From NCBI RefSeq assembly GCF_025548535.1, contig NZ_JAJLQW010000007.1, positions 124,001 to 188,000 of the forward strand: DNA of 64,000 bases, in the 5' to 3' direction. Shown here one piece after another: positions 1 to 64,000 of the stretch. Origin of the DNA: Undibacterium sp. Jales W-56 (GTDB lineage: Bacteria; Pseudomonadota; Gammaproteobacteria; Burkholderiales; Burkholderiaceae_D). Positions within the stretch are counted from its first letter, which is position 1. Each line of letters begins with the position of its first letter. A program made the translations under genes and the position numbers. The notes under the pieces are model-generated. The model was not told the origin of the DNA and searched no databases. It worked only from the letters and a program-made list of their open reading frames with translations.

Positions 1-1
1 C

Positions 2-2239
2 AAAGGTTCGCAAGCGAGTCTGCTCGAAGGCGGCGCTGAAGGTGTGGTCGATATCGAAACGCGCAAGCCGCTCGATTTCAAAAAATCGTTCAATGCACAA
101 GCCAGCATTGGTCTGGTCAATTCCTCCAACTCCGGCAAGTCCGATCCGCAAATCAATGGTCTGGTCGCCTGGAAAAACGATACCTCGACCATGGGCGTAC
201 TGGTTCAGGCATTCCATGAAAAACGCACCTTGAGCCGTGCCGGTCAAGAGAATCAAATCTGGTGGGACAAAGTCGATGCCGGCACACCGATTGCGAATGC
301 GGTACCTGGTGCGGCCGGTGCTGTGACCAGCTACCTCGGCGGCACTGCCTGGTTTGAACAAGTGCGTACCCGTGAAGGCGGTTTGATTGATTTGCAATTC
401 AAGCCATCCAAAGATTTTTCATTGGACCTGACGGCGTTCCACTCCCATCTGGATGCGCCGAACGTGAATCACAATTTCATGCAATCGCTTGGCCGCTTCC
501 TGGCACCGTCCTGGGGCACGAACGGTTATCCGGCAGGTGCAATTAGCGGCTCTGTCAATCAAGGCGTCGTGAGCAACCTGACCGTTGCCAATCCGGCCGG
601 CTGTGTGCCTTGCGCCGGCTATTCCAGCGCGGTACAAGAGATTTTTTCCCGTCCTGTTGCCGAGAGCCAATCGGATTTCCTGAACCTGGATGGATCATTC
701 CGTGTGAATGACAACCTGACCCTAAACGGCAAAATCGGTAGCACCAAAGGGCTGGGCAATACCGTCAGTGGCGCCATGGGCATCTGGATGCCATGGACAG
801 GCGGCAGCTATACTGTGAACGGTTCGGATAAGGCTGTGACTTATGTCACTCCGGGCGCGGATAAATTCTCTATCGGCGGCTTCAATAACGGCGCACCAGG
901 CACACCAGGCGCACCGTACACTTACGGTTCTCACGTTACCGCCAACGATAAAGAAGATTACGCACAACTGGACGGTATATATAAAACCAATCTGGCCAGC
1001 ATCCCTACTGTTAAATTTGGTCTGCGCGCTGCGAATCACAAACGTGATCTGAGCTCCATCGGCAATAATGCATTACCTGGACTGAGCGATGCGGCGAATC
1101 TGCCGATGTCCGGCCTGACGGCATTCCCGAGTATTTTCTCCGACCTGGGTGCGAATGGCGCTGGCTACTGGACTTTCTCCCAAGGGGCAGTTAATGCCTG
1201 GCTGGCGAAATACACCAGCTATACCGGCCATCTGCTACAAAATGAATTCAGCATCAAAGAGCCGACACAATCGGCTTATGCGATGGCTGATTTCGGCAGC
1301 GAAGGCTTCTCAGGCAATTTCGGTGTGCGCGTAGTTCGCACTTCGGAAGAAGTGACGCGTAATGAGATCGGTGCTTCCGGTAGTTTTGAACCAAGAACCT
1401 ACAAGAACAGCTACACCGACTTTTTGCCAAGTGCCAACTTCCGTCTCGATGTGACGAAGGATCTAGTTGCCCGTTTTGGCGTCAGCCGCACCATGGCTCG
1501 TCCAGAACTCGGGCAAATGGCTGGTCTCGACTTGCGTGACGTGCAAGGTACTGGTAACGGCGGCAACCCGAATCTGAAACCGATCCGTGCCAACACGGTG
1601 GATCTGGGCGTTGAATGGTACTTCGCACCGAAATCCATGCTGTCTGCCGATGCCTTCTTCTCCGCACTGGATGGCTATGTTACCTACGGCGCCAGCTCCG
1701 GTACGTTCTACAATCAGATCCAAAAGAAAAATACTGTGTATGCGATGAGCACGCCAATCAATACTCAGGCGGAAGTCAAAGGCCTGGAGCTGGCCTATGT
1801 GCAATCTCTGGCAGGTGGATTTGGCGTCAACGCCAACTACACTTACACCTTGGGGAAAGAAACAGGTCAGGCACCTGGCTCTAAATGCGGCGCTCTGGTC
1901 GCACCTGATTGCACCCTGATCGGCACATCGAAAAACGCTTACAACCTAGGCGCTTTCTATGAAAACGACAAGTTCAGCGCACGTATTACGTATAGCTACC
2001 GCTCTGGATTCTTGAATGGCACTAGCCGCAACAGTGCCGCATTCCAGAATGAAATCGGTACTTTGTCGGCATCGTTGGCATATCAGATCAATGACACATT
2101 CAGCATCACACTGGATGGCAAGGATTTGAACAATCCTCTGGTCAGCTCCGTCTGGAAAACACCAGGTGCAGCCGATTTGCCAGCATCGCTGTACAAAAAT
2201 GGCCGCCAGATTTATCTGTCGCTGCACGCCAAGATGTAA
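2..2239 (+). CDS. TonB-dependent receptor, 5' partial
   Basis: Outer-membrane beta-barrel receptor for TonB-energised uptake of an unknown ligand. The reading frame is open from the window edge, so the signal peptide, TonB box and most of the plug are missing; a GTG at 44 lies inside the plug (SLLEGGAEGVVDIETRKP, a typical plug end) and is not the start. The rest is barrel: alternating aromatic strands, the RFGVSRTMARPE segment and NPNLKPIRANTVDLGVEWYF, both typical of the Xanthomonas/Caulobacter-type receptors (TIGR01782-like). The end GRQIYLSLHAKM is a plausible last strand but lacks the usual terminal Phe. Followed by a strong hairpin terminator. Family is certain; substrate is not deducible. 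Confidence 0.92.
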   Translation, partial: KGSQASLLEGGAEGVVDIETRKPLDFKKSFNAQASIGLVNSSNSGKSDPQINGLVAWKNDTSTMGVLVQAFHEKRTLSRAGQENQIWWDKVDAGTPIANAVPGAAGAVTSYLGGTAWFEQVRTREGGLIDLQFKPSKDFSLDLTAFHSHLDAPNVNHNFMQSLGRFLAPSWGTNGYPAGAISGSVNQGVVSNLTVANPAGCVPCAGYSSAVQEIFSRPVAESQSDFLNLDGSFRVNDNLTLNGKIGSTKGLGNTVSGAMGIWMPWTGGSYTVNGSDKAVTYVTPGADKFSIGGFNNGAPGTPGAPYTYGSHVTANDKEDYAQLDGIYKTNLASIPTVKFGLRAANHKRDLSSIGNNALPGLSDAANLPMSGLTAFPSIFSDLGANGAGYWTFSQGAVNAWLAKYTSYTGHLLQNEFSIKEPTQSAYAMADFGSEGFSGNFGVRVVRTSEEVTRNEIGASGSFEPRTYKNSYTDFLPSANFRLDVTKDLVARFGVSRTMARPELGQMAGLDLRDVQGTGNGGNPNLKPIRANTVDLGVEWYFAPKSMLSADAFFSALDGYVTYGASSGTFYNQIQKKNTVYAMSTPINTQAEVKGLELAYVQSLAGGFGVNANYTYTLGKETGQAPGSKCGALVAPDCTLIGTSKNAYNLGAFYENDKFSARITYSYRSGFLNGTSRNSAAFQNEIGTLSASLAYQINDTFSITLDGKDLNNPLVSSVWKTPGAADLPASLYKNGRQIYLSLHAKM

Positions 2240-2335
2240 TTGCTCATAAGCGCGGGCAGATATTTAATCTGGAGTCCGATACCGCCGGTTCGGATGAAGA
2301 TAAGCCCTGGTCTTGAGCATCAATTGCAACACAAC

Positions 2336-2372
2336 AAAAAAGACGATCTTACTGAGTAAGATCGTCTTTTTT
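2336..2372. terminator. Rho-independent terminator (bidirectional)
   Basis: Perfect 11-bp stem (2342-2352 with 2356-2366, loop TGA) flanked by A6 and T6 runs, so it can end both the receptor transcript and the convergent glutathione transferase transcript. Confidence 0.9.
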
Positions 2373-2478
2373 CTTTATGCCCTGGAACAGTAGAGCTAAA
2401 GCCGTAATCCTGCTTACCCGGTATCGCTAACTTATTCGGCGAACCGGACAGGTTACGATATGCCAAATGAGGAGGCGC

Positions 2479-3165
2479 TTAACCGCCTAATCGCGCATTT
2501 TGTGGAAACATGGCTTTACGTGCCTCATCATCCATCTCCGCCTTGAACGCATGACGCGTCTTCAGCGCTTCTGCTCGCTGCGCCGCCGGTCTGGCATTAA
2601 TTTCATCTAGCAGGCGTTTAACATTGGGCAATTTGTCCCAAGCGTCGGCTCCCAAAATAAACGGTACCGCACGCGCCCATCCCCAAACTGCCATATCGAC
2701 GATGCTGTATTGATCGCCTACCACGTAAGCACGATTTGCCAGATGGGCATCCATGATGCTCCAGTGACGCCATGCTTCAAAGTCATAGCGATTGACGGCA
2801 TACTCTTTAGGCTCCGGGGCAAAATGCTTGAAGTGCACTGCCTGTCCCGAGTAAGGGCCGATGCCGGTGGCTACGAACATCAGCCACGAATACATCTGTG
2901 CGCGTAGCTCGGGGGTATTGGCTGGCAGGAATTTTCCGGTCTTTTCGGCGAGATAAAGCAAGATCGCATTACTGTCAAAAACAGTTGCATCGCCGTCGGT
3001 TAAGGCGGGTGTTTTACCATTTGGGTTGATAGCCAGAAAAGCCGGTAAGTGCTGCTCGCCCTTGCGGGTATCAACCGGTACAAGTTCATACGGTAAACCG
3101 CTTTCTTCTAAAAACAAGGCGACTTTGGCAGGATTAGGAGATGGGTGATAAAAAAATTTGATCAT
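2479..3165 (-). CDS. glutathione S-transferase family protein
   Basis: 228-aa cytosolic GST-like protein. Residues 1-80 form the thioredoxin-like glutathione-binding domain (FFYHPSPNPAKV near the start, NPNGKTPAL with the cis-proline, DSNAILLYL in the glutathione-contacting position); about 90-220 is the helical substrate domain. It most resembles the YfcG/YghU group, where the catalytic Tyr is replaced by a polar residue in the TPN/SPN motif. The ATG at 3165 was preferred over the upstream one at 3198 because it has a purine-rich AAGAAG just upstream and gives the normal family length. Stands alone between two terminator-bounded units. Substrate unknown. Confidence 0.88.
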   Translation of the reverse strand: MIKFFYHPSPNPAKVALFLEESGLPYELVPVDTRKGEQHLPAFLAINPNGKTPALTDGDATVFDSNAILLYLAEKTGKFLPANTPELRAQMYSWLMFVATGIGPYSGQAVHFKHFAPEPKEYAVNRYDFEAWRHWSIMDAHLANRAYVVGDQYSIVDMAVWGWARAVPFILGADAWDKLPNVKRLLDEINARPAAQRAEALKTRHAFKAEMDDEARKAMFPQNARLGG

Positions 3166-3336
3166 CGGTCTTCTTTCATAGGTAGGTGTTAACTTCATAC
3201 GCTAAGACTAAATTTTGATACAAAATCTGCTTTGCCTGAGTAAAGCAGATCGCTGTATTTTCTTCAGGAATGCATTACAGCGCCCGCCACTCCTGCAGTA
3301 GGATACGCTGAAACCTGTTTGCGCGTTCTTGCTCAC

Positions 3337-4227
3337 TCACTGACGATCAGGTAAGGGTATCCGCTCAGACTCTCCTGGGACTGGCGGGAAAACATTTTTA
3401 TCCTGACTGGCCCAGGCGAGTTTGGCAGCTTCGATCCGTTCTTTAGAACTGGACACAAAATTCCACCAGAGTCTGGGAGAGGACTCCAGAGCGGCGCCAC
3501 CTAACAGCATCAAGACGGCACTCACATTGGCAGTGACAGAGACGCTGTTTCGCTCCTCAAGGACAATCAGCGTGCCCGCGTCAACCACTTGCTCATTCAC
3601 CGTAACGCTGCCGCTAACAACGTATAGACCGCGTTCTGGATAGTTGGCCGTTTCACTCGAGATTTCCAGCGATGCACCCGCCTCAAGCCAGGCGGCGACA
3701 TACAGGGTCGGACTGTGGCAAACAACCGGCGAATTTTGTCCAAAAGCCTGTCCTGCCAGCACATGCAATTGCACACCCGGAAACATCGCTCTCGGCAGTT
3801 GCTCGGCAGCATAATGCTGGAAATTGGGGGCGATCTCTTCATCACGCTCAGGTAAAGCCACCCACATCTGCAAACCTTGTACCGCGATTTGCTGCTCCCG
3901 GATATCCTCTGGCATGCGCTCGGAATGCACAATCCCGCGCCCTGCCGTCATCCAGTTAATATCCCCGGGAACGATGCGCTGCACATTGCCTAAACTGTCT
4001 CTGTGCATCATCGCACCGGAGAATAAATAGGTGACTGTCGCCAGACCGATGTGCGGATGCGGCCGCACATCGCCGGCCTGGGTTCCTGCTTCAAACACAG
4101 CCGGTCCCATGTGATCGAAAAAGACGAAGGGACCGATCCGGCGGACTTCCGCATCCGGCAACAGGCGTCTGATGGGAAAGCCGATATCGCGAGCCTGACC
4201 CCGGATCAATTTACGTATGCTAGTCAT
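3337..4227 (-). CDS. pirin family protein
   Basis: 296-aa bicupin of the pirin family. The N-terminal cupin keeps the metal ligands of characterised pirins: H57 and H59 in RPHPHIG, and H101 and E103 in GIVHSE. PHIGLATVTYLFSG and HRDSLG are family signatures. Length matches pirins with quercetinase activity or regulatory roles, but the sequence alone does not say which applies. Divergent from the DUF1275 gene (122 bp apart). Its ATG at 4227 begins MTSIRKL, a common pirin start. Confidence 0.92.
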   Translation of the reverse strand: MTSIRKLIRGQARDIGFPIRRLLPDAEVRRIGPFVFFDHMGPAVFEAGTQAGDVRPHPHIGLATVTYLFSGAMMHRDSLGNVQRIVPGDINWMTAGRGIVHSERMPEDIREQQIAVQGLQMWVALPERDEEIAPNFQHYAAEQLPRAMFPGVQLHVLAGQAFGQNSPVVCHSPTLYVAAWLEAGASLEISSETANYPERGLYVVSGSVTVNEQVVDAGTLIVLEERNSVSVTANVSAVLMLLGGAALESSPRLWWNFVSSSKERIEAAKLAWASQDKNVFPPVPGESERIPLPDRQ

Positions 4228-4349
4228 TGCACTTCCTTTGTCTCTGAATGATCGTTTTTGATAATTAATCCAAGGTAGTAGCTTGCAAGAGTTTCTGTCA
4301 GCGCGCTACACTAAGTCGTTACGTAACGTTGCGTTGCATAAAGCCTGTC

Positions 4350-5078
4350 ATGCCAATTCACTACCTTGCTCAACTTACCTCACCCAAACGCACAGCTCAA
4401 GCAAATTTGCACTTGGGTATGGCCTTAGCCTGTATCGCAGGTGCGCTGAATGCGGGCGGCTTTCTGGCGGTAGGGCAATACACCTCGCATATGACAGGTA
4501 TCGTGTCATCGGCAGCCGACGACTTGATCTTAGGACGACTGATCCCGGCTTTTGCGGCAGTCCTGATGCTGGGCGCATTTGTTCTCGGCGCTGCCAGTAC
4601 CGCACTCATGGTGAACTATGCCAAGCGCAATACACCGCATTATATTTACACTCCCGTATTACTGCTGGAAGCGAGTTTGCTGATCGTGTTCGGCCTGGTC
4701 GGCACCAGTCTGCGCCAGCATGAAGTGATCACGGTCTCAGTCACCGCCGTCTTGCTTTGCTATGTGATGGGCTTGCAAAATGCGCTGATTACTAAAATTT
4801 CGAATGCCGAAATCAGAACCACGCATGTGACCGGCCTGGTGACCGATGTCGGTATAGAGCTCGGAAAAATGATGTATTGGAACCGCGATAACGCCCATCC
4901 GCATCATGGAGAAGTCGCCGCCAATCGCTACAAGCTCCGGTTGCATTCGATGCTGGTAGGCGCATTTTTCTGCGGCGGCTTATTGGGAGCGGCGGGCTTT
5001 AAGTACCTGGGGTTTATTTCTACTCTGCCTTTGGCCCTTGCTCTGGTCGCGCTGTCGGTTGCACCACGCTTCAAATAG
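4350..5078 (+). CDS. YoaK/DUF1275 family membrane protein
   Basis: 242-aa integral membrane protein with about six hydrophobic segments. Typical DUF1275 features are GALNAGGFLAVGQYTSHMTG near the N-terminus and the mid-protein NALITKISNAEIRTTHVTGLVTD. Function of the family is unknown. A TTG at 4329 could add seven residues; the ATG at 4350 is used because the extension is not family-like, and neither has a convincing ribosome-binding site. Convergent with prfC across a shared terminator. Confidence 0.85.
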   Translation: MPIHYLAQLTSPKRTAQANLHLGMALACIAGALNAGGFLAVGQYTSHMTGIVSSAADDLILGRLIPAFAAVLMLGAFVLGAASTALMVNYAKRNTPHYIYTPVLLLEASLLIVFGLVGTSLRQHEVITVSVTAVLLCYVMGLQNALITKISNAEIRTTHVTGLVTDVGIELGKMMYWNRDNAHPHHGEVAANRYKLRLHSMLVGAFFCGGLLGAAGFKYLGFISTLPLALALVALSVAPRFK

Positions 5079-5098
5079 ATACAGATTCGAACAGGCAT

Positions 5099-5140
5099 AA
5101 AAAATGCGCCTCATCAGGTCAATGATGAGACGCATTTTTT
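5099..5140. terminator. Rho-independent terminator (bidirectional)
   Basis: 12-bp stem 5105-5116/5123-5134 with one mismatch, loop GGTCAA, flanked by A6 and T6. It sits between the converging DUF1275 gene and prfC. Confidence 0.9.
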
Positions 5141-5155
5141 AACACCGGAAGCTGA

Positions 5156-6823
5156 TCAATCTAATTTGGCGGCATGTTCGCGGGTCGCATGGAACACGAC
5201 GCCAGGCCAGCGCTCCTGCGTCAGCTTCAAATTCACACCGGAAGTCGCCAGGTAAGCCATATTGCCGGCGGCATCAAAAGCGATATTGCCGCCCGCGCTG
5301 GATCGTTCAAAATCTGCCAGCATTTTTTTATCGTCGCAGGTAATCCAGCGTGCACTGCTGATGCTGGTGCCTTCGAATACTGCATCGACACCGTATTCAT
5401 TTTTCAAGCGGCTTGCGACGACTTCAAACTGCAACACGCCGACCGCCCCCAACACCAGGTCACTGCTGACCACCGGCTTGAACACCTGTACCGCACCCTC
5501 TTCACCCAACTGCTGCAGGCCTTTTTGCAATTGCTTGATCTTCAGCGGATTCAAAATACGCGCGGTGCGGAAGAAGTCCGGAGCAAAGTAAGGAATACCG
5601 GTAAATTGCAGCAATTCACCTTCCGAAAAACTGTCGCCGATTTGCATATTGCCGTGGTTCGGCAAACCGATAATATCGCCGGCATACGCTTCTTCGACTT
5701 GCTCGCGCGAGGATGCCATGAAGGTCACCACCGACGATACCTTGATGTCGCGACTCAGGCGTAAATGCTTAAGCTTCATGCCGCGCTCAAAGCGGCCTGA
5801 GCAGACGCGCAGGAAGGCAATGCGGTCGCGATGTGCCGGATCCATGTTCGCCTGGATTTTAAAAATAAAACCGGAGAACGGCACTTCGGTCGGGGCAACT
5901 GAACGCACGCTGGCATCACGTTCACGCGGCGCTGGCGCCCAATCGAGCAAGGCGTTCAAAATCTCGCGCACACCGAAGTTATTGATGGCGGAACCGAAGA
6001 ACACCGGCGTCTGCACACCAGCCAAAAAGTCTTCCAGACTGAATGGATGGGATGCCCCATGCACCAGTTCCACTTCCATTTTCAATTGCTCGATTTCCAG
6101 CGGGAACATCTGCGCCAAACGCGGATTGTCGATGCCTTTGATGACTTCGAATTCCTGGTCGGCGCGTTCGCTGCCGGGAGTAAACAACAGGATTTCGTCG
6201 CGCAGGATGTGATACACGCCGCGGAAAGTCTTGCCCATGCCGATAGGCCAGGTGACCGGCGCACATTGGATCTTCAGCACCGATTCCAGCTCATCGAGCA
6301 ACTCGAGCGGATCGCGGGTTTCGCGGTCCATCTTGTTGACGAAGGTGATGATAGGCGTATTGCGCATGCGGCAGACATTCAGCAGCTTGAGCGTCTGCTC
6401 TTCCACGCCCTTGGCGGCGTCGATCACCATCAGGGCCGAGTCGACCGCCGTCAAGACGCGATAAGTATCTTCTGAAAAATCCTGGTGACCCGGCGTGTCA
6501 AGCAAATTCACCACGTGATCGCGGTATTCAAACTGCATGACGGAGGATGCAACCGAAATACCGCGCTGCTTTTCAATTTCCATCCAGTCCGAGGTTGCAT
6601 GACGGCCGCTCTTGCGCGCTTTGACTGTACCCGCCAACTGGATCGCACCGGAGAACATCAGCAATTTTTCAGTCAGCGTGGTCTTACCCGCATCCGGATG
6701 GGAAATGATGCCGAAAGTGCGGCGGCGCGCGACTTCGCGCTTGATCAAATCGCTGGAGACGGCACTAACAGGAGCGTCGGATTGAATTGCTTCAGATTCG
6801 GTAGAAGGAGTGAGGTCAGACAC
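5156..6823 (-). CDS. prfC: peptide chain release factor 3
   Basis: GTPase that removes RF1/RF2 from the ribosome after termination. G1 SHPDAGKT, G2 region [11 protein letters not shown]3 DTPGHQDF and G4 NKMDR are all intact, followed by EF-Tu-like domain 2 and the RF3 C-terminal domain ([22 protein letters not shown]). The GTG at 6823 gives MSDLTP and about 555 aa, slightly longer than E. coli RF3 because of an acidic N-terminal tail of about 30 residues. A TTG seven codons upstream (6844) is also possible. Single gene, ends at the shared terminator. Confidence 0.97.
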
Positions 6824-7003
6824 GGTAATGGCCAAATTAAGCAAAGCTGGCTAGTTTAACGGGGTTTGGGGTTTGTGTCGAATAGACTGATGCTATGACA
6901 ATAGTGTGATCGGGTTTGAAAATTGCGTGGCTTTTATCACAAGGGATTCAGTCAACGCTGTTAGCAGCAATATCGATGCCGATGCACACCGCTGACATCG
7001 GCA

Positions 7004-7420
7004 TCAGGCATGTGATTTTGCATAATCCCTACATTCCTGCCTGACCCAGGCGAGCGCATCAGGATAACGGTCAAAAAATTGTATAGGACAGATGCCTTGA
7101 TAAAACTTGGCATAAACAGGTTCAATAAAATGGCGCCCATCGACGTCCGGCGCAGCAACATACACGCTACCCACCATGCGGTATTGATCAACCGCAATGC
7201 GTGCCCTGTCAGTAAGCAGTTGCAAGGCTTCTTTAGGACACAGTAACGAATTTTTTATAATTGCCACGGTCCCCCAAGGTCCCTGGAACGCCAACTCCTG
7301 GATCATTGGCAACACCGCACCTAGCCAGTCAACAACTAGTTCCGTATTCCACGGACCAGTCACTTCCGAGACCAAAACCTGGCCGTCCGTATAAATTTCG
7401 AAACTTCCGTGGGATCGCAT
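7004..7420 (-). CDS. hypothetical protein, STAS/SpoIIAA-like
   Basis: 138-aa soluble protein without signal peptide or membrane segment. It opens with MRSHGSFEIYTDGQVLVSEVTGPWN, a beta-rich start reminiscent of the SpoIIAA-like/STAS fold, and ends with FFDRYPDALAWV. It is a distant paralogue of the gene at 58103-58537: both start M-(x)2-HG-x-(W/F)EI, share the G-x-(W/F)N pair and end with a D-x2-(D/E)A-x-AW segment. Lone gene. Function unknown. Confidence 0.7.
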   Translation of the reverse strand: MRSHGSFEIYTDGQVLVSEVTGPWNTELVVDWLGAVLPMIQELAFQGPWGTVAIIKNSLLCPKEALQLLTDRARIAVDQYRMVGSVYVAAPDVDGRHFIEPVYAKFYQGICPIQFFDRYPDALAWVRQECRDYAKSHA

Positions 7421-7853
7421 ATCTCAACCTTGTAAAGCTAATAACATATTTTTAGAAATGCGTACTACTATTGACGTATTCACGATTACAAAACAATTCA
7501 ACCTGCAAGTTCATGCGATTCGGAGACTTATTCCGTAAGAGAAAAAGCATTTCAACGAGCAAACTGCCGGATAAAAACGACCGGCATAGTTCTATAAAAA
7601 ACTGGATAAACGCCTCTGCCTTGTAAGAATACTAGTATCTTTTTTCCTTCAACAATGTCAATCAAGGTCACATATTTGTTAAACAATCTTAAGTTTCTGA
7701 TGGAAGCAGAAGAGCAGATCTTTTTGCTTCAACGCTTAAGGAAATAATCGAAACAATCTTACCGACGAGACCGTAAATACTTCGTCTTTGGTCGATCAAT
7801 TGAATCAACTTAAAGTGATTCTGATCGTCGGCTAAGTCTAAACAGGGCTGCTG
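7421..7853. other. intergenic region, no gene seen
   Basis: 433 bp, AT-rich, between the outward-facing STAS-like and acyltransferase genes. I see no convincing ORF, tRNA or strong hairpin. It presumably holds the two divergent promoters, but no good -35/-10 pair stands out. Confidence 0.5.
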
Positions 7854-8567
7854 ATGTTCTATGTAAAAAGAGTCAAAAACCAGGATGAATTGCACAAGAT
7901 ATTTTCTCTGCGCTACCAGGTTTACTGTCTTGAAAAAATGTTCCTGGACGCCAAGGATTATCCGGAAGGTTTAGAGCAGGATCAGTATGACGAATCCGCT
8001 ATCCATCTGGGCGCATTCGCCAATGGTGAGAATATCGTCGGCTCCTTGCGTCTGGTGCGTTCAACGACGATGCATTTTCCTATGTTTGATCATTGCACAG
8101 TCGCGCAATTGCCGAAAGATGCAAGCTCGCTCGAATACGCCGAAATCTCGCGGCTGTTAATCAGCAAAAAGAAAAGGACAATGATACGCCCGCTCAAACA
8201 AGCGACCTCGCCAAATATCGGGGCGGCGCGTAGTGACTTTACGGATTTTGGCATTTCCGATTTATTGATGGAATTGTTTAAAGTAATGTTTTCGCATTCA
8301 AAACAGCGCGGCATCAAATACTGGCTGGCGGCGATGGAGCCAAGCCTGATGCGCCTGCTCCAATATCATCACTTTAATTTCAGGCAGGTCGGACCGGCGA
8401 CGGATTATTACGGCCAGGTGATTCCGTGCATCGCCTCATTAGCCGAAATTGAAAAACAGTTATCGGAAAAAAATTACGACTTCTTCTTGCAGTTTGCCAA
8501 ATATATGACCGACCCGCAGATTGGATTTCATGAAGAAACGATGTGGCCGCCAAAAGACTACGCCTGA
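7854..8567 (+). CDS. PEP-CTERM/exosortase-associated acyltransferase-like protein
   Basis: 237-aa member of the acyl-homoserine-lactone-synthase/GNAT superfamily. The block RYQVYCLEKMFLDAKDYPEGLEQDQYD (residues 20-46) matches the exosortase-associated N-acyltransferase group (TIGR03694-like); EYAEISRLLI corresponds to the E-x-SR region of LuxI-type synthases, and a central insert precedes the C-terminal YYGQVIPCIAS. No signal peptide. No exosortase, PEP-CTERM substrate or LuxR gene lies nearby, so the partner system must be elsewhere or absent. Product (signal, lipid or other acyl amide) unknown. Confidence 0.75.
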   Translation: MFYVKRVKNQDELHKIFSLRYQVYCLEKMFLDAKDYPEGLEQDQYDESAIHLGAFANGENIVGSLRLVRSTTMHFPMFDHCTVAQLPKDASSLEYAEISRLLISKKKRTMIRPLKQATSPNIGAARSDFTDFGISDLLMELFKVMFSHSKQRGIKYWLAAMEPSLMRLLQYHHFNFRQVGPATDYYGQVIPCIASLAEIEKQLSEKNYDFFLQFAKYMTDPQIGFHEETMWPPKDYA

Positions 8568-8799
8568 GAATGCGGCCATGTATACATAACGGATCTATCG
8601 CAAAACCCGCCATCACCCGATATAGCAGGTGGAACAATCGGAGTGTATTAAGGGTCGAATCAATCTGGCCGGACTACAATCTGTCAAGCGGGAGAGACGT
8701 TCATTCTAAAACAAGCATGGCAGTCTGCCCCAAAAGATGGTTTAATCTTTCCATTGGTAAAGAGATATCAAAATTCCGTTCCATTTCACTGGATTTCGC

Positions 8800-9813
8800 A
8801 TGACAAAAAAAATTCTTGCTGGCGTTTTAGTCAGTATCGCCCTGCTCCCTCAATTCGCGTTTGCCTGGGGTGCCGATGGCCACCAGACCGTCGGCGCCAT
8901 CGCCGATAACATGCTGGCCGGCAGCAAAGCCGGCAGCAAAGTCAAAAGCTTGTTAGGTAGCCGCACGCTGGAGCAAATCTCGGTCTGGGCCGACTGCGCC
9001 AAAGGCATCAGTCCGGAAAAAGAATTTGCCTATACCGTGACGGGGCGCTTTGCAGAGTGTCAGCCGTTTGAAAACCCTGAGGATATTCAAGCCTTAGCCG
9101 ATTTCGTGCGCCGGAATAATACGGCCTGCAATCCCGCTGCCGATGAAGAGACCTGCCATAAGCAATATCACTACACCGATATCAGCCTGCAGCACGATCA
9201 TTACAAAACCGGTTACGCGGGCACCAGTGATCACGACATCGTGAATGCAATACAAGCCAGCATTGCCGTACTGCGCGGCAAAACAGCGCCGGCGCCATTT
9301 AATATCAAGGACCAGCGCGAAGCCTTGATGCTGCTGACCCACTATGTCGGTGACCTCCACCAGCCGCTGCACGTCGGATCGATTTTTCTTGACGCGAACG
9401 GCAAAATCATCAATCCCGATGAGCAGGGCCTGGATAAAACGACGACGACAATAGGCGGCAATGCCTTGCAATGTCCATGCGGTAATCTGCATTCTTTGTG
9501 GGATGACCTGCCGCAAAACTTCAAGCGCGGCAAGATGAATGAATTTTTGACGAAAAAAGCCAGGGCGATCGTCAAAGATACGCTGCCGCCAGAACAGTGG
9601 GTTACGCTGTGGGCAGATGAGTCGATACGTAATGCACGTATCGTTTTTGCAGGCGCGCAATTCAGTGAGCGCACCCCTAACGTCAAAGGGAATAACTGGT
9701 CGATCGCCTTGCCCTTAGCGTATGAAAGAACCATGGCGCAAGTCAAAGAAGATTCTCTGACCAAGGCCGGTGCCCATCTGGCACAATTGCTGCAAACGAT
9801 CTGGCCAGACTAA
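8800..9813 (+). CDS. secreted S1/P1 family nuclease
   Basis: 337 aa with a signal peptide (MTKKILAGVL...FAFA, cleavage before W23). In S1/P1 nucleases the mature N-terminal Trp is itself a zinc ligand, and here the mature protein begins WGADGH with the His at mature position 6. Other ligand motifs are present: VWAD, HYTD, THYVGDLHQPLHVG and NLHSLWDD. Together they give the three-zinc site of a periplasmic or extracellular single-strand nuclease/phosphodiesterase, likely for nucleic-acid scavenging. Its own terminator follows. Confidence 0.92.
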   Translation: MTKKILAGVLVSIALLPQFAFAWGADGHQTVGAIADNMLAGSKAGSKVKSLLGSRTLEQISVWADCAKGISPEKEFAYTVTGRFAECQPFENPEDIQALADFVRRNNTACNPAADEETCHKQYHYTDISLQHDHYKTGYAGTSDHDIVNAIQASIAVLRGKTAPAPFNIKDQREALMLLTHYVGDLHQPLHVGSIFLDANGKIINPDEQGLDKTTTTIGGNALQCPCGNLHSLWDDLPQNFKRGKMNEFLTKKARAIVKDTLPPEQWVTLWADESIRNARIVFAGAQFSERTPNVKGNNWSIALPLAYERTMAQVKEDSLTKAGAHLAQLLQTIWPD

Positions 9814-9826
9814 TCACTGCAATCAA

Positions 9827-9865
9827 TGTCCAGCGAGCCCTTAGGCTGCCGGACAGGTTTTTTTT
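9827..9865 (+). terminator. Rho-independent terminator
   Basis: Stem TGTCC (9827-9831) with GGACA (9851-9855), inner AGCC/GGCT pairing around a CTTA loop, then T8 at 9858-9865. Ends the S1/P1 nuclease transcript. Confidence 0.85.
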
Positions 9866-9947
9866 CTTCACTTTATTTATCAATACCGTTTGTAATTATT
9901 TATAACTATTTACAACTATTATTTATCATTACCTTTCAGGAGCGCCC

Positions 9948-11804
9948 ATGTCTTTCTCACCTTTTCGCTGGATCAAAAACAGCATCGTTTTTGTCTGGAG
10001 GACGCTGGATTTCGGCCGTCGGCTGATTCTCAATCTGCTTCTGTTGGCGTTGTTGATCGCGATTGCGATCGGCATATTCAGCGGATCAGCCAAAAAGATC
10101 GACGACAAGACTGCCCTGCTGCTGGATCTGAAGGGGACGTTGGTTGAGCAGAATGCCGGCAACCTGCGCGACAATGTACTGGCGGAAGCGCAAGGCACCG
10201 CCAAGAAATCGACCCAACTGCGCGACATCCTGACCGTGCTTGATGCTGCGGGCAAAGACCCGAAGATCACCAGCGCCGTCTTGCTGCTCGACGAGATGCA
10301 AGGTGCAGGTTTGCCTATGCTGCGTGAAGTCGCCGCCGCGATTGAGCGCTTCAAAGCCAATGGCAAGACGGTCGTCGCCTGGGGTTCCAGCTACGATCAG
10401 CGCCAATACTATCTGGCGTCGCATGCAAATGAAGTCTATCTGCATCCTATGGGTAATATCATGCTGACCGGCTTTGGCCGCTATCGCAATTACTACCGCG
10501 ATGCGCTCGACAAAATCGGCATCACCGTCAATCTGTTAAAGGTCGGCACCTATAAGAGTTTCGCCGAACCGTATATCGCCAACGAGCCATCGGCAGCGGC
10601 GACGGAAGCCGAAAGTTTCCTGTATAACGCGATGTGGGCAACCTATACCGGCGACGTAGAAAAAGCCCGCAAACTGCCTGCTGGCAGCATCATGCAAGGG
10701 ATCAATCAATTGCCGGAACTGCTGCAGGCAACCAACGGCGACGTTGCCAAGATGGCGCTGAATATCAAGCTGGTCGATGGCCTGAAAACCCGCGATGAAT
10801 TGCGTCAACTGATGATAGGCAAAGGTGTCAAGGACGATCAGAGCAAGAGCTTCAAGCAAGTCGGTTTTGACGATTATCTGGCGCGCCAGATTCCAAAATT
10901 CCTGGGCGATGCCGTTGGCGTGGTGGTGGCATCGGGTGAAATCAGCGAGGGTATGGCACCAGCCGGTTCTATCGGTGGCTTGTCCACCGCGAACCTGATC
11001 CGCAAGGCGCGGGAAGACGAGCAGATCAAAGCGATTGTCCTGCGCGTCGATTCGCCTGGCGGCAGCGCCTTTGGCTCTGAACTGATCCGTCGAGAACTGG
11101 AACTCACCCGCAATGCAGGCAAACCCGTGGTCGTTTCTATGGGCAATGTCGCGGCGTCCGGCGGCTACTGGATCTCGATGTCGGCAGATGAAGTGATTGC
11201 CGATGCAACTACCGTGACGGGCTCGATTGGCGTGTTTGCGATCTTGCCGACGGCTGAAAAAGCGCTTGATAAAATCGGCGTCCATACCGGCGGCACTACC
11301 ACGACCTGGCTGGGCGACGGCTTCAATCCGCTGCGTCCACTGAACCCGAAATTCGGCGAAGTCATCCAGGCCAGCATCAATCATATTTACGATGACTTCA
11401 CGACCAAGGCGGCCAAGGCGCGCAAGACCACGCCGGACAAAATCGATGCGGTTGCCCAAGGTCGCGTCTGGACCGGTCAACAAGCCAAAGAGCGCGGCCT
11501 GATCGATACCGTAGGCAGTTACGGCGATGCGATCAAATCGGCAGCCGCCCGCGCCAAACTCGGCAAGGATTTCCGCATCAGCTATATCGAACGTGAACCA
11601 TCCAAATTCGATCGCATCTTCAACATGTTCGGCGCATCGTTCGCGCAGGTATTGAGCGACCAGTTCAAAGTCGCCCTGGTACCGACTGGCCTGCCGCCGG
11701 CAGCGGCAACGCAGATCGCCCAAGAACTCAGCTGGTTAGGCGATCTGAACAAGGAAGGTAAAGGCTATGCCGTGATGACGCATTGCCTGTGCAGTGTTCC
11801 ATGA
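9948..11804 (+). CDS. sppA: signal peptide peptidase SppA, 67K type
   Basis: 618-aa inner-membrane serine protease that digests cleaved signal peptides. One N-terminal transmembrane helix (about 26-44) precedes two tandem Clp-like domains. The Ser-Lys dyad is K203 in VGTYKSFAEPY and S404 in NVAASGGYW, close to K209/S409 of the E. coli enzyme. AGGAG six bases before the ATG supports the start. The last residues (CLCSVP) are unlike the usual end. Single gene, bounded by terminators. Confidence 0.95.
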   Translation: MSFSPFRWIKNSIVFVWRTLDFGRRLILNLLLLALLIAIAIGIFSGSAKKIDDKTALLLDLKGTLVEQNAGNLRDNVLAEAQGTAKKSTQLRDILTVLDAAGKDPKITSAVLLLDEMQGAGLPMLREVAAAIERFKANGKTVVAWGSSYDQRQYYLASHANEVYLHPMGNIMLTGFGRYRNYYRDALDKIGITVNLLKVGTYKSFAEPYIANEPSAAATEAESFLYNAMWATYTGDVEKARKLPAGSIMQGINQLPELLQATNGDVAKMALNIKLVDGLKTRDELRQLMIGKGVKDDQSKSFKQVGFDDYLARQIPKFLGDAVGVVVASGEISEGMAPAGSIGGLSTANLIRKAREDEQIKAIVLRVDSPGGSAFGSELIRRELELTRNAGKPVVVSMGNVAASGGYWISMSADEVIADATTVTGSIGVFAILPTAEKALDKIGVHTGGTTTTWLGDGFNPLRPLNPKFGEVIQASINHIYDDFTTKAAKARKTTPDKIDAVAQGRVWTGQQAKERGLIDTVGSYGDAIKSAAARAKLGKDFRISYIEREPSKFDRIFNMFGASFAQVLSDQFKVALVPTGLPPAAATQIAQELSWLGDLNKEGKGYAVMTHCLCSVP

Positions 11805-11825
11805 GGATGGTTTGTTAAATGAAAG

Positions 11826-11857
11826 AAAAAAGCGAGCCGCGCGGTTCGCTTTTTTTA
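11826..11857 (+). terminator. Rho-independent terminator
   Basis: 7-bp stem 11832-11838/11843-11849 (one G-T pair, loop GCGC) followed by a T run at 11850-11857, 20 bp after sppA. Confidence 0.88.
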
Positions 11858-12150
11858 TTCAAAGAGACTGACGCAAAACCGCGAATCCCGTTCGCCGCAA
11901 AAACGCAGGGAGCACCAACAAATTCCTCTCACTCTGCGTTTAAGCGGATTTTCCTTAGAACTACGGCAAATGCGCAATTGCTGCTGTAGCGCCAGCACGC
12001 AAATCGCGATGGTATTATTCCTTCGAGTGCCGCATGCCACTTGCGTTTCAACGAAGCGATAGCGGTCTAATGGAAAATCCGGGTTTAAACATGCTGGCGA
12101 ACACAACGATATAATGCCCAGTCTTAACATCCATGATTTACAGATCGCTT
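11858..12150. other. intergenic region before the GAF-domain gene
   Basis: About 290 bp without a convincing ORF. TATAAT at 12110-12115 is a good -10 candidate for the following gene, though no clear -35 partner is visible. The left end (11866-11880) resembles the terminal repeat of the dispersed 206-bp element, but the body does not match. Confidence 0.45.
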
Positions 12151-12660
12151 ATGTTCACTCCTCCCGCTGCCAGCACACAACCCGATTACGCCCTGCTCAC
12201 TCGTCAAGTCGCCAGTATTCTCGAAGGCGAAACCGATCTGACTGCGAATGCCGCGCAATTCTCTGCGCTGGTGTATGACACGATTGCCGATCTGAATTGG
12301 GCTGGCTTTTATCTGGTGAAACCTGCCAGAGCCGGCACCGATGGCGCTCAGCAAGAATTATTAGTCGGTCCGTTTCAGGGCAAAGTCGCTTGCGCGCGCA
12401 TTCCATTCAGTAAAGGTGTGTGCGGCGCTTCTGCGACCCAACGCCGTACTATCCTGGTACCTGACGTGCATGCGTTTCCGGGCCACATCGCCTGCGACTC
12501 GGCATCGAATGCCGAAATCGTGATTCCTGTGATAAAAGATGGCGAGCTTTTTGGGGTATTTGATATCGATAGTCCGAGCCTGAATCGATTCAATGAAACA
12601 GACCAGACCGGTCTGGAAGCGATGGTAGCGGCCTTTGTCGCTGCGACGGATTTTAAATAA
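12151..12660 (+). CDS. msrC: free methionine-(R)-sulfoxide reductase (GAF domain)
   Basis: 169-aa single GAF domain of the YebR/fRMsr type, which reduces free methionine-R-sulfoxide in the cytosol. The three redox cysteines are present as C81, C91 (GVCGAS) and C115 (HIACDS), with exactly the 10 and 24 residue spacing of E. coli C84/C94/C118. AEIVIPV and FGVFDIDSP are also typical. An alternative ATG at 12133 adds six residues; TATAAT at 12110-12115 would place the start of transcription near 12122, so both remain possible. Followed at 12719 by a dispersed repeat. Confidence 0.92.
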   Translation: MFTPPAASTQPDYALLTRQVASILEGETDLTANAAQFSALVYDTIADLNWAGFYLVKPARAGTDGAQQELLVGPFQGKVACARIPFSKGVCGASATQRRTILVPDVHAFPGHIACDSASNAEIVIPVIKDGELFGVFDIDSPSLNRFNETDQTGLEAMVAAFVAATDFK

Positions 12661-12718
12661 ACAGCACGGCGATCTGTCTGCGCTGACGTCCAGAATATAC
12701 CCGCCGCTGAGCAAATTG

Positions 12719-13044
12719 GATTTACGAAACGACAAGCCGCCTACCACAATTCAGATTGAAACCGCATGCTGGATGCGGCTTCCAGAGACATTTCGCGCCA
12801 ACAGGCGCACCCAGCTTGCGGGTTCATTTGAGGGAACTTCTAAAACCCCATACTCGAGCGCATCGCGTCGTTACAAAACCTCGCCATACTGACGTATCGC
12901 TGGGTTTTGCGCATAGCGCTGCATCTTGATTAAAGAGTTTTTAGAAATTCCCTTTCATATCAACGCGCCATAGAGCCAGTTCCTCTTGCTTTTCTCTGTG
13001 CCTCGGTGTCTCGGTGGTGAGGGGTTTTGATTTTTGTGTAAGTC
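12719..13044 (+). repeat. MITE-like dispersed repeat, copy A (split by an insertion)
   Basis: One of four related elements in this window (others at 21591-21798, 37535-37740, 56938-57132). The intact form is about 206 bp, begins near GACTTACGCAAAACGACAAG and ends near CTTTTGCGTAAGTC, so its ends are inverted repeats of about 13 bp. This copy has the conserved core (AGATTGAAACCGCA, GACATTTCG, CAGGCGCACCCAGCTTGCG) and the conserved right part, but 121 bp (12832-12952) interrupt it after TTCATTTGA. It lies 58 bp after the msrC stop. No coding capacity. Confidence 0.85.
12832..12952. mobile_element. 121-bp foldback element nested in repeat copy A
   Basis: Bounded by imperfect inverted ends (GGGAACTTCTAAAAC at the left, complement of GGGAATTTCTAAAAAC at the right). 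The interior is also roughly self-complementary (ACAAAACC-TCGCCATAC against GCAAAACCCAGCGATAC). It is absent from the other three repeat copies at the same point, which shows it is a separate insertion. Non-coding; a MITE-like element is the best reading. Confidence 0.7.
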
Positions 13045-13132
13045 ATGGCAAAAATAAACGTCCTGAATTTGTCATCCCATCTTATACCAAAATCTATTAG
13101 TGCTTTTTTACGCTTAATCCCCTTAGCCTAGA

Positions 13133-14830
13133 TCAGGCACGGCTCTTTCTCGCCTCTTCCTCATACAATTCTTTTTTGGATAATTTACCGACCGGCGTTT
13201 TCGGCAAATCGGCGCGAATCTCCATGGCCTGCAGCATCTCATGCTTGCCCAGTTTGTCTTTCAAGAACTCTTTTAACTCTTCCAGGCTAAAGCCTGCGGC
13301 GCCGGCCTTGAGTTTGATAAAAGCTTTCGGCGACTGACCGCGATAGGCATCGGGGATACCGATCACGCTGACTTCGGCCACCGCTGGATGCTCATATATC
13401 GCCTCTTCGATATTGCGCGGATAGACGTTGTAGCCGCCGCATAGAATCATGTCCTTGGTACGATCGACGATGTAGACAAAGCCTTCGGCGTCCATGTAAC
13501 CGACATCGCCGGTGCGGAAAAATCCATCGGCAGTGAAGGATTCCGCATTGGCTTCCGGCTTGTTCCAATAGCCTTTCATGATATTCGCTCCTGCCACGCA
13601 GATTTCTCCGCGCTCACCGAACGCGACGTATTTGCGGGCGTCGTCAACGCTGGCAAATTTGAAGCGAATCCCCGGCGTCGGCAATCCGCACGATCCCGGC
13701 TTGCGCGGACTCTTGATGGAGGTGAAGGTGCCGGTCGGCGAGGTCTCGGTCATGCCCCAGCCTTCCAGCAAAGTACAGCCGGTGATGCTCTGGAATTGTT
13801 GCAGCACTTCGGCGGGCAGCGGCGCTCCGCCGGAATTACAGAATTTCAGCGAGCTCAGATCGTGATTTTTGATGTCGGGATAATGGATGATCGCGGTGTA
13901 CATGGTCGGCACGCCCGGGAACACCGTGATCTTCTTCGCCGATAAATCCTTTACTACCGCATCGACATCAAAGCGCGTATGCAAAACGATCTCGGCTCCA
14001 AGCCGTATGCCGAACAGCATATCCACCGTCAGCGCATAGATGTGGAACAAAGGCAGCACCGCCAGCAAGCGTTCTGCACCCTCGGTCAATACCGGCGGAT
14101 CGACATTCAGGGTCTCCATGATCTGACTGACTGCCGTCGTCAAATTGCCATGCGTGAGCATGGCGCCTTTTGGCAAGCCGGTAGTGCCGCCGGTATATTG
14201 CAATACTGCGACCGTCTCTTTGGGATCGGTCGCGGCGATCGCCGTGAACTGACCGTCGTTCGCCAATAACCGGGCGAATGGCAGGTGCAATTCATCTGCT
14301 GGAATAGCGCATAATTGCTGGGCTTTTTCGAGATTGGCACGCACCGCATCGGGGTACGGCGACATCTCGGCGATGTTGCCGATGATGAGTTTTTTCAGGC
14401 GCGTATGCCCGAGCAGCTTCGCCATCTGCGGGTACAGCATCACCATATCCAGCGTGACCAGCATATCGGTTTCGCTATCGGCGATTTTATGTTCGAGAAC
14501 TTTTTCGGCGTCGAGTGGCGAGTAGTTGACGACGGTGCCGCCGGCTTTCAGGATCGCAAAAAAACTGATCACATAATGCGGCGTGTTCGGCAAAAACAAA
14601 CCGACATGCACGCCGGGTTTGACGCCGATTTGCTGAAATCCCTTGGTCGCCTGATTGACCAAGGCATGCAATTCGCGATAGCTGGTTTTCTTGCCCATGA
14701 ATTCCAGCGCGATGTGGTCCGGCCATTTGGCGCAGGCTTCATCAAGCAATTGCGGCACCGGCATGATGGGCAGCTCCGCATCCCAACGTACGCCGGCAGG
14801 GTAAGATTGTATCCAGGGGAAATCACTCAT
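13133..14830 (-). CDS. long-chain fatty-acid--CoA ligase (AMP-forming)
   Basis: 565-aa ANL-superfamily ligase that activates a carboxylic acid to its CoA thioester through an acyl-adenylate. Motifs: P-loop YTGGTTGLPKGA (A3), GWGMTET (A5), FRTGDVGYMD (A7), DRTKDMILCGGYNVYP (A8) and the C-terminal catalytic Lys in TPVGKLSKKEL (A10). The ATG at 14830 (MSDFPW) follows GAGAGAGACAAG and is better than the one at 14860. Last gene of a five-gene operon with acyl-CoA dehydrogenase and two SDRs, so it probably supplies the acyl-CoA for that pathway. FadD-like, but chain-length preference is unknown. Confidence 0.92.
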   Translation of the reverse strand: MSDFPWIQSYPAGVRWDAELPIMPVPQLLDEACAKWPDHIALEFMGKKTSYRELHALVNQATKGFQQIGVKPGVHVGLFLPNTPHYVISFFAILKAGGTVVNYSPLDAEKVLEHKIADSETDMLVTLDMVMLYPQMAKLLGHTRLKKLIIGNIAEMSPYPDAVRANLEKAQQLCAIPADELHLPFARLLANDGQFTAIAATDPKETVAVLQYTGGTTGLPKGAMLTHGNLTTAVSQIMETLNVDPPVLTEGAERLLAVLPLFHIYALTVDMLFGIRLGAEIVLHTRFDVDAVVKDLSAKKITVFPGVPTMYTAIIHYPDIKNHDLSSLKFCNSGGAPLPAEVLQQFQSITGCTLLEGWGMTETSPTGTFTSIKSPRKPGSCGLPTPGIRFKFASVDDARKYVAFGERGEICVAGANIMKGYWNKPEANAESFTADGFFRTGDVGYMDAEGFVYIVDRTKDMILCGGYNVYPRNIEEAIYEHPAVAEVSVIGIPDAYRGQSPKAFIKLKAGAAGFSLEELKEFLKDKLGKHEMLQAMEIRADLPKTPVGKLSKKELYEEEARKSRA

Positions 14831-14980
14831 CTTGTCTCTCTCACTCGGTTGGAAATCCAATGAACTGTGGCTAGCGAATTACCATACTCCCACATGTATT
14901 TTTTAAGAACGCAATCAAACAATGCGGAATATGCCGATTTTTAAGCATACTCCCCATAAAACCTCATATACCCAGAAAGC

Positions 14981-15745
14981 CTATATCGCAGTTAAACCGC
15001 CATCGACCGCCAGCTGATGTCCCGTCACAAACGATGATAAATCAGAACACAGCCACAGTGCGGCATTCGCGATTTCTTCGGCTTCGCCGATGCGCCCGAT
15101 AGGATGAATGCTCTTGATGGTTTTTTCGCGGCGCGGCTCGCGCTCCAGCGCATGTGTCAGCATCGGCGTGCGGATCACGCCGGGGCAGACCGAATTGACG
15201 CGGATACCGGCACGACCATATTCGGCGGCAGCCGTTTTTGTCAGTCCCACCACCGCGTGTTTGCTCGCCGCATAAATGGGCTGCAAAGGCGCGCCGATCA
15301 GACCGGCAACCGATGCCGTATTCACGATATTGCCAGCGCCTTGTTTCAGCATCTGGGCAATCTCATATTTCATGCACAGCCAGACGCCTTTGACATTCAC
15401 GTTCATGATTTTGTCGAAGGTCGCCTCATCCGATCCCGCCAGCGGCAAATGCTCGATCTCTATGCCGGCGTTATTGAAGGCGCAATCGAGCCGCCCATAT
15501 GCATCGACGATCCCAGCGATCAATGCCTCGACCTCGGCGGCTTTGGCGATATCGGTCTTCACAAAACGCACCGTGCCGCCGGCTTGCGCGATCATCGCCT
15601 GTGTCTCTTCCGCACCGGCTACGTCAATGTCGGCAATCGTCAGGCGTGCGCCAGCCTTGGCAAATGCCAGTGCGGCGGCGCGCCCGATACCGCTGGCGGC
15701 ACCCGTGACTAGTACGGATTTTTCTTTGAACGTCATGTCTGTCAT
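14981..15745 (-). CDS. SDR family NAD(P)-dependent oxidoreductase
   Basis: 254-aa classical short-chain dehydrogenase. Cofactor motif TGAASGIG (residues about 14-21), D at the end of beta-2 (ADID), FNNAG, catalytic Ser in NTASVAG and Y-x3-K in YAASK are intact; SVCPGVIRTPM and the terminal VDGG are typical. The Asp after beta-2 favours NAD(H). Together with the neighbouring ligase and acyl-CoA dehydrogenase it may act as a hydroxyacyl-CoA or alcohol dehydrogenase (inference). Confidence 0.9.
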   Translation of the reverse strand: MTDMTFKEKSVLVTGAASGIGRAAALAFAKAGARLTIADIDVAGAEETQAMIAQAGGTVRFVKTDIAKAAEVEALIAGIVDAYGRLDCAFNNAGIEIEHLPLAGSDEATFDKIMNVNVKGVWLCMKYEIAQMLKQGAGNIVNTASVAGLIGAPLQPIYAASKHAVVGLTKTAAAEYGRAGIRVNSVCPGVIRTPMLTHALEREPRREKTIKSIHPIGRIGEAEEIANAALWLCSDLSSFVTGHQLAVDGGLTAI

Positions 15746-15793
15746 TTGGCAGTCCTTATCGAATTAATGTGTGCCATCTATTATGCGAAAATT

Positions 15794-15830
15794 CCCAGCC
15801 GCCTTCAACACGATGTTGAAAGCGGCTGGG
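15794..15830 (-). other. strong intercistronic hairpin
   Basis: 17-bp stem 15794-15810/15814-15830 with one mismatch and a 3-nt loop, between the acyl-CoA dehydrogenase and the downstream SDR of the same operon. On the transcribed strand it is followed only by GGGAATTTTC, a weak U tract, so it may act as an attenuating terminator or an mRNA-stability hairpin rather than a full stop. Confidence 0.6.
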
Positions 15831-15850
15831 GTTAAGATTGCGCGCTGTTG

Positions 15851-17080
15851 CTAGTGTGCGCTGGCCTTATGCTTTTTCAATTCCATCTTGCCGATCTGAT
15901 TGCGATGCACTTCATCCGGACCGTCGGCCAGACGCAAGGTACGTGCCTGCGCATACGCATAGGCAACGCCGAAATCGTTTGAGACGCCGCCGCCGCCGTG
16001 CGCCTGAATCGCCCAGTCGATCACGGTGCAGGCCATATTCGGTGCGGCAACTTTGATCATCGCGATTTCTTTGGCGGCGGCTTTATTGCCCACCGTGTCC
16101 ATCATCTGCGCAGCGTTCAAGACCAGGAAGCGCGCCTGATCAATCAGGATGCGGCTGTTCGCGATGCGCTCCAGCGTGACGCCCTGCTCTGCCACTGGCT
16201 TGCCGAAAGCGACGCGTTGCAATGAGCGTTTGCACATATCTTCCAATGCGCGCTCGGCCAGGCCGATTAGGCGCATGCAATGATGGATACGGCCAGGGCC
16301 AAGACGACCCTGGGCGATTTCAAAACCGCGTCCTTCGCCGAGCAAGATATTCGATACCGGTACCCTGACATTGTCAAATAAGACCTCGCCATGACCGTGC
16401 GGCGCATCGTCATAACCGAAGACCGGCAAGGCGCGCAGAATCGTGACGCCCTTGGTATCACGCGGTACGATGATCATCGATTGCTGCTTGTGGCGGTCGG
16501 CATTATCCGGATCGCTCTTGCCCATGAAGATGAATACCTTGCAGCGCGGATCATTGGCGCCGGACGACCACCATTTGCGACCGTTGATGACATACTCATC
16601 ACCGTCGCGTACGATCGATGCTTCGATATTGGTGGCATCCGAGGAGGCAACCGCAGGCTCCGTCATCGCGAAGCAAGAACGGATTTCGCCGTTCAGCAAA
16701 GGCTTCAGCCATTTCTCCTGATGCTCGGGCGTGCCGTAACGCGCAAAAACTTCCATGTTGCCGGTGTCCGGCGCCGCGCAGTTGAAGACTTCTGCGGACC
16801 ACACGGAGCGCCCCATGATTTCGCACAGCGGCGCATATTCGAGATTGCTCAGGCCGGCACCGTGGCGCGATTCGGGCAAGAATAAATTCCACAAATCCGC
16901 TTCCCGCGCCTTGACTTTAAGCTGCTCCACAATCCTGGTCGGAATCCAGGGATTGCCGGCTTTGCGATTGGCTTCGATCTCGCCATAGAAGGTCGCTTCG
17001 TTCGGATAAATATGCTGATCCATGAAAGCGATTAAACGCGCTTGCAGGGCTTTGACTTTGGGGCTGTATTGAAAATCCAT
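15851..17080 (-). CDS. acyl-CoA dehydrogenase family protein
   Basis: 409-aa flavoprotein of the acyl-CoA dehydrogenase fold: N-terminal helical domain, middle beta domain with [18 protein letters not shown] (FAD/substrate signature) and C-terminal helical domain with [19 protein letters not shown] and [14 protein letters not shown]. It resembles the ACAD10/11-like group and the family often found with SDRs and phosphotransferases. Start at 17080 (MDFQYSP) because the 52-residue upstream extension is not family-like. Feeds electrons to ETF (EtfAB genes occur at 28-30 kb). Substrate unknown. Confidence 0.92.
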
Positions 17081-17126
17081 GTTGAATCCTGGGTAAAAAA
17101 TTCGAGGGTGTTTGGAGGAATTTAAA

Positions 17127-17900
17127 TTAACTGAGCAGATAGCCGCCATCGACATTGATGCAGGCGCCGGTGGTGTAGCTGGCTGCTGCTGAAGCCAGAT
17201 ACAGGACGGTACCGGCCATTTCGCTTGGCTCGGCAATCCGTTTCATCGGGATGCGGTTCAGGGCTTTTTCCAGAATCGCCGGATTGTGAAAGAGCGCGGA
17301 AGCGAACTTGGTATCGGTCGCTCCGGGCAGCAAGGCGTTCACGCGCACACCCATGGATGCGCATTCGAGCGCGAAGGATTTGGTCATCGCGATCACCGCG
17401 GCTTTGGTGATCGAATAGATGCCTTGCATCGCGCCGGGGATTACGCCGTTCACGGAGGCGACATTGATGATGCTGCCGCCGCCATTTTTCGCCATCAATT
17501 TCACGCCTGCGGAAGACATGAAGAAGTAACCGCGGATATTCACATCGACGGTTTTTTGAAAAGCCCCGAGATCGGTCTCCGTGATATGGCCGAAGTGCGG
17601 ATTGGTTGCGGCATTGTTGACCAGAATGTCGAGGCGTCCGTGCGTCGCGGCGATGTCGGCAAACAAGGCATCGATCTGCGCCATCTCGCCGATGTGGCAA
17701 GCGCGCGCTTCAGCTTTACCGCCAGCGGCTTTGATCGCTGCGACTACGGCTTCGCAGGCTTCTGCCTTACGGCTGGAAACGATCACGGTGGCACCGTGCG
17801 CTGCCAGGGTCTTTGCCACTTCTTCACCGATGCCGCGACTGGCACCGGTGACCAGTGCGACTTTGCCGCTCAAGTCAAATACATCAAACGAATTCGTCAT
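17127..17900 (-). CDS. SDR family oxidoreductase
   Basis: 257-aa classical SDR with TGASRGIG (about residues 18-25), NNAATNP in place of the standard NNAG, catalytic Ser in NVASVNG and Y-x3-K in YSITK, and a terminal [12 protein letters not shown] after beta-2 favours NADP(H). Eleven bases or fewer separate it from the upstream histidine phosphatase gene, so they are co-transcribed. Unlike the SDR at 14981 it is FabG-like through its whole length; specific substrate unknown. Confidence 0.9.
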
Positions 17901-17910
17901 GCGCCAACTC

Positions 17911-18645
17911 CTATACGTAGGTAATGTGTTTGGGAAGATTCAGTTGCTCAAGATGAGAAAAATTATTCAGGTAGGCCAGCGCCAGCCTGGCGGACTTGCC
18001 ATCAGCGGGCGGCTGCAGGTGAAAGCGGGTGACGGCGCTGTTTACCAGCGACCAGTTCAATTCCGAGAACTTGGCATCGGGGAAGCCCAGCACATGCTGG
18101 CACAACGCCGAGATCGTGCCGCCTGAGGTGAAGATCACGATATTTTTTGCCGCTTCCGGATGCTGGATCTGACGCTCCAGGGCAGCCACACAGCGCTGGC
18201 GAAATGCCTGCCAGGTTTCTGAATATTCATGGTCGAACTGCCCGGACATCCAGCGCGTAATCGCCTGCGCAAAAATGGCTTGAAACGCTTGCTTGCCATT
18301 CGGCGTAGTCAGCAAGAACCGTTTTACTTCAGCCGGATCGTCAAAGACAGGCACATGCCTGGCCAGCACTTCATGATGATTGTATTCATTGAAGTCCGGA
18401 TCGCATTGCCAGTCGGCGACATTGAGCTTATCCTCTTCGACGCCCTGTAGCGTCGCGATTGCCGCGCGAGCGGTTTGCACATGGCGCTGCAATTTGCCTG
18501 TGACTACCCGCGACACGATCAGATCGCGTGCCGCCCACCAGCGTCCCAGATGCTGCGCCTGCTCGACGCCCAATTCAGATAGTTGATCATAATTCTGATT
18601 GCCGAAGGAAGCCTGCCCATGCCTTACCAGATAAATTTGCGCCAT
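17911..18645 (-). CDS. histidine phosphatase family protein
   Basis: 244-aa phosphoglycerate-mutase-like phosphatase. N-terminal RHG motif (LVRHGQASF, catalytic His at residue 9) and a late TSGGTI segment replacing the usual second catalytic H-x-G environment; an internal R-x5-T (LQRHVQTA) holds the phosphate-binding Arg. First gene of the acyl-CoA operon that runs to 13133. In related clusters such a gene accompanies an acyl-CoA dehydrogenase and a kinase-like protein; the kinase is absent here. Role in the pathway not known. Confidence 0.82.
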   Translation of the reverse strand: MAQIYLVRHGQASFGNQNYDQLSELGVEQAQHLGRWWAARDLIVSRVVTGKLQRHVQTARAAIATLQGVEEDKLNVADWQCDPDFNEYNHHEVLARHVPVFDDPAEVKRFLLTTPNGKQAFQAIFAQAITRWMSGQFDHEYSETWQAFRQRCVAALERQIQHPEAAKNIVIFTSGGTISALCQHVLGFPDAKFSELNWSLVNSAVTRFHLQPPADGKSARLALAYLNNFSHLEQLNLPKHITYV

Positions 18646-18738
18646 TGCAACTGCCCTTAGATGTACAGAATGAATTCAGTGTAGTGCTCAGGATATAATT
18701 GATCAAATGAATAGTTATTATCAAGTTAAATCAATTTC

Positions 18739-19650
18739 ATGCATATATCAAAAGTCGATCTGAATCTGTTCACGGTGTTCGAGGCGATCTATACCGAAGG
18801 CAGCGTGACCCGTGCCAGCCAAAAACTTTTTCTGACGCAACCAGCAATCAGCCATGCGTTGAATCGTCTGCGCGTGATCTTTGAGGACCCCCTGTTCATA
18901 CGGCAAGGACATGCGATGGTGTCAACACCGCTGGCGCGCAGCATCATAGAACCGGTGCGGCAAGCGCTACGCGGCCTGGAAGTCACCTTGGCAGATGCCG
19001 GCAAATTCGACCCGACTCTGGCGAATAAGCAATTCAACCTGGCCTTGCGAGATGTATTGGAATCAACGGTGTTGCCGCCTTTACTCAAAAGCATGACTGA
19101 ACAGGCACCACGGATCAGTCTTGCCGCCATTCAGGTCGAGCGGCGTGAACTGGTCAGCGAACTCGCTGCAGGAAGTATCGATCTGGCGATTGATATGCTG
19201 CTGCCGCTACCGAATGACATCCGCAGGCAACAAATCGTGCAGGACACCACCGTCGTAGTCGCCCGCAAAGCGCATCCAGCGATCAAAAAAGGCCGACTGG
19301 ATCTGGACACTTATCTGCAAGCAGAACATGTGCTCGCCAGCTCAAGGCGCAAAGGCATGGGTTTGGAAGATTTTGAATTGAGCCGCCTCGGCCTGCAAAG
19401 ACGCATACGGCTGCGTTGCCAGCATTATTTTGCGGCCTGCCGCGTGATCAGCCAGACTGATTTGTTGCTGACAATGCCGGAGCGCTATGCACGCATTGCA
19501 AACGAGCAGTTCGGCAATCAGATTCTGCCTTTTCCCTTGCCGATGCCATCCTGGGATGTGTATTTATACTGGCATCAAAATGTCGAGCATGATCCCGCCA
19601 ATCGCTGGCTGCGTGAGCTGTTGATTCAATCTGTGTCGGGAAAGTATTAA
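18739..19650 (+). CDS. LysR family transcriptional regulator
   Basis: 303 aa. Winged-helix DNA-binding domain at residues 1-65 (DLNLFTVFEAIYTEGSVTRA, LTQPAISHALNRLR) and a type-2 periplasmic-binding-protein-like effector domain at about 92-300. Divergent from the five-gene acyl-CoA operon with 93 bp between the starts, the standard arrangement for a LysR protein controlling its neighbour. The intergenic DNA has AT-rich dyads near 18700-18725 that could be its operator. Effector presumably a CoA ester or acid of that pathway (inference). Confidence 0.9.
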   Translation: MHISKVDLNLFTVFEAIYTEGSVTRASQKLFLTQPAISHALNRLRVIFEDPLFIRQGHAMVSTPLARSIIEPVRQALRGLEVTLADAGKFDPTLANKQFNLALRDVLESTVLPPLLKSMTEQAPRISLAAIQVERRELVSELAAGSIDLAIDMLLPLPNDIRRQQIVQDTTVVVARKAHPAIKKGRLDLDTYLQAEHVLASSRRKGMGLEDFELSRLGLQRRIRLRCQHYFAACRVISQTDLLLTMPERYARIANEQFGNQILPFPLPMPSWDVYLYWHQNVEHDPANRWLRELLIQSVSGKY

Positions 19651-19801
19651 CAAACTTTTTCTGCTTTAGCCATAGATTGCCTTCATAAAGCAAAAGCATC
19701 AAAAGCTGATGCCGACACACCACAAAGTACAAACGGTAGATCGGTACCCGCTATGGTGACGTAGCACATAACAAATTTATGAAAATCTCACGACTCTGGA
19801 A

Positions 19802-20500
19802 TTAAAATCCGGATGCGGTTTTAAACAGATTCCCTGCTGGTGCAGTCACGACAGAATTCGTCGTATCAAAGTAAATCAAAATACCCCTGACGCCATTGTC
19901 ATACGCCATCCAGGTGTTAAGCGCGTATGTAGCGGTGCGCTTGGTTGAACCTGGTAAATAAGTGCACCCAAGCGTCTGGTTAACTTGTGCCATTGTCATA
20001 CCAACGGTAATACGATTGTATTTGTCGAGATTAATGTTCGCTGAGGTGCATGTCGCAGATATAGTGCCAGGCTGTTGTGGCGTAAAACCAAAGCGCACCA
20101 GCGGCATTACTGTGCCATTGGGCAATTGCAAAGTAGCGGTGGTGGTGCTGGTGAAGTTAATCACCACCGAACCAACTGCATCATTTGTCACCACAGCGCT
20201 TTTATATTGACCATTTAAGGTCTGACCACTGCTATATGATATCCATTTCCCCTGATACAAAATGTCAGAAGTCATGGGCGCTGGACCCGAGACGTACCAG
20301 ACTGGTGCACCGGTGTTGTCATACATAAAACCTGCCATAAACATGGACCCGTTTTGCACTTCAATCGCAAAACCGCGGCCACCTTCAGCCGGGTTCCACC
20401 ACCATCCATTTTCTGGTGGAGTGGCGCCAGCAAATCCTGCACTCAGTAACAAAGTAGCCGAAATGACTATTTTTAAAGTTTTTATTACGCGATTTAGCAT
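19802..20500 (-). CDS. secreted protein with WxNPxEGGRGF-type domain
   Basis: 232 aa with a signal peptide (MLNRVIKTLKIVISATLLLSAGFAGA). The first half has the pattern WWWNPAEGGRGFAIEVQNG...FMYDNTGAPVWYVSGP, a beta-rich unit common in exported proteins of Betaproteobacteria. The second half (ITVGMTMAQVNQTLGC) looks like a SmpA/OmlA or BLIP-type module. GGAG four bases from the ATG at 20500 fixes the start; 28 extra upstream codons are not used. Isolated gene, probably horizontally variable. Function unknown. Confidence 0.75.
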   Translation of the reverse strand: MLNRVIKTLKIVISATLLLSAGFAGATPPENGWWWNPAEGGRGFAIEVQNGSMFMAGFMYDNTGAPVWYVSGPAPMTSDILYQGKWISYSSGQTLNGQYKSAVVTNDAVGSVVINFTSTTTATLQLPNGTVMPLVRFGFTPQQPGTISATCTSANINLDKYNRITVGMTMAQVNQTLGCTYLPGSTKRTATYALNTWMAYDNGVRGILIYFDTTNSVVTAPAGNLFKTASGF

Positions 20501-20968
20501 ATATCTCCAATCATAAAACGACCTTATGAAATCCTTGCCAAAGCTAAATAATACGGGCATGAAGTTGCCAATATCCAGTTGCAAGAAACCCGCACATTTT
20601 ATCTAGTTATATTTTTATACATAGAAAATAGATTGTAACTATTAATTACAATAGAAACAATATTACCAATATCAATTGTATAAAAATTACTAAAAAAATA
20701 TGCCTCTTGCAACAAAATCCTTTGGGCAAACTAGCAGCAACTGAAGCGACAGCATTGCATTCATACTTGCAAGCATGATGAGAGGATACGAGGGTAATGT
20801 CACACTATCGACTGGGAAAGTGTGAGGATCGGAAAGTCAGTTACTTCTTGGCAAATTGATGTGAATACGCGGCTATCCACCAACACGATGTAATGGCAAG
20901 AAAAAATAAGTGAGGAAATCAGGCCGGTTGTGCATTCTCGTTATAGGAAAATGCATGGAGATTAGAAC
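20501..20968. other. AT-rich intergenic region, no gene seen
   Basis: 468 bp upstream of the secreted-protein gene. Strongly AT-rich at 20590-20700. No credible ORF, hairpin-plus-T-run or repeat match found. Confidence 0.5.
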
Positions 20969-21307
20969 TTACTTGTTGGCTTTCGGCTCATCTGGTAATA
21001 AGCAGGCATCGATGATCTGTAAATCATTATCTTTGGCAAAATTCACCACAAAATGATATGCAAGTGGCTCGATATCTCGGATAGCTTCGTTCACCACGAC
21101 AGAACGTACCCCGTTTAAAAGAATCGGGCGCACATAGCGCGAGTATTGAAGATGTGAATGTCGCCCGCCGTCTGGACTAAAACAGGACATCGCACCGCAC
21201 AGGCGCTCAGCCCAGTCGCTGGGGCGAAACTGTTTTCCATCGCTGGTAATTCCCTGGATGAAAAATTCGCGTATCGGTGTTGAACTGTTTTTAATGGAAT
21301 CGGCCAT
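20969..21307 (-). CDS. DUF3579 domain-containing protein
   Basis: 112-aa small cytosolic protein of a family confined largely to Betaproteobacteria. Signature EFFIQGITSDGKQFRPSDWAERL followed by GAMSCF, a YSRYVRP block and a C-terminal FVVNFAKDNDLQI. Start set at the ATG at 21307 because the family begins here; a TTG at 21376 would add 23 residues. Function unknown. Confidence 0.85.
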   Translation of the reverse strand: MADSIKNSSTPIREFFIQGITSDGKQFRPSDWAERLCGAMSCFSPDGGRHSHLQYSRYVRPILLNGVRSVVVNEAIRDIEPLAYHFVVNFAKDNDLQIIDACLLPDEPKANK

Positions 21308-21395
21308 GTGATCGGCTTGCTCTGAACCTAAGAAGACAACCTGGCATCCATTGTAGGTCGGTAAACCTTGCGCCAAGCTTTCAAATAACCTCAGT

Positions 21396-21423
21396 ATTAT
21401 ATCTTATAGAAGACTTGATTCAA
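21396..21423 (-). promoter_or_regulatory. sigma-70-type promoter for the DUF3579 gene
   Basis: On the minus strand TTGAAT (21423-21418), 16 bp spacer, TATAAT (21401-21396). Transcription would begin near 21389, about 80 nt before the ATG at 21307. Confidence 0.55.
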
Positions 21424-21590
21424 AAGCGGATCACAGATAAAACCGTTTTGATGCAGGAAGAGCAATGCTACCCACTTACTATAGAGTATTTGAGGGCTTA
21501 GTAAAGGGCATCGATAAGGAAATCACAGACTCGCGAATCAGCGTTCAACATGCGAGTTGGGCGGAATTGCGGTGGCAACCAGCGCCACAA

Positions 21591-21798
21591 GTCTTCGTAC
21601 AGCAAAAACCCAAACCTCTGCCAAAGAAGCGCGGAGACACAAAGAAAAGGCAAGAGAGGAACTACTTCATGGCGTTTCGACATTCAAATGAACCCGCAAG
21701 CCGGGTGCGCCTGTTGGCGCTGAAAGCCGCTGAAAACCGCATCCAGCCTGCGGTTTCAATCTGAATCGCAGTAAGCAGACTGTCGTTTTGCGTAAGTC
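21591..21798 (-). repeat. MITE-like dispersed repeat, copy C
   Basis: Reverse-orientation copy of the same element as at 12719 and 37535. On the minus strand it starts GACTTACGCAAAACGACAG and ends GTACGAAGAC, with the shared core AGATTGAAACCGCAGGCTGG and CAACAGGCGCACCCGGCTTG. It begins 8 bp after the stop of the CobD/CbiB-like gene and in the same direction. The rest of 21424-21806 contains nothing else that I recognise; a 99-codon frame crossing it is an artefact. Confidence 0.85.
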
Positions 21799-21806
21799 TT
21801 AATTTC

Positions 21807-22757
21807 TTACAGCCACACAGCAAAAGACAGGAGAAGCAGTAGCAGCATCCACAGCAACAATGCACGCCAGACCAAGCCGACCGCGCTTTGCAATGAGCGG
21901 GGAGATGCTTCCGCACCAGGCTGGCTTTCGATATCCAGGCTATCGACATCCACCGCACTCGCCTCGGCATTGAGCACCATGGCTTTTGTTTCAGGTTCGC
22001 CCAGACGTACGCCGATTGCACCGCCGCCTGCTGACAAAATAATTCCTACCAGCTCATCAGACCAGCGATCTGCGTAGTTACGCCATGAGTAAACGGCATC
22101 CTCGAAATTACCGACAACAGCAAACGCAATTGCGGTCAGATGGGCGGGTATCCAGTCGATCCAGTAAAAAATTTTCGTCGCATATTGCCCGAACTCTTCA
22201 TTTTTCATGTGTTCCGGTTCATTCCAGGCGCGTGACAGATATTCGGCAACCCGATACATCACGGCACAGGCTGGACCGACCGGCATCAGGAACCAGAAAA
22301 ACACACCGAATACATTGCGATGAGTCGCGATCAGGGAACGCTCGACTGCGATTCTGGAAATCTCGGATATATCCAGACCCGAGGTATCAAGATGCGTCCA
22401 CTCAGCCAGATGCGCTCTGGCGGCAGCCTCATCGCCCGAACTCAGGGCGAGCTGGATAGAGGTAAAGTAATGGCTATAGCGGCGGAACCCCAGGGTCAGG
22501 TAAACGATCAGGACATTCCATGCGAGTGCCGCAAACGGATTAATCCGCAGGCATAGCCAGTAGATCAAGGCCGTGGGTATAGTCAATGCGCTCACCAGTA
22601 TCCACCAGCCGAGACGGCCATGCTGAGCTTGACCGGCATTGCACCAGGACTCTATTTTTTCTGCCAAATTTTGTACCTGCAGGTAAATCGGATTATCGAC
22701 CCGTAAAGGTTTCAACTGTTCGATTAAGAGCGCACAAAGTATGGAAATGAATGTCAT
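21807..22757 (-). CDS. CobD/CbiB family membrane protein
   Basis: 316 aa with several hydrophobic segments (about 50-95, 155-185, 215-240, 295-314). N-terminal MTFISILCALLIEQLKPL and the central LSSGDEAAARAHLAEW resemble the CobD/CbiB/AmpE family as annotated in Betaproteobacteria. No other cobalamin gene is nearby, so a role in adenosylcobinamide-phosphate synthesis is doubtful; the AmpE-like side of the family fits as well. Lone gene followed by a dispersed repeat. Confidence 0.8.
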   Translation of the reverse strand: MTFISILCALLIEQLKPLRVDNPIYLQVQNLAEKIESWCNAGQAQHGRLGWWILVSALTIPTALIYWLCLRINPFAALAWNVLIVYLTLGFRRYSHYFTSIQLALSSGDEAAARAHLAEWTHLDTSGLDISEISRIAVERSLIATHRNVFGVFFWFLMPVGPACAVMYRVAEYLSRAWNEPEHMKNEEFGQYATKIFYWIDWIPAHLTAIAFAVVGNFEDAVYSWRNYADRWSDELVGIILSAGGGAIGVRLGEPETKAMVLNAEASAVDVDSLDIESQPGAEASPRSLQSAVGLVWRALLLWMLLLLLLSFAVWL

Positions 22758-22873
22758 GGTGGGATAAGTTTAAATCGTTTCCAGCTTGAAATGAATTTAT
22801 GAATGCGGCAAGTGTAAACTGATTTACCCGGTTTATGAAGTCCAGAATAAGGGCCGGGCAAACGACCGCTGCA

Positions 22874-23539
22874 TCATGCCCTCAAAAAATGAAATAGATT
22901 ACGTAACATACCGGCAGTGGCGCCCCAGATAAAATGCTGCTGATACGGCATGGCATAAAACGTTCTCTGTCCTTTTCCGTCGGGCAAATTGATCACCCGG
23001 CGCTGATGATGCTGGCCGTTCATTAAAAATGACAAAGGCACTTCGAATAAAGAGGCGACCTCAAACGGATCTATTTTCAGATCAAACGGCGGCTGCACCA
23101 ATGACACTACTGGCGTGACCTGATAACCGGTACTCGTCTTATATTCAGGCAACACGCCCAGAATATCCACGTGCCGCCGGTGCAAACCGACTTCCTCTTC
23201 CGTTTCGCGCAAGGCCGTCTCAATGGCGGTGCCGTCGCTATCCTCGAAGCGCCCGCCGGGAAAGCTGACCTGTCCGGCATGATCATTCAAATGCACCGCA
23301 CGGTGTGTCAGCAGCAGCGTCAGGCCGGCCTCCCGCATCACGAGCGGCATCAACACCGAGGCGGGTTTAAATGTCTCGATCGTCGCTAGCAAATGTTCGT
23401 CGGTAGTTTCTGGCGTCCAGAGACCTGGCTGTGCAAAACGTTGTTTCAACCAGGCAGCAGACAAATGCGACTCCGGTATGGCATCCTCACCCGCAATCGA
23501 TTGGATAGGCAATTCTTCAGGATTAAACTTTAATTTCAC
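22874..23539 (-). CDS. CoA pyrophosphatase, Nudix hydrolase
   Basis: 221 aa. Nudix box FPGGRFEDSDGTAIETALRETEEEVGL shows the G-x5-E-x7-REUxEExGU pattern with R-E-x2-E-E metal ligands. The preceding LLTHRAVHLNDHAGQVSFPGG and the following RRHVDILG are typical of the NudL/YeaB CoA-pyrophosphatase group, which cleaves CoA and derivatives to 3',5'-ADP and 4'-phosphopantetheine. The gene lies downstream of the rplS operon terminator, so it has its own promoter. Confidence 0.9.
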   Translation of the reverse strand: MKLKFNPEELPIQSIAGEDAIPESHLSAAWLKQRFAQPGLWTPETTDEHLLATIETFKPASVLMPLVMREAGLTLLLTHRAVHLNDHAGQVSFPGGRFEDSDGTAIETALRETEEEVGLHRRHVDILGVLPEYKTSTGYQVTPVVSLVQPPFDLKIDPFEVASLFEVPLSFLMNGQHHQRRVINLPDGKGQRTFYAMPYQQHFIWGATAGMLRNLFHFLRA

Positions 23540-23610
23540 AACAACTTCCTTTGATCAAACCACTGCCCGATTTTTGCTACATAACTGCAATCTATTCGAA
23601 TGCTAAATGC

Positions 23611-23637
23611 AAAAAAGGGACGCCGAAGCATCCCTTT
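23611..23637 (-). terminator. Rho-independent terminator of the rpsP-rplS operon
   Basis: Minus-strand hairpin AAAGGGATGC-TTCG-GCGTCCCTTT with a UUCG tetraloop and a following U6, 24 bp after the rplS stop. Confidence 0.9.
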
Positions 23638-23660
23638 CTTTGCACGCATGACAGGCAATA

Positions 23661-24044
23661 TTACTCTGCTTTTGCAGTTGCTGTCTTGCGGGTAGGCAAT
23701 TTCTCTTTAATACGAGCAGATTTACCTGAACGCTCACGCAAGTAGTACAACTTAGCGCGACGTACATCGCCGCGACGCTTAACTTCGATCGAAGCGATCA
23801 GCGGAGAATACAATTGGAATGTACGCTCAACGCCTTCACCGGATGAAATTTTACGAACGATGAAGTTGGAATTCAAGCCACGGTTACGACGGGAGATGAC
23901 AACACCTTCGTAAGCCTGGGCACGTTTGCGTGTGCCTTCAACTACGTTGACGTTAACAACGACTGTATCGCCAGGAGCGAATACAGGGATATTTTTGCCG
24001 AGGCGCGCAATTTCTTCTGCCTCTAATTTCTGGATCAGATCCAT
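23661..24044 (-). CDS. rplS: 50S ribosomal protein L19
   Basis: 127 aa, complete L19 signature ([55 protein letters not shown]). The protein sits at the 30S-50S interface. The C-terminal tail is Lys/Thr/Ala-rich. Last gene of rpsP-rimM-trmD-rplS, with the terminator immediately after. Confidence 0.99.
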
Positions 24045-24160
24045 TTTTTACTCCTGATACCATCTTGCTGACGCTGTGACTGCTATGCTCAGTAGAGGAT
24101 GGGGTTAAACAAGCAGGTCTAAGACCCACACTTAATGCCAGATCCGAGGAAATGGCGGCA

Positions 24161-24910
24161 CTACAAACTACTCAAAAACTTTTCATCGGCCTTGCTTAAC
24201 AAGCCTGCTTCACGCGCTTGCGCGATCAGATCAGGGCGTTTGTGCATACTGGCTTCTAAAGATTTTTCACGACGCCATTTTTCAATGTCAGCGTGATTTC
24301 CTCCCATTAAAACGGCAGGAACTGGAATTTCTTCGAATACGTCCGGCCTTGTGTAATGCGGACAATCCAGCAAACCGTTGACGAAACTATCTTGCACTGC
24401 AGAGTCACCGTCATGCAACACCCCTGGCAGTTGCCTGATGACTGAATCCATCAAAGCCATTGCGGGAATTTCTCCGCCAGACAACACGAAGTCGCCTAGG
24501 CTGATTTCTTCATCCACGTACTGATCGAGCAGACGTTGATCAACCGCTTCATAACGACCGCAAAGCAAAACAATGCCTGACAGCTGCGACAATTCCATTA
24601 CCCGCTGATGCGTCAAAGGACGCCCCTGCGGCGATAAATAAATCACTCTCGGCACGAAGCCATTATCAAGCTGCGTTTGACGCTGTTTTGCCGCATCGAT
24701 TGCTGATTGCAAGGGCTTTGCCAGCATCACCATGCCGGGGCCGCCGCCGTAAGGCCGATCATCCACAGTGCGGTGCTTATCCGTCGTGAAATCACGAGGA
24801 TTCCACAAAGAGATGGCGCACTTGCCTTGTTCGAATGCCCGCCGAGTTACACCAGACTGCGTCAGCGCAGCAAACATTTCGGGAAACAGTGTGATGACAT
24901 CAAACTGCAT
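24161..24910 (-). CDS. trmD: tRNA (guanine(37)-N1)-methyltransferase
   Basis: 249 aa SPOUT methyltransferase that makes m1G37 in tRNAs reading CNN codons. The trefoil-knot SAM site is visible in [21 protein letters not shown] and [19 protein letters not shown]; the catalytic Asp-containing [11 protein letters not shown] is intact. Third gene of the rpsP operon. Confidence 0.99.
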
Positions 24911-24957
24911 ATCGCATGCCTTTCGATCTCAGCAAACCATTTCTCATTGCTTTACGC

Positions 24958-25515
24958 CTAATAATCCAAGCCCCAGTCGACAACGATTCTGGCACTCTTC
25001 AGATCAACTTCTTTGACAAAGCTGTCTACGAAAGGAATCAAACGTTCATGCTTAGCCAAATCAGCTTCCGGAACATCTGCCGCTGCCACCCGCAAAATCG
25101 GATGGGCGCCATTGTCCATTAAATCCCTGACCTGCCCCAAGCTTTCGCCTTGCAAATTGTGTACCGACGAGCCGATCAAATCCACCCAGTAAAACTCCCC
25201 ATCCGGTAAGGCGGGGAAATGACTGCGCGGAATCTTGACTATCGTACCTTTAAGTGCCTCTGCTGCATTTCTGTCAGCCACACCGACCAGTCTTGCAACA
25301 ACATCCTCGCCGTGAATCTTCGACTCCATGCGATCGACGTCATGCAATTCAGGCCATAATTTTGCATTCTCCAACCACCAGCTTTTGGCGTTGAGCAACG
25401 CGTCGGCATCATTAGAGTAAGGATGCACTCTCACCCAACCATGAATGCCATATGCTCCCGAGACGTAGCCCACCAGGACTAAATCTTCAGGAACAGGCAC
25501 TCCAACTGACATCAC
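24958..25515 (-). CDS. rimM: ribosome maturation factor RimM
   Basis: 185 aa. N-terminal RimM domain (LVGYVSGAYGIHGWVRVHPYS) and C-terminal PRC-barrel (GEFYWVDLIGSSVHNLQGESLGQV). Assists assembly of the 30S head around S19. Located between rpsP and trmD with short gaps, the canonical order. Confidence 0.98.
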   Translation of the reverse strand: MMSVGVPVPEDLVLVGYVSGAYGIHGWVRVHPYSNDADALLNAKSWWLENAKLWPELHDVDRMESKIHGEDVVARLVGVADRNAAEALKGTIVKIPRSHFPALPDGEFYWVDLIGSSVHNLQGESLGQVRDLMDNGAHPILRVAAADVPEADLAKHERLIPFVDSFVKEVDLKSARIVVDWGLDY

Positions 25516-25536
25516 TTACTGACAATCACGCAGCGA

Positions 25537-25788
25537 TTACGCTGCAGCTTTGCCAGATTGCGCTACCAGACGAGCAACAGCTGGTGACAATTGTGCACCT
25601 ACGCCTTGCCAGTAAGCCAGACGGTCTGCTGCAACACGTACTGTCTCAGCATTACCATTTGCGATCGGGTTGTAAAAACCGATACGCTCGATGAAACGGC
25701 CATCACGACGATTGCGTGAATCTGTTGCAACGATATTGTAGAAAGGGCGCTTTTTTGCGCCACCACGAGCTAAACGAATAACGACCAT
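25537..25788 (-). CDS. rpsP: 30S ribosomal protein S16
   Basis: 83 aa, full S16 sequence ([34 protein letters not shown] split over the first 34 residues, then GFYNP). First gene of the operon rpsP-rimM-trmD-rplS. Confidence 0.99.
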
Positions 25789-25985
25789 AATATTTCCAAA
25801 AAATGTCTAAACGCGGAAAAAGCCGCAAATTATAGCCTGCTTCTAGCCAAAACCGCAAGCACTATCCAAGATTCAGTCGTGTTTTACCGACGATACTTAG
25901 GCATCGCCTCGGCTTATTACCGATGAATAAGCCTGCAAGGAACATCGTCTTACTCTAGAATCACGCATTACTTTGCAGAATAACT

Positions 25986-26402
25986 ATGAAAACAACACAC
26001 AAAAACAAAACCCTTGCCACACTGCTTGCCGCGACACTGGGCAGTGCAGGCCTGCATCGCTTCTACTTAACAGGAAAACAAGACATTTGGGGCTGGCTGC
26101 ATTTCTCGACACTGCCGCTATCCTGGCTCTTGGGCCATTTTTTTTTCGGACTACCCTTGCTGGTTACGGCAGGTCCATTCATCTTGTCATTCTTGATTGC
26201 CATGCTGGAAGCATTAGTTCTCGGCCTCACCGCAGATGAAAAATGGGATCTTAAATACAATGCACAATCCGGACAGGCTAGCGAATCATCCTGGCCATTG
26301 GCGCTGATTTTGGTGCTGAGCCTTGGCGTTGGCGCCTTCGCTCTCATTGCTACGATTGCACGCGCTTTCGATCTGCTGTACACCGGCGGCTCGTTTGGCT
26401 GA
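25986..26402 (+). CDS. TM2/NINE domain membrane protein
   Basis: 138 aa. The N-terminal half has the TM2 pattern: basic start, a glycine-rich first helix with GSAGLHRFYLTGKQDIWGWL, then a second hydrophobic hairpin (about 50-80); a third segment lies at 102-125. Family function is unknown. It is a single gene ended by the terminator at 26426. Confidence 0.8.
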   Translation: MKTTHKNKTLATLLAATLGSAGLHRFYLTGKQDIWGWLHFSTLPLSWLLGHFFFGLPLLVTAGPFILSFLIAMLEALVLGLTADEKWDLKYNAQSGQASESSWPLALILVLSLGVGAFALIATIARAFDLLYTGGSFG

Positions 26403-26425
26403 TTGGCAATACCAAAGCAATACCC

Positions 26426-26457
26426 GATAAAAAAGCGGCTTCAGCCGCTTTTTTATC
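26426..26457. terminator. Rho-independent terminator (bidirectional)
   Basis: 15-nt perfect inverted repeat 26426-26440/26443-26457 containing AAAAAAGCGGC and GCCGCTTTTTT. It lies between the converging TM2 gene and acyl-CoA dehydrogenase. Confidence 0.92.
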
Positions 26458-26474
26458 GATCGCGCTTACTGTTG

Positions 26475-28265
26475 TCAGAACTGATCTTCCGTCAAAGCCA
26501 TTACCCCGGCACTGCCGGCTACGATAGAGGCACGCAAACCCGGCGCTGCTGAAAGCAGGTGATCGGCGAAGAAGCGCGCAGTGGCAATTTTCGCTTTATA
26601 AAAACCAAGATCGCCCTCGCCGGCCTGCAGCTTTTGCTGGGAAATCAAGGCAGCGCGCGCCATTTGCCAACCGCCAAGTACGATACCGGCCAGTTTCAGA
26701 TAAGGAACGCTGCCTGAAAACACGGCTTTGATATCCGATTTAAAGTTGGCAGCAACAAAAGCAACCACCTCTTCCATCGCATCTGCACCCGCCACCAACT
26801 GACGCTGAATCGCCTGCAAATCCTCAGATTGAACTACCGCCAATTCAGATGCAGTTTGACGAACCTGCGCAATCAAAGCCCTGGCTGTAGCGCCGCCGTC
26901 GCGGGCAGTTTTTCGACCAACCAGATCATTCGCCTGAATTGCGGTAGTGCCTTCATAAATCGTCAAGATCCTGGCATCACGATAGTGCTGGGCTGCGCCT
27001 GTTTCCTCAATGAATCCCATGCCGCCATGTACTTGAACACCGGTTGAGGCAACATCCAGAGACATCTCGGTAGACCATCCTTTAACGATAGGCACCAGAT
27101 ATTCGTAGCAAGCCTGATTGGTTTTCCGCACAGCCTCATCGGCATGATGATGGGCTGCATCGCTGGCAGCCGCAGCGACGTAGGCCAGGGCGCGCGCGCC
27201 TTCCGTCTGCGCCCGCATCGACATCAGCATGCGGCGTACGTCAGGATGATGGATGATGCTTACAGGACCGGCGGAGCCGGATAAATCGCGCGATTGGACG
27301 CGGTCTTTGGCGTAGCTCACGGCTTTTTGATAGGCACGCTCGGCGATGCCGATACCTTGCATGCCGACACCGAAACGGGCGGCGTTCATCATGATGAACA
27401 TGTATTCGAGGCCGCGATTTTCTTCGCCAACCAAAGTGCCGATAGCGCCGCCGTGATCGCCGAATTGCAGCACTGCGGTCGGACTGGCCTTGATACCCAG
27501 CTTGTGCTCAATCGACACGCAGTATGCATCATTGCGCGCACCCAAGGATCCATCCGCATTCACCAGGAATTTAGGGACGATGAATAGCGAAATACCTTTC
27601 ACTCCTTCAGGTGCATCTGGCGTACGCGCCAGCACCAGGTGAACGATATTTTCGGCCATGTCATGTTCACCATAGGTGATGAAGATTTTCGTGCCAAAAA
27701 CTTTATAAGTACCATCGCCTTGCGGGACTGCACGTGAACGCACCATTGCCAGATCAGAACCGGCTTGCGGCTCGGTCAAATTCATGGTGCCAGTCCATTT
27801 TCCGGCAATCAGGTTTTCGAGATAGATCGCTTTCTGCTCATCGCTACCGGCGGTCAGCAACGCCTCAATTGCACCGTCCGTCAGCAGTGGACACAAGGCA
27901 AAAGAAACGCTCGCAGAGTTCAGCATTTCAATACACGGGGTCGCCACCAGCTTTGGCAAACCCTGGCCGCCGAAGGCAGCCGGATGCTGCACGCCCTGCC
28001 AGCCAGCCTCACCAAACATCTTAAAAGCTTCTTTAAAGCCTTTGGTAGTAAAAACCTCGCCCTCTTTCCAATAGCTTGGCGCCTGATCTCCCGGCCAATT
28101 TAAAGGAGCAACCACTTCACCGGTAAACTTTGCATTTTCTTCCAGTACCGCTTCGACCGTTTCTGGTGTCGCATCTTCGCAACCTGGCAAGGCGTTCACT
28201 TCAGCAAGACCCGCCAATTCGTTCATCACGAACAGCATATCTTTTAATGGCGCTACGTAGCTCAT
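26475..28265 (-). CDS. acyl-CoA dehydrogenase with C-terminal extension
   Basis: 596-aa acyl-CoA dehydrogenase of the long form. N-terminal domain starts MSYVAPLKDMLFVMNELAG; TMNLTEPQAGSDL is the flavin/substrate signature; catalytic region ARFGVGMQGIGIAERAYQKA and the EGTTAIQANDLVGRK motif place it in the DMPA/FadE-like subgroup with a C-terminal extra helical domain (about 470-596). GGAG before the ATG at 28265 supports the start; a 44-codon upstream extension is unlikely. Downstream of etfA/etfB on the same strand, so its electron acceptor is probably encoded with it. Confidence 0.94.
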   Translation of the reverse strand: MSYVAPLKDMLFVMNELAGLAEVNALPGCEDATPETVEAVLEENAKFTGEVVAPLNWPGDQAPSYWKEGEVFTTKGFKEAFKMFGEAGWQGVQHPAAFGGQGLPKLVATPCIEMLNSASVSFALCPLLTDGAIEALLTAGSDEQKAIYLENLIAGKWTGTMNLTEPQAGSDLAMVRSRAVPQGDGTYKVFGTKIFITYGEHDMAENIVHLVLARTPDAPEGVKGISLFIVPKFLVNADGSLGARNDAYCVSIEHKLGIKASPTAVLQFGDHGGAIGTLVGEENRGLEYMFIMMNAARFGVGMQGIGIAERAYQKAVSYAKDRVQSRDLSGSAGPVSIIHHPDVRRMLMSMRAQTEGARALAYVAAAASDAAHHHADEAVRKTNQACYEYLVPIVKGWSTEMSLDVASTGVQVHGGMGFIEETGAAQHYRDARILTIYEGTTAIQANDLVGRKTARDGGATARALIAQVRQTASELAVVQSEDLQAIQRQLVAGADAMEEVVAFVAANFKSDIKAVFSGSVPYLKLAGIVLGGWQMARAALISQQKLQAGEGDLGFYKAKIATARFFADHLLSAAPGLRASIVAGSAGVMALTEDQF

Positions 28266-28282
28266 ATTTACTCCATGAAAAA

Positions 28283-28368
28283 GGACAGGATGGGCAGGAT
28301 CTGTCAGAACCAGAGCAATGGCCCTGTCAGCTTCACGACTAACCTGCTTACCCTGCCCTGTTCTGTCC
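28283..28368 (-). other. imperfect inverted repeat upstream of acyl-CoA dehydrogenase
   Basis: GGACAG-GAT-GGGCAGG (28283-28298) pairs with CCTGCCC-TGTT-CTGTCC (28352-28368). The structure would fold in the mRNA between etfA and the dehydrogenase start and may separate their expression. Confidence 0.45.
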
Positions 28369-28389
28369 TGTTGATATTCCAAGACTGCA

Positions 28390-28412
28390 CACGGCAAACC
28401 CGGTTTGCCGTG
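28390..28412 (-). other. intercistronic hairpin after etfA
   Basis: Perfect 11-bp stem CACGGCAAACC/GGTTTGCCGTG ten bases after the etfA stop. No U tract follows, so mRNA stabilisation or partial termination is more likely than a full terminator. Confidence 0.55.
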
Positions 28413-28422
28413 ATCGCATTGA

Positions 28423-29352
28423 TTAGCCTAACTCTGCAACCAGTTGCGGAACGATTTCAAACAGATCGCCAACGATGCCATAGTCCGCCACGGAGAAAAT
28501 GGGTGCTTCCGGATCCTTGTTAATTGCCACGATGGTTTTTGAATCCTTCATACCGGCCAAATGCTGGATCGCACCGGAAATACCGACCGCGATATACAAC
28601 TGCGGTGCAACGATCTTGCCGGTCTGGCCGACTTGCCAGTCATTCGGCACAAAGCCGGCATCCACCGCGGCACGGGACGCGCCCATCGCGGCGCCGAGGC
28701 GATCGGCCAGCGGCTCCAGTACCTTAAATGCGTCGCCAGAACCCATACCGCGACCACCGGAAACGATGACTTTAGCCGCTGTCAATTCTGGGCGATCCGA
28801 CTTGGCAACTTCACGCGAGATGAAGGCAGACTTACCGGAATCGGCAACTGCTGGAATACTCTCTACCACCGCAGAACCACCCGTAGCAGCCGCATCAAAA
28901 CCGGTACTGCGCACCGTGATCACCTTGACGGCGTCGCTGGATTGCACCGTGGCGATGGCGTTACCGGCGTAAATCGGACGCTCAAACGTATCCGGCGCAT
29001 CCACTTTGGTAATTTCAGAAATTTGCGATACGTCGAGCTTGGCAGCGACGCGTGGCAAGATGTTTTTACCGTAGGCTGTCGCAGGCGCCAGGATGTGGCT
29101 GTAAGCGGAAGCGATTGCCAGTGCCTGCTCAGCAAGGTTTTCAGCCAGTCCATCGGCAAAATGCGCCGCATCGGCGTGCAATACCTTAGTGACTCCTGCG
29201 ATCTGGGCGGCCGCTTGCGCAGCCGCTGCTGCGTTATGTCCGGCGACCAGGATATGCACGTCACCACCGCATTGAATAGCGGCGGTGACAGTGTTCAAGG
29301 TGCTCCCTTTCAAGGAAGCATTGTCGTGTTCAGCGATGACGAGTGTAGTCAT
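28423..29352 (-). CDS. etfA: electron transfer flavoprotein subunit alpha
   Basis: 309 aa. N-terminal domain starts [23 protein letters not shown]-terminal FAD domain carries [28 protein letters not shown] signature, [27 protein letters not shown] and NKDPEAPIF. With EtfB it carries electrons from acyl-CoA dehydrogenases to ETF-quinone oxidoreductase. A GTG at 29364 could add four residues. 65 bp after etfB. Confidence 0.98.
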
Positions 29353-29417
29353 GATGTTTTCCACATAGATTGAACCAGATCATCTGGCCCAAAGATTATT
29401 CTTAAGGATGAATGAAA

Positions 29418-30170
29418 TTAGCTGATGACCTTGGCTTCGTTCCTCAGCTTAGCAACCAGGGTCGCTACGTCAGGTACTTTGATGCCAGCGGAACGTTTAG
29501 CCGGTTCAACCACTTTCAACGTCTTTACGCGTGATGTCACGTCAACGCCCAGGTCCGCCGGTTTAAGGTTATCTAATTGTTTTTTCTTCGCCTTCATGAT
29601 GTTGGGCAAAGTAACGTAGCGCGGCTCGTTCAAACGCAAATCGGTCGTTATAATCGCAGGCAAAGTCAGGGACAAGGTTTCCAGACCGCCATCGACTTCG
29701 CGCGTCACGGTGGCTTTGCCGTCAGCGACCACGACTTTGGAGGCGAATGTCGCTTGCGGCCAACCCAGCAAGGCAGCCAGCATCTGACCGGTCTGATTGC
29801 AGTCGTCATCAATCGCCTGCTTGCCCAGGATGATCAATTGCGGTTGCTCTTTATCTGCCAGGGCTTTCAGCAATTTAGCTACGGCCAGCGGCTGCAATTC
29901 GGCGTCGCTTTCCACCAGGATACCGCGGTCTGCACCGATCGCCATCGCCGTGCGCAAAGTCTCCTGACATTGTGCGACACCGCAAGAAACTGCGATCACT
30001 TCAGTCACTACGCCCGCTTCTTTCAAGCGCATGGCCTCTTCTACGGCGATTTCGTCGAAAGGATTCATCGACATTTTGACGTTGGCGATATCCACGCCAG
30101 TGCCATCGGATTTGACGCGTACTTTGACGTTGTAGTCGACTACACGTTTGACTGGTACCAGGACTTTCAT
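29418..30170 (-). CDS. etfB: electron transfer flavoprotein subunit beta
   Basis: 250 aa. [20 protein letters not shown] start, [19 protein letters not shown] (ETF beta signature), [29 protein letters not shown] (AMP-binding region) and [14 protein letters not shown] (the recognition loop that docks on dehydrogenases). First gene of the etfB-etfA-dehydrogenase unit. Confidence 0.98.
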
Positions 30171-30398
30171 AGTTCTGCCTTTACTGAGCTAATTTTTGAA
30201 CAGAGATGGTGAAACGGATTAATTCTGACGAAACGGATGTTGCAAGTGCAGCAAATTGACGTATACGTAAACTTCATCAATTATAAGACTAAAATGCTCC
30301 AGATCGCACAATTTAGCACGATCGTTCTTTTCAATCCAGAAACACAGTAGAGCAGAACCCCTAAACAAGCTGCATGCAAAGACATAGAATCGAATTTC

Positions 30399-30433
30399 CA
30401 TAAAAAAAGCTCACGGCAAGTGAGCTTTTTTAT
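30399..30433 (-). terminator. Rho-independent terminator after the TusA-like gene
   Basis: GCTCAC (30409-30414) pairs with GTGAGC (30420-30425); A-rich and T-rich flanks on both sides let it work in either direction. It lies 50 bp after the TusA-like stop. Confidence 0.88.
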
Positions 30434-30480
30434 GCATTTCAAGGGTCAGCAGATTCACGCTGACAGATTGTTGACGCGCT

Positions 30481-30708
30481 TTATTTGCGCTTAATAAAAT
30501 ATTCGTACTCTTTGCTATGCTCCAGATGGGACAGCAATTCATTCCCGGTTTGCTTGGAGAAGGCTTTGAAGTCTCTGACTGAGCCTGGATCTGTGGCAAT
30601 CACATGCAATACTTCACCGGTGATCATATCTGCCAATGCTTTTTTGGTCTTTAAAATTGGAAGCGGACAATTCAGTCCACGTGCATCCAGTTCTTTATTG
30701 TATTGCAT
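30481..30708 (-). CDS. TusA family sulfurtransferase
   Basis: 75 aa. CPxP motif with the persulfide cysteine C14 in GLNCPLPILKTKKAL, and GEVLHVIATDPGSVRDF further on. Family members relay sulfur for tRNA thiolation, molybdenum cofactor or sulfur oxidation; the lone context here does not distinguish these. Own terminator. Confidence 0.93.
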   Translation of the reverse strand: MQYNKELDARGLNCPLPILKTKKALADMITGEVLHVIATDPGSVRDFKAFSKQTGNELLSHLEHSKEYEYFIKRK

Positions 30709-30886
30709 GATTTTTTCCAGTAGCGGGAATAAACAATTGGTACAGCAAAATACGTACTAAAACATCTGCACCAATTCTACCGGAAATTTAATCAAGATGG
30801 TGCAACGCAACAAGCAGATCTCATATTCCACATTTGTTGACAATTGTTTGCACAATTTTAGTGAATATCTGTTGTTGATTGATCAC

Positions 30887-31405
30887 TCAGCCGCTTGCCC
30901 AATCGGCAAATACAGGCTCCAATCCTTGGGACCGCATCCAGTCCGCCATCGCGTAACCAGTTCCGGCACGCCATGGGCGTAGTTTTTCAGGACTGATCAA
31001 GCGATACTCCAGCAGCTCGGGGGACAATTGAATATTGCCAGAGGCTTTGACATGGTAGGCGAGGATGACTTCATTCTTTTTAATGAATTCATATACGCCG
31101 ATTAAACTCACCTGGTCCGCATCGAGATTGGTTTCTTCTTTCAGTTCGCGGGCGATGCCTTGTTCCGGCGTCTCGCCGCGCTCCATAAAACCGGTGATCA
31201 GCGCAAAAGTTTTTTCTGGCCAGGCAGCGTTACGAGCCAGCAGAATTTGGCCCTCGACTTCGACCAGAGCGGCCAGTACCGGAAGCGGATTATCCCAGTG
31301 CGTCCAATGTCCTTCGGGACATGCCAAACGGAATTTTGAAGCTTCCTGCTCATCAGCGCGATGCGTCAGCGATGCCGCGCATACGGGACAAAATTTTATT
31401 TCCAT
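30887..31405 (-). CDS. Nudix hydrolase with N-terminal zinc-ribbon-like segment
   Basis: 172 aa. Residues 5-32 have CPVC and a later CPEG, a likely degenerate zinc ribbon like that of NudC-type enzymes. Nudix box GFMERGETPEQGIARELKEETNL (about 71-93) is intact. Its ATG overlaps the stop of the upstream acetyltransferase (TAATG), so translation is probably coupled; it is the last gene of the alaS operon. Substrate unknown, possibly NAD-like or nucleoside diphosphate derivatives. Confidence 0.88.
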   Translation of the reverse strand: MEIKFCPVCAASLTHRADEQEASKFRLACPEGHWTHWDNPLPVLAALVEVEGQILLARNAAWPEKTFALITGFMERGETPEQGIARELKEETNLDADQVSLIGVYEFIKKNEVILAYHVKASGNIQLSPELLEYRLISPEKLRPWRAGTGYAMADWMRSQGLEPVFADWASG

Positions 31406-31923
31406 TAGCGACCAGTGCGGGGAATTTGTGGCTGCTTGGGATGAAAACGCGCCATCGAATAAGCGTCAACGAAGACGCCATTGCGCAAGGAATGCGCATG
31501 CATTGTGCCTTCGATCTCAAAACCGAATTTATTATACAAATGAACTGCCGCGGCATTATCGGAATAGACAATCAACTCGATGCGCAGCACATTGAGCCAG
31601 TTGTCTGCCAGACTCAACAATTCAGCCAGCAAGGCGGTGCCGACGCCGCGCCCTGTGAATGAATCTGCGACCGCCATGCCAAGACTGGCAACATGACGGC
31701 GACGTAATTTTTTCTCGACATGCAGACCTGCCGTACCTACCACCACACCGTCGTACACCGCGATTAAAAAGGTGTCGTCAGGATTCAATTGCGTTAATCG
31801 CTGCTGCCACATTTCCACGGTCGGGTGCGGTAACTGCAAAGTATTTGAAAAAGCATTGGTACTTGCATACACCCTTTGGATCTGCGCAGCATCTGCTGGT
31901 TCGGCACGGCGTATAAAAATCAT
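31405..31923 (-). CDS. GNAT family N-acetyltransferase, YhhY/AaaT-like
   Basis: 172 aa. The acetyl-CoA loop is [18 protein letters not shown] (about residues 88-105) and the C-terminal [20 protein letters not shown] is the standard GNAT strand-helix. [12 protein letters not shown] and [17 protein letters not shown] resemble E. coli YhhY (AaaT), an amino-acid N-acetyltransferase. It starts inside the last codons of alaS (4-bp overlap), so the two are translated together. Confidence 0.87.
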
Positions 31924-34532
31924 AGGCGTTCTCTAATCCAGTTAGGTACATCAGCCAGCGCCTTCACCAAGCCGCTGGCATCGGTGCCGCCGGCCTGAGC
32001 AATATCAGGGCGACCGCCGCCTTTACCGCCAACCTGTTGCGCGACGAAATTAACCAGTTCTCCCGCCTTGAGTTTAGCGGTTGAATCCTCGGTCACGCCA
32101 GCGACTAAACTGACCTTGCCATCATTCACGGCGGCTAAAACGATTGCTGCCGTTTTCATTTTGTCTTTCAGCTTGATCAGGGTTTCGCGTAACGCTGTCG
32201 CGTCCGCTCCTTCCATCACTGCCGCCAAGACTTTGACGCCATTGACATCGACCACCTGTTCCAGCAAGGCGTCACCCTGATTCGCGGCTAGCTTGGATTT
32301 CAATGCCGTTAACTCTTTTTCAACAGATTTAACGTGATCTTGCCATTGCGCTATGCGTTGTGTCAATTTTTCTGGTTGCGTTTTTAACGCTGCAGCGATG
32401 TCATTCAGGCGCTGATTCAAGGTTTGCACCAGGTCCAGAGCCACTTCGCCGGTGACAGCCTCTACACGGCGAATCCCGGCAGCCACGCCACCCTCGGACA
32501 CAATCTTGAATAACCCGATGTCGCCGGTGCGCGACACATGGGTGCCGCCGCACAATTCACGCGAGGTGCCGATGTCCAATACGCGCACTTCATCGCCATA
32601 TTTTTCACCGAACAGCGCCATCGCGCCATGCTTGATGGCATCGTCATACGACATCACTTGCGCTTGCGCAGCAACGTTGGACAGGATTTCGCGATTGACA
32701 ATCGTTTCAACCTGCAGGATTTCTGCATCGGTCATCGGCGCATTGTGGCTGAAGTCGAAACGGGTTTTTTCCGCGTCAACCAAAGAGCCTTTTTGCGACA
32801 CATGCGCACCCAGCACTTCACGCAAAGCTTTGTGCATCAAATGCGTGGCCGAATGATTGCGGACAGTTTGCGTGCGTACTGCGGTTGCCACCTGCGCCTG
32901 CAAGCTCTGTCCGACTTCTAATGAGCCCGCGGTCAGCGTGCCGTGATGGCCGAATACATCGGCCTGGATTTTTTGCGTATCAACCACCTCAAACAGTGCG
33001 CCGGCGCTGGATTTCAAGACACCGGAGTCACCGCACTGGCCGCCGGATTCCGCATAGAACGGCGTCACATCCAGCACCACGATACCCGCTTGCCCGGCTT
33101 GCAATTTGGAGACGGCGCTGCCGTCAACGTACAAGGCGATGACTTTACTATCGTGGCTCAGCTGTTCGTAGCCGACAAACCTAGTTTTGTCGCCGCTGTA
33201 CTCGATTGCCGCAGCCATTTTGAATTTGCCGGCGGCACGTGCGGTTTGCTTCTGATGCGCCATGGCGGCATCGAAGCCAGCCTCGTCCAAGACGACATTG
33301 CGCTCGCGGCAAATATCGGCCGTCAGATCCAATGGGAAACCATAGGTGTCGTACAAAGTGAAAGCGGTCGCGCCATCCAGATTTTTGCTGTCTTTGGCAA
33401 GCGCTGCTTCCAAAATTTTCATGCCGTGTTCCAGCGTTTCGCCAAAACGCTCTTCTTCCTGCTTCAAGACTTGTGCAACGCGCTCGCCAGCCTCGGCCAA
33501 TTCAGGATAAGCCACGCCCATTTCTTTCACGAGATCGGCGACCAGCTTGTAGAAGAATGGTTGCGGTTGGCCCAGCTTGTGCCCGTGACGCAGCGCACGG
33601 CGGGTGATGCGTCGCAAGACATAGCCGCGACCTTCATTGCCAGGGATGATGCCGTCCACGATCAAGAAGCTTGCGCAACGGATGTGGTCTGCAATCACTT
33701 TTAAGGAATTGTGATTCAGATCAGTACATCCGGTTTCACGCGCAGCCGCCTTGATCAGGTGTTGGAAGATGTCGATCTCGTAGTTCGAATGCACATGCTG
33801 TAACACCGCCGCAATACGTTCCAGACCCATGCCGGTATCGACGCAAGGTTTCGGCAAAGGATGCAAGACGCCTTGTTCATCCTTGTTGAATTGCATGAAC
33901 ACCAGATTCCAGATTTCGATAAAACGATCGCCGTTTTCATCCGGCGACCCTGGCGGACCGCCCCAGATGTCCGGGCCGTGATCATAAAAAATTTCGGAAC
34001 AAGGACCGCAAGGGCCGGTGTCCGCCATTTGCCAGAAATTATCCGATGCATAGCGCGCGCCTTTGTTGTCGCCAATGCGGATGATGCGTTCGGCCGGTAC
34101 GCCGATGTCGTTTTTCCAGATAGCGTAGGCTTCGTCGTCCTCCTGATAAACCGTGACCGTCAGCTTGTCTTTCGGCAGACCGTAGACCACTGTCAACAAT
34201 TCCCAGGCATAGTGAATCGCATCTTTTTTGAAGTAATCGCCGAAAGAGAAGTTGCCCAGCATTTCAAAGAAAGTGTGGTGACGCGCCGTGTAGCCGACGT
34301 TTTCCAGATCGTTATGTTTGCCGCCGGCGCGCACGCTGCGTTGCGCTGTGGTCGCGCGGGTGTAATTGCGTTTATCCTGGCCGAGGAACACATCTTTGAA
34401 TTGCACCATGCCGGAGTTAGTGAACAACAAGGTAGGGTCGTTACCGGGAATCAGGCTGGACGAACGGACTCGTGTATGGCCTTTGGATTCGAAAAAGCTG
34501 AGGAATTTATCGCGGATTTCAGACGAGTTCAT
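31920..34532 (-). CDS. alaS: alanine--tRNA ligase
   Basis: 870 aa class II synthetase. Catalytic core begins [19 protein letters not shown] with motif 1 near [19 protein letters not shown]; class II motif 3 is [12 protein letters not shown]. The editing domain has [11 protein letters not shown] (H-x3-H) and the later CGGTH zinc site; the C-terminal DHHA1-like part ends [14 protein letters not shown]. Nothing is missing. First gene of alaS-GNAT-Nudix, all overlapping. Confidence 0.99.
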
Positions 34533-34760
34533 AGTAATTTTTAGGGCAGATTGATGCGGTTTTAAGGGTTAGCTCTTGATTATACGTGATAACTTCGCGC
34601 ATTTTCTCGTCAAAACTCATTTCGACAAAGCTAGGACCGTGGATAAAACAAAACCCGCCCGGCAGTGGATGGCTACGGTAAAACGCTGTGCTTAATCTGC
34701 GGCGCACTTGCACTGGCTTTACAGTAACGCTGTCAGCCGCGCTGGAAGCCGCAACAGGCC

Positions 34761-35492
34761 CTAGGCAATAAAGTCATGCGTAATCAAATCTATCCTGTCT
34801 GTACAAAACGCATCCACACCCCACTCAACTATCTCACGCGCACGCGCAGGCGTATTCACGGTATAGCAAAACACGCCATAGCCCGCGTCCTTGACTTGCC
34901 CGGTCAGATCCGCATTTAAATAATGGTGATTGGTATGCAAAGCGATTGCCGACAAGGCTTGCAAACGCTGCAGCCAATCGCTCTCGAGCTGATCGGTCAA
35001 AAATCCGCGGGCAATTTCGGGGGCGCATTCTTTAGCGCGCATCAAGGCATCGAAAGAAAAGGACGACAATAAAACCTGTTCGCCCGCGTTGATTTGCCGG
35101 GTCATCAGCGCAACGGCCCGACCTGTCGCGTCTTCAAAACCCGGGACCGGCTTGATTTCAACATTCATCCAGATGCCATGCTTAAGACAAAACTCCAGCA
35201 CTTGCTGATAGCTGGGAACCGGCTCTCCGGCAAAGTCTTTGGAAAACCAGCTACCGGCGTCCATCCGCATCAAGTCCTGCGCCATCGTGCCGGCAACATT
35301 GCCTTCGCCAGCCACGGTTCTGCCAAATAAAGGATCATGCATCAGCACAGGGATTCCATCCTTTGATAACATGACATCGAATTCAACCGCGCGGAAGCCA
35401 TGACTGAGGCCGCACTGCAGCGCAGCCATGGTATTTTCCGGCGCCAAAGTACCGCCGCCCCGGTGAGCGATTACTTTAGGATAAGGCCACAT
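34761..35492 (-). CDS. ugpQ: glycerophosphodiester phosphodiesterase
   Basis: 243 aa TIM-barrel GDPD. IAHRGGGTLAPENTMAA carries the catalytic His and Arg and Glu; VEFDVMLSKDGIPVLMHDP adds the metal-binding E-x-D and second catalytic His; NVEIKP and the late NVDAFCTDRID-like end complete the domain. No signal peptide, so it is cytosolic like UgpQ and releases glycerol-3-phosphate from deacylated phospholipid head groups. The symbol rests on similarity, no ugp transport genes are nearby. Confidence 0.9.
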   Translation of the reverse strand: MWPYPKVIAHRGGGTLAPENTMAALQCGLSHGFRAVEFDVMLSKDGIPVLMHDPLFGRTVAGEGNVAGTMAQDLMRMDAGSWFSKDFAGEPVPSYQQVLEFCLKHGIWMNVEIKPVPGFEDATGRAVALMTRQINAGEQVLLSSFSFDALMRAKECAPEIARGFLTDQLESDWLQRLQALSAIALHTNHHYLNADLTGQVKDAGYGVFCYTVNTPARAREIVEWGVDAFCTDRIDLITHDFIA

Positions 35493-35546
35493 AATTGATA
35501 TCCATGCTGAGCTTCCAATTCACATAAGTAGAAAACCTAAGGATAT

Positions 35547-36803
35547 ATGCAGACCACAGAAAAAAACAAGACCGCACTGGGTCACATCCGCGTGCTCGAT
35601 CTGACACGCGTACTGGCAGGCCCCTGGTGCGCGCAGAATCTGGCAGACCTTGGTGCCGAAGTGATCAAAGTCGAGAAACCCGGATCAGGCGACGACACCC
35701 GCACCTGGGGGCCGCCTTATCTGCGCGATGAAGACGGCAACAACACCACAGAAGCCGCTTACTATCTCGCCGCCAATCGCGGCAAGCAAGCCATCACCGT
35801 CGATATTGCGACGGCGCAAGGACAACAGATCATTCGCGAGCTGGCTCTGCAATCGGATGTCGTGCTGGAAAATTACAAAGTCGGCCAGCTTAAAAAATAT
35901 GGCCTTGATTACGACAACCTGAAGTTACTCAAACCCGATCTGGTGTATTGCTCGATCACCGGTTTTGGTCAAACCGGGCCCTACTCCCATCGCGCCGGTT
36001 ACGACTTTATCGTGCAAGGCATGGGCGGCTTTATGTCGCTCACCGGCGAGCGCGACGACCTGCCCGGCGGCGGCCCGCAAAAAGCCGGGGTGGCGATTGC
36101 CGACCTGATGACAGGCATGTATTCGACCATCGCTGTCATGGCTGCCTTGACGCATCGCGACCGTACCGGCGAAGGTCAATACATCGACATGGCGCTGCTC
36201 GATGTGCAAGTGGCGATGCTCGCCAATATGAATACGAATTATCTGGCCAGCGGCAATGCGCCGCAACGCTGGGGCAATGCGCATCCGAACATCGTGCCTT
36301 ACCAGACCTTTGCCACCTCTGACGGCCACATCATCGTCGCGGCGGGCAACGACGGGCAATACCGCAAATTCGTCCAGGCCGGCGACCGCCAGGATCTGGC
36401 CGATGACAGCCGCTTTATCAGCAATCCTTTACGAGTACGGAATCGTGAGGCGCTGGTTCCGCTGCTGGCCGCAATGGTGCAACAAAAAACCAAACAAGAA
36501 TGGATAGACGCTTTAGAAACAGCAGGCGTACCGTGCGGCCCGATTAATTCCCTCGATGAAGTATTCGAGAATCCGCAAGTCATTGCCCGCCATATGCAAA
36601 TGGATTTACCACATCCGAGCGCAGGCAAGGTCAAGCTCGTCGGCAGCCCGATGAAGATGTCAGCGACGCCGGCAGTCTACCCGCTTGCGCCGCCCTTATT
36701 GGGGCAGCATACCGATCAGGTCTTGCATGATCTGCTGCATTATGACGACGACAAGATTGCGCAGCTAAGACAAAGCGGCGTCATCGGCGCGAAGCCAGTG
36801 TGA
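35547..36803 (+). CDS. CaiB/BaiF family CoA transferase
   Basis: 418-aa class III CoA transferase. N-terminal VLDLTRVLAGPWCAQNLADLGAEVIKVE, catalytic Asp in AIADLMTGMYST, and the C-terminal GVPCGPINSLDEVFENPQV are the family hallmarks. It moves CoA between carboxylic acids via a mixed anhydride with the Asp. AAGGAT just before the ATG. Divergent from ugpQ with 54 bp between. Alone, so acid substrate unknown; a link to the nearby acyl-CoA operons is only a guess. Confidence 0.93.
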   Translation: MQTTEKNKTALGHIRVLDLTRVLAGPWCAQNLADLGAEVIKVEKPGSGDDTRTWGPPYLRDEDGNNTTEAAYYLAANRGKQAITVDIATAQGQQIIRELALQSDVVLENYKVGQLKKYGLDYDNLKLLKPDLVYCSITGFGQTGPYSHRAGYDFIVQGMGGFMSLTGERDDLPGGGPQKAGVAIADLMTGMYSTIAVMAALTHRDRTGEGQYIDMALLDVQVAMLANMNTNYLASGNAPQRWGNAHPNIVPYQTFATSDGHIIVAAGNDGQYRKFVQAGDRQDLADDSRFISNPLRVRNREALVPLLAAMVQQKTKQEWIDALETAGVPCGPINSLDEVFENPQVIARHMQMDLPHPSAGKVKLVGSPMKMSATPAVYPLAPPLLGQHTDQVLHDLLHYDDDKIAQLRQSGVIGAKPV

Positions 36804-36899
36804 CGAATTAACGATTATTTACTTTGTCGTGCCAACCAAGGTCAACAGTAAGGCCGCGCCCCGCGTTAAGGACATATCATCAATGTTCTGGAGTTTGTC

Positions 36900-37457
36900 A
36901 TGCGTAAATTAGCTATTCTGATGTCTGTCCTGATCGCAAGCCAGCTAACGGCTTGCGCCACGCAGGGTTATCAAGGATACCAAGGCTCTTCCAATTCACC
37001 TTATCCTTCAAATTATCAGACGCCTTACCCGGTGCAGAATCAGACTTATCCCAATCAATATGCGCAGCCGTCCTATCCGCAGTATTCACAAGGATACCAG
37101 GCGCCCGCTTATGTTGAGGTCGCAACCATCGTCGCCATGCGCGAAGTCGGACAGGCGAATAACAACCAGGCTGGTGCCGGCGCCCTGGTCGGCGCGGTAC
37201 TCGGCGGCGTGCTCGGACACCAGGTCGGCAAAGGTGACGGGCGTGATCTGGCGACTCTGGGCGGTGCGATTGCCGGCGGCATTGTAGGTAATGAAGTGGA
37301 ACGAAATAATGCGCCGCAAAGAGTGAAAACCGAAATCACCTTACGCATGCCGAACGGCGAACAACGCGCGCTGTTAATCGAACCAGGTTCGTACTACCGC
37401 ATCGGCGACCGCATTAAAGTGATACATCAAAACGGACAGTTAAATATCGTCCAATAA
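36900..37457 (+). CDS. glycine-zipper 2TM lipoprotein
   Basis: 185 aa. Lipobox LTAC places the lipid-modified Cys at residue 19, so the protein is a probable outer-membrane lipoprotein. A Tyr/Pro/Gln-rich low-complexity segment (23-70) is followed by a glycine zipper (GAGALVGAVLGGVLGHQVGKGDGRDLATLGGAIAGGIVG spread over about 91-130, Rick_17kDa/SlyB-like) and a small C-terminal beta domain. Role in envelope integrity is inferred from SlyB-type relatives. Confidence 0.9.
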   Translation: MRKLAILMSVLIASQLTACATQGYQGYQGSSNSPYPSNYQTPYPVQNQTYPNQYAQPSYPQYSQGYQAPAYVEVATIVAMREVGQANNNQAGAGALVGAVLGGVLGHQVGKGDGRDLATLGGAIAGGIVGNEVERNNAPQRVKTEITLRMPNGEQRALLIEPGSYYRIGDRIKVIHQNGQLNIVQ

Positions 37458-37473
37458 ATCTGCACTTACCATT

Positions 37474-37509
37474 AAAAAAGCTGAACCGCATGCGCGATTC
37501 AGCTTTTTT
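37474..37509 (+). terminator. Rho-independent terminator
   Basis: 10-bp stem 37480-37489/37494-37503 (one mismatch), loop ATGC, T6 at 37504-37509, right after the glycine-zipper gene. Confidence 0.9.
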
Positions 37510-37534
37510 CTTTTGACAATCGTTGCTTTATCAG

Positions 37535-37740
37535 GGCTTACCCAAAACGACAAGCGGCTTACCACGATTCAGATTGAAACCGCAGGCTGGACGCGGCTTT
37601 CAGAGACATTTCGTGCCAACAGGCGCACCCAGCTTGCGGGTTCATTTGAATATCAAAACACCATGGAACCACTTCCTCTCTTGCTTTTTCTCCATGTCTC
37701 CATATCTCTGTAGTGAGAGATTTTGGCTTTTGCGTAAGTC
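37535..37740 (+). repeat. MITE-like dispersed repeat, copy B (reference copy)
   Basis: 206 bp, the cleanest copy. Left end GGCTTACCCAAAACGACAAG, right end GGCTTTTGCGTAAGTC; these are inverted repeats. Internal dyad CCGCA...TGCGG near 37582. It sits between the glycine-zipper terminator and the end of the M2 peptidase gene (9 bp from its stop). Non-coding: the frames in it differ between copies. Confidence 0.88.
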
Positions 37741-37749
37741 CTGTTTATC

Positions 37750-39582
37750 TCATTGCGCTAATTGCTTATTTTGCGCATCCAGCCAGACTTTCAGCGGCGC
37801 GAAATAATCGAGGATCGCGGAGGCATCCATCTTGTCTTCGCCGGATACTGCCTTCAATGCCTCGTTCCAAGGACGGCTGGCACCCATCGCCAGCATCGCC
37901 TGATATTTCGCACCGGCTTTTTTATCTTCAAAAATCGAGCAGCGATTCAAGGGACCGACATAGCCCGCTTCCTTACATAAGCCGCGATGCAACTGGAACT
38001 GTAAAATGTGCGCAATGAAATATCGGGCATACGGCGTATCGGCGGGCACATGGTACTTAGCCCCGGCATCGAAACCATTCGCTTCCATCGGCGCCGGACG
38101 TTTGATGCCCTGATATTTTTCACGCAATTCCCACCAGACTTTGTCGTAATCCGCAGGCGCAACTTTGCCGGAATAGACTTTCCAGCGCCACTGATCGACC
38201 AGATAGCCAAACGGCAAGAAAGCCACTTTTTCAAGCGCGCGATTCAGCAGGACGCCGATGTCCTGCGAGGCATCAGGCACTTCGCTGAGCAAACCGATTT
38301 TTTTCAGATACTCTGGCGTCACCGATAAAGCCACGGTATCGCCAATCGCCTCATGGAAGCCATCATTGGCGCCGGCTTTAAAAATATGCGGCTGCTTGCG
38401 ATAAGCAAGGTCATAGTAAATATGCCCCAGTTCATGATGAATCGTGATGAAGTCTTCGGTGGTCTGGTTGATGCACATCTTGACACGTACATCGGTCAGA
38501 TTATCCAGATCCCAGGCTGACGCGTGACAAACCACTTCACGATCACGCGGCTTGGTCAGCATCGATCTTTGCCAAAAAGACGGCGGCAACTTCTCCATAC
38601 CCAGCGAGGTATAAAAGCCTTCTGCGTATTGCGTCATGCCCTTGGCATCGATATTTTTTTGTTTCAATACCGCACCGACATCCAGCGACGAAGCCTGGCC
38701 TTGCGGCTTCACCAGCGGATATAAATTTTCCCAGGACTGGCTCCACATATTACCGAACAGATGCGCAGGGACAGGGCCGGTCAAAGGTACCACGTCCGGC
38801 CCATAGGTCTGACGTAATTTCAGCCGGACATATAGATGCAGCGCGTCGTACAGGGGTTTTACCTGCTGCCACAGACGCTCGGTATCGGCCTCGAATGCAT
38901 CTGCCGACATATCGTACTGCGAGCGCCACAAAGCGCCGGTATCGGCAAAACCCATTTCGCGCGCGCCCTTGTTCGACACCGCGACATAATTCACATAACT
39001 GTCTTTATACTTGCTTGCCTGCTGATGCCAGCCCATCCAGACATCTTTCAGCACCGCCGGATCATGGCTCTGCGCCATGATCTCTTCCATCTGCCCTAGG
39101 TCGAGGCAAGTGCTTGCGTCACCTGGTTTTTTACAATATTTCGCCTTGCCGTATTCACCGGCCAAGGAGGTCCCCAAACGGGTATAAGCCTCGCGATCCG
39201 CCGCATCTTTAAAACTTAAATTCAATTGCAATAACTTCAGCTTGCGCTTGCTATCCGCCGACAAGGCCAGGCCGTTATAGCGGCGCGCCTGAATGGCAAT
39301 CTCGCTGCCGACGGTCAGGGCCTGCTCACTCGCTTGCGCAGACATTGCCTCCGTATCTTCCGTGATATGCGTTTCATACACCCACGCGGCACGCTGCGCA
39401 ATCACCGAGAGCTGTTGCAAACGCAGCTCAGCGTCGCGTAAAAATTGTTCGGCTTCGGCCACCGTCGGCACCGTCGCGGTTTTTTTGGCGCTTGTCGTCG
39501 TTTGTGCAAAGCCACTCGCTGGATAAGCAAGCGCCAGCGACATGATCATGAATGCGGGTGCGACCTGTTTGAAATAACGCAT
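37750..39582 (-). CDS. M2 family metallopeptidase (peptidyl-dipeptidase A-like)
   Basis: 610 aa with signal peptide (MRYFKQVAPAFMIMSLALAYPASGFAQ). Zinc motif HHELGH with the third ligand Glu in EAIGD 24 residues later, both as in angiotensin-converting enzyme and bacterial homologues such as XcACE. YARYFIAHILQFQLHR is also ACE-like. Expected periplasmic, removing C-terminal dipeptides. The ATG at 39582 has AAGGA five bases upstream and is better than the ATG at 39609. Confidence 0.93.
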   Translation of the reverse strand: MRYFKQVAPAFMIMSLALAYPASGFAQTTTSAKKTATVPTVAEAEQFLRDAELRLQQLSVIAQRAAWVYETHITEDTEAMSAQASEQALTVGSEIAIQARRYNGLALSADSKRKLKLLQLNLSFKDAADREAYTRLGTSLAGEYGKAKYCKKPGDASTCLDLGQMEEIMAQSHDPAVLKDVWMGWHQQASKYKDSYVNYVAVSNKGAREMGFADTGALWRSQYDMSADAFEADTERLWQQVKPLYDALHLYVRLKLRQTYGPDVVPLTGPVPAHLFGNMWSQSWENLYPLVKPQGQASSLDVGAVLKQKNIDAKGMTQYAEGFYTSLGMEKLPPSFWQRSMLTKPRDREVVCHASAWDLDNLTDVRVKMCINQTTEDFITIHHELGHIYYDLAYRKQPHIFKAGANDGFHEAIGDTVALSVTPEYLKKIGLLSEVPDASQDIGVLLNRALEKVAFLPFGYLVDQWRWKVYSGKVAPADYDKVWWELREKYQGIKRPAPMEANGFDAGAKYHVPADTPYARYFIAHILQFQLHRGLCKEAGYVGPLNRCSIFEDKKAGAKYQAMLAMGASRPWNEALKAVSGEDKMDASAILDYFAPLKVWLDAQNKQLAQ

Positions 39583-39899
39583 AAAGTCCTTTATCGAGTT
39601 CTTCACCATGGATAATGGCTGAACCGGAATGTAAGTTTACGGAGGAAAATCAGTGTGAAATATCGGTTTGATCAGTTTGAAATCAAAGGCCGCCTAATAT
39701 ATCAGCAATCTATTTAACCTTGTTGCTCTGCGTTGCTTTTATACCATTTACGTAATTTCGCGACAAAACCACGGCCATTTACGGCAAAAATGTGGGGATT
39801 CATCGCTTTACCGTAGCCGGTCTCAGGGTATTGAGGGATGATGCGTATCCAGCCAAGACGCGCAATATGATGCGCGTGCTCAAGAAAAATTGAGCAGGC
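39583..39899. other. intergenic region with short direct repeats
   Basis: 317 bp between the outward-facing M2 peptidase and LytS-like genes. It contains CCATTTACG twice (39744-39752 and 39775-39783), 31 bp apart, about 115 bp before the kinase gene. Otherwise no ORF or terminator. Confidence 0.4.
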
Positions 39900-41015
39900 A
39901 TGTGTATAACCTACTATCTGTCCACCATGTTTCCATTGTTTTTCCCGCGCGATAATCGAAAACTTATTTTGGCACGCACTGTACTGGTGCTGACTGCCCT
40001 TAATACTGTCATCGCCTTGTATTTAACCTATATCGATGGCTCAGGCGGATCGTTCCAGATCAACTGGGTATTTTCCATGTTCATCGGCACCAGCATCACG
40101 CTATTGGTGGATAGCAGTCGCTGGTTGATCTGGCGCTTCAAGAAACCCAATCTGATCGGCTTCGCGTTAATTTGCGTCACAGCAGCGCCGATCGGCTATT
40201 ACTTCGGCCACTATGTCGGCACACTTATTTTTCCTCAGGCAGTCTCTGTTCAGGTGGCGGCATCGAATCGGGGCGAGCGCGCAATGGTGGTCATGTGTAT
40301 TTTTCTCAGCCTGGCTTTTTGTTTCTTTTTCTGGAATCAAAACAAGCTCGCCGAACTAAGGGCCGAGGCGGAGCGAGAAAAAGCCCGCAACGCCGCCATA
40401 GAGCGGCAGGCAATGCAAGCGCAATTACAACTGCTGCAGGCGCAAATCGAGCCGCATATGCTATTCAATACGCTGGCCAATTTACAAGGCTTGATCGCCA
40501 TCGATCCGCACCGGGCGCAATACATGCTGGAACAACTGATACTGTATTTGCGGGCCAGCCTCAACTCTTCCCGCAACGACAAAACAACGCTGCAGCAAGA
40601 GTTCAGATTGATGCATGCCTATCTTGAATTGCTGGCGATACGCATGGGGAAGCGTCTGAGCTACGACATCGTCTTGCCGCCAGAATTACAAGGCATAGAA
40701 ATCGCTCCCATGCTATTGCAGCCGCTGGTCGAAAATGCGATCAAGCACGGCATAGAACCAAAGATGGCCGGCGGTCACATCCAGGTTACCGCCTCGCTGG
40801 AAGACACGGTATTGCATGTCAAAGTCAGCGATACCGGCATGGGATTACCGTTTGATTACCGGGAAATGCCGCCAGCCGGTGACAGCGCCAGCCACGTCGG
40901 CAACGCCAATGTACGCGAGCGCTTGCGCGCCCTGTACGGCACGGCTGCCAGACTCAACCTGAGCGCCAACCAGCCAGAAGGCGTGGTCGCCCATCTCACT
41001 ATTCCACTGAACTGA
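39900..41015 (+). CDS. LytS/YehU-type sensor histidine kinase
   Basis: 371 aa. Four to five transmembrane helices in the first 140 residues and no periplasmic sensor domain, a coiled-coil linker (about 145-185), then the His_kinase domain with phospho-accepting His in LQAQIEPHMLFNTLANLQ and a HATPase_c domain (LVENAIKHG for the N box, VSDTGMGLP for the G1 box). Paired with the LytTR regulator 18 bp downstream. Signal unknown. A second ATG at 39927 is possible. Confidence 0.92.
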   Translation: MCITYYLSTMFPLFFPRDNRKLILARTVLVLTALNTVIALYLTYIDGSGGSFQINWVFSMFIGTSITLLVDSSRWLIWRFKKPNLIGFALICVTAAPIGYYFGHYVGTLIFPQAVSVQVAASNRGERAMVVMCIFLSLAFCFFFWNQNKLAELRAEAEREKARNAAIERQAMQAQLQLLQAQIEPHMLFNTLANLQGLIAIDPHRAQYMLEQLILYLRASLNSSRNDKTTLQQEFRLMHAYLELLAIRMGKRLSYDIVLPPELQGIEIAPMLLQPLVENAIKHGIEPKMAGGHIQVTASLEDTVLHVKVSDTGMGLPFDYREMPPAGDSASHVGNANVRERLRALYGTAARLNLSANQPEGVVAHLTIPLN

Positions 41016-41033
41016 CAAACTGACACTACGACC

Positions 41034-41888
41034 ATGACACAACTCCGCGCCCTTGTTGCAGAAGATGAACCGATCCTGTCGCTGACCCTGCTCAGACATC
41101 TGGAAAAATTATGGCCCGACCTGCAAATTTGCAGCGTCGTGGATAACGGCGTATTCGCCGTACAGGAAGCGCTCGCTCAATTGCCGGACATCCTCTTTCT
41201 CGATATTAAAATGCCGGGCAAAACAGGGCTCGAAGCTGCACAAGAATTGGCCGAAGAATGGCCCGACAGCAAACCGTTTCCGCTGATTGTCTATGTCACG
41301 GCCTACGATGAATTTGCCGTCGATGCCTTCGAACATGCCGCGTCCGATTATGTGCTGAAGCCAGTCAGCGAAGAACGCCTCAGCAAGACCGTCACCCGCC
41401 TGCAAGCCCGCCTCGACAATGGACAGGAACGCTCAGGCGAGCTGGAGCGTGTAGTCGCGCAATTACGCAATCTGATACCCGGCGTTGGGAGCGTTGGGAA
41501 CCTCGGACATCCTGGCAGTGCCGGTAACAGCAACCTCAGTACCGCCAGCAATAACGCCACTGAAAAACTCACGCTGATACGCGCGGCAGTCGGCAATCAA
41601 ATCCGCATGATACCGATTGGCGACGTGTTGTATTTCGAAGCCACCGACAAATACATCAATGTCGTGACAGCCGAACACTCGTCCTTGATCCGCGTCAGTC
41701 TGCGGGAATTGTTGCCACAACTGGACAGCAATCAATTTTGGCAAATCCACCGCAGCACCGTCGTCAATACACAGTACATCCACACTGCGACCAGAGATGG
41801 CGCAGGCAAGCTGACACTCAAACTGCGCGGCAATAATGATAAGCTGCAGGTTAGCCGCGTGTATGCGCATCTTTTCAAGCAAATGTAA
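41034..41888 (+). CDS. LytTR family response regulator
   Basis: 284 aa. Receiver domain 1-125 with phospho-acceptor D57 (DILFLDIKMPG), acidic pair E10-D11-E12, conserved T in YVTAYDEFA and K in VLKPVS. A Gly/Ser/Asn-rich linker (about 145-175) leads to the LytTR DNA-binding domain (IGDVLYFEATDKYINVVT, FWQIHRSTVVNTQYI). Forms a two-component system with the LytS-like kinase. Targets unknown; possible direct-repeat sites lie upstream of the pair. Confidence 0.94.
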   Translation: MTQLRALVAEDEPILSLTLLRHLEKLWPDLQICSVVDNGVFAVQEALAQLPDILFLDIKMPGKTGLEAAQELAEEWPDSKPFPLIVYVTAYDEFAVDAFEHAASDYVLKPVSEERLSKTVTRLQARLDNGQERSGELERVVAQLRNLIPGVGSVGNLGHPGSAGNSNLSTASNNATEKLTLIRAAVGNQIRMIPIGDVLYFEATDKYINVVTAEHSSLIRVSLRELLPQLDSNQFWQIHRSTVVNTQYIHTATRDGAGKLTLKLRGNNDKLQVSRVYAHLFKQM

Positions 41889-41905
41889 AAATCAGACTTC
41901 GTTCT

Positions 41906-42391
41906 ATGAGCATCCAAACTACCGAACTGCAATGGCAATGCGCCGCGCTCGAGTCACTGACCGCAATCCAGCTCTACGATATTTTCGCGGCGCGCAGCGA
42001 GGTCTTCGTGGTCGAACAAAACTGTGTTTTTCTGGATATGGATGGTGTCGACAAAATTTCCCTGCACCTGGTTGGCTGGGGTAAGCGCGACGAAAAAAAT
42101 GCCGTCGCAGCCTATCTGCGGATCGTTCCGCCGGGCGTGACTTTTCCGGAAGTATCTTTGGGTCGCGTCATCACAAGCAAGGATTTTCGCGGTAGCGGCG
42201 CAGGCAAAGAGCTGATCACACAAGGATTGGCGCATCTCGAAAAATATTATCCGCAACAGCCGGTAAGGATCGGTGCGCAAGCCTATCTGGAAAAATTTTA
42301 TGGCAGCTTCGGCTTCGTCACCGTATCGGATGTGTATCTCGAAGACGATATCCCGCATGTAGAAATGCTGCGTCCTGCGAGCACCATGTAA
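41906..42391 (+). CDS. elaA: GNAT family N-acetyltransferase ElaA-like
   Basis: 161 aa. The ElaA pattern is clear: LYDIFAARSEVFVVEQNC near residues 23-40, then the acetyl-CoA loop VITSKDFRGSGAGKELI and AYLEKFYGSFGFVTVSD at the C-terminus. 17 bp after the response regulator, so probably the third gene of that operon. Physiological substrate of ElaA is not known. Confidence 0.9.
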   Translation: MSIQTTELQWQCAALESLTAIQLYDIFAARSEVFVVEQNCVFLDMDGVDKISLHLVGWGKRDEKNAVAAYLRIVPPGVTFPEVSLGRVITSKDFRGSGAGKELITQGLAHLEKYYPQQPVRIGAQAYLEKFYGSFGFVTVSDVYLEDDIPHVEMLRPASTM

Positions 42392-42401
42392 TTCAATCAA
42401 A

Positions 42402-42431
42402 TTGGAATACTAGGTCTTTTGCTTGTATAAT
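42402..42431 (+). promoter_or_regulatory. sigma-70-type promoter
   Basis: TTGGAA (42402-42407), 18 bp, TATAAT (42426-42431). Start of transcription near 42438, giving a leader of about 150 nt to the leader peptide at 42590. The leader contains a 6-bp hairpin GGGCGT/ACGCCC (42466-42483). Confidence 0.6.
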
Positions 42432-42589
42432 CCGGTGTGCTGCAAATTTAAAAAACAGCATAGCTGGGCGTTAAGGGACGCCCTCCCGCACAAGAGGCTC
42501 TCACCCTTATTTACTCCTTCCGTTTCTGGATGTGATTGACCAATTCGTATGGCGCAGCGGGCAGCCGATACACGAAAAGGAACAAGCAC

Positions 42590-42679
42590 ATGCAAAATCT
42601 TCCCCGCAATTCATTAAGCGCTCTTCAGAGCAATCCATCTCTTGTACCGTTCTCAGGCATTACGGGAGAACCAGCATGA
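42590..42679 (+). CDS. 29-aa leader peptide, translationally coupled
   Basis: Small ORF MQNLPRNSLSALQSNPSL plus eleven residues ending EPA. It has an excellent ribosome-binding site (AAAAGGAA seven bases before the ATG), and its TGA overlaps the ATG of the next gene as ATGA. No Trp or His run, no transmembrane segment; two NxLSALQSNPS-like polar stretches. It is probably translated to open the downstream start. Not recognised as any known family. Confidence 0.6.
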   Translation: MQNLPRNSLSALQSNPSLVPFSGITGEPA

Positions 42680-43203
42680 AACAAGCCAGCGACGAACTCA
42701 AAACCCGCGCCCGCATTTTGCTGAATGCATTAGAAAAGCAAACCCCCGCAGCCATGCTCAGAGTGCAACAACTATCGAAGCGTGCGCGCCGTCCCGTGCC
42801 CGCTTCATACAGCCTGCAACTCTGCCTGAACCTGGTTGCGATCGAAGTGGGTTTTCGTAGCTGGGAGCATGCACGCATCGTTCTGCAAGGCGAAGCGAAG
42901 AGCGGCGACGACATGGGGCAGTTCTGGTATGACGATAAATTATGCAGTGTGTTTATGAACGCCTGGTTTGTCGAATACGAAGTCGCGCGCGCCTTTGTGC
43001 AGGTGCGTGCAGACCGATTCTTGCTGCCTTACGGCACCCAGTTTGTGGTGGTCGAGCCGCCGTACCTGTCAGCGATAGGGGTAGAAATCGATACGCCGCG
43101 CTGGCGAACCGCTGGTCACGATTTGATGGCGAGTTACGGTAGTATCGACTGGCAAGTCTTCGTCAATCAACGATTGCTGGCAACGCGCGGTGCTTTTCAT
43201 TAA
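42676..43203 (+). CDS. hypothetical protein
   Basis: 175 aa, soluble, no signal peptide. N-terminal helical part (KTRARILLNALEKQTPAAML...YSLQLCLNLVAIEVGFRSWEHARIVL) resembles the small helical module found at the start of some glyoxalase-related hypothetical proteins, where a similar pattern ends in G-x-x-x-W. The C-terminal half (about 85-175) is a beta-rich region with WYDDKLCSVFMNAWF. Coupled to the leader peptide by ATGA overlap. Function unknown. Confidence 0.75.
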   Translation: MKQASDELKTRARILLNALEKQTPAAMLRVQQLSKRARRPVPASYSLQLCLNLVAIEVGFRSWEHARIVLQGEAKSGDDMGQFWYDDKLCSVFMNAWFVEYEVARAFVQVRADRFLLPYGTQFVVVEPPYLSAIGVEIDTPRWRTAGHDLMASYGSIDWQVFVNQRLLATRGAFH

Positions 43204-43217
43204 TCGCTGACAATCTG

Positions 43218-43252
43218 CTTGCCGTCATCGCTGTTTTCAGCATGGCGGCAAG
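43218..43252. terminator. hairpin between converging genes
   Basis: CTTGCCGTCAT-c-GCTG pairs with CAGCATGGCGGCAAG across TTTT. Strong stem with a single bulge, but no T run. Probably a bidirectional stop or processing site between the hypothetical gene and the DUF1223 gene. Confidence 0.5.
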
Positions 43253-43256
43253 TACA

Positions 43257-44036
43257 TTACAGACTGGCGCAAAACGGCAGCGACAAAGCCTGCAAGACCT
43301 CGCCTTTATCGGATTGCACAAACGCGGCAACCGCCAGATTCTTGCGCACCGCATGCGGCGGAATGTTGAGCTGTCGCGTCACACTGATGCCGCCGCTACT
43401 CATGCGAACCGGCTCCCCCCACTCACGCACCACATAATCATGCTGCAAGGTGACGCCACGGTTTTCGCCTGCCTGCACCTGCGACACCAGATTATTTTCG
43501 ACCAGTGCAAAATACAATTTCCCGGCATGCGCGGTCTTGCTATCGAGATGCACGGTCAATTGCCGCTCGTTCAAGCCATCGAGACTGAGACGGATATCGG
43601 CGCGTGCCGGAACCTGATTGATACGCTTCACCGCCTCGGTCACACCGCCACGCCAGTTGCGCAATTCCTGCCCGGCGACGAACATCTCCGGCGTATACAC
43701 ACTGCGCGATGAGGCCAGCTCCGCCAGCCAGCGCTGGCGCTGCGTGAATAAAGGTTTGGCGAATATATCTTTCCAGCCGATGTAATCCCAATAATCGACA
43801 TGCAGCGAAAGAGGCAATAATTGATCGGCGCTCAGGCCAGTGGATTTATAGATATTGCTGACGAACTTGTCGGCAGCCGGACAGCTATCGCAGCCTTCTG
43901 AGGTGTACAGCTCCAGCAGAGCGACTGTGTGCATGGGACTGCTCTTGCTGCACGTCTGCGCTGTCGCTGGCAAGCTGGCACCTACGGCCATGCTTGCCCC
44001 CAGATAAACCGCCAACGCGGAAACGATGCGATGCAT
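43257..44036 (-). CDS. DUF1223 domain-containing secreted protein
   Basis: 259 aa with signal peptide (MHRIVSALAVYLGASMAVGASLPATAQ). Thioredoxin-like fold with LLELYTSEGCDSCPAAD, so a CxxC pair (C-D-S-C) is present, then LPLSLHVDYWDYIGWKD and RQRWLAELASSRSVYTPEMFVAGQE. Family is conserved in proteobacteria; a periplasmic redox role is plausible but unproved. Confidence 0.88.
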   Translation of the reverse strand: MHRIVSALAVYLGASMAVGASLPATAQTCSKSSPMHTVALLELYTSEGCDSCPAADKFVSNIYKSTGLSADQLLPLSLHVDYWDYIGWKDIFAKPLFTQRQRWLAELASSRSVYTPEMFVAGQELRNWRGGVTEAVKRINQVPARADIRLSLDGLNERQLTVHLDSKTAHAGKLYFALVENNLVSQVQAGENRGVTLQHDYVVREWGEPVRMSSGGISVTRQLNIPPHAVRKNLAVAAFVQSDKGEVLQALSLPFCASL

Positions 44037-44096
44037 ACGACCTCCTCTACGCTAATTCATCATAGTCGCAGAACAGGTCGATTTCCTTACAAAATC

Positions 44097-45209
44097 TTAT
44101 GCGATACCGCGCAGCATCAATCTTGATTGTAAGGATTCCGGCAATATCGCCGACAGCTTCGCCGTGATATGCGCCTCATGCTTGCTCCACCACAATCCCG
44201 CCGCGATCAGCGCGAAACCCAGCACCGTCAGCAAGGCCACGAAGACAAAACTGTCTTTGAACAAATGCCAGGACAAATCGCCCAGCACCATTGCCAGACC
44301 GATCCCACCAAACACTGCAAACACTCTGCGCGCCAGGATCGCACCGATGAAGATCAAGCCCGTATTGATCGCCAGATACATCAACTTGCCGGACAAGGCG
44401 CCATCGCCCATCGACGACAAGGCGCCCCAGAAGGTCAGCAAGCCAAACAGATACAGCCAGAATGCGTAATCGATACCGCGACGCGAGCGCAAATCCACAA
44501 TCAGCGCCAGCACCAGCATGCCCAGACCAAACACCAGGGAAATCTGCTGGCGCAGATGCCAGTTGCCGCTGATCAGGCCCGCATCGCCTTGCATTAGGAT
44601 CGCAGGCACCACGTCCATGCCCATGTAAAACAAGGTCACCGAGATCGGCATCACCAGAAAGCTATATTGAAAACGCCACAGCATCAGCGCACCGGCCAGC
44701 AAAGTCGCCAGTTCCATCGTCAACCAATGCCAGTCTATCCAGCGATGGAAATCGCGATAATGCCCGGTCGTCGCGCTATCGGCCCACCAGCCCAGCACAT
44801 GCTGGAGCGCGAATATCGCCAGCGGCACCAGCGCAATCGCCAGCGTCGCAAAGATCCCCGCCGGCGCGCCCAAGCCGCGCTTATCCAGCCAGCTCGCCAG
44901 CGCCACCGCAAACAACAGGTACACCAGGCTCAGATCCAGCAGCACAGGCATGCCCCACTTCTCGACCGCCAGGGTACTGAATAAGGAACACGCCGCAATC
45001 GCCAGCATGCCGCCCAGGTAATACAAGACCGTCGTGCCGCTAAATCGCGTCGGCGCGTTGCGCCCCGTCATGCCGCCGTGTCCGCTTCGGTAACCAGCTT
45101 TGCGCGCCCGCGCTTCCAAAAATTGCAGCAATGGATCCACCTGCCCATAGTGCAACAAGCCCAAGTCCGCCGCCTCCATCAAGGCTTCACGCTTACATAA
45201 TTTACCCAT
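44097..45209 (-). CDS. DUF2157-like multi-pass membrane protein
   Basis: 370 aa. A short soluble N-terminus (1-55; REALMEAADLGLLHYGQVDPLL) precedes about nine or ten hydrophobic helices to residue 350. The N-terminal arrangement is like DUF2157 proteins but the match is loose. Sixty bases after the DUF1223 start on the same strand, so not clearly in an operon with it. Function unknown. Confidence 0.7.
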   Translation of the reverse strand: MGKLCKREALMEAADLGLLHYGQVDPLLQFLEARARKAGYRSGHGGMTGRNAPTRFSGTTVLYYLGGMLAIAACSLFSTLAVEKWGMPVLLDLSLVYLLFAVALASWLDKRGLGAPAGIFATLAIALVPLAIFALQHVLGWWADSATTGHYRDFHRWIDWHWLTMELATLLAGALMLWRFQYSFLVMPISVTLFYMGMDVVPAILMQGDAGLISGNWHLRQQISLVFGLGMLVLALIVDLRSRRGIDYAFWLYLFGLLTFWGALSSMGDGALSGKLMYLAINTGLIFIGAILARRVFAVFGGIGLAMVLGDLSWHLFKDSFVFVALLTVLGFALIAAGLWWSKHEAHITAKLSAILPESLQSRLMLRGIA

Positions 45210-45292
45210 TTGTTTGCCCCTCCAGTCTCGTCATTTTTTTTACTGCAGAGCTTATTAAAATCTTTTTTGGACGCGAGATGGAAAGTACTAAA

Positions 45293-45315
45293 GAAGTATC
45301 GCGAGCCGATACTTC
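45293..45315. other. 9-bp perfect hairpin upstream of glnS
   Basis: GAAGTATCG/CGATACTTC around CGAGC, about 190 bp before the glnS start. No T run. It may be an operator or a leader structure. Confidence 0.35.
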
Positions 45316-45504
45316 AGGTCGAGAATATTGATCTAAAAATAAGAAAACTCTGTGCACCTGTTTCTGCGCGACATCTTTTGCGCCAACCCGGCAGCAGTCA
45401 CCCGCGTCCAGCAATGCGAGATTTATGCTGGTCAGCACTGCGGTATCGAGGTGCGCTGCGGTAAAATGCTTGTCATCACATTATTTATTGAAATGATTGG
45501 CACC

Positions 45505-47301
45505 ATGAGCAACGACGCAAATACTAAAAAAACCGATACCAAATCTGAAGCAACTGCCAACACCCCTGCCCCAGTATCGAATTTCCTGCGCGGCATCATC
45601 GATCACGACCTCGCCGCCGGCATCTACACCCGCGACGGCATGCCCAATGTCATCACCCGCTTCCCGCCCGAGCCTAACGGCTACCTGCACATCGGCCACG
45701 CCAAATCGATCTGCCTGAACTTCGGTCTGGCACGCGATTACGCCGGTCGTTGCCATCTGCGCTTTGACGACACCAATCCGGAAAAGGAAGATCAGGAATA
45801 TGTCGACACCATCATCGACAGCGTCAAATGGCTGGGCTTCGATTGGAACGATAGCCCTGAACAAGGTGATGGTAGCCAACCCCGTAGCCATCTCTACTAC
45901 GCCAGTGATTATTTCGACACTTTCTACGCGATTGCCGAATACCTGATCAACGCCGGCCACGCCTACGTGGACAGCCAGTCGGCCGACGACATGGCCGCCA
46001 ATCGCGGCGACTTCTCCAAACCCGGCGTGAATTCGCCTTTCCGCGACCGCACAGCAGCCGAATCGCTGGATTTATTCCGCCGCATGAAAGCCGGCGAATT
46101 CCAGGGCGGCGAGCACATCCTGCGCGCCAAGATCGACATGGCATCGCCGAACATGAATATGCGCGACCCGGCGATCTACCGCATCCGTCACGCACATCAT
46201 CACCGTACCGGCGACAAATGGTGCATCTACCCGATGTACGACTACGCACATCCACTGGAAGACGCGATAGAAAACATCACGCACTCGATCTGCACCTTAG
46301 AGTTTCAGGATCACCGTCCGTTCTACGACTGGATCATCGCCCGCGCCACCGAAGGTGGTTTCTTCAAACAACCAGTACCGCGCCAATACGAATTCGCGCG
46401 TCTCAATCTGACCTATGTCGTCACCAGCAAACGCAAACTGCGCCAACTGGTAGAACAAAACATCGTCAGCGGTTGGGACGACCCGCGCATGCCCACCATC
46501 GTCGGCATCCGTCGTCGTGGCTACACGCCGGAATCCATCCAGCTTTTCTGCGAACGCATAGGCGTCACGCGCTCTGACGGCTGGATCGACTACAGCACGC
46601 TAGAAGGTTGCCTGCGCGAAGACCTCGACCCGAAAGCAGCACGCGCCACCGCGGTGCTGCGCCCGCTGAAACTCATCATCGACAATTTCCCGACGCTCGA
46701 TGGCATGAGTCAGATGATCACCTGCAGCGCACCAGTGCACCCGCACCAGCCGGAACGCGGCAACCGCGAATTCACCATCGGCAAAGAACTGTGGATAGAA
46801 CAGGAAGACTTCATGGAAGAACCCGTCAAAGGCTACTTCCGCCTGTTCCCTGGCAACAAGGTACGCCTGCGCTACGGCTACGTCGTTGAATGCACAGGCT
46901 GCGATAAAGATGAAAATGGTAACGTGATTGCCGTCCACTGCAACTACTTCGCCGACAGCAAATCCGGCACCGAAGGCAGCGCCAATTACAAGGTAAAAGG
47001 CAACATCCACTGGGTCAACGCCGCCGATGCCCTGGAAGCCGAAGTGCGCCTGTACGACCGCTTATTCACCGACGCGAACCCAGACGCCGGTGGCAAAGAC
47101 TTCATGGCTCTGCTGAATCCAAACGCATTAGAAATCGTCAAAGCTTATGTAGAACCGGGTATGAAAGACGTTGCGCCAGACACGCGTTTGCAGTTTGAAC
47201 GTCATGGGTATTTTGTGGCAGATCGCGTGGATTCTGTGAAGGGTAAACCGGTGTTTAATCGGGTTACTACTTTGAAGGATAGTTGGGGGAGTAGTTTTTA
47301 A
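45505..47301 (+). CDS. glnS: glutamine--tRNA ligase
   Basis: 598-aa class I synthetase. HIGH motif in PPEPNGYLHIGHAKS and KMSKS equivalent in VVTSKRKLRQL; the anticodon-binding beta-barrels follow (ELWIEQEDFMEEP, RLFPGNKVRLRYGYVV). The ATG at 45505 (MSNDANTKK) gives a 25-residue polar N-terminal tail; a 51-codon upstream extension contains no homology. Its end lies 81 bp before the first repeat of the retron RNA. Confidence 0.98.
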   Translation: MSNDANTKKTDTKSEATANTPAPVSNFLRGIIDHDLAAGIYTRDGMPNVITRFPPEPNGYLHIGHAKSICLNFGLARDYAGRCHLRFDDTNPEKEDQEYVDTIIDSVKWLGFDWNDSPEQGDGSQPRSHLYYASDYFDTFYAIAEYLINAGHAYVDSQSADDMAANRGDFSKPGVNSPFRDRTAAESLDLFRRMKAGEFQGGEHILRAKIDMASPNMNMRDPAIYRIRHAHHHRTGDKWCIYPMYDYAHPLEDAIENITHSICTLEFQDHRPFYDWIIARATEGGFFKQPVPRQYEFARLNLTYVVTSKRKLRQLVEQNIVSGWDDPRMPTIVGIRRRGYTPESIQLFCERIGVTRSDGWIDYSTLEGCLREDLDPKAARATAVLRPLKLIIDNFPTLDGMSQMITCSAPVHPHQPERGNREFTIGKELWIEQEDFMEEPVKGYFRLFPGNKVRLRYGYVVECTGCDKDENGNVIAVHCNYFADSKSGTEGSANYKVKGNIHWVNAADALEAEVRLYDRLFTDANPDAGGKDFMALLNPNALEIVKAYVEPGMKDVAPDTRLQFERHGYFVADRVDSVKGKPVFNRVTTLKDSWGSSF

Positions 47302-47369
47302 TTAAGCCTAGTATTATTGGGCGGTTACGTCCACCCTATGCACTTGCATTTACCTAGCGGCCTATATGC

Positions 47370-47375
47370 TATTAT
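47370..47375 (+). promoter_or_regulatory. possible -10 element for the retron RNA
   Basis: TATTAT placed 7 bp before the a1 repeat, so transcription would begin about 47382. Only a weak -35 candidate (TTTACC, 15-bp spacer) is seen, so this is tentative. Confidence 0.3.
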
Positions 47376-47382
47376 TCTTATT

Positions 47383-47510
47383 GGTTTATGGGCAGATTTT
47401 TGATTGCGCTTCGCAATCTGTGAAAAAAATGTCCGCAAGGATTGCCCTTTATAGAACATGGAAACATGTCTCTATATTCTCTTGACAATGCGTAAGAGTG
47501 CCCATAAACC
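47383..47510 (+). ncRNA. retron msr-msd RNA
   Basis: Structured RNA just upstream of the reverse transcriptase. A 12-nt a1 repeat (47383-47394) is perfectly complementary to the a2 repeat (47499-47510), the hallmark that closes retron RNAs. The base after a1 is G47395, the expected branch guanosine. msr hairpin GATTGCG-CTT-CGCAATC at 47402-47418. The msd part has a long hairpin TATAGA-ACATG / CATGT-TCTATA (47450-47476, GAAA loop, one bulge) and lower pairings of ATTG/CAAT and CGC/GCG (434-444 with 486-492 in the 47 kb numbering). The mature msDNA would be about 60-80 nt. The boundaries of msr and msd are inferred. Confidence 0.8.
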
Positions 47511-47533
47511 ACCACCAAAATAAGTGAGGTTTG

Positions 47534-49381
47534 ATGAGAAAACTGCAGACCTTGAGACAAATTTCTACCAAACCTGAACTTGCGAATTTGCTTGGAGTTA
47601 AACCTTCGATTCTTACATATGCCCTATATGTAACTAAGCCAGAAAAGCAATATATTCAATTCAAGATCCCAAAGAAAAGCGGCGGTGAAAGAATAATAAA
47701 TGCGCCTACTGGGAAGTTAAAAACAATCCAATCTGCGCTTTCAAATTTATTGCTCGATTGCCTAGATGAGATTAATCAAGAAAAATATCCAAAATCGGAA
47801 TTTTCTAAACAATCTGTCAAATACTCAAAAATACTCAAAGTAAGGTGTGGCGGCGCTCGGAGTAAGCAGCCTAGCCTATCGCATGGCTTTGAGAGACGTA
47901 GGTCAATTATCACCAATGCGTTGATGCATTTGGGGAAAAAAAACGTCTTAAACATCGATTTAGAAAATTTTTTCGGTAGCTTCAATTTTGGTAGAGTTCG
48001 AGGGTTTTTTATTAAAAATGAAAATTTCAAATTAGACCCAAAAATCTCAACTGTTATTGCCCAGATTGCTTGCTACAACAACGAACTTCCACAAGGTAGC
48101 CCTTGTTCACCGGTTATCACGAATTTGATAACTCATACATTGGACATTCGACTTGCATCTTTGGCAGAAATTCATTCCTGCACATATAGTCGGTATGCTG
48201 ACGATATTACATTTTCATCACGTGAAAAAATATTCCCAACAAAAATCATGCGTGAAGATAGTGGAAATTATGTCGTCGGGAAAAAATTACGCTCCGAAAT
48301 TTCAAGATCAGGCTTTTCTATTAATCACAAAAAAACCAGAATTCAATTTAAAGATTCCAGACAAGACGTTACCGGATTAATCGTAAATAATAAACCAAAT
48401 ACTAAAAGAGAATATTGGCGCACTGTAAGAGCTCAATGCAACAGCTTATTCAAGAACGGCTCATTTACAGTAAATTCTAACGGTAAAGTGAGTATAGGCA
48501 ATGTTAATCGGCTTGCAGGACAATTAAATTTTATCGATCAGCTAGATCATTACAATAGATTACGTCAAAAACCACCCTTAGACCCAAACTACCAATGGAA
48601 ACGAGATGCACTTGCTCACCAAAATAAAAATAAACAGAAAAAACATTTATTTAGTGGGCGCGAAAAAACCTATAGTGAATTTATTTTTTATCGCCTTTTT
48701 TATTCTGCAGACAAGCCGACAATTCTAACTGAAGGTAAAACCGATAACCTTTATTTAAAATCAGCAATTAACATACTTTCTGGGTACTATCCAAAACTAG
48801 CAAAAACCAAAACGGCAAAGACTCCATATGAATTATCTGTGCAGTTTCTCAACTATTCAGCACGAACCAAATTTCTTTTGGAGTTACATGGTGGGGCTGA
48901 CTATCTAAAGGATTTTATAAAAAATTATTCACATAATTTTGATCGGTATAAAGCTCTGACTAATCAACACCCTGTGATTATCGTTGTTGATAATGATGAT
49001 GGGCCAAAAGAACTTATCAATGCAGTTTCGAAAATGGGATCGGCAAAAATTTTCCCAACGTCGTTGACTATAAAAAGCGATATTAGAAAATCAGATTTTA
49101 TTCACGTTACTCACAACTTATACCTGGTAATGACGCCACTGTTAGCTGGAGAAACCAAAAGCGATATCGAAGCATTTTTTACTGATGCCGATAGATTAAA
49201 ACAACATAACGGCAAATGTTTCAACACCAAAAAAAACCGAAAAGACGAAATAAATTTGAGCAAAGATTCATTTGCAAATCACATTATTTCTGCACAAAAA
49301 ACTACAATTAATTTTGATGGTTTAAAACCGATACTCGATCGAATCACAATGGCAATTGAGCACCATAATTTGCCCAAATAA
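47534..49381 (+). CDS. retron reverse transcriptase fused to a TOPRIM domain
   Basis: 615 aa. RT part 1-345: fingers motif KKSGGERIINAP, retron X-region NALMH (NAxxH), motif A NIDLENFFGSF, motif B LPQGSPCSPVITN, catalytic YADD in YSRYADDITFS, and Y-region DVTGLIVN (VTG). These identify a retron RT rather than a group II intron or DGR RT. The C-terminal half (about 395-560) is a TOPRIM domain: LTEGKTD with the catalytic Glu, and IIVVDNDDG with the D-x-D pair. This RT-TOPRIM fusion is the arrangement of retron Ec67 (Retron-Eco2, type I-C), known as an anti-phage system. ATG at 47534 has GAGG four bases upstream. Strongly AT-rich, unlike glnS and pepD, so likely acquired. Confidence 0.93.
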   Translation: MRKLQTLRQISTKPELANLLGVKPSILTYALYVTKPEKQYIQFKIPKKSGGERIINAPTGKLKTIQSALSNLLLDCLDEINQEKYPKSEFSKQSVKYSKILKVRCGGARSKQPSLSHGFERRRSIITNALMHLGKKNVLNIDLENFFGSFNFGRVRGFFIKNENFKLDPKISTVIAQIACYNNELPQGSPCSPVITNLITHTLDIRLASLAEIHSCTYSRYADDITFSSREKIFPTKIMREDSGNYVVGKKLRSEISRSGFSINHKKTRIQFKDSRQDVTGLIVNNKPNTKREYWRTVRAQCNSLFKNGSFTVNSNGKVSIGNVNRLAGQLNFIDQLDHYNRLRQKPPLDPNYQWKRDALAHQNKNKQKKHLFSGREKTYSEFIFYRLFYSADKPTILTEGKTDNLYLKSAINILSGYYPKLAKTKTAKTPYELSVQFLNYSARTKFLLELHGGADYLKDFIKNYSHNFDRYKALTNQHPVIIVVDNDDGPKELINAVSKMGSAKIFPTSLTIKSDIRKSDFIHVTHNLYLVMTPLLAGETKSDIEAFFTDADRLKQHNGKCFNTKKNRKDEINLSKDSFANHIISAQKTTINFDGLKPILDRITMAIEHHNLPK

Positions 49382-49404
49382 AAATCATACGTAGCGTGCG
49401 TACG

Positions 49405-49838
49405 TCTGTAGCAAGCGTAGCGTGCGTGCCTCCGTAGGGTGTGCCATGCGCACCATTTCACCGGATATCTTCACTTTTTAATCTGTTCGTTTTCCCATCA
49501 TTGGTGCGCATGGCGCACCCTACGTCATATCTGTGTGGCTTGTGGCGTGTTTTGGTGCCGCGAGGCGCGTCTTTGTTGCGGCATGGTTTTTATGGATATT
49601 GACAGATCATCGTGTTCAAGGCGGCAAGCAAGCGTAGCGTGCTTACCTCGGTAGGGTGCGCCATGCGCACCGTTTCACCGGATATCCTCATTTTTTACGC
49701 TGTTCGTTTTTCCATCATTGGTGCGCATGGCGCACCCTACGCAATGTCTGTGCGGCTTGTGGCGTGTTTTGGTGCCACGAGGCGCGTCTTTGTTGCGGTA
49801 TGGTTTTTATGGATATTGACGGATCATCGTGTTCAAGG
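49405..49838. repeat. two tandem 217-bp units, each with a REP pair
   Basis: About 49405-49621 and 49622-49838 are direct repeats (217 bp apart, a few substitutions). Each unit contains a REP in one orientation and one in the other about 48 bp later: 49434-49454 and 49503-49523, then 49651-49671 and 49720-49740. The core GGTGCGC-CAT-GCGCACC is itself a palindrome; the flank is GTAGG/CCTAC. Shared tails include GGTGCC(A/G)CGAGGCGCGTC and GATCATCGTGTTCAAGGC. Confidence 0.88.
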
Positions 49839-49870
49839 CAGGCTGTGATTTTATTTCTCGCGCCTTTCTC

Positions 49871-50410
49871 ATGCCAAATTATCGACGTTCGAATATCGCT
49901 GGCGGCACGTATTTCTTTACCGTGAATAGTTTTCGGCGGCGACCGATTTTGACTGCCGAATCGCTGCGTCATGCTTTGCGTTTGGCGATACAAAAAACGC
50001 GCCTGACACATCCGTTTGAAATTGATGCATGGGTGTTGTTGCCGGATCATTTGCATTGCATCTGGACGCTGCCGCAGGATGATGCGAATTTTTCTGTGCG
50101 CTGGTCTATGATCAAACGCATGGTCTCGCAAGCTTGCGCGGCGGAATTTGGCGTGGGCGATTTGTCCGCTTCACGAACGCAAAGAAATGAATCGGGCATC
50201 TGGCAACGACGTTTCTGGGAACATCAAATCCGTGACGACAAGGACTTTGCACGGCATGTCGATTATATTCATTGGAACCCGGTAAAACATGGTCTGGTTG
50301 CGCGTGCGGGTGATTGGCCACATTCGACATTTCATCGATATGTGGCGCAACAGATGTTGCCGCAGGATTGGGGGATTGATGCCGATGTTGCCGGAGACTT
50401 TGGAGAGTAA
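49871..50410 (+). CDS. REP-associated tyrosine transposase (RAYT, Y1_Tnp)
   Basis: 179-aa HUH-superfamily transposase. The HUH motif is PDHLHCIW, the catalytic Tyr lies in HVDYIHWNPVKHGL, and MPNYRRSNIAGGTYFFTV is the typical RAYT start. Enzymes of this type bind and cut single-stranded REP sequences. It lies directly between the BIME units (49405-49838) and another REP (50431-50451), the usual RAYT-REP linkage. A longer frame from 49829 runs into the repeat and is not used. Confidence 0.93.
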   Translation: MPNYRRSNIAGGTYFFTVNSFRRRPILTAESLRHALRLAIQKTRLTHPFEIDAWVLLPDHLHCIWTLPQDDANFSVRWSMIKRMVSQACAAEFGVGDLSASRTQRNESGIWQRRFWEHQIRDDKDFARHVDYIHWNPVKHGLVARAGDWPHSTFHRYVAQQMLPQDWGIDADVAGDFGE

Positions 50411-50430
50411 CTATTTGCTGAGGATAGATT

Positions 50431-50451
50431 GGTGCGCATGGCGCACCCTAC
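50431..50451 (-). repeat. single REP element after the RAYT gene
   Basis: Same 21-bp core as the REPs at 49503 and 49720 (GGTGCGCATGGCGCACC plus CTAC), 20 bp after the RAYT stop and 14 bp from the end of the OsmC-YcaO gene. The RAYT gene is therefore flanked by REPs on both sides. Confidence 0.88.
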
Positions 50452-50464
50452 CTCTAATGATAAT

Positions 50465-52663
50465 TTATTGATCTCTTCCCTTAGCCCGCGCGGCGTGCAA
50501 TTTCTTGTAGCTATCAATCAGACGCTGATGGCGATCCAGTCCTTCCAGTTTCATGCTCGTCGGCGTTAAGCCGTAGAAGCGTACGCTGCCGTTGACTGAT
50601 CCGATCGCTGCATCCATACGCTCGTTGCCAAACATGCGGCGGAAATTGGTTTCGTAATCGTCCAGTTCCAGTTCATCGTCCAGCGTCACTTCGAGCACCA
50701 CATTCAGTGCCTGATAAAACAAGCCGCGTTCGACGCTGTTGTCGTTGTATTGCAGGAAGGCTTGCGTCAAATCCTGCGCATCGTCGAGTTGTTCTAAGGC
50801 GAGATGGATCAGCAGTTTTAATTCCAGCACGGTGAGTTGTCCCCAGACCGTGTTCTCGTCAAACTCGATACCGATTAATGTCGCGATGTCGCTGTAATCG
50901 TCGAGTTCGTTATTTTCTAAACGATCGAGCAGCGCTTCCAGCGCGTCATCATCGAGCTGATGCAGATTCAGAATATCGTTGCGGAACAATAAGGCTTTGT
51001 TGGTGTTATCCCAGATCAGATCTTCGACCGGGTAGACTTCTGAATAACCCGGCACCAGGATGCGGCAAGCGGTGGCGCCTAACTGGTCGTATACCGCCAT
51101 GTAGACTTCTTTGCCCATCTCGGCGAGGATGCCGAACAAGGTCGCGGCTTCGTCGGCATTCGAGTTTTCACCCTGACCGGAAAAATCCCATTCCACAAAT
51201 TCATAGTCGGATTTGGCGCTGAAAAAGCGCCATGATACGACGCCGCTGGAATCGATGAAGTGTTCGACAAAGTTATTCGGCTCAGTCACTGCCTGGCTGA
51301 CGAACGTCGGTTGCGGTAAATCATTCAGGCCTTCAAAACTGCGGCCTTGCAGCAATTCTGTCAGGCTGCGTTCCAACGCGACTTCAAAACTCGGATGCGC
51401 GCCGAACGAAGCGAACACGCCGCCGGTGCGCGGGTTCATCAGGGTCACGCACATGACCGGATATTGCCCGCCTAGCGAGGCGTCTTTTACCAGCACCGGA
51501 AAGCCTTGTTCTTCCAGGCCCTGAATGCCGGCCAAGATGCCGGGATATTTCGCCAGCACGTCTTGCGGCACATCGGGCAAGGCGATTTCGCCTTCGAGGA
51601 TTTCGCGCTTCACCGCGCGTTCAAAAATCTCAGACAGACATTGCACCTGCGCTTCGACCAGCGTATTACCGGCGCTCATGCCATTGCTGGCAAACAGGTT
51701 TTCGATCAGGTTCGATGGGAAATAGACGGTCTCGCCATCCGATTGGCGCACATACGGCAGCGAGCAGATGCCGCGCTCTGCGTTGCCAGAATTGGTGTCG
51801 ATCAGATGCGAACCACGCAGTTCTTTATCGGGGTTGTAAATTGCCAGGCTGTATGCATCCAGAATCTCTTTTGGCAGCGCATCTTTCTTACCCGGTTTAA
51901 ACCACTTTTCATTCGGATAATGCACAAAATCAGCATTGGCGATGTCTTCGCCCCAGAACGAACCGGCGTAAAAATGGTTGTTACTCAGGCGCTCAATGTA
52001 CTCGCCCAAGGCTGACGCCAAAGCGCTTTCTTTGGTCGCACCTTTGCCGTTGGTAAAGCACATCGGTGAATGCGCATCGCGGATATGCAATGACCACACA
52101 TTCGGAATGATATTGCGCCACGACGCAATTTCAATTTTGATGCCGAGGCCCGCTAGCAAGCCGGACATATTCGCGATGGTTTTTTCCAACGGTAAGTCTT
52201 TACCGAGGATGTAGGTGGCAGCATCCGCATCTGGATTTAGTGTCAGCAAAGCCTGCGCATCGGCATCGAGGCTCTCGACTTCTTCGATCACAAACTCAGG
52301 CCCCTCCTGCACGACTTTCTTTACCGTGCAGCGCTCAATCGAACGCAAAATGCCTTGGCGATCTTTATCAGAAATATCGGCGGGCAATTCCACCTGAATC
52401 TTAAAGATTTGCGCGTAGCGGTTTTCCGGATCGACGATATTGTTTTGCGAAAGGCGGATATTCTCGGTTGGAATATTGCGTGTATTGCAGTACAACTTCA
52501 CAAAATACGCTGCGCACAAGGCGGACGATGCCAGAAAATAATCGAAAGGTCCGGGTGCTGAGCCATCTCCCTTATAGCGGATAGGCTGATCAGCGATCAC
52601 CGTGAAATCATCGAACTTGGCTTCCAGACGAAGCTTATCGAGAAAATTGACCTTAATTTCCAT
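50465..52663 (-). CDS. OsmC domain/YcaO domain protein
   Basis: 732 aa. Residues 1-140 are OsmC-like (KFDDFTVIADQPIRYKGDGSAPGPFDYFLASSALCAAYFVKLYC), with the Cys of the second motif present. About 165-570 is a YcaO domain (NGKGATKESALASALGEYIERLS, the ATP-binding helix region, and LIENLFASNGMSAGNTLVEAQVQCLSEIFERAVK), and the C-terminal 590-730 is acidic and helical. No terminal PxPxP, so azoline-forming cyclodehydratase activity is unlikely. E. coli YcaO lacks the OsmC part. Start at 52663 (MEIKVNF) rather than 52717. Function of the fusion is not established; YcaO has been linked to S12 methylthiolation in E. coli. Confidence 0.92.
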   Translation of the reverse strand: MEIKVNFLDKLRLEAKFDDFTVIADQPIRYKGDGSAPGPFDYFLASSALCAAYFVKLYCNTRNIPTENIRLSQNNIVDPENRYAQIFKIQVELPADISDKDRQGILRSIERCTVKKVVQEGPEFVIEEVESLDADAQALLTLNPDADAATYILGKDLPLEKTIANMSGLLAGLGIKIEIASWRNIIPNVWSLHIRDAHSPMCFTNGKGATKESALASALGEYIERLSNNHFYAGSFWGEDIANADFVHYPNEKWFKPGKKDALPKEILDAYSLAIYNPDKELRGSHLIDTNSGNAERGICSLPYVRQSDGETVYFPSNLIENLFASNGMSAGNTLVEAQVQCLSEIFERAVKREILEGEIALPDVPQDVLAKYPGILAGIQGLEEQGFPVLVKDASLGGQYPVMCVTLMNPRTGGVFASFGAHPSFEVALERSLTELLQGRSFEGLNDLPQPTFVSQAVTEPNNFVEHFIDSSGVVSWRFFSAKSDYEFVEWDFSGQGENSNADEAATLFGILAEMGKEVYMAVYDQLGATACRILVPGYSEVYPVEDLIWDNTNKALLFRNDILNLHQLDDDALEALLDRLENNELDDYSDIATLIGIEFDENTVWGQLTVLELKLLIHLALEQLDDAQDLTQAFLQYNDNSVERGLFYQALNVVLEVTLDDELELDDYETNFRRMFGNERMDAAIGSVNGSVRFYGLTPTSMKLEGLDRHQRLIDSYKKLHAARAKGRDQ

Positions 52664-52939
52664 GAGAGTGTTCCAAAAAAACGGCCAAAAGCGCGTTGAA
52701 AGTAAATTAGCCGCCATTATCCGTTCTTTTAGTCGTACAGGATAGGCGGCAGCACAAATCCACTCGCCCGCTTCGTCACGCTGAGCGCATTCGGCATAGC
52801 GGATACGTCGCCTGATTCTGTCAACGACTCAACATCTGAGAAATGCAGGGAACGATTCCCGGATAACGGTATGATAAACTTGCCGCCCTCTGCCCGCACC
52901 GCGTTATCCATGCAATACGGGTCTTACAGGATACTTATC

Positions 52940-54421
52940 GTGACTACTGCATCTGAGATCAATCAGTTATTTCCTCGCCCACTGTGGCAATGGTTTGAAC
53001 AAATCTGCGCTATCCCGCATCCTTCTAAACATGAAGCCGCATTGAGCGAACATATTCAGCAGTGGGCGAAGCAGCGCGGCTTGCCGGTGGTGGTCGATCA
53101 TGTCGGCAATCTGATCATCCGTAAACCGGCCACCGCGGGCATGGAAGATCGCAAGACTGTAGTGATTCAGGCGCATCTGGATATGGTGCCGCAGAAGAAC
53201 GCCGATAAGGTACATGACTTTGTGACCGATCCGATTCAGCCGTGGATCGATGGCGAGTGGGTCAAGGCAACCGGCACCACGCTGGGTTCGGACAATGGCA
53301 TCGGTATGTCGTCGGCGCTGGCGATCCTGGGCTCTGGCGATATCAAACACGGCCCGCTGGAGGTCTTGTTGACGGTCGATGAAGAAGCCGGCATGACCGG
53401 TGCGTTTGGCTTACAGGCGGGCATGCTGGATGCCGAGATTCTGATCAACACCGACTCTGAACAGGAAGGCGAAATCTACATGGGCTGCGCAGGGGGCGTC
53501 GATGCCGAGATCAGCTTGCCGCTGCAATGGCAGGCGGCGCAGGCCGATCACCTCGCTTTCACGCTGAGCATCTCTGGCCTGAAGGGCGGGCATTCCGGTG
53601 TGAACATCCATCTCGGTCGCGGCAATGCGAATAAACTGCTGGTGCGCTTTTTAGCAGGTCATGCGGCGGAACTGGGGATGGCGCTGAGTGAGTTCAAAGG
53701 CGGCTCGTTGCGCAATGCGATCCCGCGTGAAGCGCAATGCAGTTTTACGATACCGACGGAGAAGGCCGACCTGCTGCAACAGCGCGTCGCGCAATACCTG
53801 GACATCTTGCAAGCCGAACTAGCCAAGGTAGAGCCTGACCTCAAACTCACCGTCGCCGCATCGGCGGCACCAGCAACGCCGCTGCGCACCATGCAGGCAG
53901 CCGCGCAAAAAATGCTGATCAACCTGATCAATAGCTGCCCGAACGGCGTGATCCGCATGAGCGATGAAATCATCGGCGTGACCGAAAGTTCGCTCAACGT
54001 CGGTGTGATCAGCACCCACGAGGACAGCGTCAACATCGTCTGCATGCTGCGCTCACTGATCGATAGCGGTCGTGAAAATATCGAAAGCACTTTACGCTCC
54101 TTGAGCGATCTGGCGGGCGCACATATTGCCTTCAGCGGCTGCTACCCGGGCTGGAAGCCCGACACCGGCTCGCCGGTGATGGCGATCGTCAAGGATACCT
54201 ACGAAAGCATTTATCACAAAGAACCGACGATCATGGTGATCCATGCGGGTCTGGAATGCGGCCTGTTTAAAAAGCATTATCCCGATCTGGACATGGTCTC
54301 GATCGGCCCGACGATCCGCTTCCCGCATGGCCCCGATGAGATGGTGAACATCGCGACGGTCGGCCAATACTGGACGCTGCTGCTGGCGGTGTTGGAGCGG
54401 ATTCCGGCGAAGTCAATGTAG
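52940..54421 (+). CDS. pepD: aminoacyl-histidine dipeptidase (M20)
   Basis: 493 aa, starting with GTG at 52940 (AGGA eight bases upstream). Co-catalytic zinc ligands are all seen: H in QAHLDMVPQ, D in GSDNGIGM, E-E in VDEEAGMTG, D in NTDSEQEGE, and the C-terminal H in VIHAGLECGLF. The lid domain (residues about 190-380) carries GLKGGHSGVNIHLGRGNANK. PepD-type cytosolic dipeptidase, cleaving Xaa-His and similar dipeptides. Divergent from OsmC-YcaO with 276 bp between. Confidence 0.96.
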   Translation: MTTASEINQLFPRPLWQWFEQICAIPHPSKHEAALSEHIQQWAKQRGLPVVVDHVGNLIIRKPATAGMEDRKTVVIQAHLDMVPQKNADKVHDFVTDPIQPWIDGEWVKATGTTLGSDNGIGMSSALAILGSGDIKHGPLEVLLTVDEEAGMTGAFGLQAGMLDAEILINTDSEQEGEIYMGCAGGVDAEISLPLQWQAAQADHLAFTLSISGLKGGHSGVNIHLGRGNANKLLVRFLAGHAAELGMALSEFKGGSLRNAIPREAQCSFTIPTEKADLLQQRVAQYLDILQAELAKVEPDLKLTVAASAAPATPLRTMQAAAQKMLINLINSCPNGVIRMSDEIIGVTESSLNVGVISTHEDSVNIVCMLRSLIDSGRENIESTLRSLSDLAGAHIAFSGCYPGWKPDTGSPVMAIVKDTYESIYHKEPTIMVIHAGLECGLFKKHYPDLDMVSIGPTIRFPHGPDEMVNIATVGQYWTLLLAVLERIPAKSM

Positions 54422-54462
54422 TCCCATCGCACTGCTTTGAGCAACCCATAGCTACCATTGAT

Positions 54463-54915
54463 ATGAATAAAAAATATTCCCTCCTTTTACAATGCACACT
54501 GAGCGCCGGCCTGGTCCTGGGCCTCAGTGCGGTGGCCCGGGCAGAGGTTTATAAGTGGGTCGATGCCAATGGCAAAACGCATTACTCAGAAAATAAAGAA
54601 GATGCCAAGGGCAAGGCGGAACAGGTAAAAATCACGTCCAGACCGGCACCGATCTCGTCTACATCGAGCTGGCGCGAACAAGAAGAACAATACAAGCAAC
54701 GCCAGGCGCAACAACAAAGCGAGCAGGCAAGCCGGCCATCAGCACCCGCACGCAATAAATCGACCTACGATAGCAACCAGCCAGAAACCGACGCCTCGCG
54801 CTGCGATCTCGCCCGCAGCATCAACAACGGCACTGTAGTGCATACGAATGGCGCCAAGACCGATGCCAACGACCGCATGATCGCCGAGCGTGACGTGAAG
54901 ACGTATTGCCATTAA
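54463..54915 (+). CDS. DUF4124 domain-containing protein
   Basis: 150 aa with signal peptide (MNKKYSLLLQCTLSAGLVLGLSAVARA). The DUF4124 unit EVYKWVDANGKTHYSENKEDA (residues 28-48) is immediately after the cleavage site; then comes a Gln/Arg/Ser-rich low-complexity linker and a short C-terminal tail with two cysteines (SRCDLARS, TYCH). Probably periplasmic. Function unknown. Confidence 0.87.
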   Translation: MNKKYSLLLQCTLSAGLVLGLSAVARAEVYKWVDANGKTHYSENKEDAKGKAEQVKITSRPAPISSTSSWREQEEQYKQRQAQQQSEQASRPSAPARNKSTYDSNQPETDASRCDLARSINNGTVVHTNGAKTDANDRMIAERDVKTYCH

Positions 54916-54961
54916 TAGTCGTAGCTAATGCAGATGGTGGGTATGCTGCAAACTGCGATCG

Positions 54962-55041
54962 AAAACCGATACCGCAATCCCCATGCGCCTTTCCGGGCAC
55001 TTTCGTGCCACGAGGCGCATGGGGATTGCGGTATCGGTTTT
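54962..55041. terminator. 29-bp perfect inverted repeat between converging genes
   Basis: Left arm 54962-54990, right arm 55013-55041, no mismatch; the 22-nt loop holds a second hairpin GGCAC/GTGCC. Located exactly between the DUF4124 gene (ends 54915) and the PilZ gene (ends 55068 on the other strand). Ends with AAAA and TTTT, so it can stop transcription from both sides, but the length is far beyond an ordinary terminator. Confidence 0.7.
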
Positions 55042-55067
55042 GAGTTTTTGCGAAACCAGGCTGCCGC

Positions 55068-55799
55068 CTAAATCACGGTCTGCGGTTGTTCAATCATTTG
55101 CTGGTAGATCAGGCTTTGCAACAAGATGGTGCTATTCGGTTCGACATCAATGAACTGCAAGCCGTGGTTGATCGTCGGAGCGCCGTGCGGGTCGTTCGGA
55201 TTTTTGTGCTCGTCTTCACTGATATTGCGCACGATACAGTTGATCGTCATCAGCATATCCACATGATGTAGCTTGATTTGGAACGACAATAACAGTTGCT
55301 GGTTTTTTTCAAACAAAGGGCGAGGCGTGGTGATCAGGGCGCCTGCGGCGCTCAGGTTGGTGACGACGACGCTGAACTTTTCATCGGGATCAGTGCTCCC
55401 GGCTTTCTTGACTGAAGCGATGATGCGCACCTTGATGCGCGGGTCTTTGCGCACTACCGACCCTTGAATTTTTTCGGGATAAGACAGGTGCAGATACGAG
55501 AACGGAACGCTGTTGACCTTGATAACATAGCAGTCAAAAGCAAACGCCTTTTGGCTGGAAAAAACCCGCACCACGATCTTATCGTTCTCACGCAAGAGTG
55601 CACGGTAACCGTTAGTCAGCGGCGTGCTCACCAACAGGCTGACGTTATCGAGATAGCCCACCACTTTAGAAAAAACCCGCTCGTCGCCCAATGAGGACGG
55701 CAATTGCAACTGGACCCTATCCCCGACACGCAAGCGCATGTCGGGAAAGGTGAATTTAAGTTCATGCTCGCTGGCGTCTGGTTGGGTATCCGAACTCAT
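55068..55799 (-). CDS. YcgR-like PilZ domain flagellar brake protein
   Basis: 243 aa. N-terminal PilZN/YcgR domain (about 1-110), then PilZ with the c-di-GMP motifs R-x3-R (RKDPRIKVR) and (D/N)-x-S-x2-G (NLSAAGAL). Binding of c-di-GMP by such proteins slows flagellar rotation or swarming. Start at 55799 (MSSDTQPD), because the 35-codon upstream extension is not family-like. Lone gene; no flagellar gene is visible. Confidence 0.9.
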   Translation of the reverse strand: MSSDTQPDASEHELKFTFPDMRLRVGDRVQLQLPSSLGDERVFSKVVGYLDNVSLLVSTPLTNGYRALLRENDKIVVRVFSSQKAFAFDCYVIKVNSVPFSYLHLSYPEKIQGSVVRKDPRIKVRIIASVKKAGSTDPDEKFSVVVTNLSAAGALITTPRPLFEKNQQLLLSFQIKLHHVDMLMTINCIVRNISEDEHKNPNDPHGAPTINHGLQFIDVEPNSTILLQSLIYQQMIEQPQTVI

Positions 55800-56104
55800 T
55801 ATGTCGTTAGTTGATAGAACGTGATCAGAAGGATGACAAGTTTGCGGGTGAATGCTCGAACAGCGTGACTGAGCGGGTCGATGCTTTACCGTTGCACATG
55901 GCATAAAGTATTACTCAAGGTAAGGCTTATCACAAGTGAAACTTAACGACGCAAGCAAGATGCCGATGCTGGCGAAACCGCGCTTGAGAACATAGGGCTT
56001 GCGCCTGTCCCTGGCAAAACTGTAAACCGCATCTAAACGCCACGCGATCTCGGCTACAATGCCGGCTTACTCGTTCCAGATTCCACTCGTTACCGAAAGA
56101 ATTG
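55800..56104. other. intergenic region
   Basis: 305 bp between outward-facing PilZ and glutaredoxin genes. No ORF or strong repeat; a TACAAT at about 56055 could serve the glutaredoxin gene. Confidence 0.4.
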
Positions 56105-56488
56105 ATGAAATATTTTTTCAGATTTATCCGCACCATCCTGGGCCCATTCTTGCTGCTTGAAGAATATCTGATGCGTCCCAAAGGGGTGGAACGCAATCCG
56201 GCCGCACAGCGAGATGTCGATGCGGCTTGCGCCAAGCTGGCGCTGTATCAGTTCAACACCTGCCCGTTCTGCATCAAAGTGCGTCAGGCAATGCGCCGTC
56301 TCTCGCTGAACATAGAACTACTCGATGCGCAAGGATCAAAAGAGCATCGCGATACCTTGCTGGCACAGGGTGGCAGCCCTAAAGTCCCCTGTTTGAGAAT
56401 CACCAGGGAAGATGGCAGCGTGCAATGGCTTTATGAGTCACGCGACATCATGGCGTATTTAGATCAGCGCTTTTCTGCGGCAAAATAA
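56105..56488 (+). CDS. glutaredoxin family protein with N-terminal membrane segment
   Basis: 127 aa. Residues 4-22 are hydrophobic (FRFIRTILGPFLLLEE), then the glutaredoxin fold with the CPFC dithiol (C53, C56) in YQFNTCPFCIKVR, cis-Pro in SPKVPCLR and YESRDIMAYLDQRF at the end. Probably membrane-anchored thiol reductase; the arrangement resembles bacterial Grx-like proteins with a GST-type tail. A TTG one codon upstream is ignored. Substrate unknown. Confidence 0.88.
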   Translation: MKYFFRFIRTILGPFLLLEEYLMRPKGVERNPAAQRDVDAACAKLALYQFNTCPFCIKVRQAMRRLSLNIELLDAQGSKEHRDTLLAQGGSPKVPCLRITREDGSVQWLYESRDIMAYLDQRFSAAK

Positions 56489-56533
56489 CTTGCGGCATCA
56501 GGCCGACATCCAACCAAGACCGGGAGGGAAATC

Positions 56534-56890
56534 ATGGCAAGCCAGGCAAGCAGCGTTGAATTTATTGTCGATCAACTGAGTAGCTGCGGTAAGGTTACCG
56601 CGAAACGCATGTTTGGCGAATACGGCCTGTATCTGTCGGAAAAAATGTTCGCCGTGATGTGCGACGATCAGTTATTCATCAAGCCTACCGATGCCGGACG
56701 CGCCTTGCTCGGCGAGGTAACGGAAGCGCCGCCCTATCCCTCTGCCAAACCCTGGTTCTTGCTTGATACCGAGATGTGGGAGGACCGCGAGCGCCTTTGC
56801 CAGCTCGCGCTCTGCACCGCGGCAGCCCTGCCCGTCCCGGTGAAAAAGATCAAAAAACCCAAAGCTCCAAAGAGCACCGCTGCGACCTGA
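56534..56890 (+). CDS. TfoX/Sxy N-terminal domain protein
   Basis: 118 aa. TfoX_N only: FIVDQLSSCGKVTAKRMFGEYGLYLSEKMFAVMCDDQLFIKP and PYPSAKPWFLLD. The competence-regulator C-terminal domain is missing, as in most proteobacterial single-domain members. Lys/Pro/Ala-rich tail (about 100-118). Role in competence is not demonstrated for such proteins. Confidence 0.88.
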   Translation: MASQASSVEFIVDQLSSCGKVTAKRMFGEYGLYLSEKMFAVMCDDQLFIKPTDAGRALLGEVTEAPPYPSAKPWFLLDTEMWEDRERLCQLALCTAAALPVPVKKIKKPKAPKSTAAT

Positions 56891-56937
56891 TTACATCCGG
56901 GCAGCTGACCTGCGATAGCCAGCGCTTCGCCGGCCAA

Positions 56938-57132
56938 TCACATCCAAAAAGCAAAACCTCTCACCGCAGAGACGCAGGAAAAAGGCAAGGGAGGAAAGGC
57001 TCCATGACATTTGATATTCAAATGAATCCGCAAGCCGGGTGCGCCTGCTGGCACGAAATGTCTCTGCAAGCCGCATCCAGCCTGCGGTTGCAATCTGCAG
57101 TGCGGTCAGCAGCTTGTCGCTTTGCGTCAGCC
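56938..57132 (-). repeat. MITE-like dispersed repeat, copy D
   Basis: Reverse orientation, about 195 bp. On the minus strand it starts GGCTGACGCAAAGCGACAAG and has the shared core GCAGGCTGGATGCGGCTT and CAGGCGCACCCGGCTTGCGG. The right end is degraded (TTTTGGATGTG). It lies 47 bp after the TfoX gene and ahead of the TonB-like gene. The rest of 56891-57297 shows no gene. Confidence 0.83.
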
Positions 57133-57297
57133 CTGCTTATTTAAGGACATGCGTTAGATGCATGCCTTAATTGCACTATTTCTGTAGAATATGGTTGATG
57201 TTAGTTTTTAATCAATCACACTCTCGCTCTTTGCATTGTTAGTACATAACGAAGAGTCCGCTAAATAATCCCCCCTACGGAAATTGGAAAGCACTGA

Positions 57298-57972
57298 ATG
57301 ACGGGTCCTTTAAAAAAACTGCTGGGTATAGCTCTGGCCTGCGTCGCAACGCTGGCATATGCGCAAGAGCTGTCCATCACCGCACCATCACCCGCAGCGA
57401 CGGCGGAACTGCCGCCTGCACACTTTGATAATAATATTGCCGAGCGCTGCCCCAAGCCGGACTATCCCAAGGTCGCGCTGCAAAATGAGTTTCAAGGTGA
57501 TTCTGTTATCAGTCTCGGTATCGATGAGAACGGCAAAATCGAAAGAACAAGTGTGTTGAGAAGCAGTGGCTGGCGTATTCTCGACGATGCCGTCAGTAAA
57601 ACGATCATCGGTTGCCAGTTGATGACCGAGGCACCGCTTAAAAAACTGACGAGGAGCGCGGTCTACAAATGGAGAACCAGCGGCGCGATTGAATATCAGC
57701 CGGAACTCATCCCCGCAAGCTGTGCAGAATCCGAGCTGGTGCGCTTTGCCGATGACAAGGAACAGGGCCGCGGTATCGTGGTCGGTGCCTACATCTCCGA
57801 CCTGGGCATGCCGGGACGCTTTTCGCTGGAATGGGGCAGCGGCCAAATAGAGTTGGACAGAGCCAGTGTGGCGCTGGTCAAAACCTGCAAATTCAAAGCC
57901 GCCAGGCGCGACCTGAAAAAACGCAGCGCTCCGATTTCTTTGCGCTTATTTCCTAAGACAATCACGCAATAA
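57298..57972 (+). CDS. TonB C-terminal-domain protein with signal peptide
   Basis: 224 aa. Starts with a signal peptide (MTGPLKKLLGIALACVATLAYAQ) rather than the long transmembrane anchor and Pro-rich stem of classic TonB. Residues about 52-105 match TonB_C (PDYPKVALQNEFQGDSVISLGIDENGKIE); the second half (YISDLGMPGRFSLEWGSGQIELDRASVALVKTCKFKAARRDLK) appears to be a diverged second copy. Probably a periplasmic or secreted TonB-like protein. Not clearly an energy transducer. Confidence 0.72.
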   Translation: MTGPLKKLLGIALACVATLAYAQELSITAPSPAATAELPPAHFDNNIAERCPKPDYPKVALQNEFQGDSVISLGIDENGKIERTSVLRSSGWRILDDAVSKTIIGCQLMTEAPLKKLTRSAVYKWRTSGAIEYQPELIPASCAESELVRFADDKEQGRGIVVGAYISDLGMPGRFSLEWGSGQIELDRASVALVKTCKFKAARRDLKKRSAPISLRLFPKTITQ

Positions 57973-58102
57973 GATTCTGTTTGCCACACCATGACCTCGG
58001 CCATCTGAACTGCGGTCATCAACGACAACCCGGAGCGCAAACTGAGTACAATGGTGACTTGCGCCGCACCAATCAAATTCTGTACTAGCTACTTTTAAAC
58101 CA

Positions 58103-58537
58103 ATGAAAATACATGGTGAATGGGAGATCTCCCTCGTTGGTAACGTGTTGGTTCGCACCACCGCTGGCAGCTTCAATGAGCAAGGCACTCTGGCCTGCTT
58201 TCGCGATACGCAAAAGAAGGCGCCGGTCGGCACTCCCTGGGCGGGCTTAACCAACGCGGCCCATTGGGAAATGTCCAGCGCCCGCTCCCTGCAAGCCTTT
58301 CCGCAAATGCGCGAATGGGCCTTCCAGCATGGTTGCGTCTGCCTGGCAGTCGTGGTGCCGGACCAGATGCGCATGACCATCCACCAGCGCCAGACCGGCA
58401 ATTTGCCGGACAACCTGGTGCGCTATTTTTCCGATATGGCAGAGGCTTGTGCATGGTTAACCGCCAAGGGCTTCCCTTTCACGCCTGAGGATTACCCGCA
58501 CGCCGATTTCATCGAGCGGACCAGACCTGATCATTGA
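58103..58537 (+). CDS. hypothetical protein, STAS/SpoIIAA-like
   Basis: 144 aa, soluble. It opens MKIHGEWEISLVGNVLVRTTAGSFN and ends YFSDMAEACAWL; it is a distant paralogue of the gene at 7004-7420 (see that entry). Function unknown. Next to nothing related. Confidence 0.7.
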   Translation: MKIHGEWEISLVGNVLVRTTAGSFNEQGTLACFRDTQKKAPVGTPWAGLTNAAHWEMSSARSLQAFPQMREWAFQHGCVCLAVVVPDQMRMTIHQRQTGNLPDNLVRYFSDMAEACAWLTAKGFPFTPEDYPHADFIERTRPDH

Positions 58538-58623
58538 ATAGCCGCAGGCTGTTGATCTCCCGGCTGACTTGCATTCCAGCATGAACGCCCCATCTCAGAC
58601 GCTCATGAGACAAAGGAGATTCC

Positions 58624-58845
58624 ATGTTCTGGCTGCATCATCCACAACCCGTGCGTCCGCGTAAGGCAGTCGCCGAGCAAACCGTCAAGTCACAAGCGCC
58701 TGCACCGGTGAATACGCATCTCATCGTGATAGAAAAAATCCCTGCGCCGGATCTGATGCCGTTCAGTTCAGCACCAAACTCAAGCGACGGGTCGCTCCAG
58801 CGCGGCACCGGGCAAGACACCGGTCCCCTGCCTGCGCAGGGATGA
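58624..58845 (+). CDS. small hypothetical protein
   Basis: 73 aa with a very good ribosome-binding site (AAGGAGA five bases upstream). Low complexity, Pro/Ala-rich, no known domain. The last third runs into a REP-like sequence (CCCTGC-CTGC-GCAGGG at 58826-58841 followed by GATGACG), so its C-terminus may be repeat-derived. It could be a small acquired or decaying gene. Confidence 0.4.
   Translation: MFWLHHPQPVRPRKAVAEQTVKSQAPAPVNTHLIVIEKIPAPDLMPFSSAPNSSDGSLQRGTGQDTGPLPAQG
58826..58841. repeat. REP-like palindrome
   Basis: 6-bp stem CCCTGC/GCAGGG with loop CTGC, followed by GATGACG and, 15 bp on, a T6 run. Sequences of this CCCTGC...GGGATGACG kind occur as intergenic repeats in many Proteobacteria. 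It also lies at the 3' end of the cupin gene and may act as its terminator. Confidence 0.5.
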
Positions 58846-58864
58846 CGAATGCGTACTTTTTTCC

Positions 58865-59386
58865 TCAACGGAACGGCATTGCCGCCCTGACTGTTAGCTG
58901 AACTGAGCCATCAAACTGCGCCATCATATGGTGCAGATACGCCGCGCAAGCAGGATCGCCCTCAAGCGGTGCCCAATGCGCTTTCTCCTCCTCAGTGAAA
59001 GCAGCATACGGTCCGGCTTTACTTTCAAAAAATACCGAGCCGCTTTCCAGTGCCACCATACTGTGGAACACCCCCGCCGGTATCGTAATGCCCAGGCTGT
59101 CCTGATTTTCCTGGCTGTTCGACAGCACGACGGTTTCAGTAATCGATCCCTGCGCATCAAATAGCAGCACGCCAAAACGCCCGCTCATGACGATGATGGT
59201 TTCGTCCTTTTCCACAGACAGGTGACGATGCGGTGCAATATAGGTGCCAGGCTCCAGCGCATTCAGCAAGCGATGGCAAGCACTGTCATTCGCGGTATGG
59301 AAATTCAGGTTCTTGCGCAGTCGCGGACTGTCTTTGGCGGCCTGGGTCAGCTCTGCCAGGGTTTGTCGGGTAATTAAATTGGTCAT
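58865..59386 (-). CDS. WbuC family cupin-fold metalloprotein
   Basis: 173 aa. N-terminal RQTLAELTQAAKDSPRLRKNLNFH is typical of WbuC, then a cupin with PHRHLSVEKDETIIVMSG (H-x-H-E type ligands), and ITIPAGVFHSMVALE for the second motif. WbuC genes are usually in O-antigen clusters, but no such cluster is seen. Enzymatic role unknown. Confidence 0.88.
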   Translation of the reverse strand: MTNLITRQTLAELTQAAKDSPRLRKNLNFHTANDSACHRLLNALEPGTYIAPHRHLSVEKDETIIVMSGRFGVLLFDAQGSITETVVLSNSQENQDSLGITIPAGVFHSMVALESGSVFFESKAGPYAAFTEEEKAHWAPLEGDPACAAYLHHMMAQFDGSVQLTVRAAMPFR

Positions 59387-59449
59387 TGAATGGTCTCTCG
59401 GATAGCATCTGGCAATGAATCAAGCTGAGGATGTCTGAACGCCCTGCGC

Positions 59450-59995
59450 TCAGCCAGCCAGTTGCTCCCATTCTTCACGCAACAAGGCATACATCGCAAT
59501 ATCAATATGCCTGCCGCGACTGAATGAAGCGCCGCGGGCGATGCCTTCTTTCAGATAGCCGCAATTGATCGCGACTTTTTCCGAGGCGATATTATCCACC
59601 TTCATGTGGATTTCCAAGCGATTGATCAGCGTGGTCTTGAACAGGTAATCCGTCAGCATGCGCACGGCCTCGGTCATGATGCCTTTGCCGCGCATCTCAT
59701 TGGTGAACATGCCGTAGCCAATTTCGCGCGAATTGAAATACGGCACCGTTTTAAAATGAAATACCCGTCCGAGTATCGCGCCCCGATTCACCTCATGCCC
59801 GTCAATGATCAGGAAGGTTTCGCTGGTTTCTTTGGACTGCGATTCGGCTTCAAACTTTTTTTCCAGGACGCCGGGCAACATCAATTCCAGGGACAAGAAT
59901 TCACCTTTGGCTTCCGGCGAATTCATCAGGGTAATCAGTTGAGGGATATCGTCCTTGCGAACGTGACGTAAATGAAAGCTACTGCCTTTGATCAT
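59450..59995 (-). CDS. GNAT family N-acetyltransferase (RimJ/RimL-like)
   Basis: 181 aa. RimJ/RimL pattern: FHLRHVRKDDIPQL, GYGMFTNEMRGKGIMTEAVRMLTDYLF (acetyl-CoA loop, RGKGI) and RLEIHMKVDNIASEKVAINCGYLKEGIARG. Could acetylate a ribosomal protein N-terminus or a small molecule. Alone; 63 bp from the cupin gene on the same strand. Confidence 0.87.
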   Translation of the reverse strand: MIKGSSFHLRHVRKDDIPQLITLMNSPEAKGEFLSLELMLPGVLEKKFEAESQSKETSETFLIIDGHEVNRGAILGRVFHFKTVPYFNSREIGYGMFTNEMRGKGIMTEAVRMLTDYLFKTTLINRLEIHMKVDNIASEKVAINCGYLKEGIARGASFSRGRHIDIAMYALLREEWEQLAG

Positions 59996-60128
59996 GCTGG
60001 TAGTCTCCTGTGTAAGAGCAATAAGCGGGGAAATAATGATTCTCTGCGCTTACGACAGTGTAGCAGCCCACACCGTCATTTCCATCTAAAATCGTCCAAC
60101 ACACTTAAGACCTGTCCGTCAACCTGCC

Positions 60129-61415
60129 TCATTTCTTCATCTGCAAGCGCGTCGCATTGCCAAAGGCGGCATAACTCGACACCACGATTTTTTCTCCTTC
60201 CTTCAATCCCGACAACACCTCGATCTGACGGTTGTTGCGACGTCCTGTTTTTATCATGCGCTTCTCGGCATCGATGCCGTTGTCGGCGACCACAAATACC
60301 CAGGCGCCGCCGCTGTCCGTTACAAAGGCCGCATTCGGCAACAACAGCGCGGCTTTCGGCTCACCCAAGGTAATCTGGGCATCCAGACTTTGTCCCGGAC
60401 TCAAGCTGCTTGGTTGCTGATTCTTGAATACTAATTCAATCGAAAAACGCCCCTCCTTAATTTGCGGATAGACCCGGCTGACTTCAACTACATAGTCTCT
60501 GGCGTCTTGTTTGAGCCAGCCCTGACGGCCAATCGCGACACGATTCAGATAATATTCATCGACCTGGGCGCTGAGTTTAAATTTAAGCGGATCGTCGATC
60601 CGCCCAATGTGCTGATCGGTCTTGACGGTCTCACCGATTTGTAAACGGAAGTCGGTCAGCCGCCCGGCAACTGGCGCACGCACTACCAATGCCGCTACCG
60701 TAGCGTTCACCAGTGTCAGGCCGCCTTCTATATTTTTGATCGCTCTTTCCATCTGGGCGACGGCATCGCGTTTGACTGCGGTTTCGCTGGAACTGTGTTT
60801 TTTCTCTTCGTTATAGGCGCGCTGCTGCTGTTCCAGGGTGTCGGCGGATTCGTCCAATGCGACCGCGGAAATAAATCCTTGCGCAGCCAGCGTCACATTC
60901 CGCGCATGCTTCTTTTTGGCTTGCATCAAATTGAATTCAAGATCCGACAGGCGGCGCTGGTGATCGGTATTCGCCGCTTCAAAATTCACGCGTAAATTCG
61001 CCAGATTAGAAATCTGCTGCGTGTGCTCAGACTGGCGCTGCAACAACTCCAGATTGCGTTGCGGATTCGAGATACGGAATAATACTTCGCCCTGTTTGAC
61101 AATCGCACCGTCACGCGCAAACACCTCCTCTACCCTGCCGGATTCTACTGAATCCAGAATCACCGAATGCAGTGCTTCTGCCTTGGACCGTACCACAATG
61201 TCATCTAAAAAAATCCCGCTCTCGACATTGGCAATGCGCACATCGTCCGGCGACACCTGCAAGCCTCTCGGCATGAAGCGCCAGAGTCCTGCGGCCATCA
61301 AGGCAATGCACAGCAACAGCAGCATGCCGCTGACGATTTTTTTGGTGTGGGTCTGCGGGACGATGACATCCATGGCAGCGCCGCTCACAGCCAGATGAGG
61401 TGTCGATACTTTCAT
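60129..61415 (-). CDS. HlyD-type membrane-fusion (efflux adaptor) protein
   Basis: About 428 aa from the ATG at 61415; a later ATG at 61373 (MDVIVPQ) is possible. One N-terminal transmembrane helix, then the biotinyl-lipoyl halves flanking a coiled-coil hairpin (residues about 120-240), beta-barrel and membrane-proximal domain, as in efflux adaptors of MacA/HlyD type. No ABC or RND pump gene lies next to it, so the pump partner is elsewhere, if any. The start is set after the sigma-54 promoter at 61472-61486, which excludes the longer frame from 61526. Confidence 0.87.
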   Translation of the reverse strand: MKVSTPHLAVSGAAMDVIVPQTHTKKIVSGMLLLLCIALMAAGLWRFMPRGLQVSPDDVRIANVESGIFLDDIVVRSKAEALHSVILDSVESGRVEEVFARDGAIVKQGEVLFRISNPQRNLELLQRQSEHTQQISNLANLRVNFEAANTDHQRRLSDLEFNLMQAKKKHARNVTLAAQGFISAVALDESADTLEQQQRAYNEEKKHSSSETAVKRDAVAQMERAIKNIEGGLTLVNATVAALVVRAPVAGRLTDFRLQIGETVKTDQHIGRIDDPLKFKLSAQVDEYYLNRVAIGRQGWLKQDARDYVVEVSRVYPQIKEGRFSIELVFKNQQPSSLSPGQSLDAQITLGEPKAALLLPNAAFVTDSGGAWVFVVADNGIDAEKRMIKTGRRNNRQIEVLSGLKEGEKIVVSSYAAFGNATRLQMKK

Positions 61416-61471
61416 GGGTAAAGCGGATAGGTTTTCATCGGTTGGGGACTTATCTTCATTTATCCTCAGCC

Positions 61472-61486
61472 GCAAGCTTTGTGCCA
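61472..61486 (-). promoter_or_regulatory. sigma-54 (-24/-12) promoter for the adaptor gene
   Basis: Minus strand TGGCACAAAGCTTGC, matching the TGGCACG-N4-TTGC consensus at nearly every position. Start of transcription would be near 61460, 45 nt before the ATG at 61415. Confidence 0.8.
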
Positions 61487-61568
61487 GCGACTTTAAGGCT
61501 GGCATCACGGTGAAAAATCGAGACAAATCGTCTTTTTTTGGAATGCCTGTCCGCTACTGAACAAGGCG

Positions 61569-61588
61569 ACTGTCCGATATCGGACAGT
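61569..61588. promoter_or_regulatory. 20-bp perfect palindrome, likely activator site
   Basis: ACTGTCCGATATCGGACAGT, about 90-100 bp upstream of the adaptor -24/-12 promoter, the usual distance for an NtrC-type activator. A half-site CTGTCCG is at 61547-61553. The divergent NtrC-type regulator is the obvious candidate protein. Confidence 0.75.
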
Positions 61589-61611
61589 TCTGATGCGACC
61601 TCGCAGATAGG

Positions 61612-61627
61612 CGGGAGAATGATTGCT
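61612..61627 (+). promoter_or_regulatory. possible sigma-54 promoter toward the regulator gene
   Basis: CGGGAGAATGATTGCT has the GG-N8-TTGC core but departs from consensus in the -24 box. It would allow autoregulation of the regulator. Weaker than the opposite promoter. Confidence 0.4.
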
Positions 61628-61765
61628 AGCGCGGTACTTCAAAGCTAAAATGCCCTGCAGCGGACTGGCCTGATAGATTCGACGAGTGGATTGGACCAGT
61701 AGCCCGCTTAGCGCCGATTGCCGGTCGTGGCGAGTGACTGCCTATTTCAATCAAGAACGAGTTTC

Positions 61766-63151
61766 ATGTCCACTAGCTTACCTAATTTACTCATCGTCGA
61801 CGATGATCCCGATGTCGCATGTGCCGCGCAGATGTTGTTGCGTCGCCGTTACGGGCAAGTGAACGTGGTGAACGATCCGGCACAAGTATCCAGCGTGTTA
61901 GCGCAACACCTTCCCGATCTGGTTTTACTCGATTTTAATTTGACTGCTGGCCGCACGGATGGCGGCGAAGGCCTGGCAATGCTGGATCTGTTGCGTGCGC
62001 AGCACCCGGCCCCTGCGGTCATCGCGGTCACGGCGTATGCCGATGTACCGCTGGCGGTAGAAGCGCTGAAACGCGGTGCCTGCGATTTCATCACCAAACC
62101 CTGGGATAATGCACGGCTACTGGCTGCGGTAGAAACCGCGCTCGCCAGGAGAGCCGGCTCAGCCGTCAGTCATGTCGCAAATAATGCGTCTTCAGCGCTT
62201 GCGGCCTTAATGGGCGAGTCCGCCTGTATGCGCGAACTCAAGGCCATGATCTGCAATGTCGCGCCGACCGAGGCGAATGTCATGGTGCTGGGTGAGAATG
62301 GCGTCGGTAAAGAATTAGTGGCGCGCGCCATTCACCAGGCATCGCCACGGCAGCACGCCGGCTTCCTGGCCGTCGATATGGGAGCGATACCCGAGACCAC
62401 GTTTGAGAGTGATATGTTCGGCCATCGCAAAGGCGCATTTACCGATGCGCGTAGCGACCGTGCCGGGCGCTTTCAGGCGGCGCGCGGTGGCGTCTTGTTT
62501 CTCGATGAAATCGGCAACCTGCCTCTGGGTGCGCAGGCGAAGTTGCTGACCGCACTGGAGCGCCGGGAAGTCACGCCGGTGGGCATGGACAAAGCGGAGA
62601 AAATCGATGTGCGCATCGTCAGCGCTACCAATCTCCGCGAGCTCAAATTATTCGATCCGTCGGTATTCCGTCCCGACTTGTTATTCCGCCTGAACACGAT
62701 CGTATTACGGGTGCCGCCGCTGCGTGAGCGGCGTGACGATATCCCCGCGTTGTTGCAGCATTATCTGGCTTTGTATCAAGCCCAATATCAGCGCCCGGTA
62801 CGCGCCATCAATGATGCGGCCTTGAATGCCTTATGCGATTATCGCTGGCCAGGCAATATCCGGGCACTGCGGCATGCCTGTGAACGCGCAGTGATACTCG
62901 GTACCCAAGCCGAATATGCATTTCAGGATTTCGGCATGACTTCGCTCGATCCTGCAGCCGATGCAGCGACAGAGTTCAAGTCAGAGCAGCGCCTTCTGCC
63001 GCTCAACGAGACATTCAAACTCACTACCCTGGAGCGTGACGCCATCGCCAGCGCCATGACGCAGGCAGGCGGCAATATCAGCCAGGCGGCGAAACTTCTG
63101 GGTTTAAGCCGCGCCGCCTTGTATCGCAAGCTGGAAAAACATGACATCTGA
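61766..63151 (+). CDS. sigma-54-dependent response regulator (NtrC family)
   Basis: 461 aa. Receiver (1-120; DDDPDV acidic pocket and phospho-acceptor Asp in LVLLDFNLT), AAA+ domain (about 150-390) with Walker A GENGVGKEL, GAFTDA sigma-54 contact loop, Walker B GGVLFLDEI and the R-finger region, and a C-terminal Fis-type helix-turn-helix (GGNISQAAKLLGLSRAALYRKLEK). The ATG at 61766 begins MSTSLPNLLIVDDD. Likely activates the divergent adaptor gene. Overlaps the next gene by 11 bp. Confidence 0.95.
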   Translation: MSTSLPNLLIVDDDPDVACAAQMLLRRRYGQVNVVNDPAQVSSVLAQHLPDLVLLDFNLTAGRTDGGEGLAMLDLLRAQHPAPAVIAVTAYADVPLAVEALKRGACDFITKPWDNARLLAAVETALARRAGSAVSHVANNASSALAALMGESACMRELKAMICNVAPTEANVMVLGENGVGKELVARAIHQASPRQHAGFLAVDMGAIPETTFESDMFGHRKGAFTDARSDRAGRFQAARGGVLFLDEIGNLPLGAQAKLLTALERREVTPVGMDKAEKIDVRIVSATNLRELKLFDPSVFRPDLLFRLNTIVLRVPPLRERRDDIPALLQHYLALYQAQYQRPVRAINDAALNALCDYRWPGNIRALRHACERAVILGTQAEYAFQDFGMTSLDPAADAATEFKSEQRLLPLNETFKLTTLERDAIASAMTQAGGNISQAAKLLGLSRAALYRKLEKHDI

Positions 63152-64000
63152 TATGTCGGCGTCTGCGCCCGGACAGCGCTACCGGCATCGAAAATTATTC
63201 TGTCTGCTCGGTACGCTGATCTTGATGGCTGCCGCTGCGAGCGCCGTTTATATAGCCAATGCAACGCACCTCCTGCAAACCGCGCGCCTGCTGACTTTAT
63301 GCGGATTGACGGGGTTGATCGGCTGGTGGCTGCTCTGGTTCGGCCTGGCAGATTTAGCGACGCGGCAAGTGGTCCTGGTGCCGGATGTCACGCCGCCATT
63401 GCCGCAAGACCCGGGCGGTATGCAAGACCGTATTACGACATTGGAAACGCGCCTGGAACATGCGCCGATTGCCTTGTTTGCCATCGATAAAAATACCCTC
63501 CCTCATCCAGTCCATGCCATGAATGGCAATGCCCGCCGCCTGCTGGCACCGGGCCGTACAGCCAAGCCGGAACAATTATTTGATTTGCTCAGAGCACAGG
63601 CAGTAGGCAAGCGCAGCATGATTTTGTTTGAAACCGAACAAGGGCTGGAGCGTGCCTTGCTGGCGACCAGCAGCGTCACCCTGCACGGCAGCACTGCAAT
63701 GATGGTGGCCTTGATGCCGGTAGAAACGGAGCTGCAATATGAGGCGCAACAAGCCTGGCAAAAATTAGTCCATGTCCTGACACATGAGATCATGAATTCG
63801 CTCACCCCGGTGGCGTCGCTGTCGCGCACGGCCCATGATTTATTGGACGATCTGAAGCCGGACTTGCCTGCCGACAGTGTCAAGGATTTCAGCATGGCAC
63901 TCGATGCGATAAGTCGCCGCGCCCACGGTCTGGCCGATTTTGTCGGCAGCTATCGCAGTTTATCGAATGTCCCGCCAGCCCATCCTGAACGCGTCCATCT
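63141..64000 (+). CDS. sensor histidine kinase, 3' partial
   Basis: First 286 codons only; the window ends inside it. ATG at 63141 overlaps the regulator stop by 11 bp, so the two are translated together. Two hydrophobic helices (about 20-43 and 50-72) with almost no periplasmic loop, then a PAS-like segment (APIALFAIDKN) and the phospho-acceptor H box in LVHVLTHEIMNSLTPVASL. The ATPase domain lies outside the window. Partner of the NtrC-type regulator upstream. Confidence 0.9.
   Translation, partial: MTSDMSASAPGQRYRHRKLFCLLGTLILMAAAASAVYIANATHLLQTARLLTLCGLTGLIGWWLLWFGLADLATRQVVLVPDVTPPLPQDPGGMQDRITTLETRLEHAPIALFAIDKNTLPHPVHAMNGNARRLLAPGRTAKPEQLFDLLRAQAVGKRSMILFETEQGLERALLATSSVTLHGSTAMMVALMPVETELQYEAQQAWQKLVHVLTHEIMNSLTPVASLSRTAHDLLDDLKPDLPADSVKDFSMALDAISRRAHGLADFVGSYRSLSNVPPAHPERVH

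What the first reader, a model, noticed from the sequence alone, without database searches (positions are those of the whole stretch)
47383..49381. AT-rich retron with an RT-TOPRIM fusion between glnS and a RAYT cluster
The reverse transcriptase has the retron-specific NAxxH (NALMH) and VTG motifs plus YADD, and its C-terminal half carries TOPRIM motifs (EGKTD and DNDD). This is the plan of retron Ec67 (type I-C), a group studied as anti-phage systems, found here in a betaproteobacterial background with base composition unlike the neighbours. The toxic or effector activity would reside in the TOPRIM part of the same polypeptide; no separate effector gene is adjacent.
Basis: partly seen in the sequence, partly recalled or inferred. 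Interest (0 to 1): 0.85.

Follow-up and report, generated by a model that had tools for sequence, protein, structure and literature searches.

The report
Retron defence gene in swap slot
This looks like an ordinary bacterial anti-phage retron of the known Ec67 (Eco2) kind, in which one protein is predicted both to copy a small RNA into DNA and to carry a nuclease domain; what is less ordinary is its address, a chromosomal slot that held other cargo, in part other anti-phage genes, in the related genomes examined.

Summary
A 615-aa protein (47534-49381, +) is a reverse transcriptase-TOPRIM fusion of the retron Ec67 (Eco2) family: NCBIfam NF038237 761 bits (cut-off 450), PADLOC RT-Toprim_I-C E 2.9e-225, solved Retron Ec67 chains E 1.4e-133. 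Upstream lies a whole ncRNA: a1/a2 repeat, branch guanosine, msr hairpin, and a 67-nt msd placed by homology; two helices covary across 13 loci. It is a member of a known kind: one search scored 6211 relatives, and Eco2 is solved (PMC12405507). The YADD and TOPRIM E/D/DxD/E residues are kept, but Eco2's Arg332, His281 and Ser513 are replaced and a fingers segment is about 25 residues longer, as in most close relatives. The larger surprise is the site: between the glnS 3' end and a REP/RAYT block, Undibacterium genomes carry unrelated cargo (3 of 231 pairs share content; 86 of 378 and 342 of 378 behind two control genes). Seven of 18 congeners have PADLOC-matched defence genes there, 0 of 10 behind one control gene. 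Most likely function: msDNA-gated TOPRIM RNase, as in Eco2; inferred, not shown.

The parts
47291..49409 (.). Exchange slot between the glnS 3' end and the REP/RAYT block (right edge approximate: 49374 to 49410 in the best comparisons)
   Evidence: Nucleotide homology ends at window 47280-47302 in 18 of 18 congener loci, with 0 matches lying inside 47300-49360 in 18 of 18; the first same-strand match of 40 nt or more after the cargo is in the REP/RAYT block in 8 of 18, in the peptidase gene in 4, and absent from the fetched stretch in 6
47382..47394 (+). ncRNA a1 arm (TGGTTTATGGGCA)
   Evidence: perfect inverted repeat with 47499-47511; 11-pair helix, 100% of cells paired in 13 loci, 9 of 11 pairs with changes on both sides
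47395..47395 (+). predicted branch guanosine (counterpart of Eco2 rG15, followed by ATTT as Eco2 rA16-rU19)
   Evidence: invariant column in the alignment of 13 loci; role by homology to PMC12405507
47402..47418 (+). msr stem-loop
   Evidence: predicted fold; 97.8% of cells paired, 6 of 7 pairs with changes on both sides
47431..47497 (+). msd template, 67 nt by homology (Eco2: copying ends at rG52 after A-A-U; DNA begins with dT). One base, G47498, would lie between it and the a2 arm
   Evidence: borders inferred from PMC12405507 and the sequence; not shown experimentally
47450..47476 (+). hairpin of the future msDNA
   Evidence: 11 pairs with one bulge in the predicted fold
47499..47511 (+). 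ncRNA a2 arm
47534..49381 (+). retron Ec67-family RT-TOPRIM fusion, 615 aa
47774..47872 (+). long segment of the fingers region (residues 81-113; 33 residues, where Ec67 and the distant loci have 7-9); mostly low confidence in the model (88-91 and 93-126 under pLDDT 50)
48194..48205 (+). YADD catalytic motif (residues 221-224)
48719..49378 (+). TOPRIM domain (about residues 396-615; EGKTD 400-404, DNDD 486-489, E546)
49410..49839 (.). two 213-nt direct repeats (92% alike) holding REP palindromes, right edge of the slot
   Evidence: 21 REP hits with at most 1 mismatch in the genome, 5 of them at window 49434-50451
49829..50410 (+). RAYT-like gene (193 aa), neighbour, not part of the retron
45352..47301 (+). 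glnS, left edge of the slot (not part of the retron)
   Evidence: ends SWGSSF-stop here, while the 18 congener junctions printed read Lys-stop (by eye)

Best explanation
A complete, probably functional retron of the Ec67/Eco2 (type I-C, RT-TOPRIM) family, gained horizontally and placed in a variable slot behind glnS. Proposed working: the ncRNA (47382-47511) is folded by its a1/a2 helix; the RT primes from the 2'-OH of G47395 and copies about 67 nt (47497 back to 47431) into a branched msDNA; protein and msDNA form an inactive complex. When a phage nuclease (DenB in the Eco2 work) or a similar activity damages the msDNA, the TOPRIM domain is released and cleaves RNA, stopping the infection. 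Shown here: the gene, its motifs, most catalytic residues, a covarying ncRNA, family membership, the genomic setting. Inferred from Eco2: msDNA synthesis, autoinhibition, trigger, RNase activity. Because Eco2's trimer-loop R332 and msr-stacking H281 are replaced and one segment is longer, the exact assembly is probably not a copy of the Eco2 trimer.
Against: No msDNA, expression or phage assay. Thirteen Eco2 residues named in the paper differ: R70 to S, T249 to Q, R264 to N, H281 to N, Q329 to D, D331 to N, R332 to Y, Y333 to Q, H387 to N, K418 to R, S513 to D, R555 to S, K557 to Q; R332A abolished Eco2 defence, and S513 is a metal ligand whose substitution abolished it. The paper's catalytic K562 could not be mapped (that place of the chain aligned as D); a nearby lysine, K589, is kept in 116 of 120 relatives. 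Two of six PADLOC I-C models score lower (286 bits) than the best models of types XI and XII. One of five covariation measures, further pair types, equals its shuffles (25 against 25.0). No promoter-like site lies just upstream of the ncRNA on the + strand, and such sites are no commoner than chance. The model has pTM 0.58 and rmsd 5.5 to Eco2, so the domain arrangement is uncertain. DenB as trigger rests on escaper mutants in the paper.
Confidence: 0.93

Rival explanations
1. Same family, but decayed or idle: a retron that was acquired and no longer makes msDNA or has lost its trigger in this host.
For: Carried by 1 of the 41 genomes searched, its own, so its use here is unproven; 13 named Eco2 residues differ; no clear promoter.
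Against: The frame is open and the YADD and TOPRIM E/D/DxD/E residues are kept; the a1/a2 arms are perfect and the msr stem intact; 8 of the 13 differing positions carry the commonest residue of the 120 close relatives, so they are not private damage.
Confidence: 0.06
2. A retron of this family whose TOPRIM acts on DNA, as OLD/Gabija-type TOPRIM nucleases do, or with a trigger other than DenB.
For: Metal-B ligand S513 of Eco2 is D544 here and Asp in 117 of 120 close relatives; trimer-loop and msr-loop contacts differ; OLD TOPRIM nucleases cut DNA (PMC10568477, passages).
Against: The other metal ligands match Eco2, whose isolated TOPRIM part degrades RNA.
Confidence: 0.15
3. Not a retron: a group II intron, DGR or DRT reverse transcriptase.
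For: Shares the RT core (Pfam RVT_1).
Confidence: 0.01

Closest known systems
Retron Ec67 / Retron-Eco2 (PDB 9lm3, 9i2f, 9s1f; PMC12405507)
   Same: Fusion of RT and TOPRIM, no separate effector, one msr stem-loop, one msd hairpin, 67-nt msd by homology, YADD and TOPRIM E/D/DxD/E residues
   Different: 39-41% identical; segment 81-113 has 33 residues against 8 in Ec67; R332, H281 and S513 replaced by Y, N and D
Close relatives in other bacteria, e.g. the Shewanella baltica plasmid copy (L037) and Rheinheimera pacifica (L002)
   Same: Long segment (37 and 33 residues), Tyr at the R332 place, very similar ncRNA (GGTTTATGGGCAGATTTT ... GAGTGCCCATAAACC)
   Different: 65-66% identical proteins; on a plasmid or in another chromosome
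Core defence hotspots (Pseudomonas aeruginosa, PMC10250203; E. coli defence islands, PMC10121019; search listing with start of abstract only)
   Same: Fixed core-gene address with interchangeable defence cargo (the definition is recalled)
   Different: Here the address is glnS in Undibacterium, and in 8 of 18 loci the right edge is a REP/RAYT block

Membership tests
Retron Ec67 family (type I-C, RT-TOPRIM) | Full-length match to the family model above its cut-off | tested here: met
   NF038237 761.4 bits, cut-off 450, model 1-571 of 572
Retron Ec67 family (type I-C, RT-TOPRIM) | Retron RT motifs NAxxH, YADD, VTG | tested here: met
   residues 128, 221, 279; in 120 relatives N128, H132, Y221, D223, D224 and VTG invariant, A129 in 117, A222 in 119
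Retron Ec67 family (type I-C, RT-TOPRIM) | C-terminal TOPRIM with E and DxD in the same polypeptide | tested here: met
   E400, D404, D486, D488, E546; fold match to Eco2 over residues 1-615. Pfam names no TOPRIM family there, and a model of the domain alone was too poor to search (pLDDT 35.8)
Retron Ec67 family (type I-C, RT-TOPRIM) | Upstream ncRNA with a1/a2 repeats, branch G, msr stem-loop, msd hairpin | tested here: met
   msd borders by homology only; no Rfam family matched
Retron Ec67 family (type I-C, RT-TOPRIM) | RT groups with I-C RTs and not with other retron types | tested here: inconclusive
   In a tree of 55 rows it groups with other I-C rows (2 rows 100/99, 9 rows 97/96), but the one outgroup and several I-C rows sit on long branches and Ec67 itself was not in it. 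Family scores agree with I-C
Retron Ec67 family (type I-C, RT-TOPRIM) | Makes msDNA and gives phage defence | not testable with these tools
   needs an experiment
Eco2-type self-inhibited trimer | Trimer-loop R332 (R332A abolishes defence in Eco2) | tested here: not met
   Y353 at the aligned place, Y in 116 of 120 relatives; the alignment in this loop is uncertain (pLDDT under 50 at 344-366), and the paper finds the loop alone insufficient for the trimer
Defence hotspot (core-gene address with interchangeable defence cargo) | Variable content between conserved borders | tested here: met
   3 of 231 pairs share content within 1.4 kb behind glnS; 86 of 378 behind prfC; 342 of 378 behind alaS. 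Left border in 18 of 18 loci, right border shared in 8 of 18
Defence hotspot (core-gene address with interchangeable defence cargo) | Enrichment of defence genes | tested here: inconclusive
   PADLOC defence matches in 7 of 18 congener loci, one of them indirect, against 0 of 10 control genes behind prfC; Fisher two-sided 0.03, or 0.06 without the indirect one. Small control at a single address

The most novel reading that the evidence does not exclude
The interval between glnS and the REP/RAYT block in Undibacterium is a dedicated docking slot for small defence cassettes, and the REP sequences or the RAYT nuclease take part in swapping them, so that a domesticated transposase helps to turn over the immune repertoire; the retron is the cassette now docked in this strain.
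Probability: 0.12. Interest if true: 0.72.

Novelty: new member of a known kind. Interest (0 to 1): 0.36.

Why it matters
The retron itself adds a betaproteobacterial member of a well-studied defence family, from a set of relatives in which residues that Eco2 needs are replaced, so it could test which parts of the Eco2 model are general. The slot matters more: an address where related species carry different cargo, part of it defence-like and part of it unrecognised (for example the genes in L044, L052 and L053), is a practical place to look for new anti-phage systems, and its REP/RAYT border raises a testable idea about how defence genes are exchanged.

Tried and rejected
Group II intron and DRT identities were rejected by model scores and by fold ranking. 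Rfam gave no retron family in 46900-50500; its three weak matches (E 0.2-0.66) are microRNA models lying on the REP palindromes and were dismissed. A viral-contig scan gave one pattern match and no relative. In the phage records 44 of 50,697 had a match, all under 60% identical, one covering at least 80% of the protein. No tRNA or tmRNA lies in the window. A model of the TOPRIM domain alone (two sequences) had mean pLDDT 35.8 and was not searched. In one search the C-terminal part is covered only by the Eco2 rows; that other TOPRIM families are not listed there says nothing. The paper's K562 could not be mapped.

Results against the reading. The long segment 81-113 does not mark a clean clade: 114 of the 120 close relatives have 26 residues or more there, but 6 have 18 or fewer, and L003 and L031, which fall among the close relatives in the tree, have 12 and 13. 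The gene on the 5' side of glnS (44097-45209) was also recognised in only 3 of the 24 congener loci L007-L030; only a few hundred bases of that flank were held, but the neighbourhood of glnS may be variable on both sides. In 10 of 18 loci no REP/RAYT block was the first match after the cargo. Behind prfC content is also variable (86 of 378 pairs), with no PADLOC match in 10 genes, so variability alone does not imply defence.

Literature, all within open-licence papers. 'defense hotspot' with 'glnS': 0 papers. Undibacterium with defense: 63, the 15 listed are mostly microbiota studies. REPIN with defense and hotspot: 28, the 10 listed off-topic. At least two of RAYT, REP sequences, defense systems: 82, of the 15 listed none pairs RAYT with a defence hotspot in its title or the abstract start shown. 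I therefore found no print on this slot, which is a weak statement. The retron classification paper (PMC7736814) is not held, so 'type I-C' rests on PADLOC's names.

Rows dropped. The ncRNA alignment holds 13 of the 15 loci: L041 (near-duplicate of L040) and L033 (repeat not found by the script, seen) were left out. Of the 26 genomes with a glnS match (own included), 18 congeners were fetched for the stretch behind glnS. In one search, 22 of 25 glnS loci, 28 of 30 prfC loci and 28 of 29 alaS loci had enough flank. The control genes are one frame each from the first 10 of 18 genomes that had one, usually the largest and some cut by the flank. The tree used 42 of the 120 listed relatives and 12 of 14 loci. 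L003 and L042 gave only partial frames and were used as pieces. In the PADLOC count L045 rests on Argonaute-system models, and L054's desaturase match was not counted as defence.

Full report

The RNA. Immediately upstream a perfect 13-nt inverted repeat (47382-47394 / 47499-47511) encloses a short stem-loop (47402-47418) and a longer hairpin (47450-47476). No shuffle of 200 folds as well (z -4.7). I saw the same layout upstream of 14 other RT-TOPRIM genes and aligned 13 of the 15. RNAalifold returns the a1/a2 helix and the msr stem by itself. Over 18 pairs, 99.1% of cells are paired, 15 pairs have changes on both sides, and 0 of 500 shuffles reach these values; sliding the partners by 1-3 columns gives 32-44%. 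One measure, the number of further pair types, equals its shuffles (25 against 25.0). G47395 is invariant and is followed by ATTT, as rG15 and rA16-rU19 are in Eco2; AAT-G at 47428-47431 matches Eco2's rA49-rA50-rU51-rG52, where copying ends, and A47497 fits a dT at the DNA 5' end. These borders enclose 67 nt, the length of the Eco2 msd, and leave one base (G47498) before the a2 arm. The borders are inferences from the paper, not measurements.

How it differs from Eco2. I mapped the residues named in PMC12405507 (Results section read in full; other sections not read) onto the window protein through the alignment. Identical: F46, R56, K66, R184, Y199, D201, D202, K245, R247, S253, E374, D378, K383, D460, D462 and E515. 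Different: R70, T249, R264, H281, Q329, D331, R332, Y333, H387, K418, S513, R555 and K557. The paper's K562 could not be mapped. Among the 120 relatives listed (window included; the list is the best 120 of 6211), E400, D404, D486, D488, E546 and Y221, D223, D224 are invariant; the R332 place is Tyr in 116, the S513 place Asp in 117, and the H281 place Asn in 72 and His in 23. At 8 of the 13 differing positions the window has the commonest residue of these relatives. Between window residues 80 and 114 the window has 33 residues; 114 of the 120 have 26 or more and 6 have 18 or fewer, L003 and L031 have 12 and 13, and nine more distant loci have 7-9, like Ec67 with 8. So the long segment is usual in this part of the family but does not define a clean clade. 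The segment and the trimer loop are low-confidence in the model. A tree of 55 RTs puts the window protein with P0002 (100/99) and, at 97/96, in a set of nine rows with Rheinheimera pacifica; seven of the more distant loci form a separate set (100/99), but several sit on long branches that the program flags, and the single outgroup branch is very long.

Where it comes from. The nearest named glnS relatives of the host are Undibacterium. The retron holds the only RVT_1 match in its genome and is found in 1 of 41 genomes around it (24 others of the genus among them), 2 of 369 of the class and 7 of 398 of the phylum, the own genome counted each time, and 1 of 78 in the order of G501 (threshold E 1e-60). 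Its G+C of 35.6% is the lowest of the window's sampled stretches. Relatives occur on a conjugative Shewanella plasmid and on small Proteus and Providencia plasmids. Horizontal gain is the natural reading.

The site. I fetched 9 kb behind glnS (three of them 8.5-8.8 kb) from 18 congeners. In all 18, nucleotide homology with the window ends at the last codons of glnS (47280-47302) and no match lies inside 47300-49360. The first same-strand match of 40 nt or more after the cargo is in the REP/RAYT block in 8 of 18, in the peptidase gene in 4, and absent in 6. In five of the eight (L043, L044, L045, L052, L053) a cargo stop codon lies within 30 nt of that edge. The clearest comparison is L044: glnS, and the whole run from REP through RAYT and YcaO to the peptidase, match at about 88% nucleotide identity, and in place of the retron there is one 359-aa gene without a Pfam or PADLOC match. 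Content within 1.4 kb behind glnS is shared by 3 of 231 genome pairs, against 86 of 378 behind prfC and 342 of 378 behind alaS. A caution: the gene on the other side of glnS was recognised in only 3 of 24 congener loci, with little flank held there.

The cargo. I scanned 26 genes from all 18 loci. PADLOC defence models match in 7 loci: SIR2 genes (L043, L051; candidate model PDC-S25), a Schlafen/AlbA protein beside a ParA-like ATPase (L045, through Argonaute-system models), PD-Lambda-1 (L046), NsnA with a HEPN neighbour (L047), an NDT-RT gene pair of retron type II-A (L050; its ncRNA was not checked) and the candidate PDC-S15 (L058). Others are unknown or look unrelated to defence (TonB-like L048 and L049, DUF3617 L057, amine oxidase-lipoxygenase L054). 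Ten genes behind prfC gave no match: Fisher two-sided 0.03, or 0.06 without L045. The control is one address and some of its frames are cut, so enrichment is likely but not established.

How it most likely works. Following Eco2, the RT primes on the branch guanosine and makes msDNA, the complex keeps the TOPRIM RNase off, and nuclease attack on the msDNA releases it; RNA cleavage then halts infection. Here only the genetic parts are shown. The altered trimer loop and the longer segment make it likely that the assembly differs in detail, and the S-to-D change at a metal ligand leaves some room for a changed substrate.

Novelty. The retron is a new member of a known kind. The slot is an instance of a known class of site (core defence hotspots, PMC10250203 and PMC10121019, seen in a search listing only). 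I found no paper on a glnS slot or on Undibacterium defence islands in the listings, which cover open-licence papers only. The bolder idea that REP/RAYT elements drive the exchange rests on their place at the edge in 8 of 18 loci and is not tested.

Noticed in passing
window 47291-49409; loci L043-L060: Variable slot behind glnS in Undibacterium, with PADLOC defence matches in 7 of 18 congeners (one indirect) and unrecognised genes in others.
   Followed up: partly
L050:6244-8110 (- strand): Genes of a type II-A retron (NDT-like effector plus RT) occupy the same slot in another congener, followed by a zeta-toxin-like kinase; ncRNA not checked.
   Followed up: partly
L044:7224-8303 (-), L052:598-2250 (+), L053:7059-8150 (-): Genes of 359, 550 and 363 aa in the slot, with no PADLOC match and no Pfam match above cut-off: candidates for unknown defence genes.
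   Followed up: no
window 49410-50452: REP palindromes cluster here: 5 of the 21 genome-wide hits with at most one mismatch, with two 213-nt repeats.
   Followed up: partly
window 47285-47301: The glnS 3' end differs from its congeners at the slot edge: SWGSSF-stop here, Lys-stop in the 18 junctions printed (by eye).
   Followed up: no
L003:3000-4749: The Methylophilaceae MAG copy of the retron RT is broken into frames; sequencing error or decay not distinguished.
   Followed up: no
window 50465-52717 (-): OsmC-YcaO fusion gene to the right of the RAYT gene.
   Followed up: no
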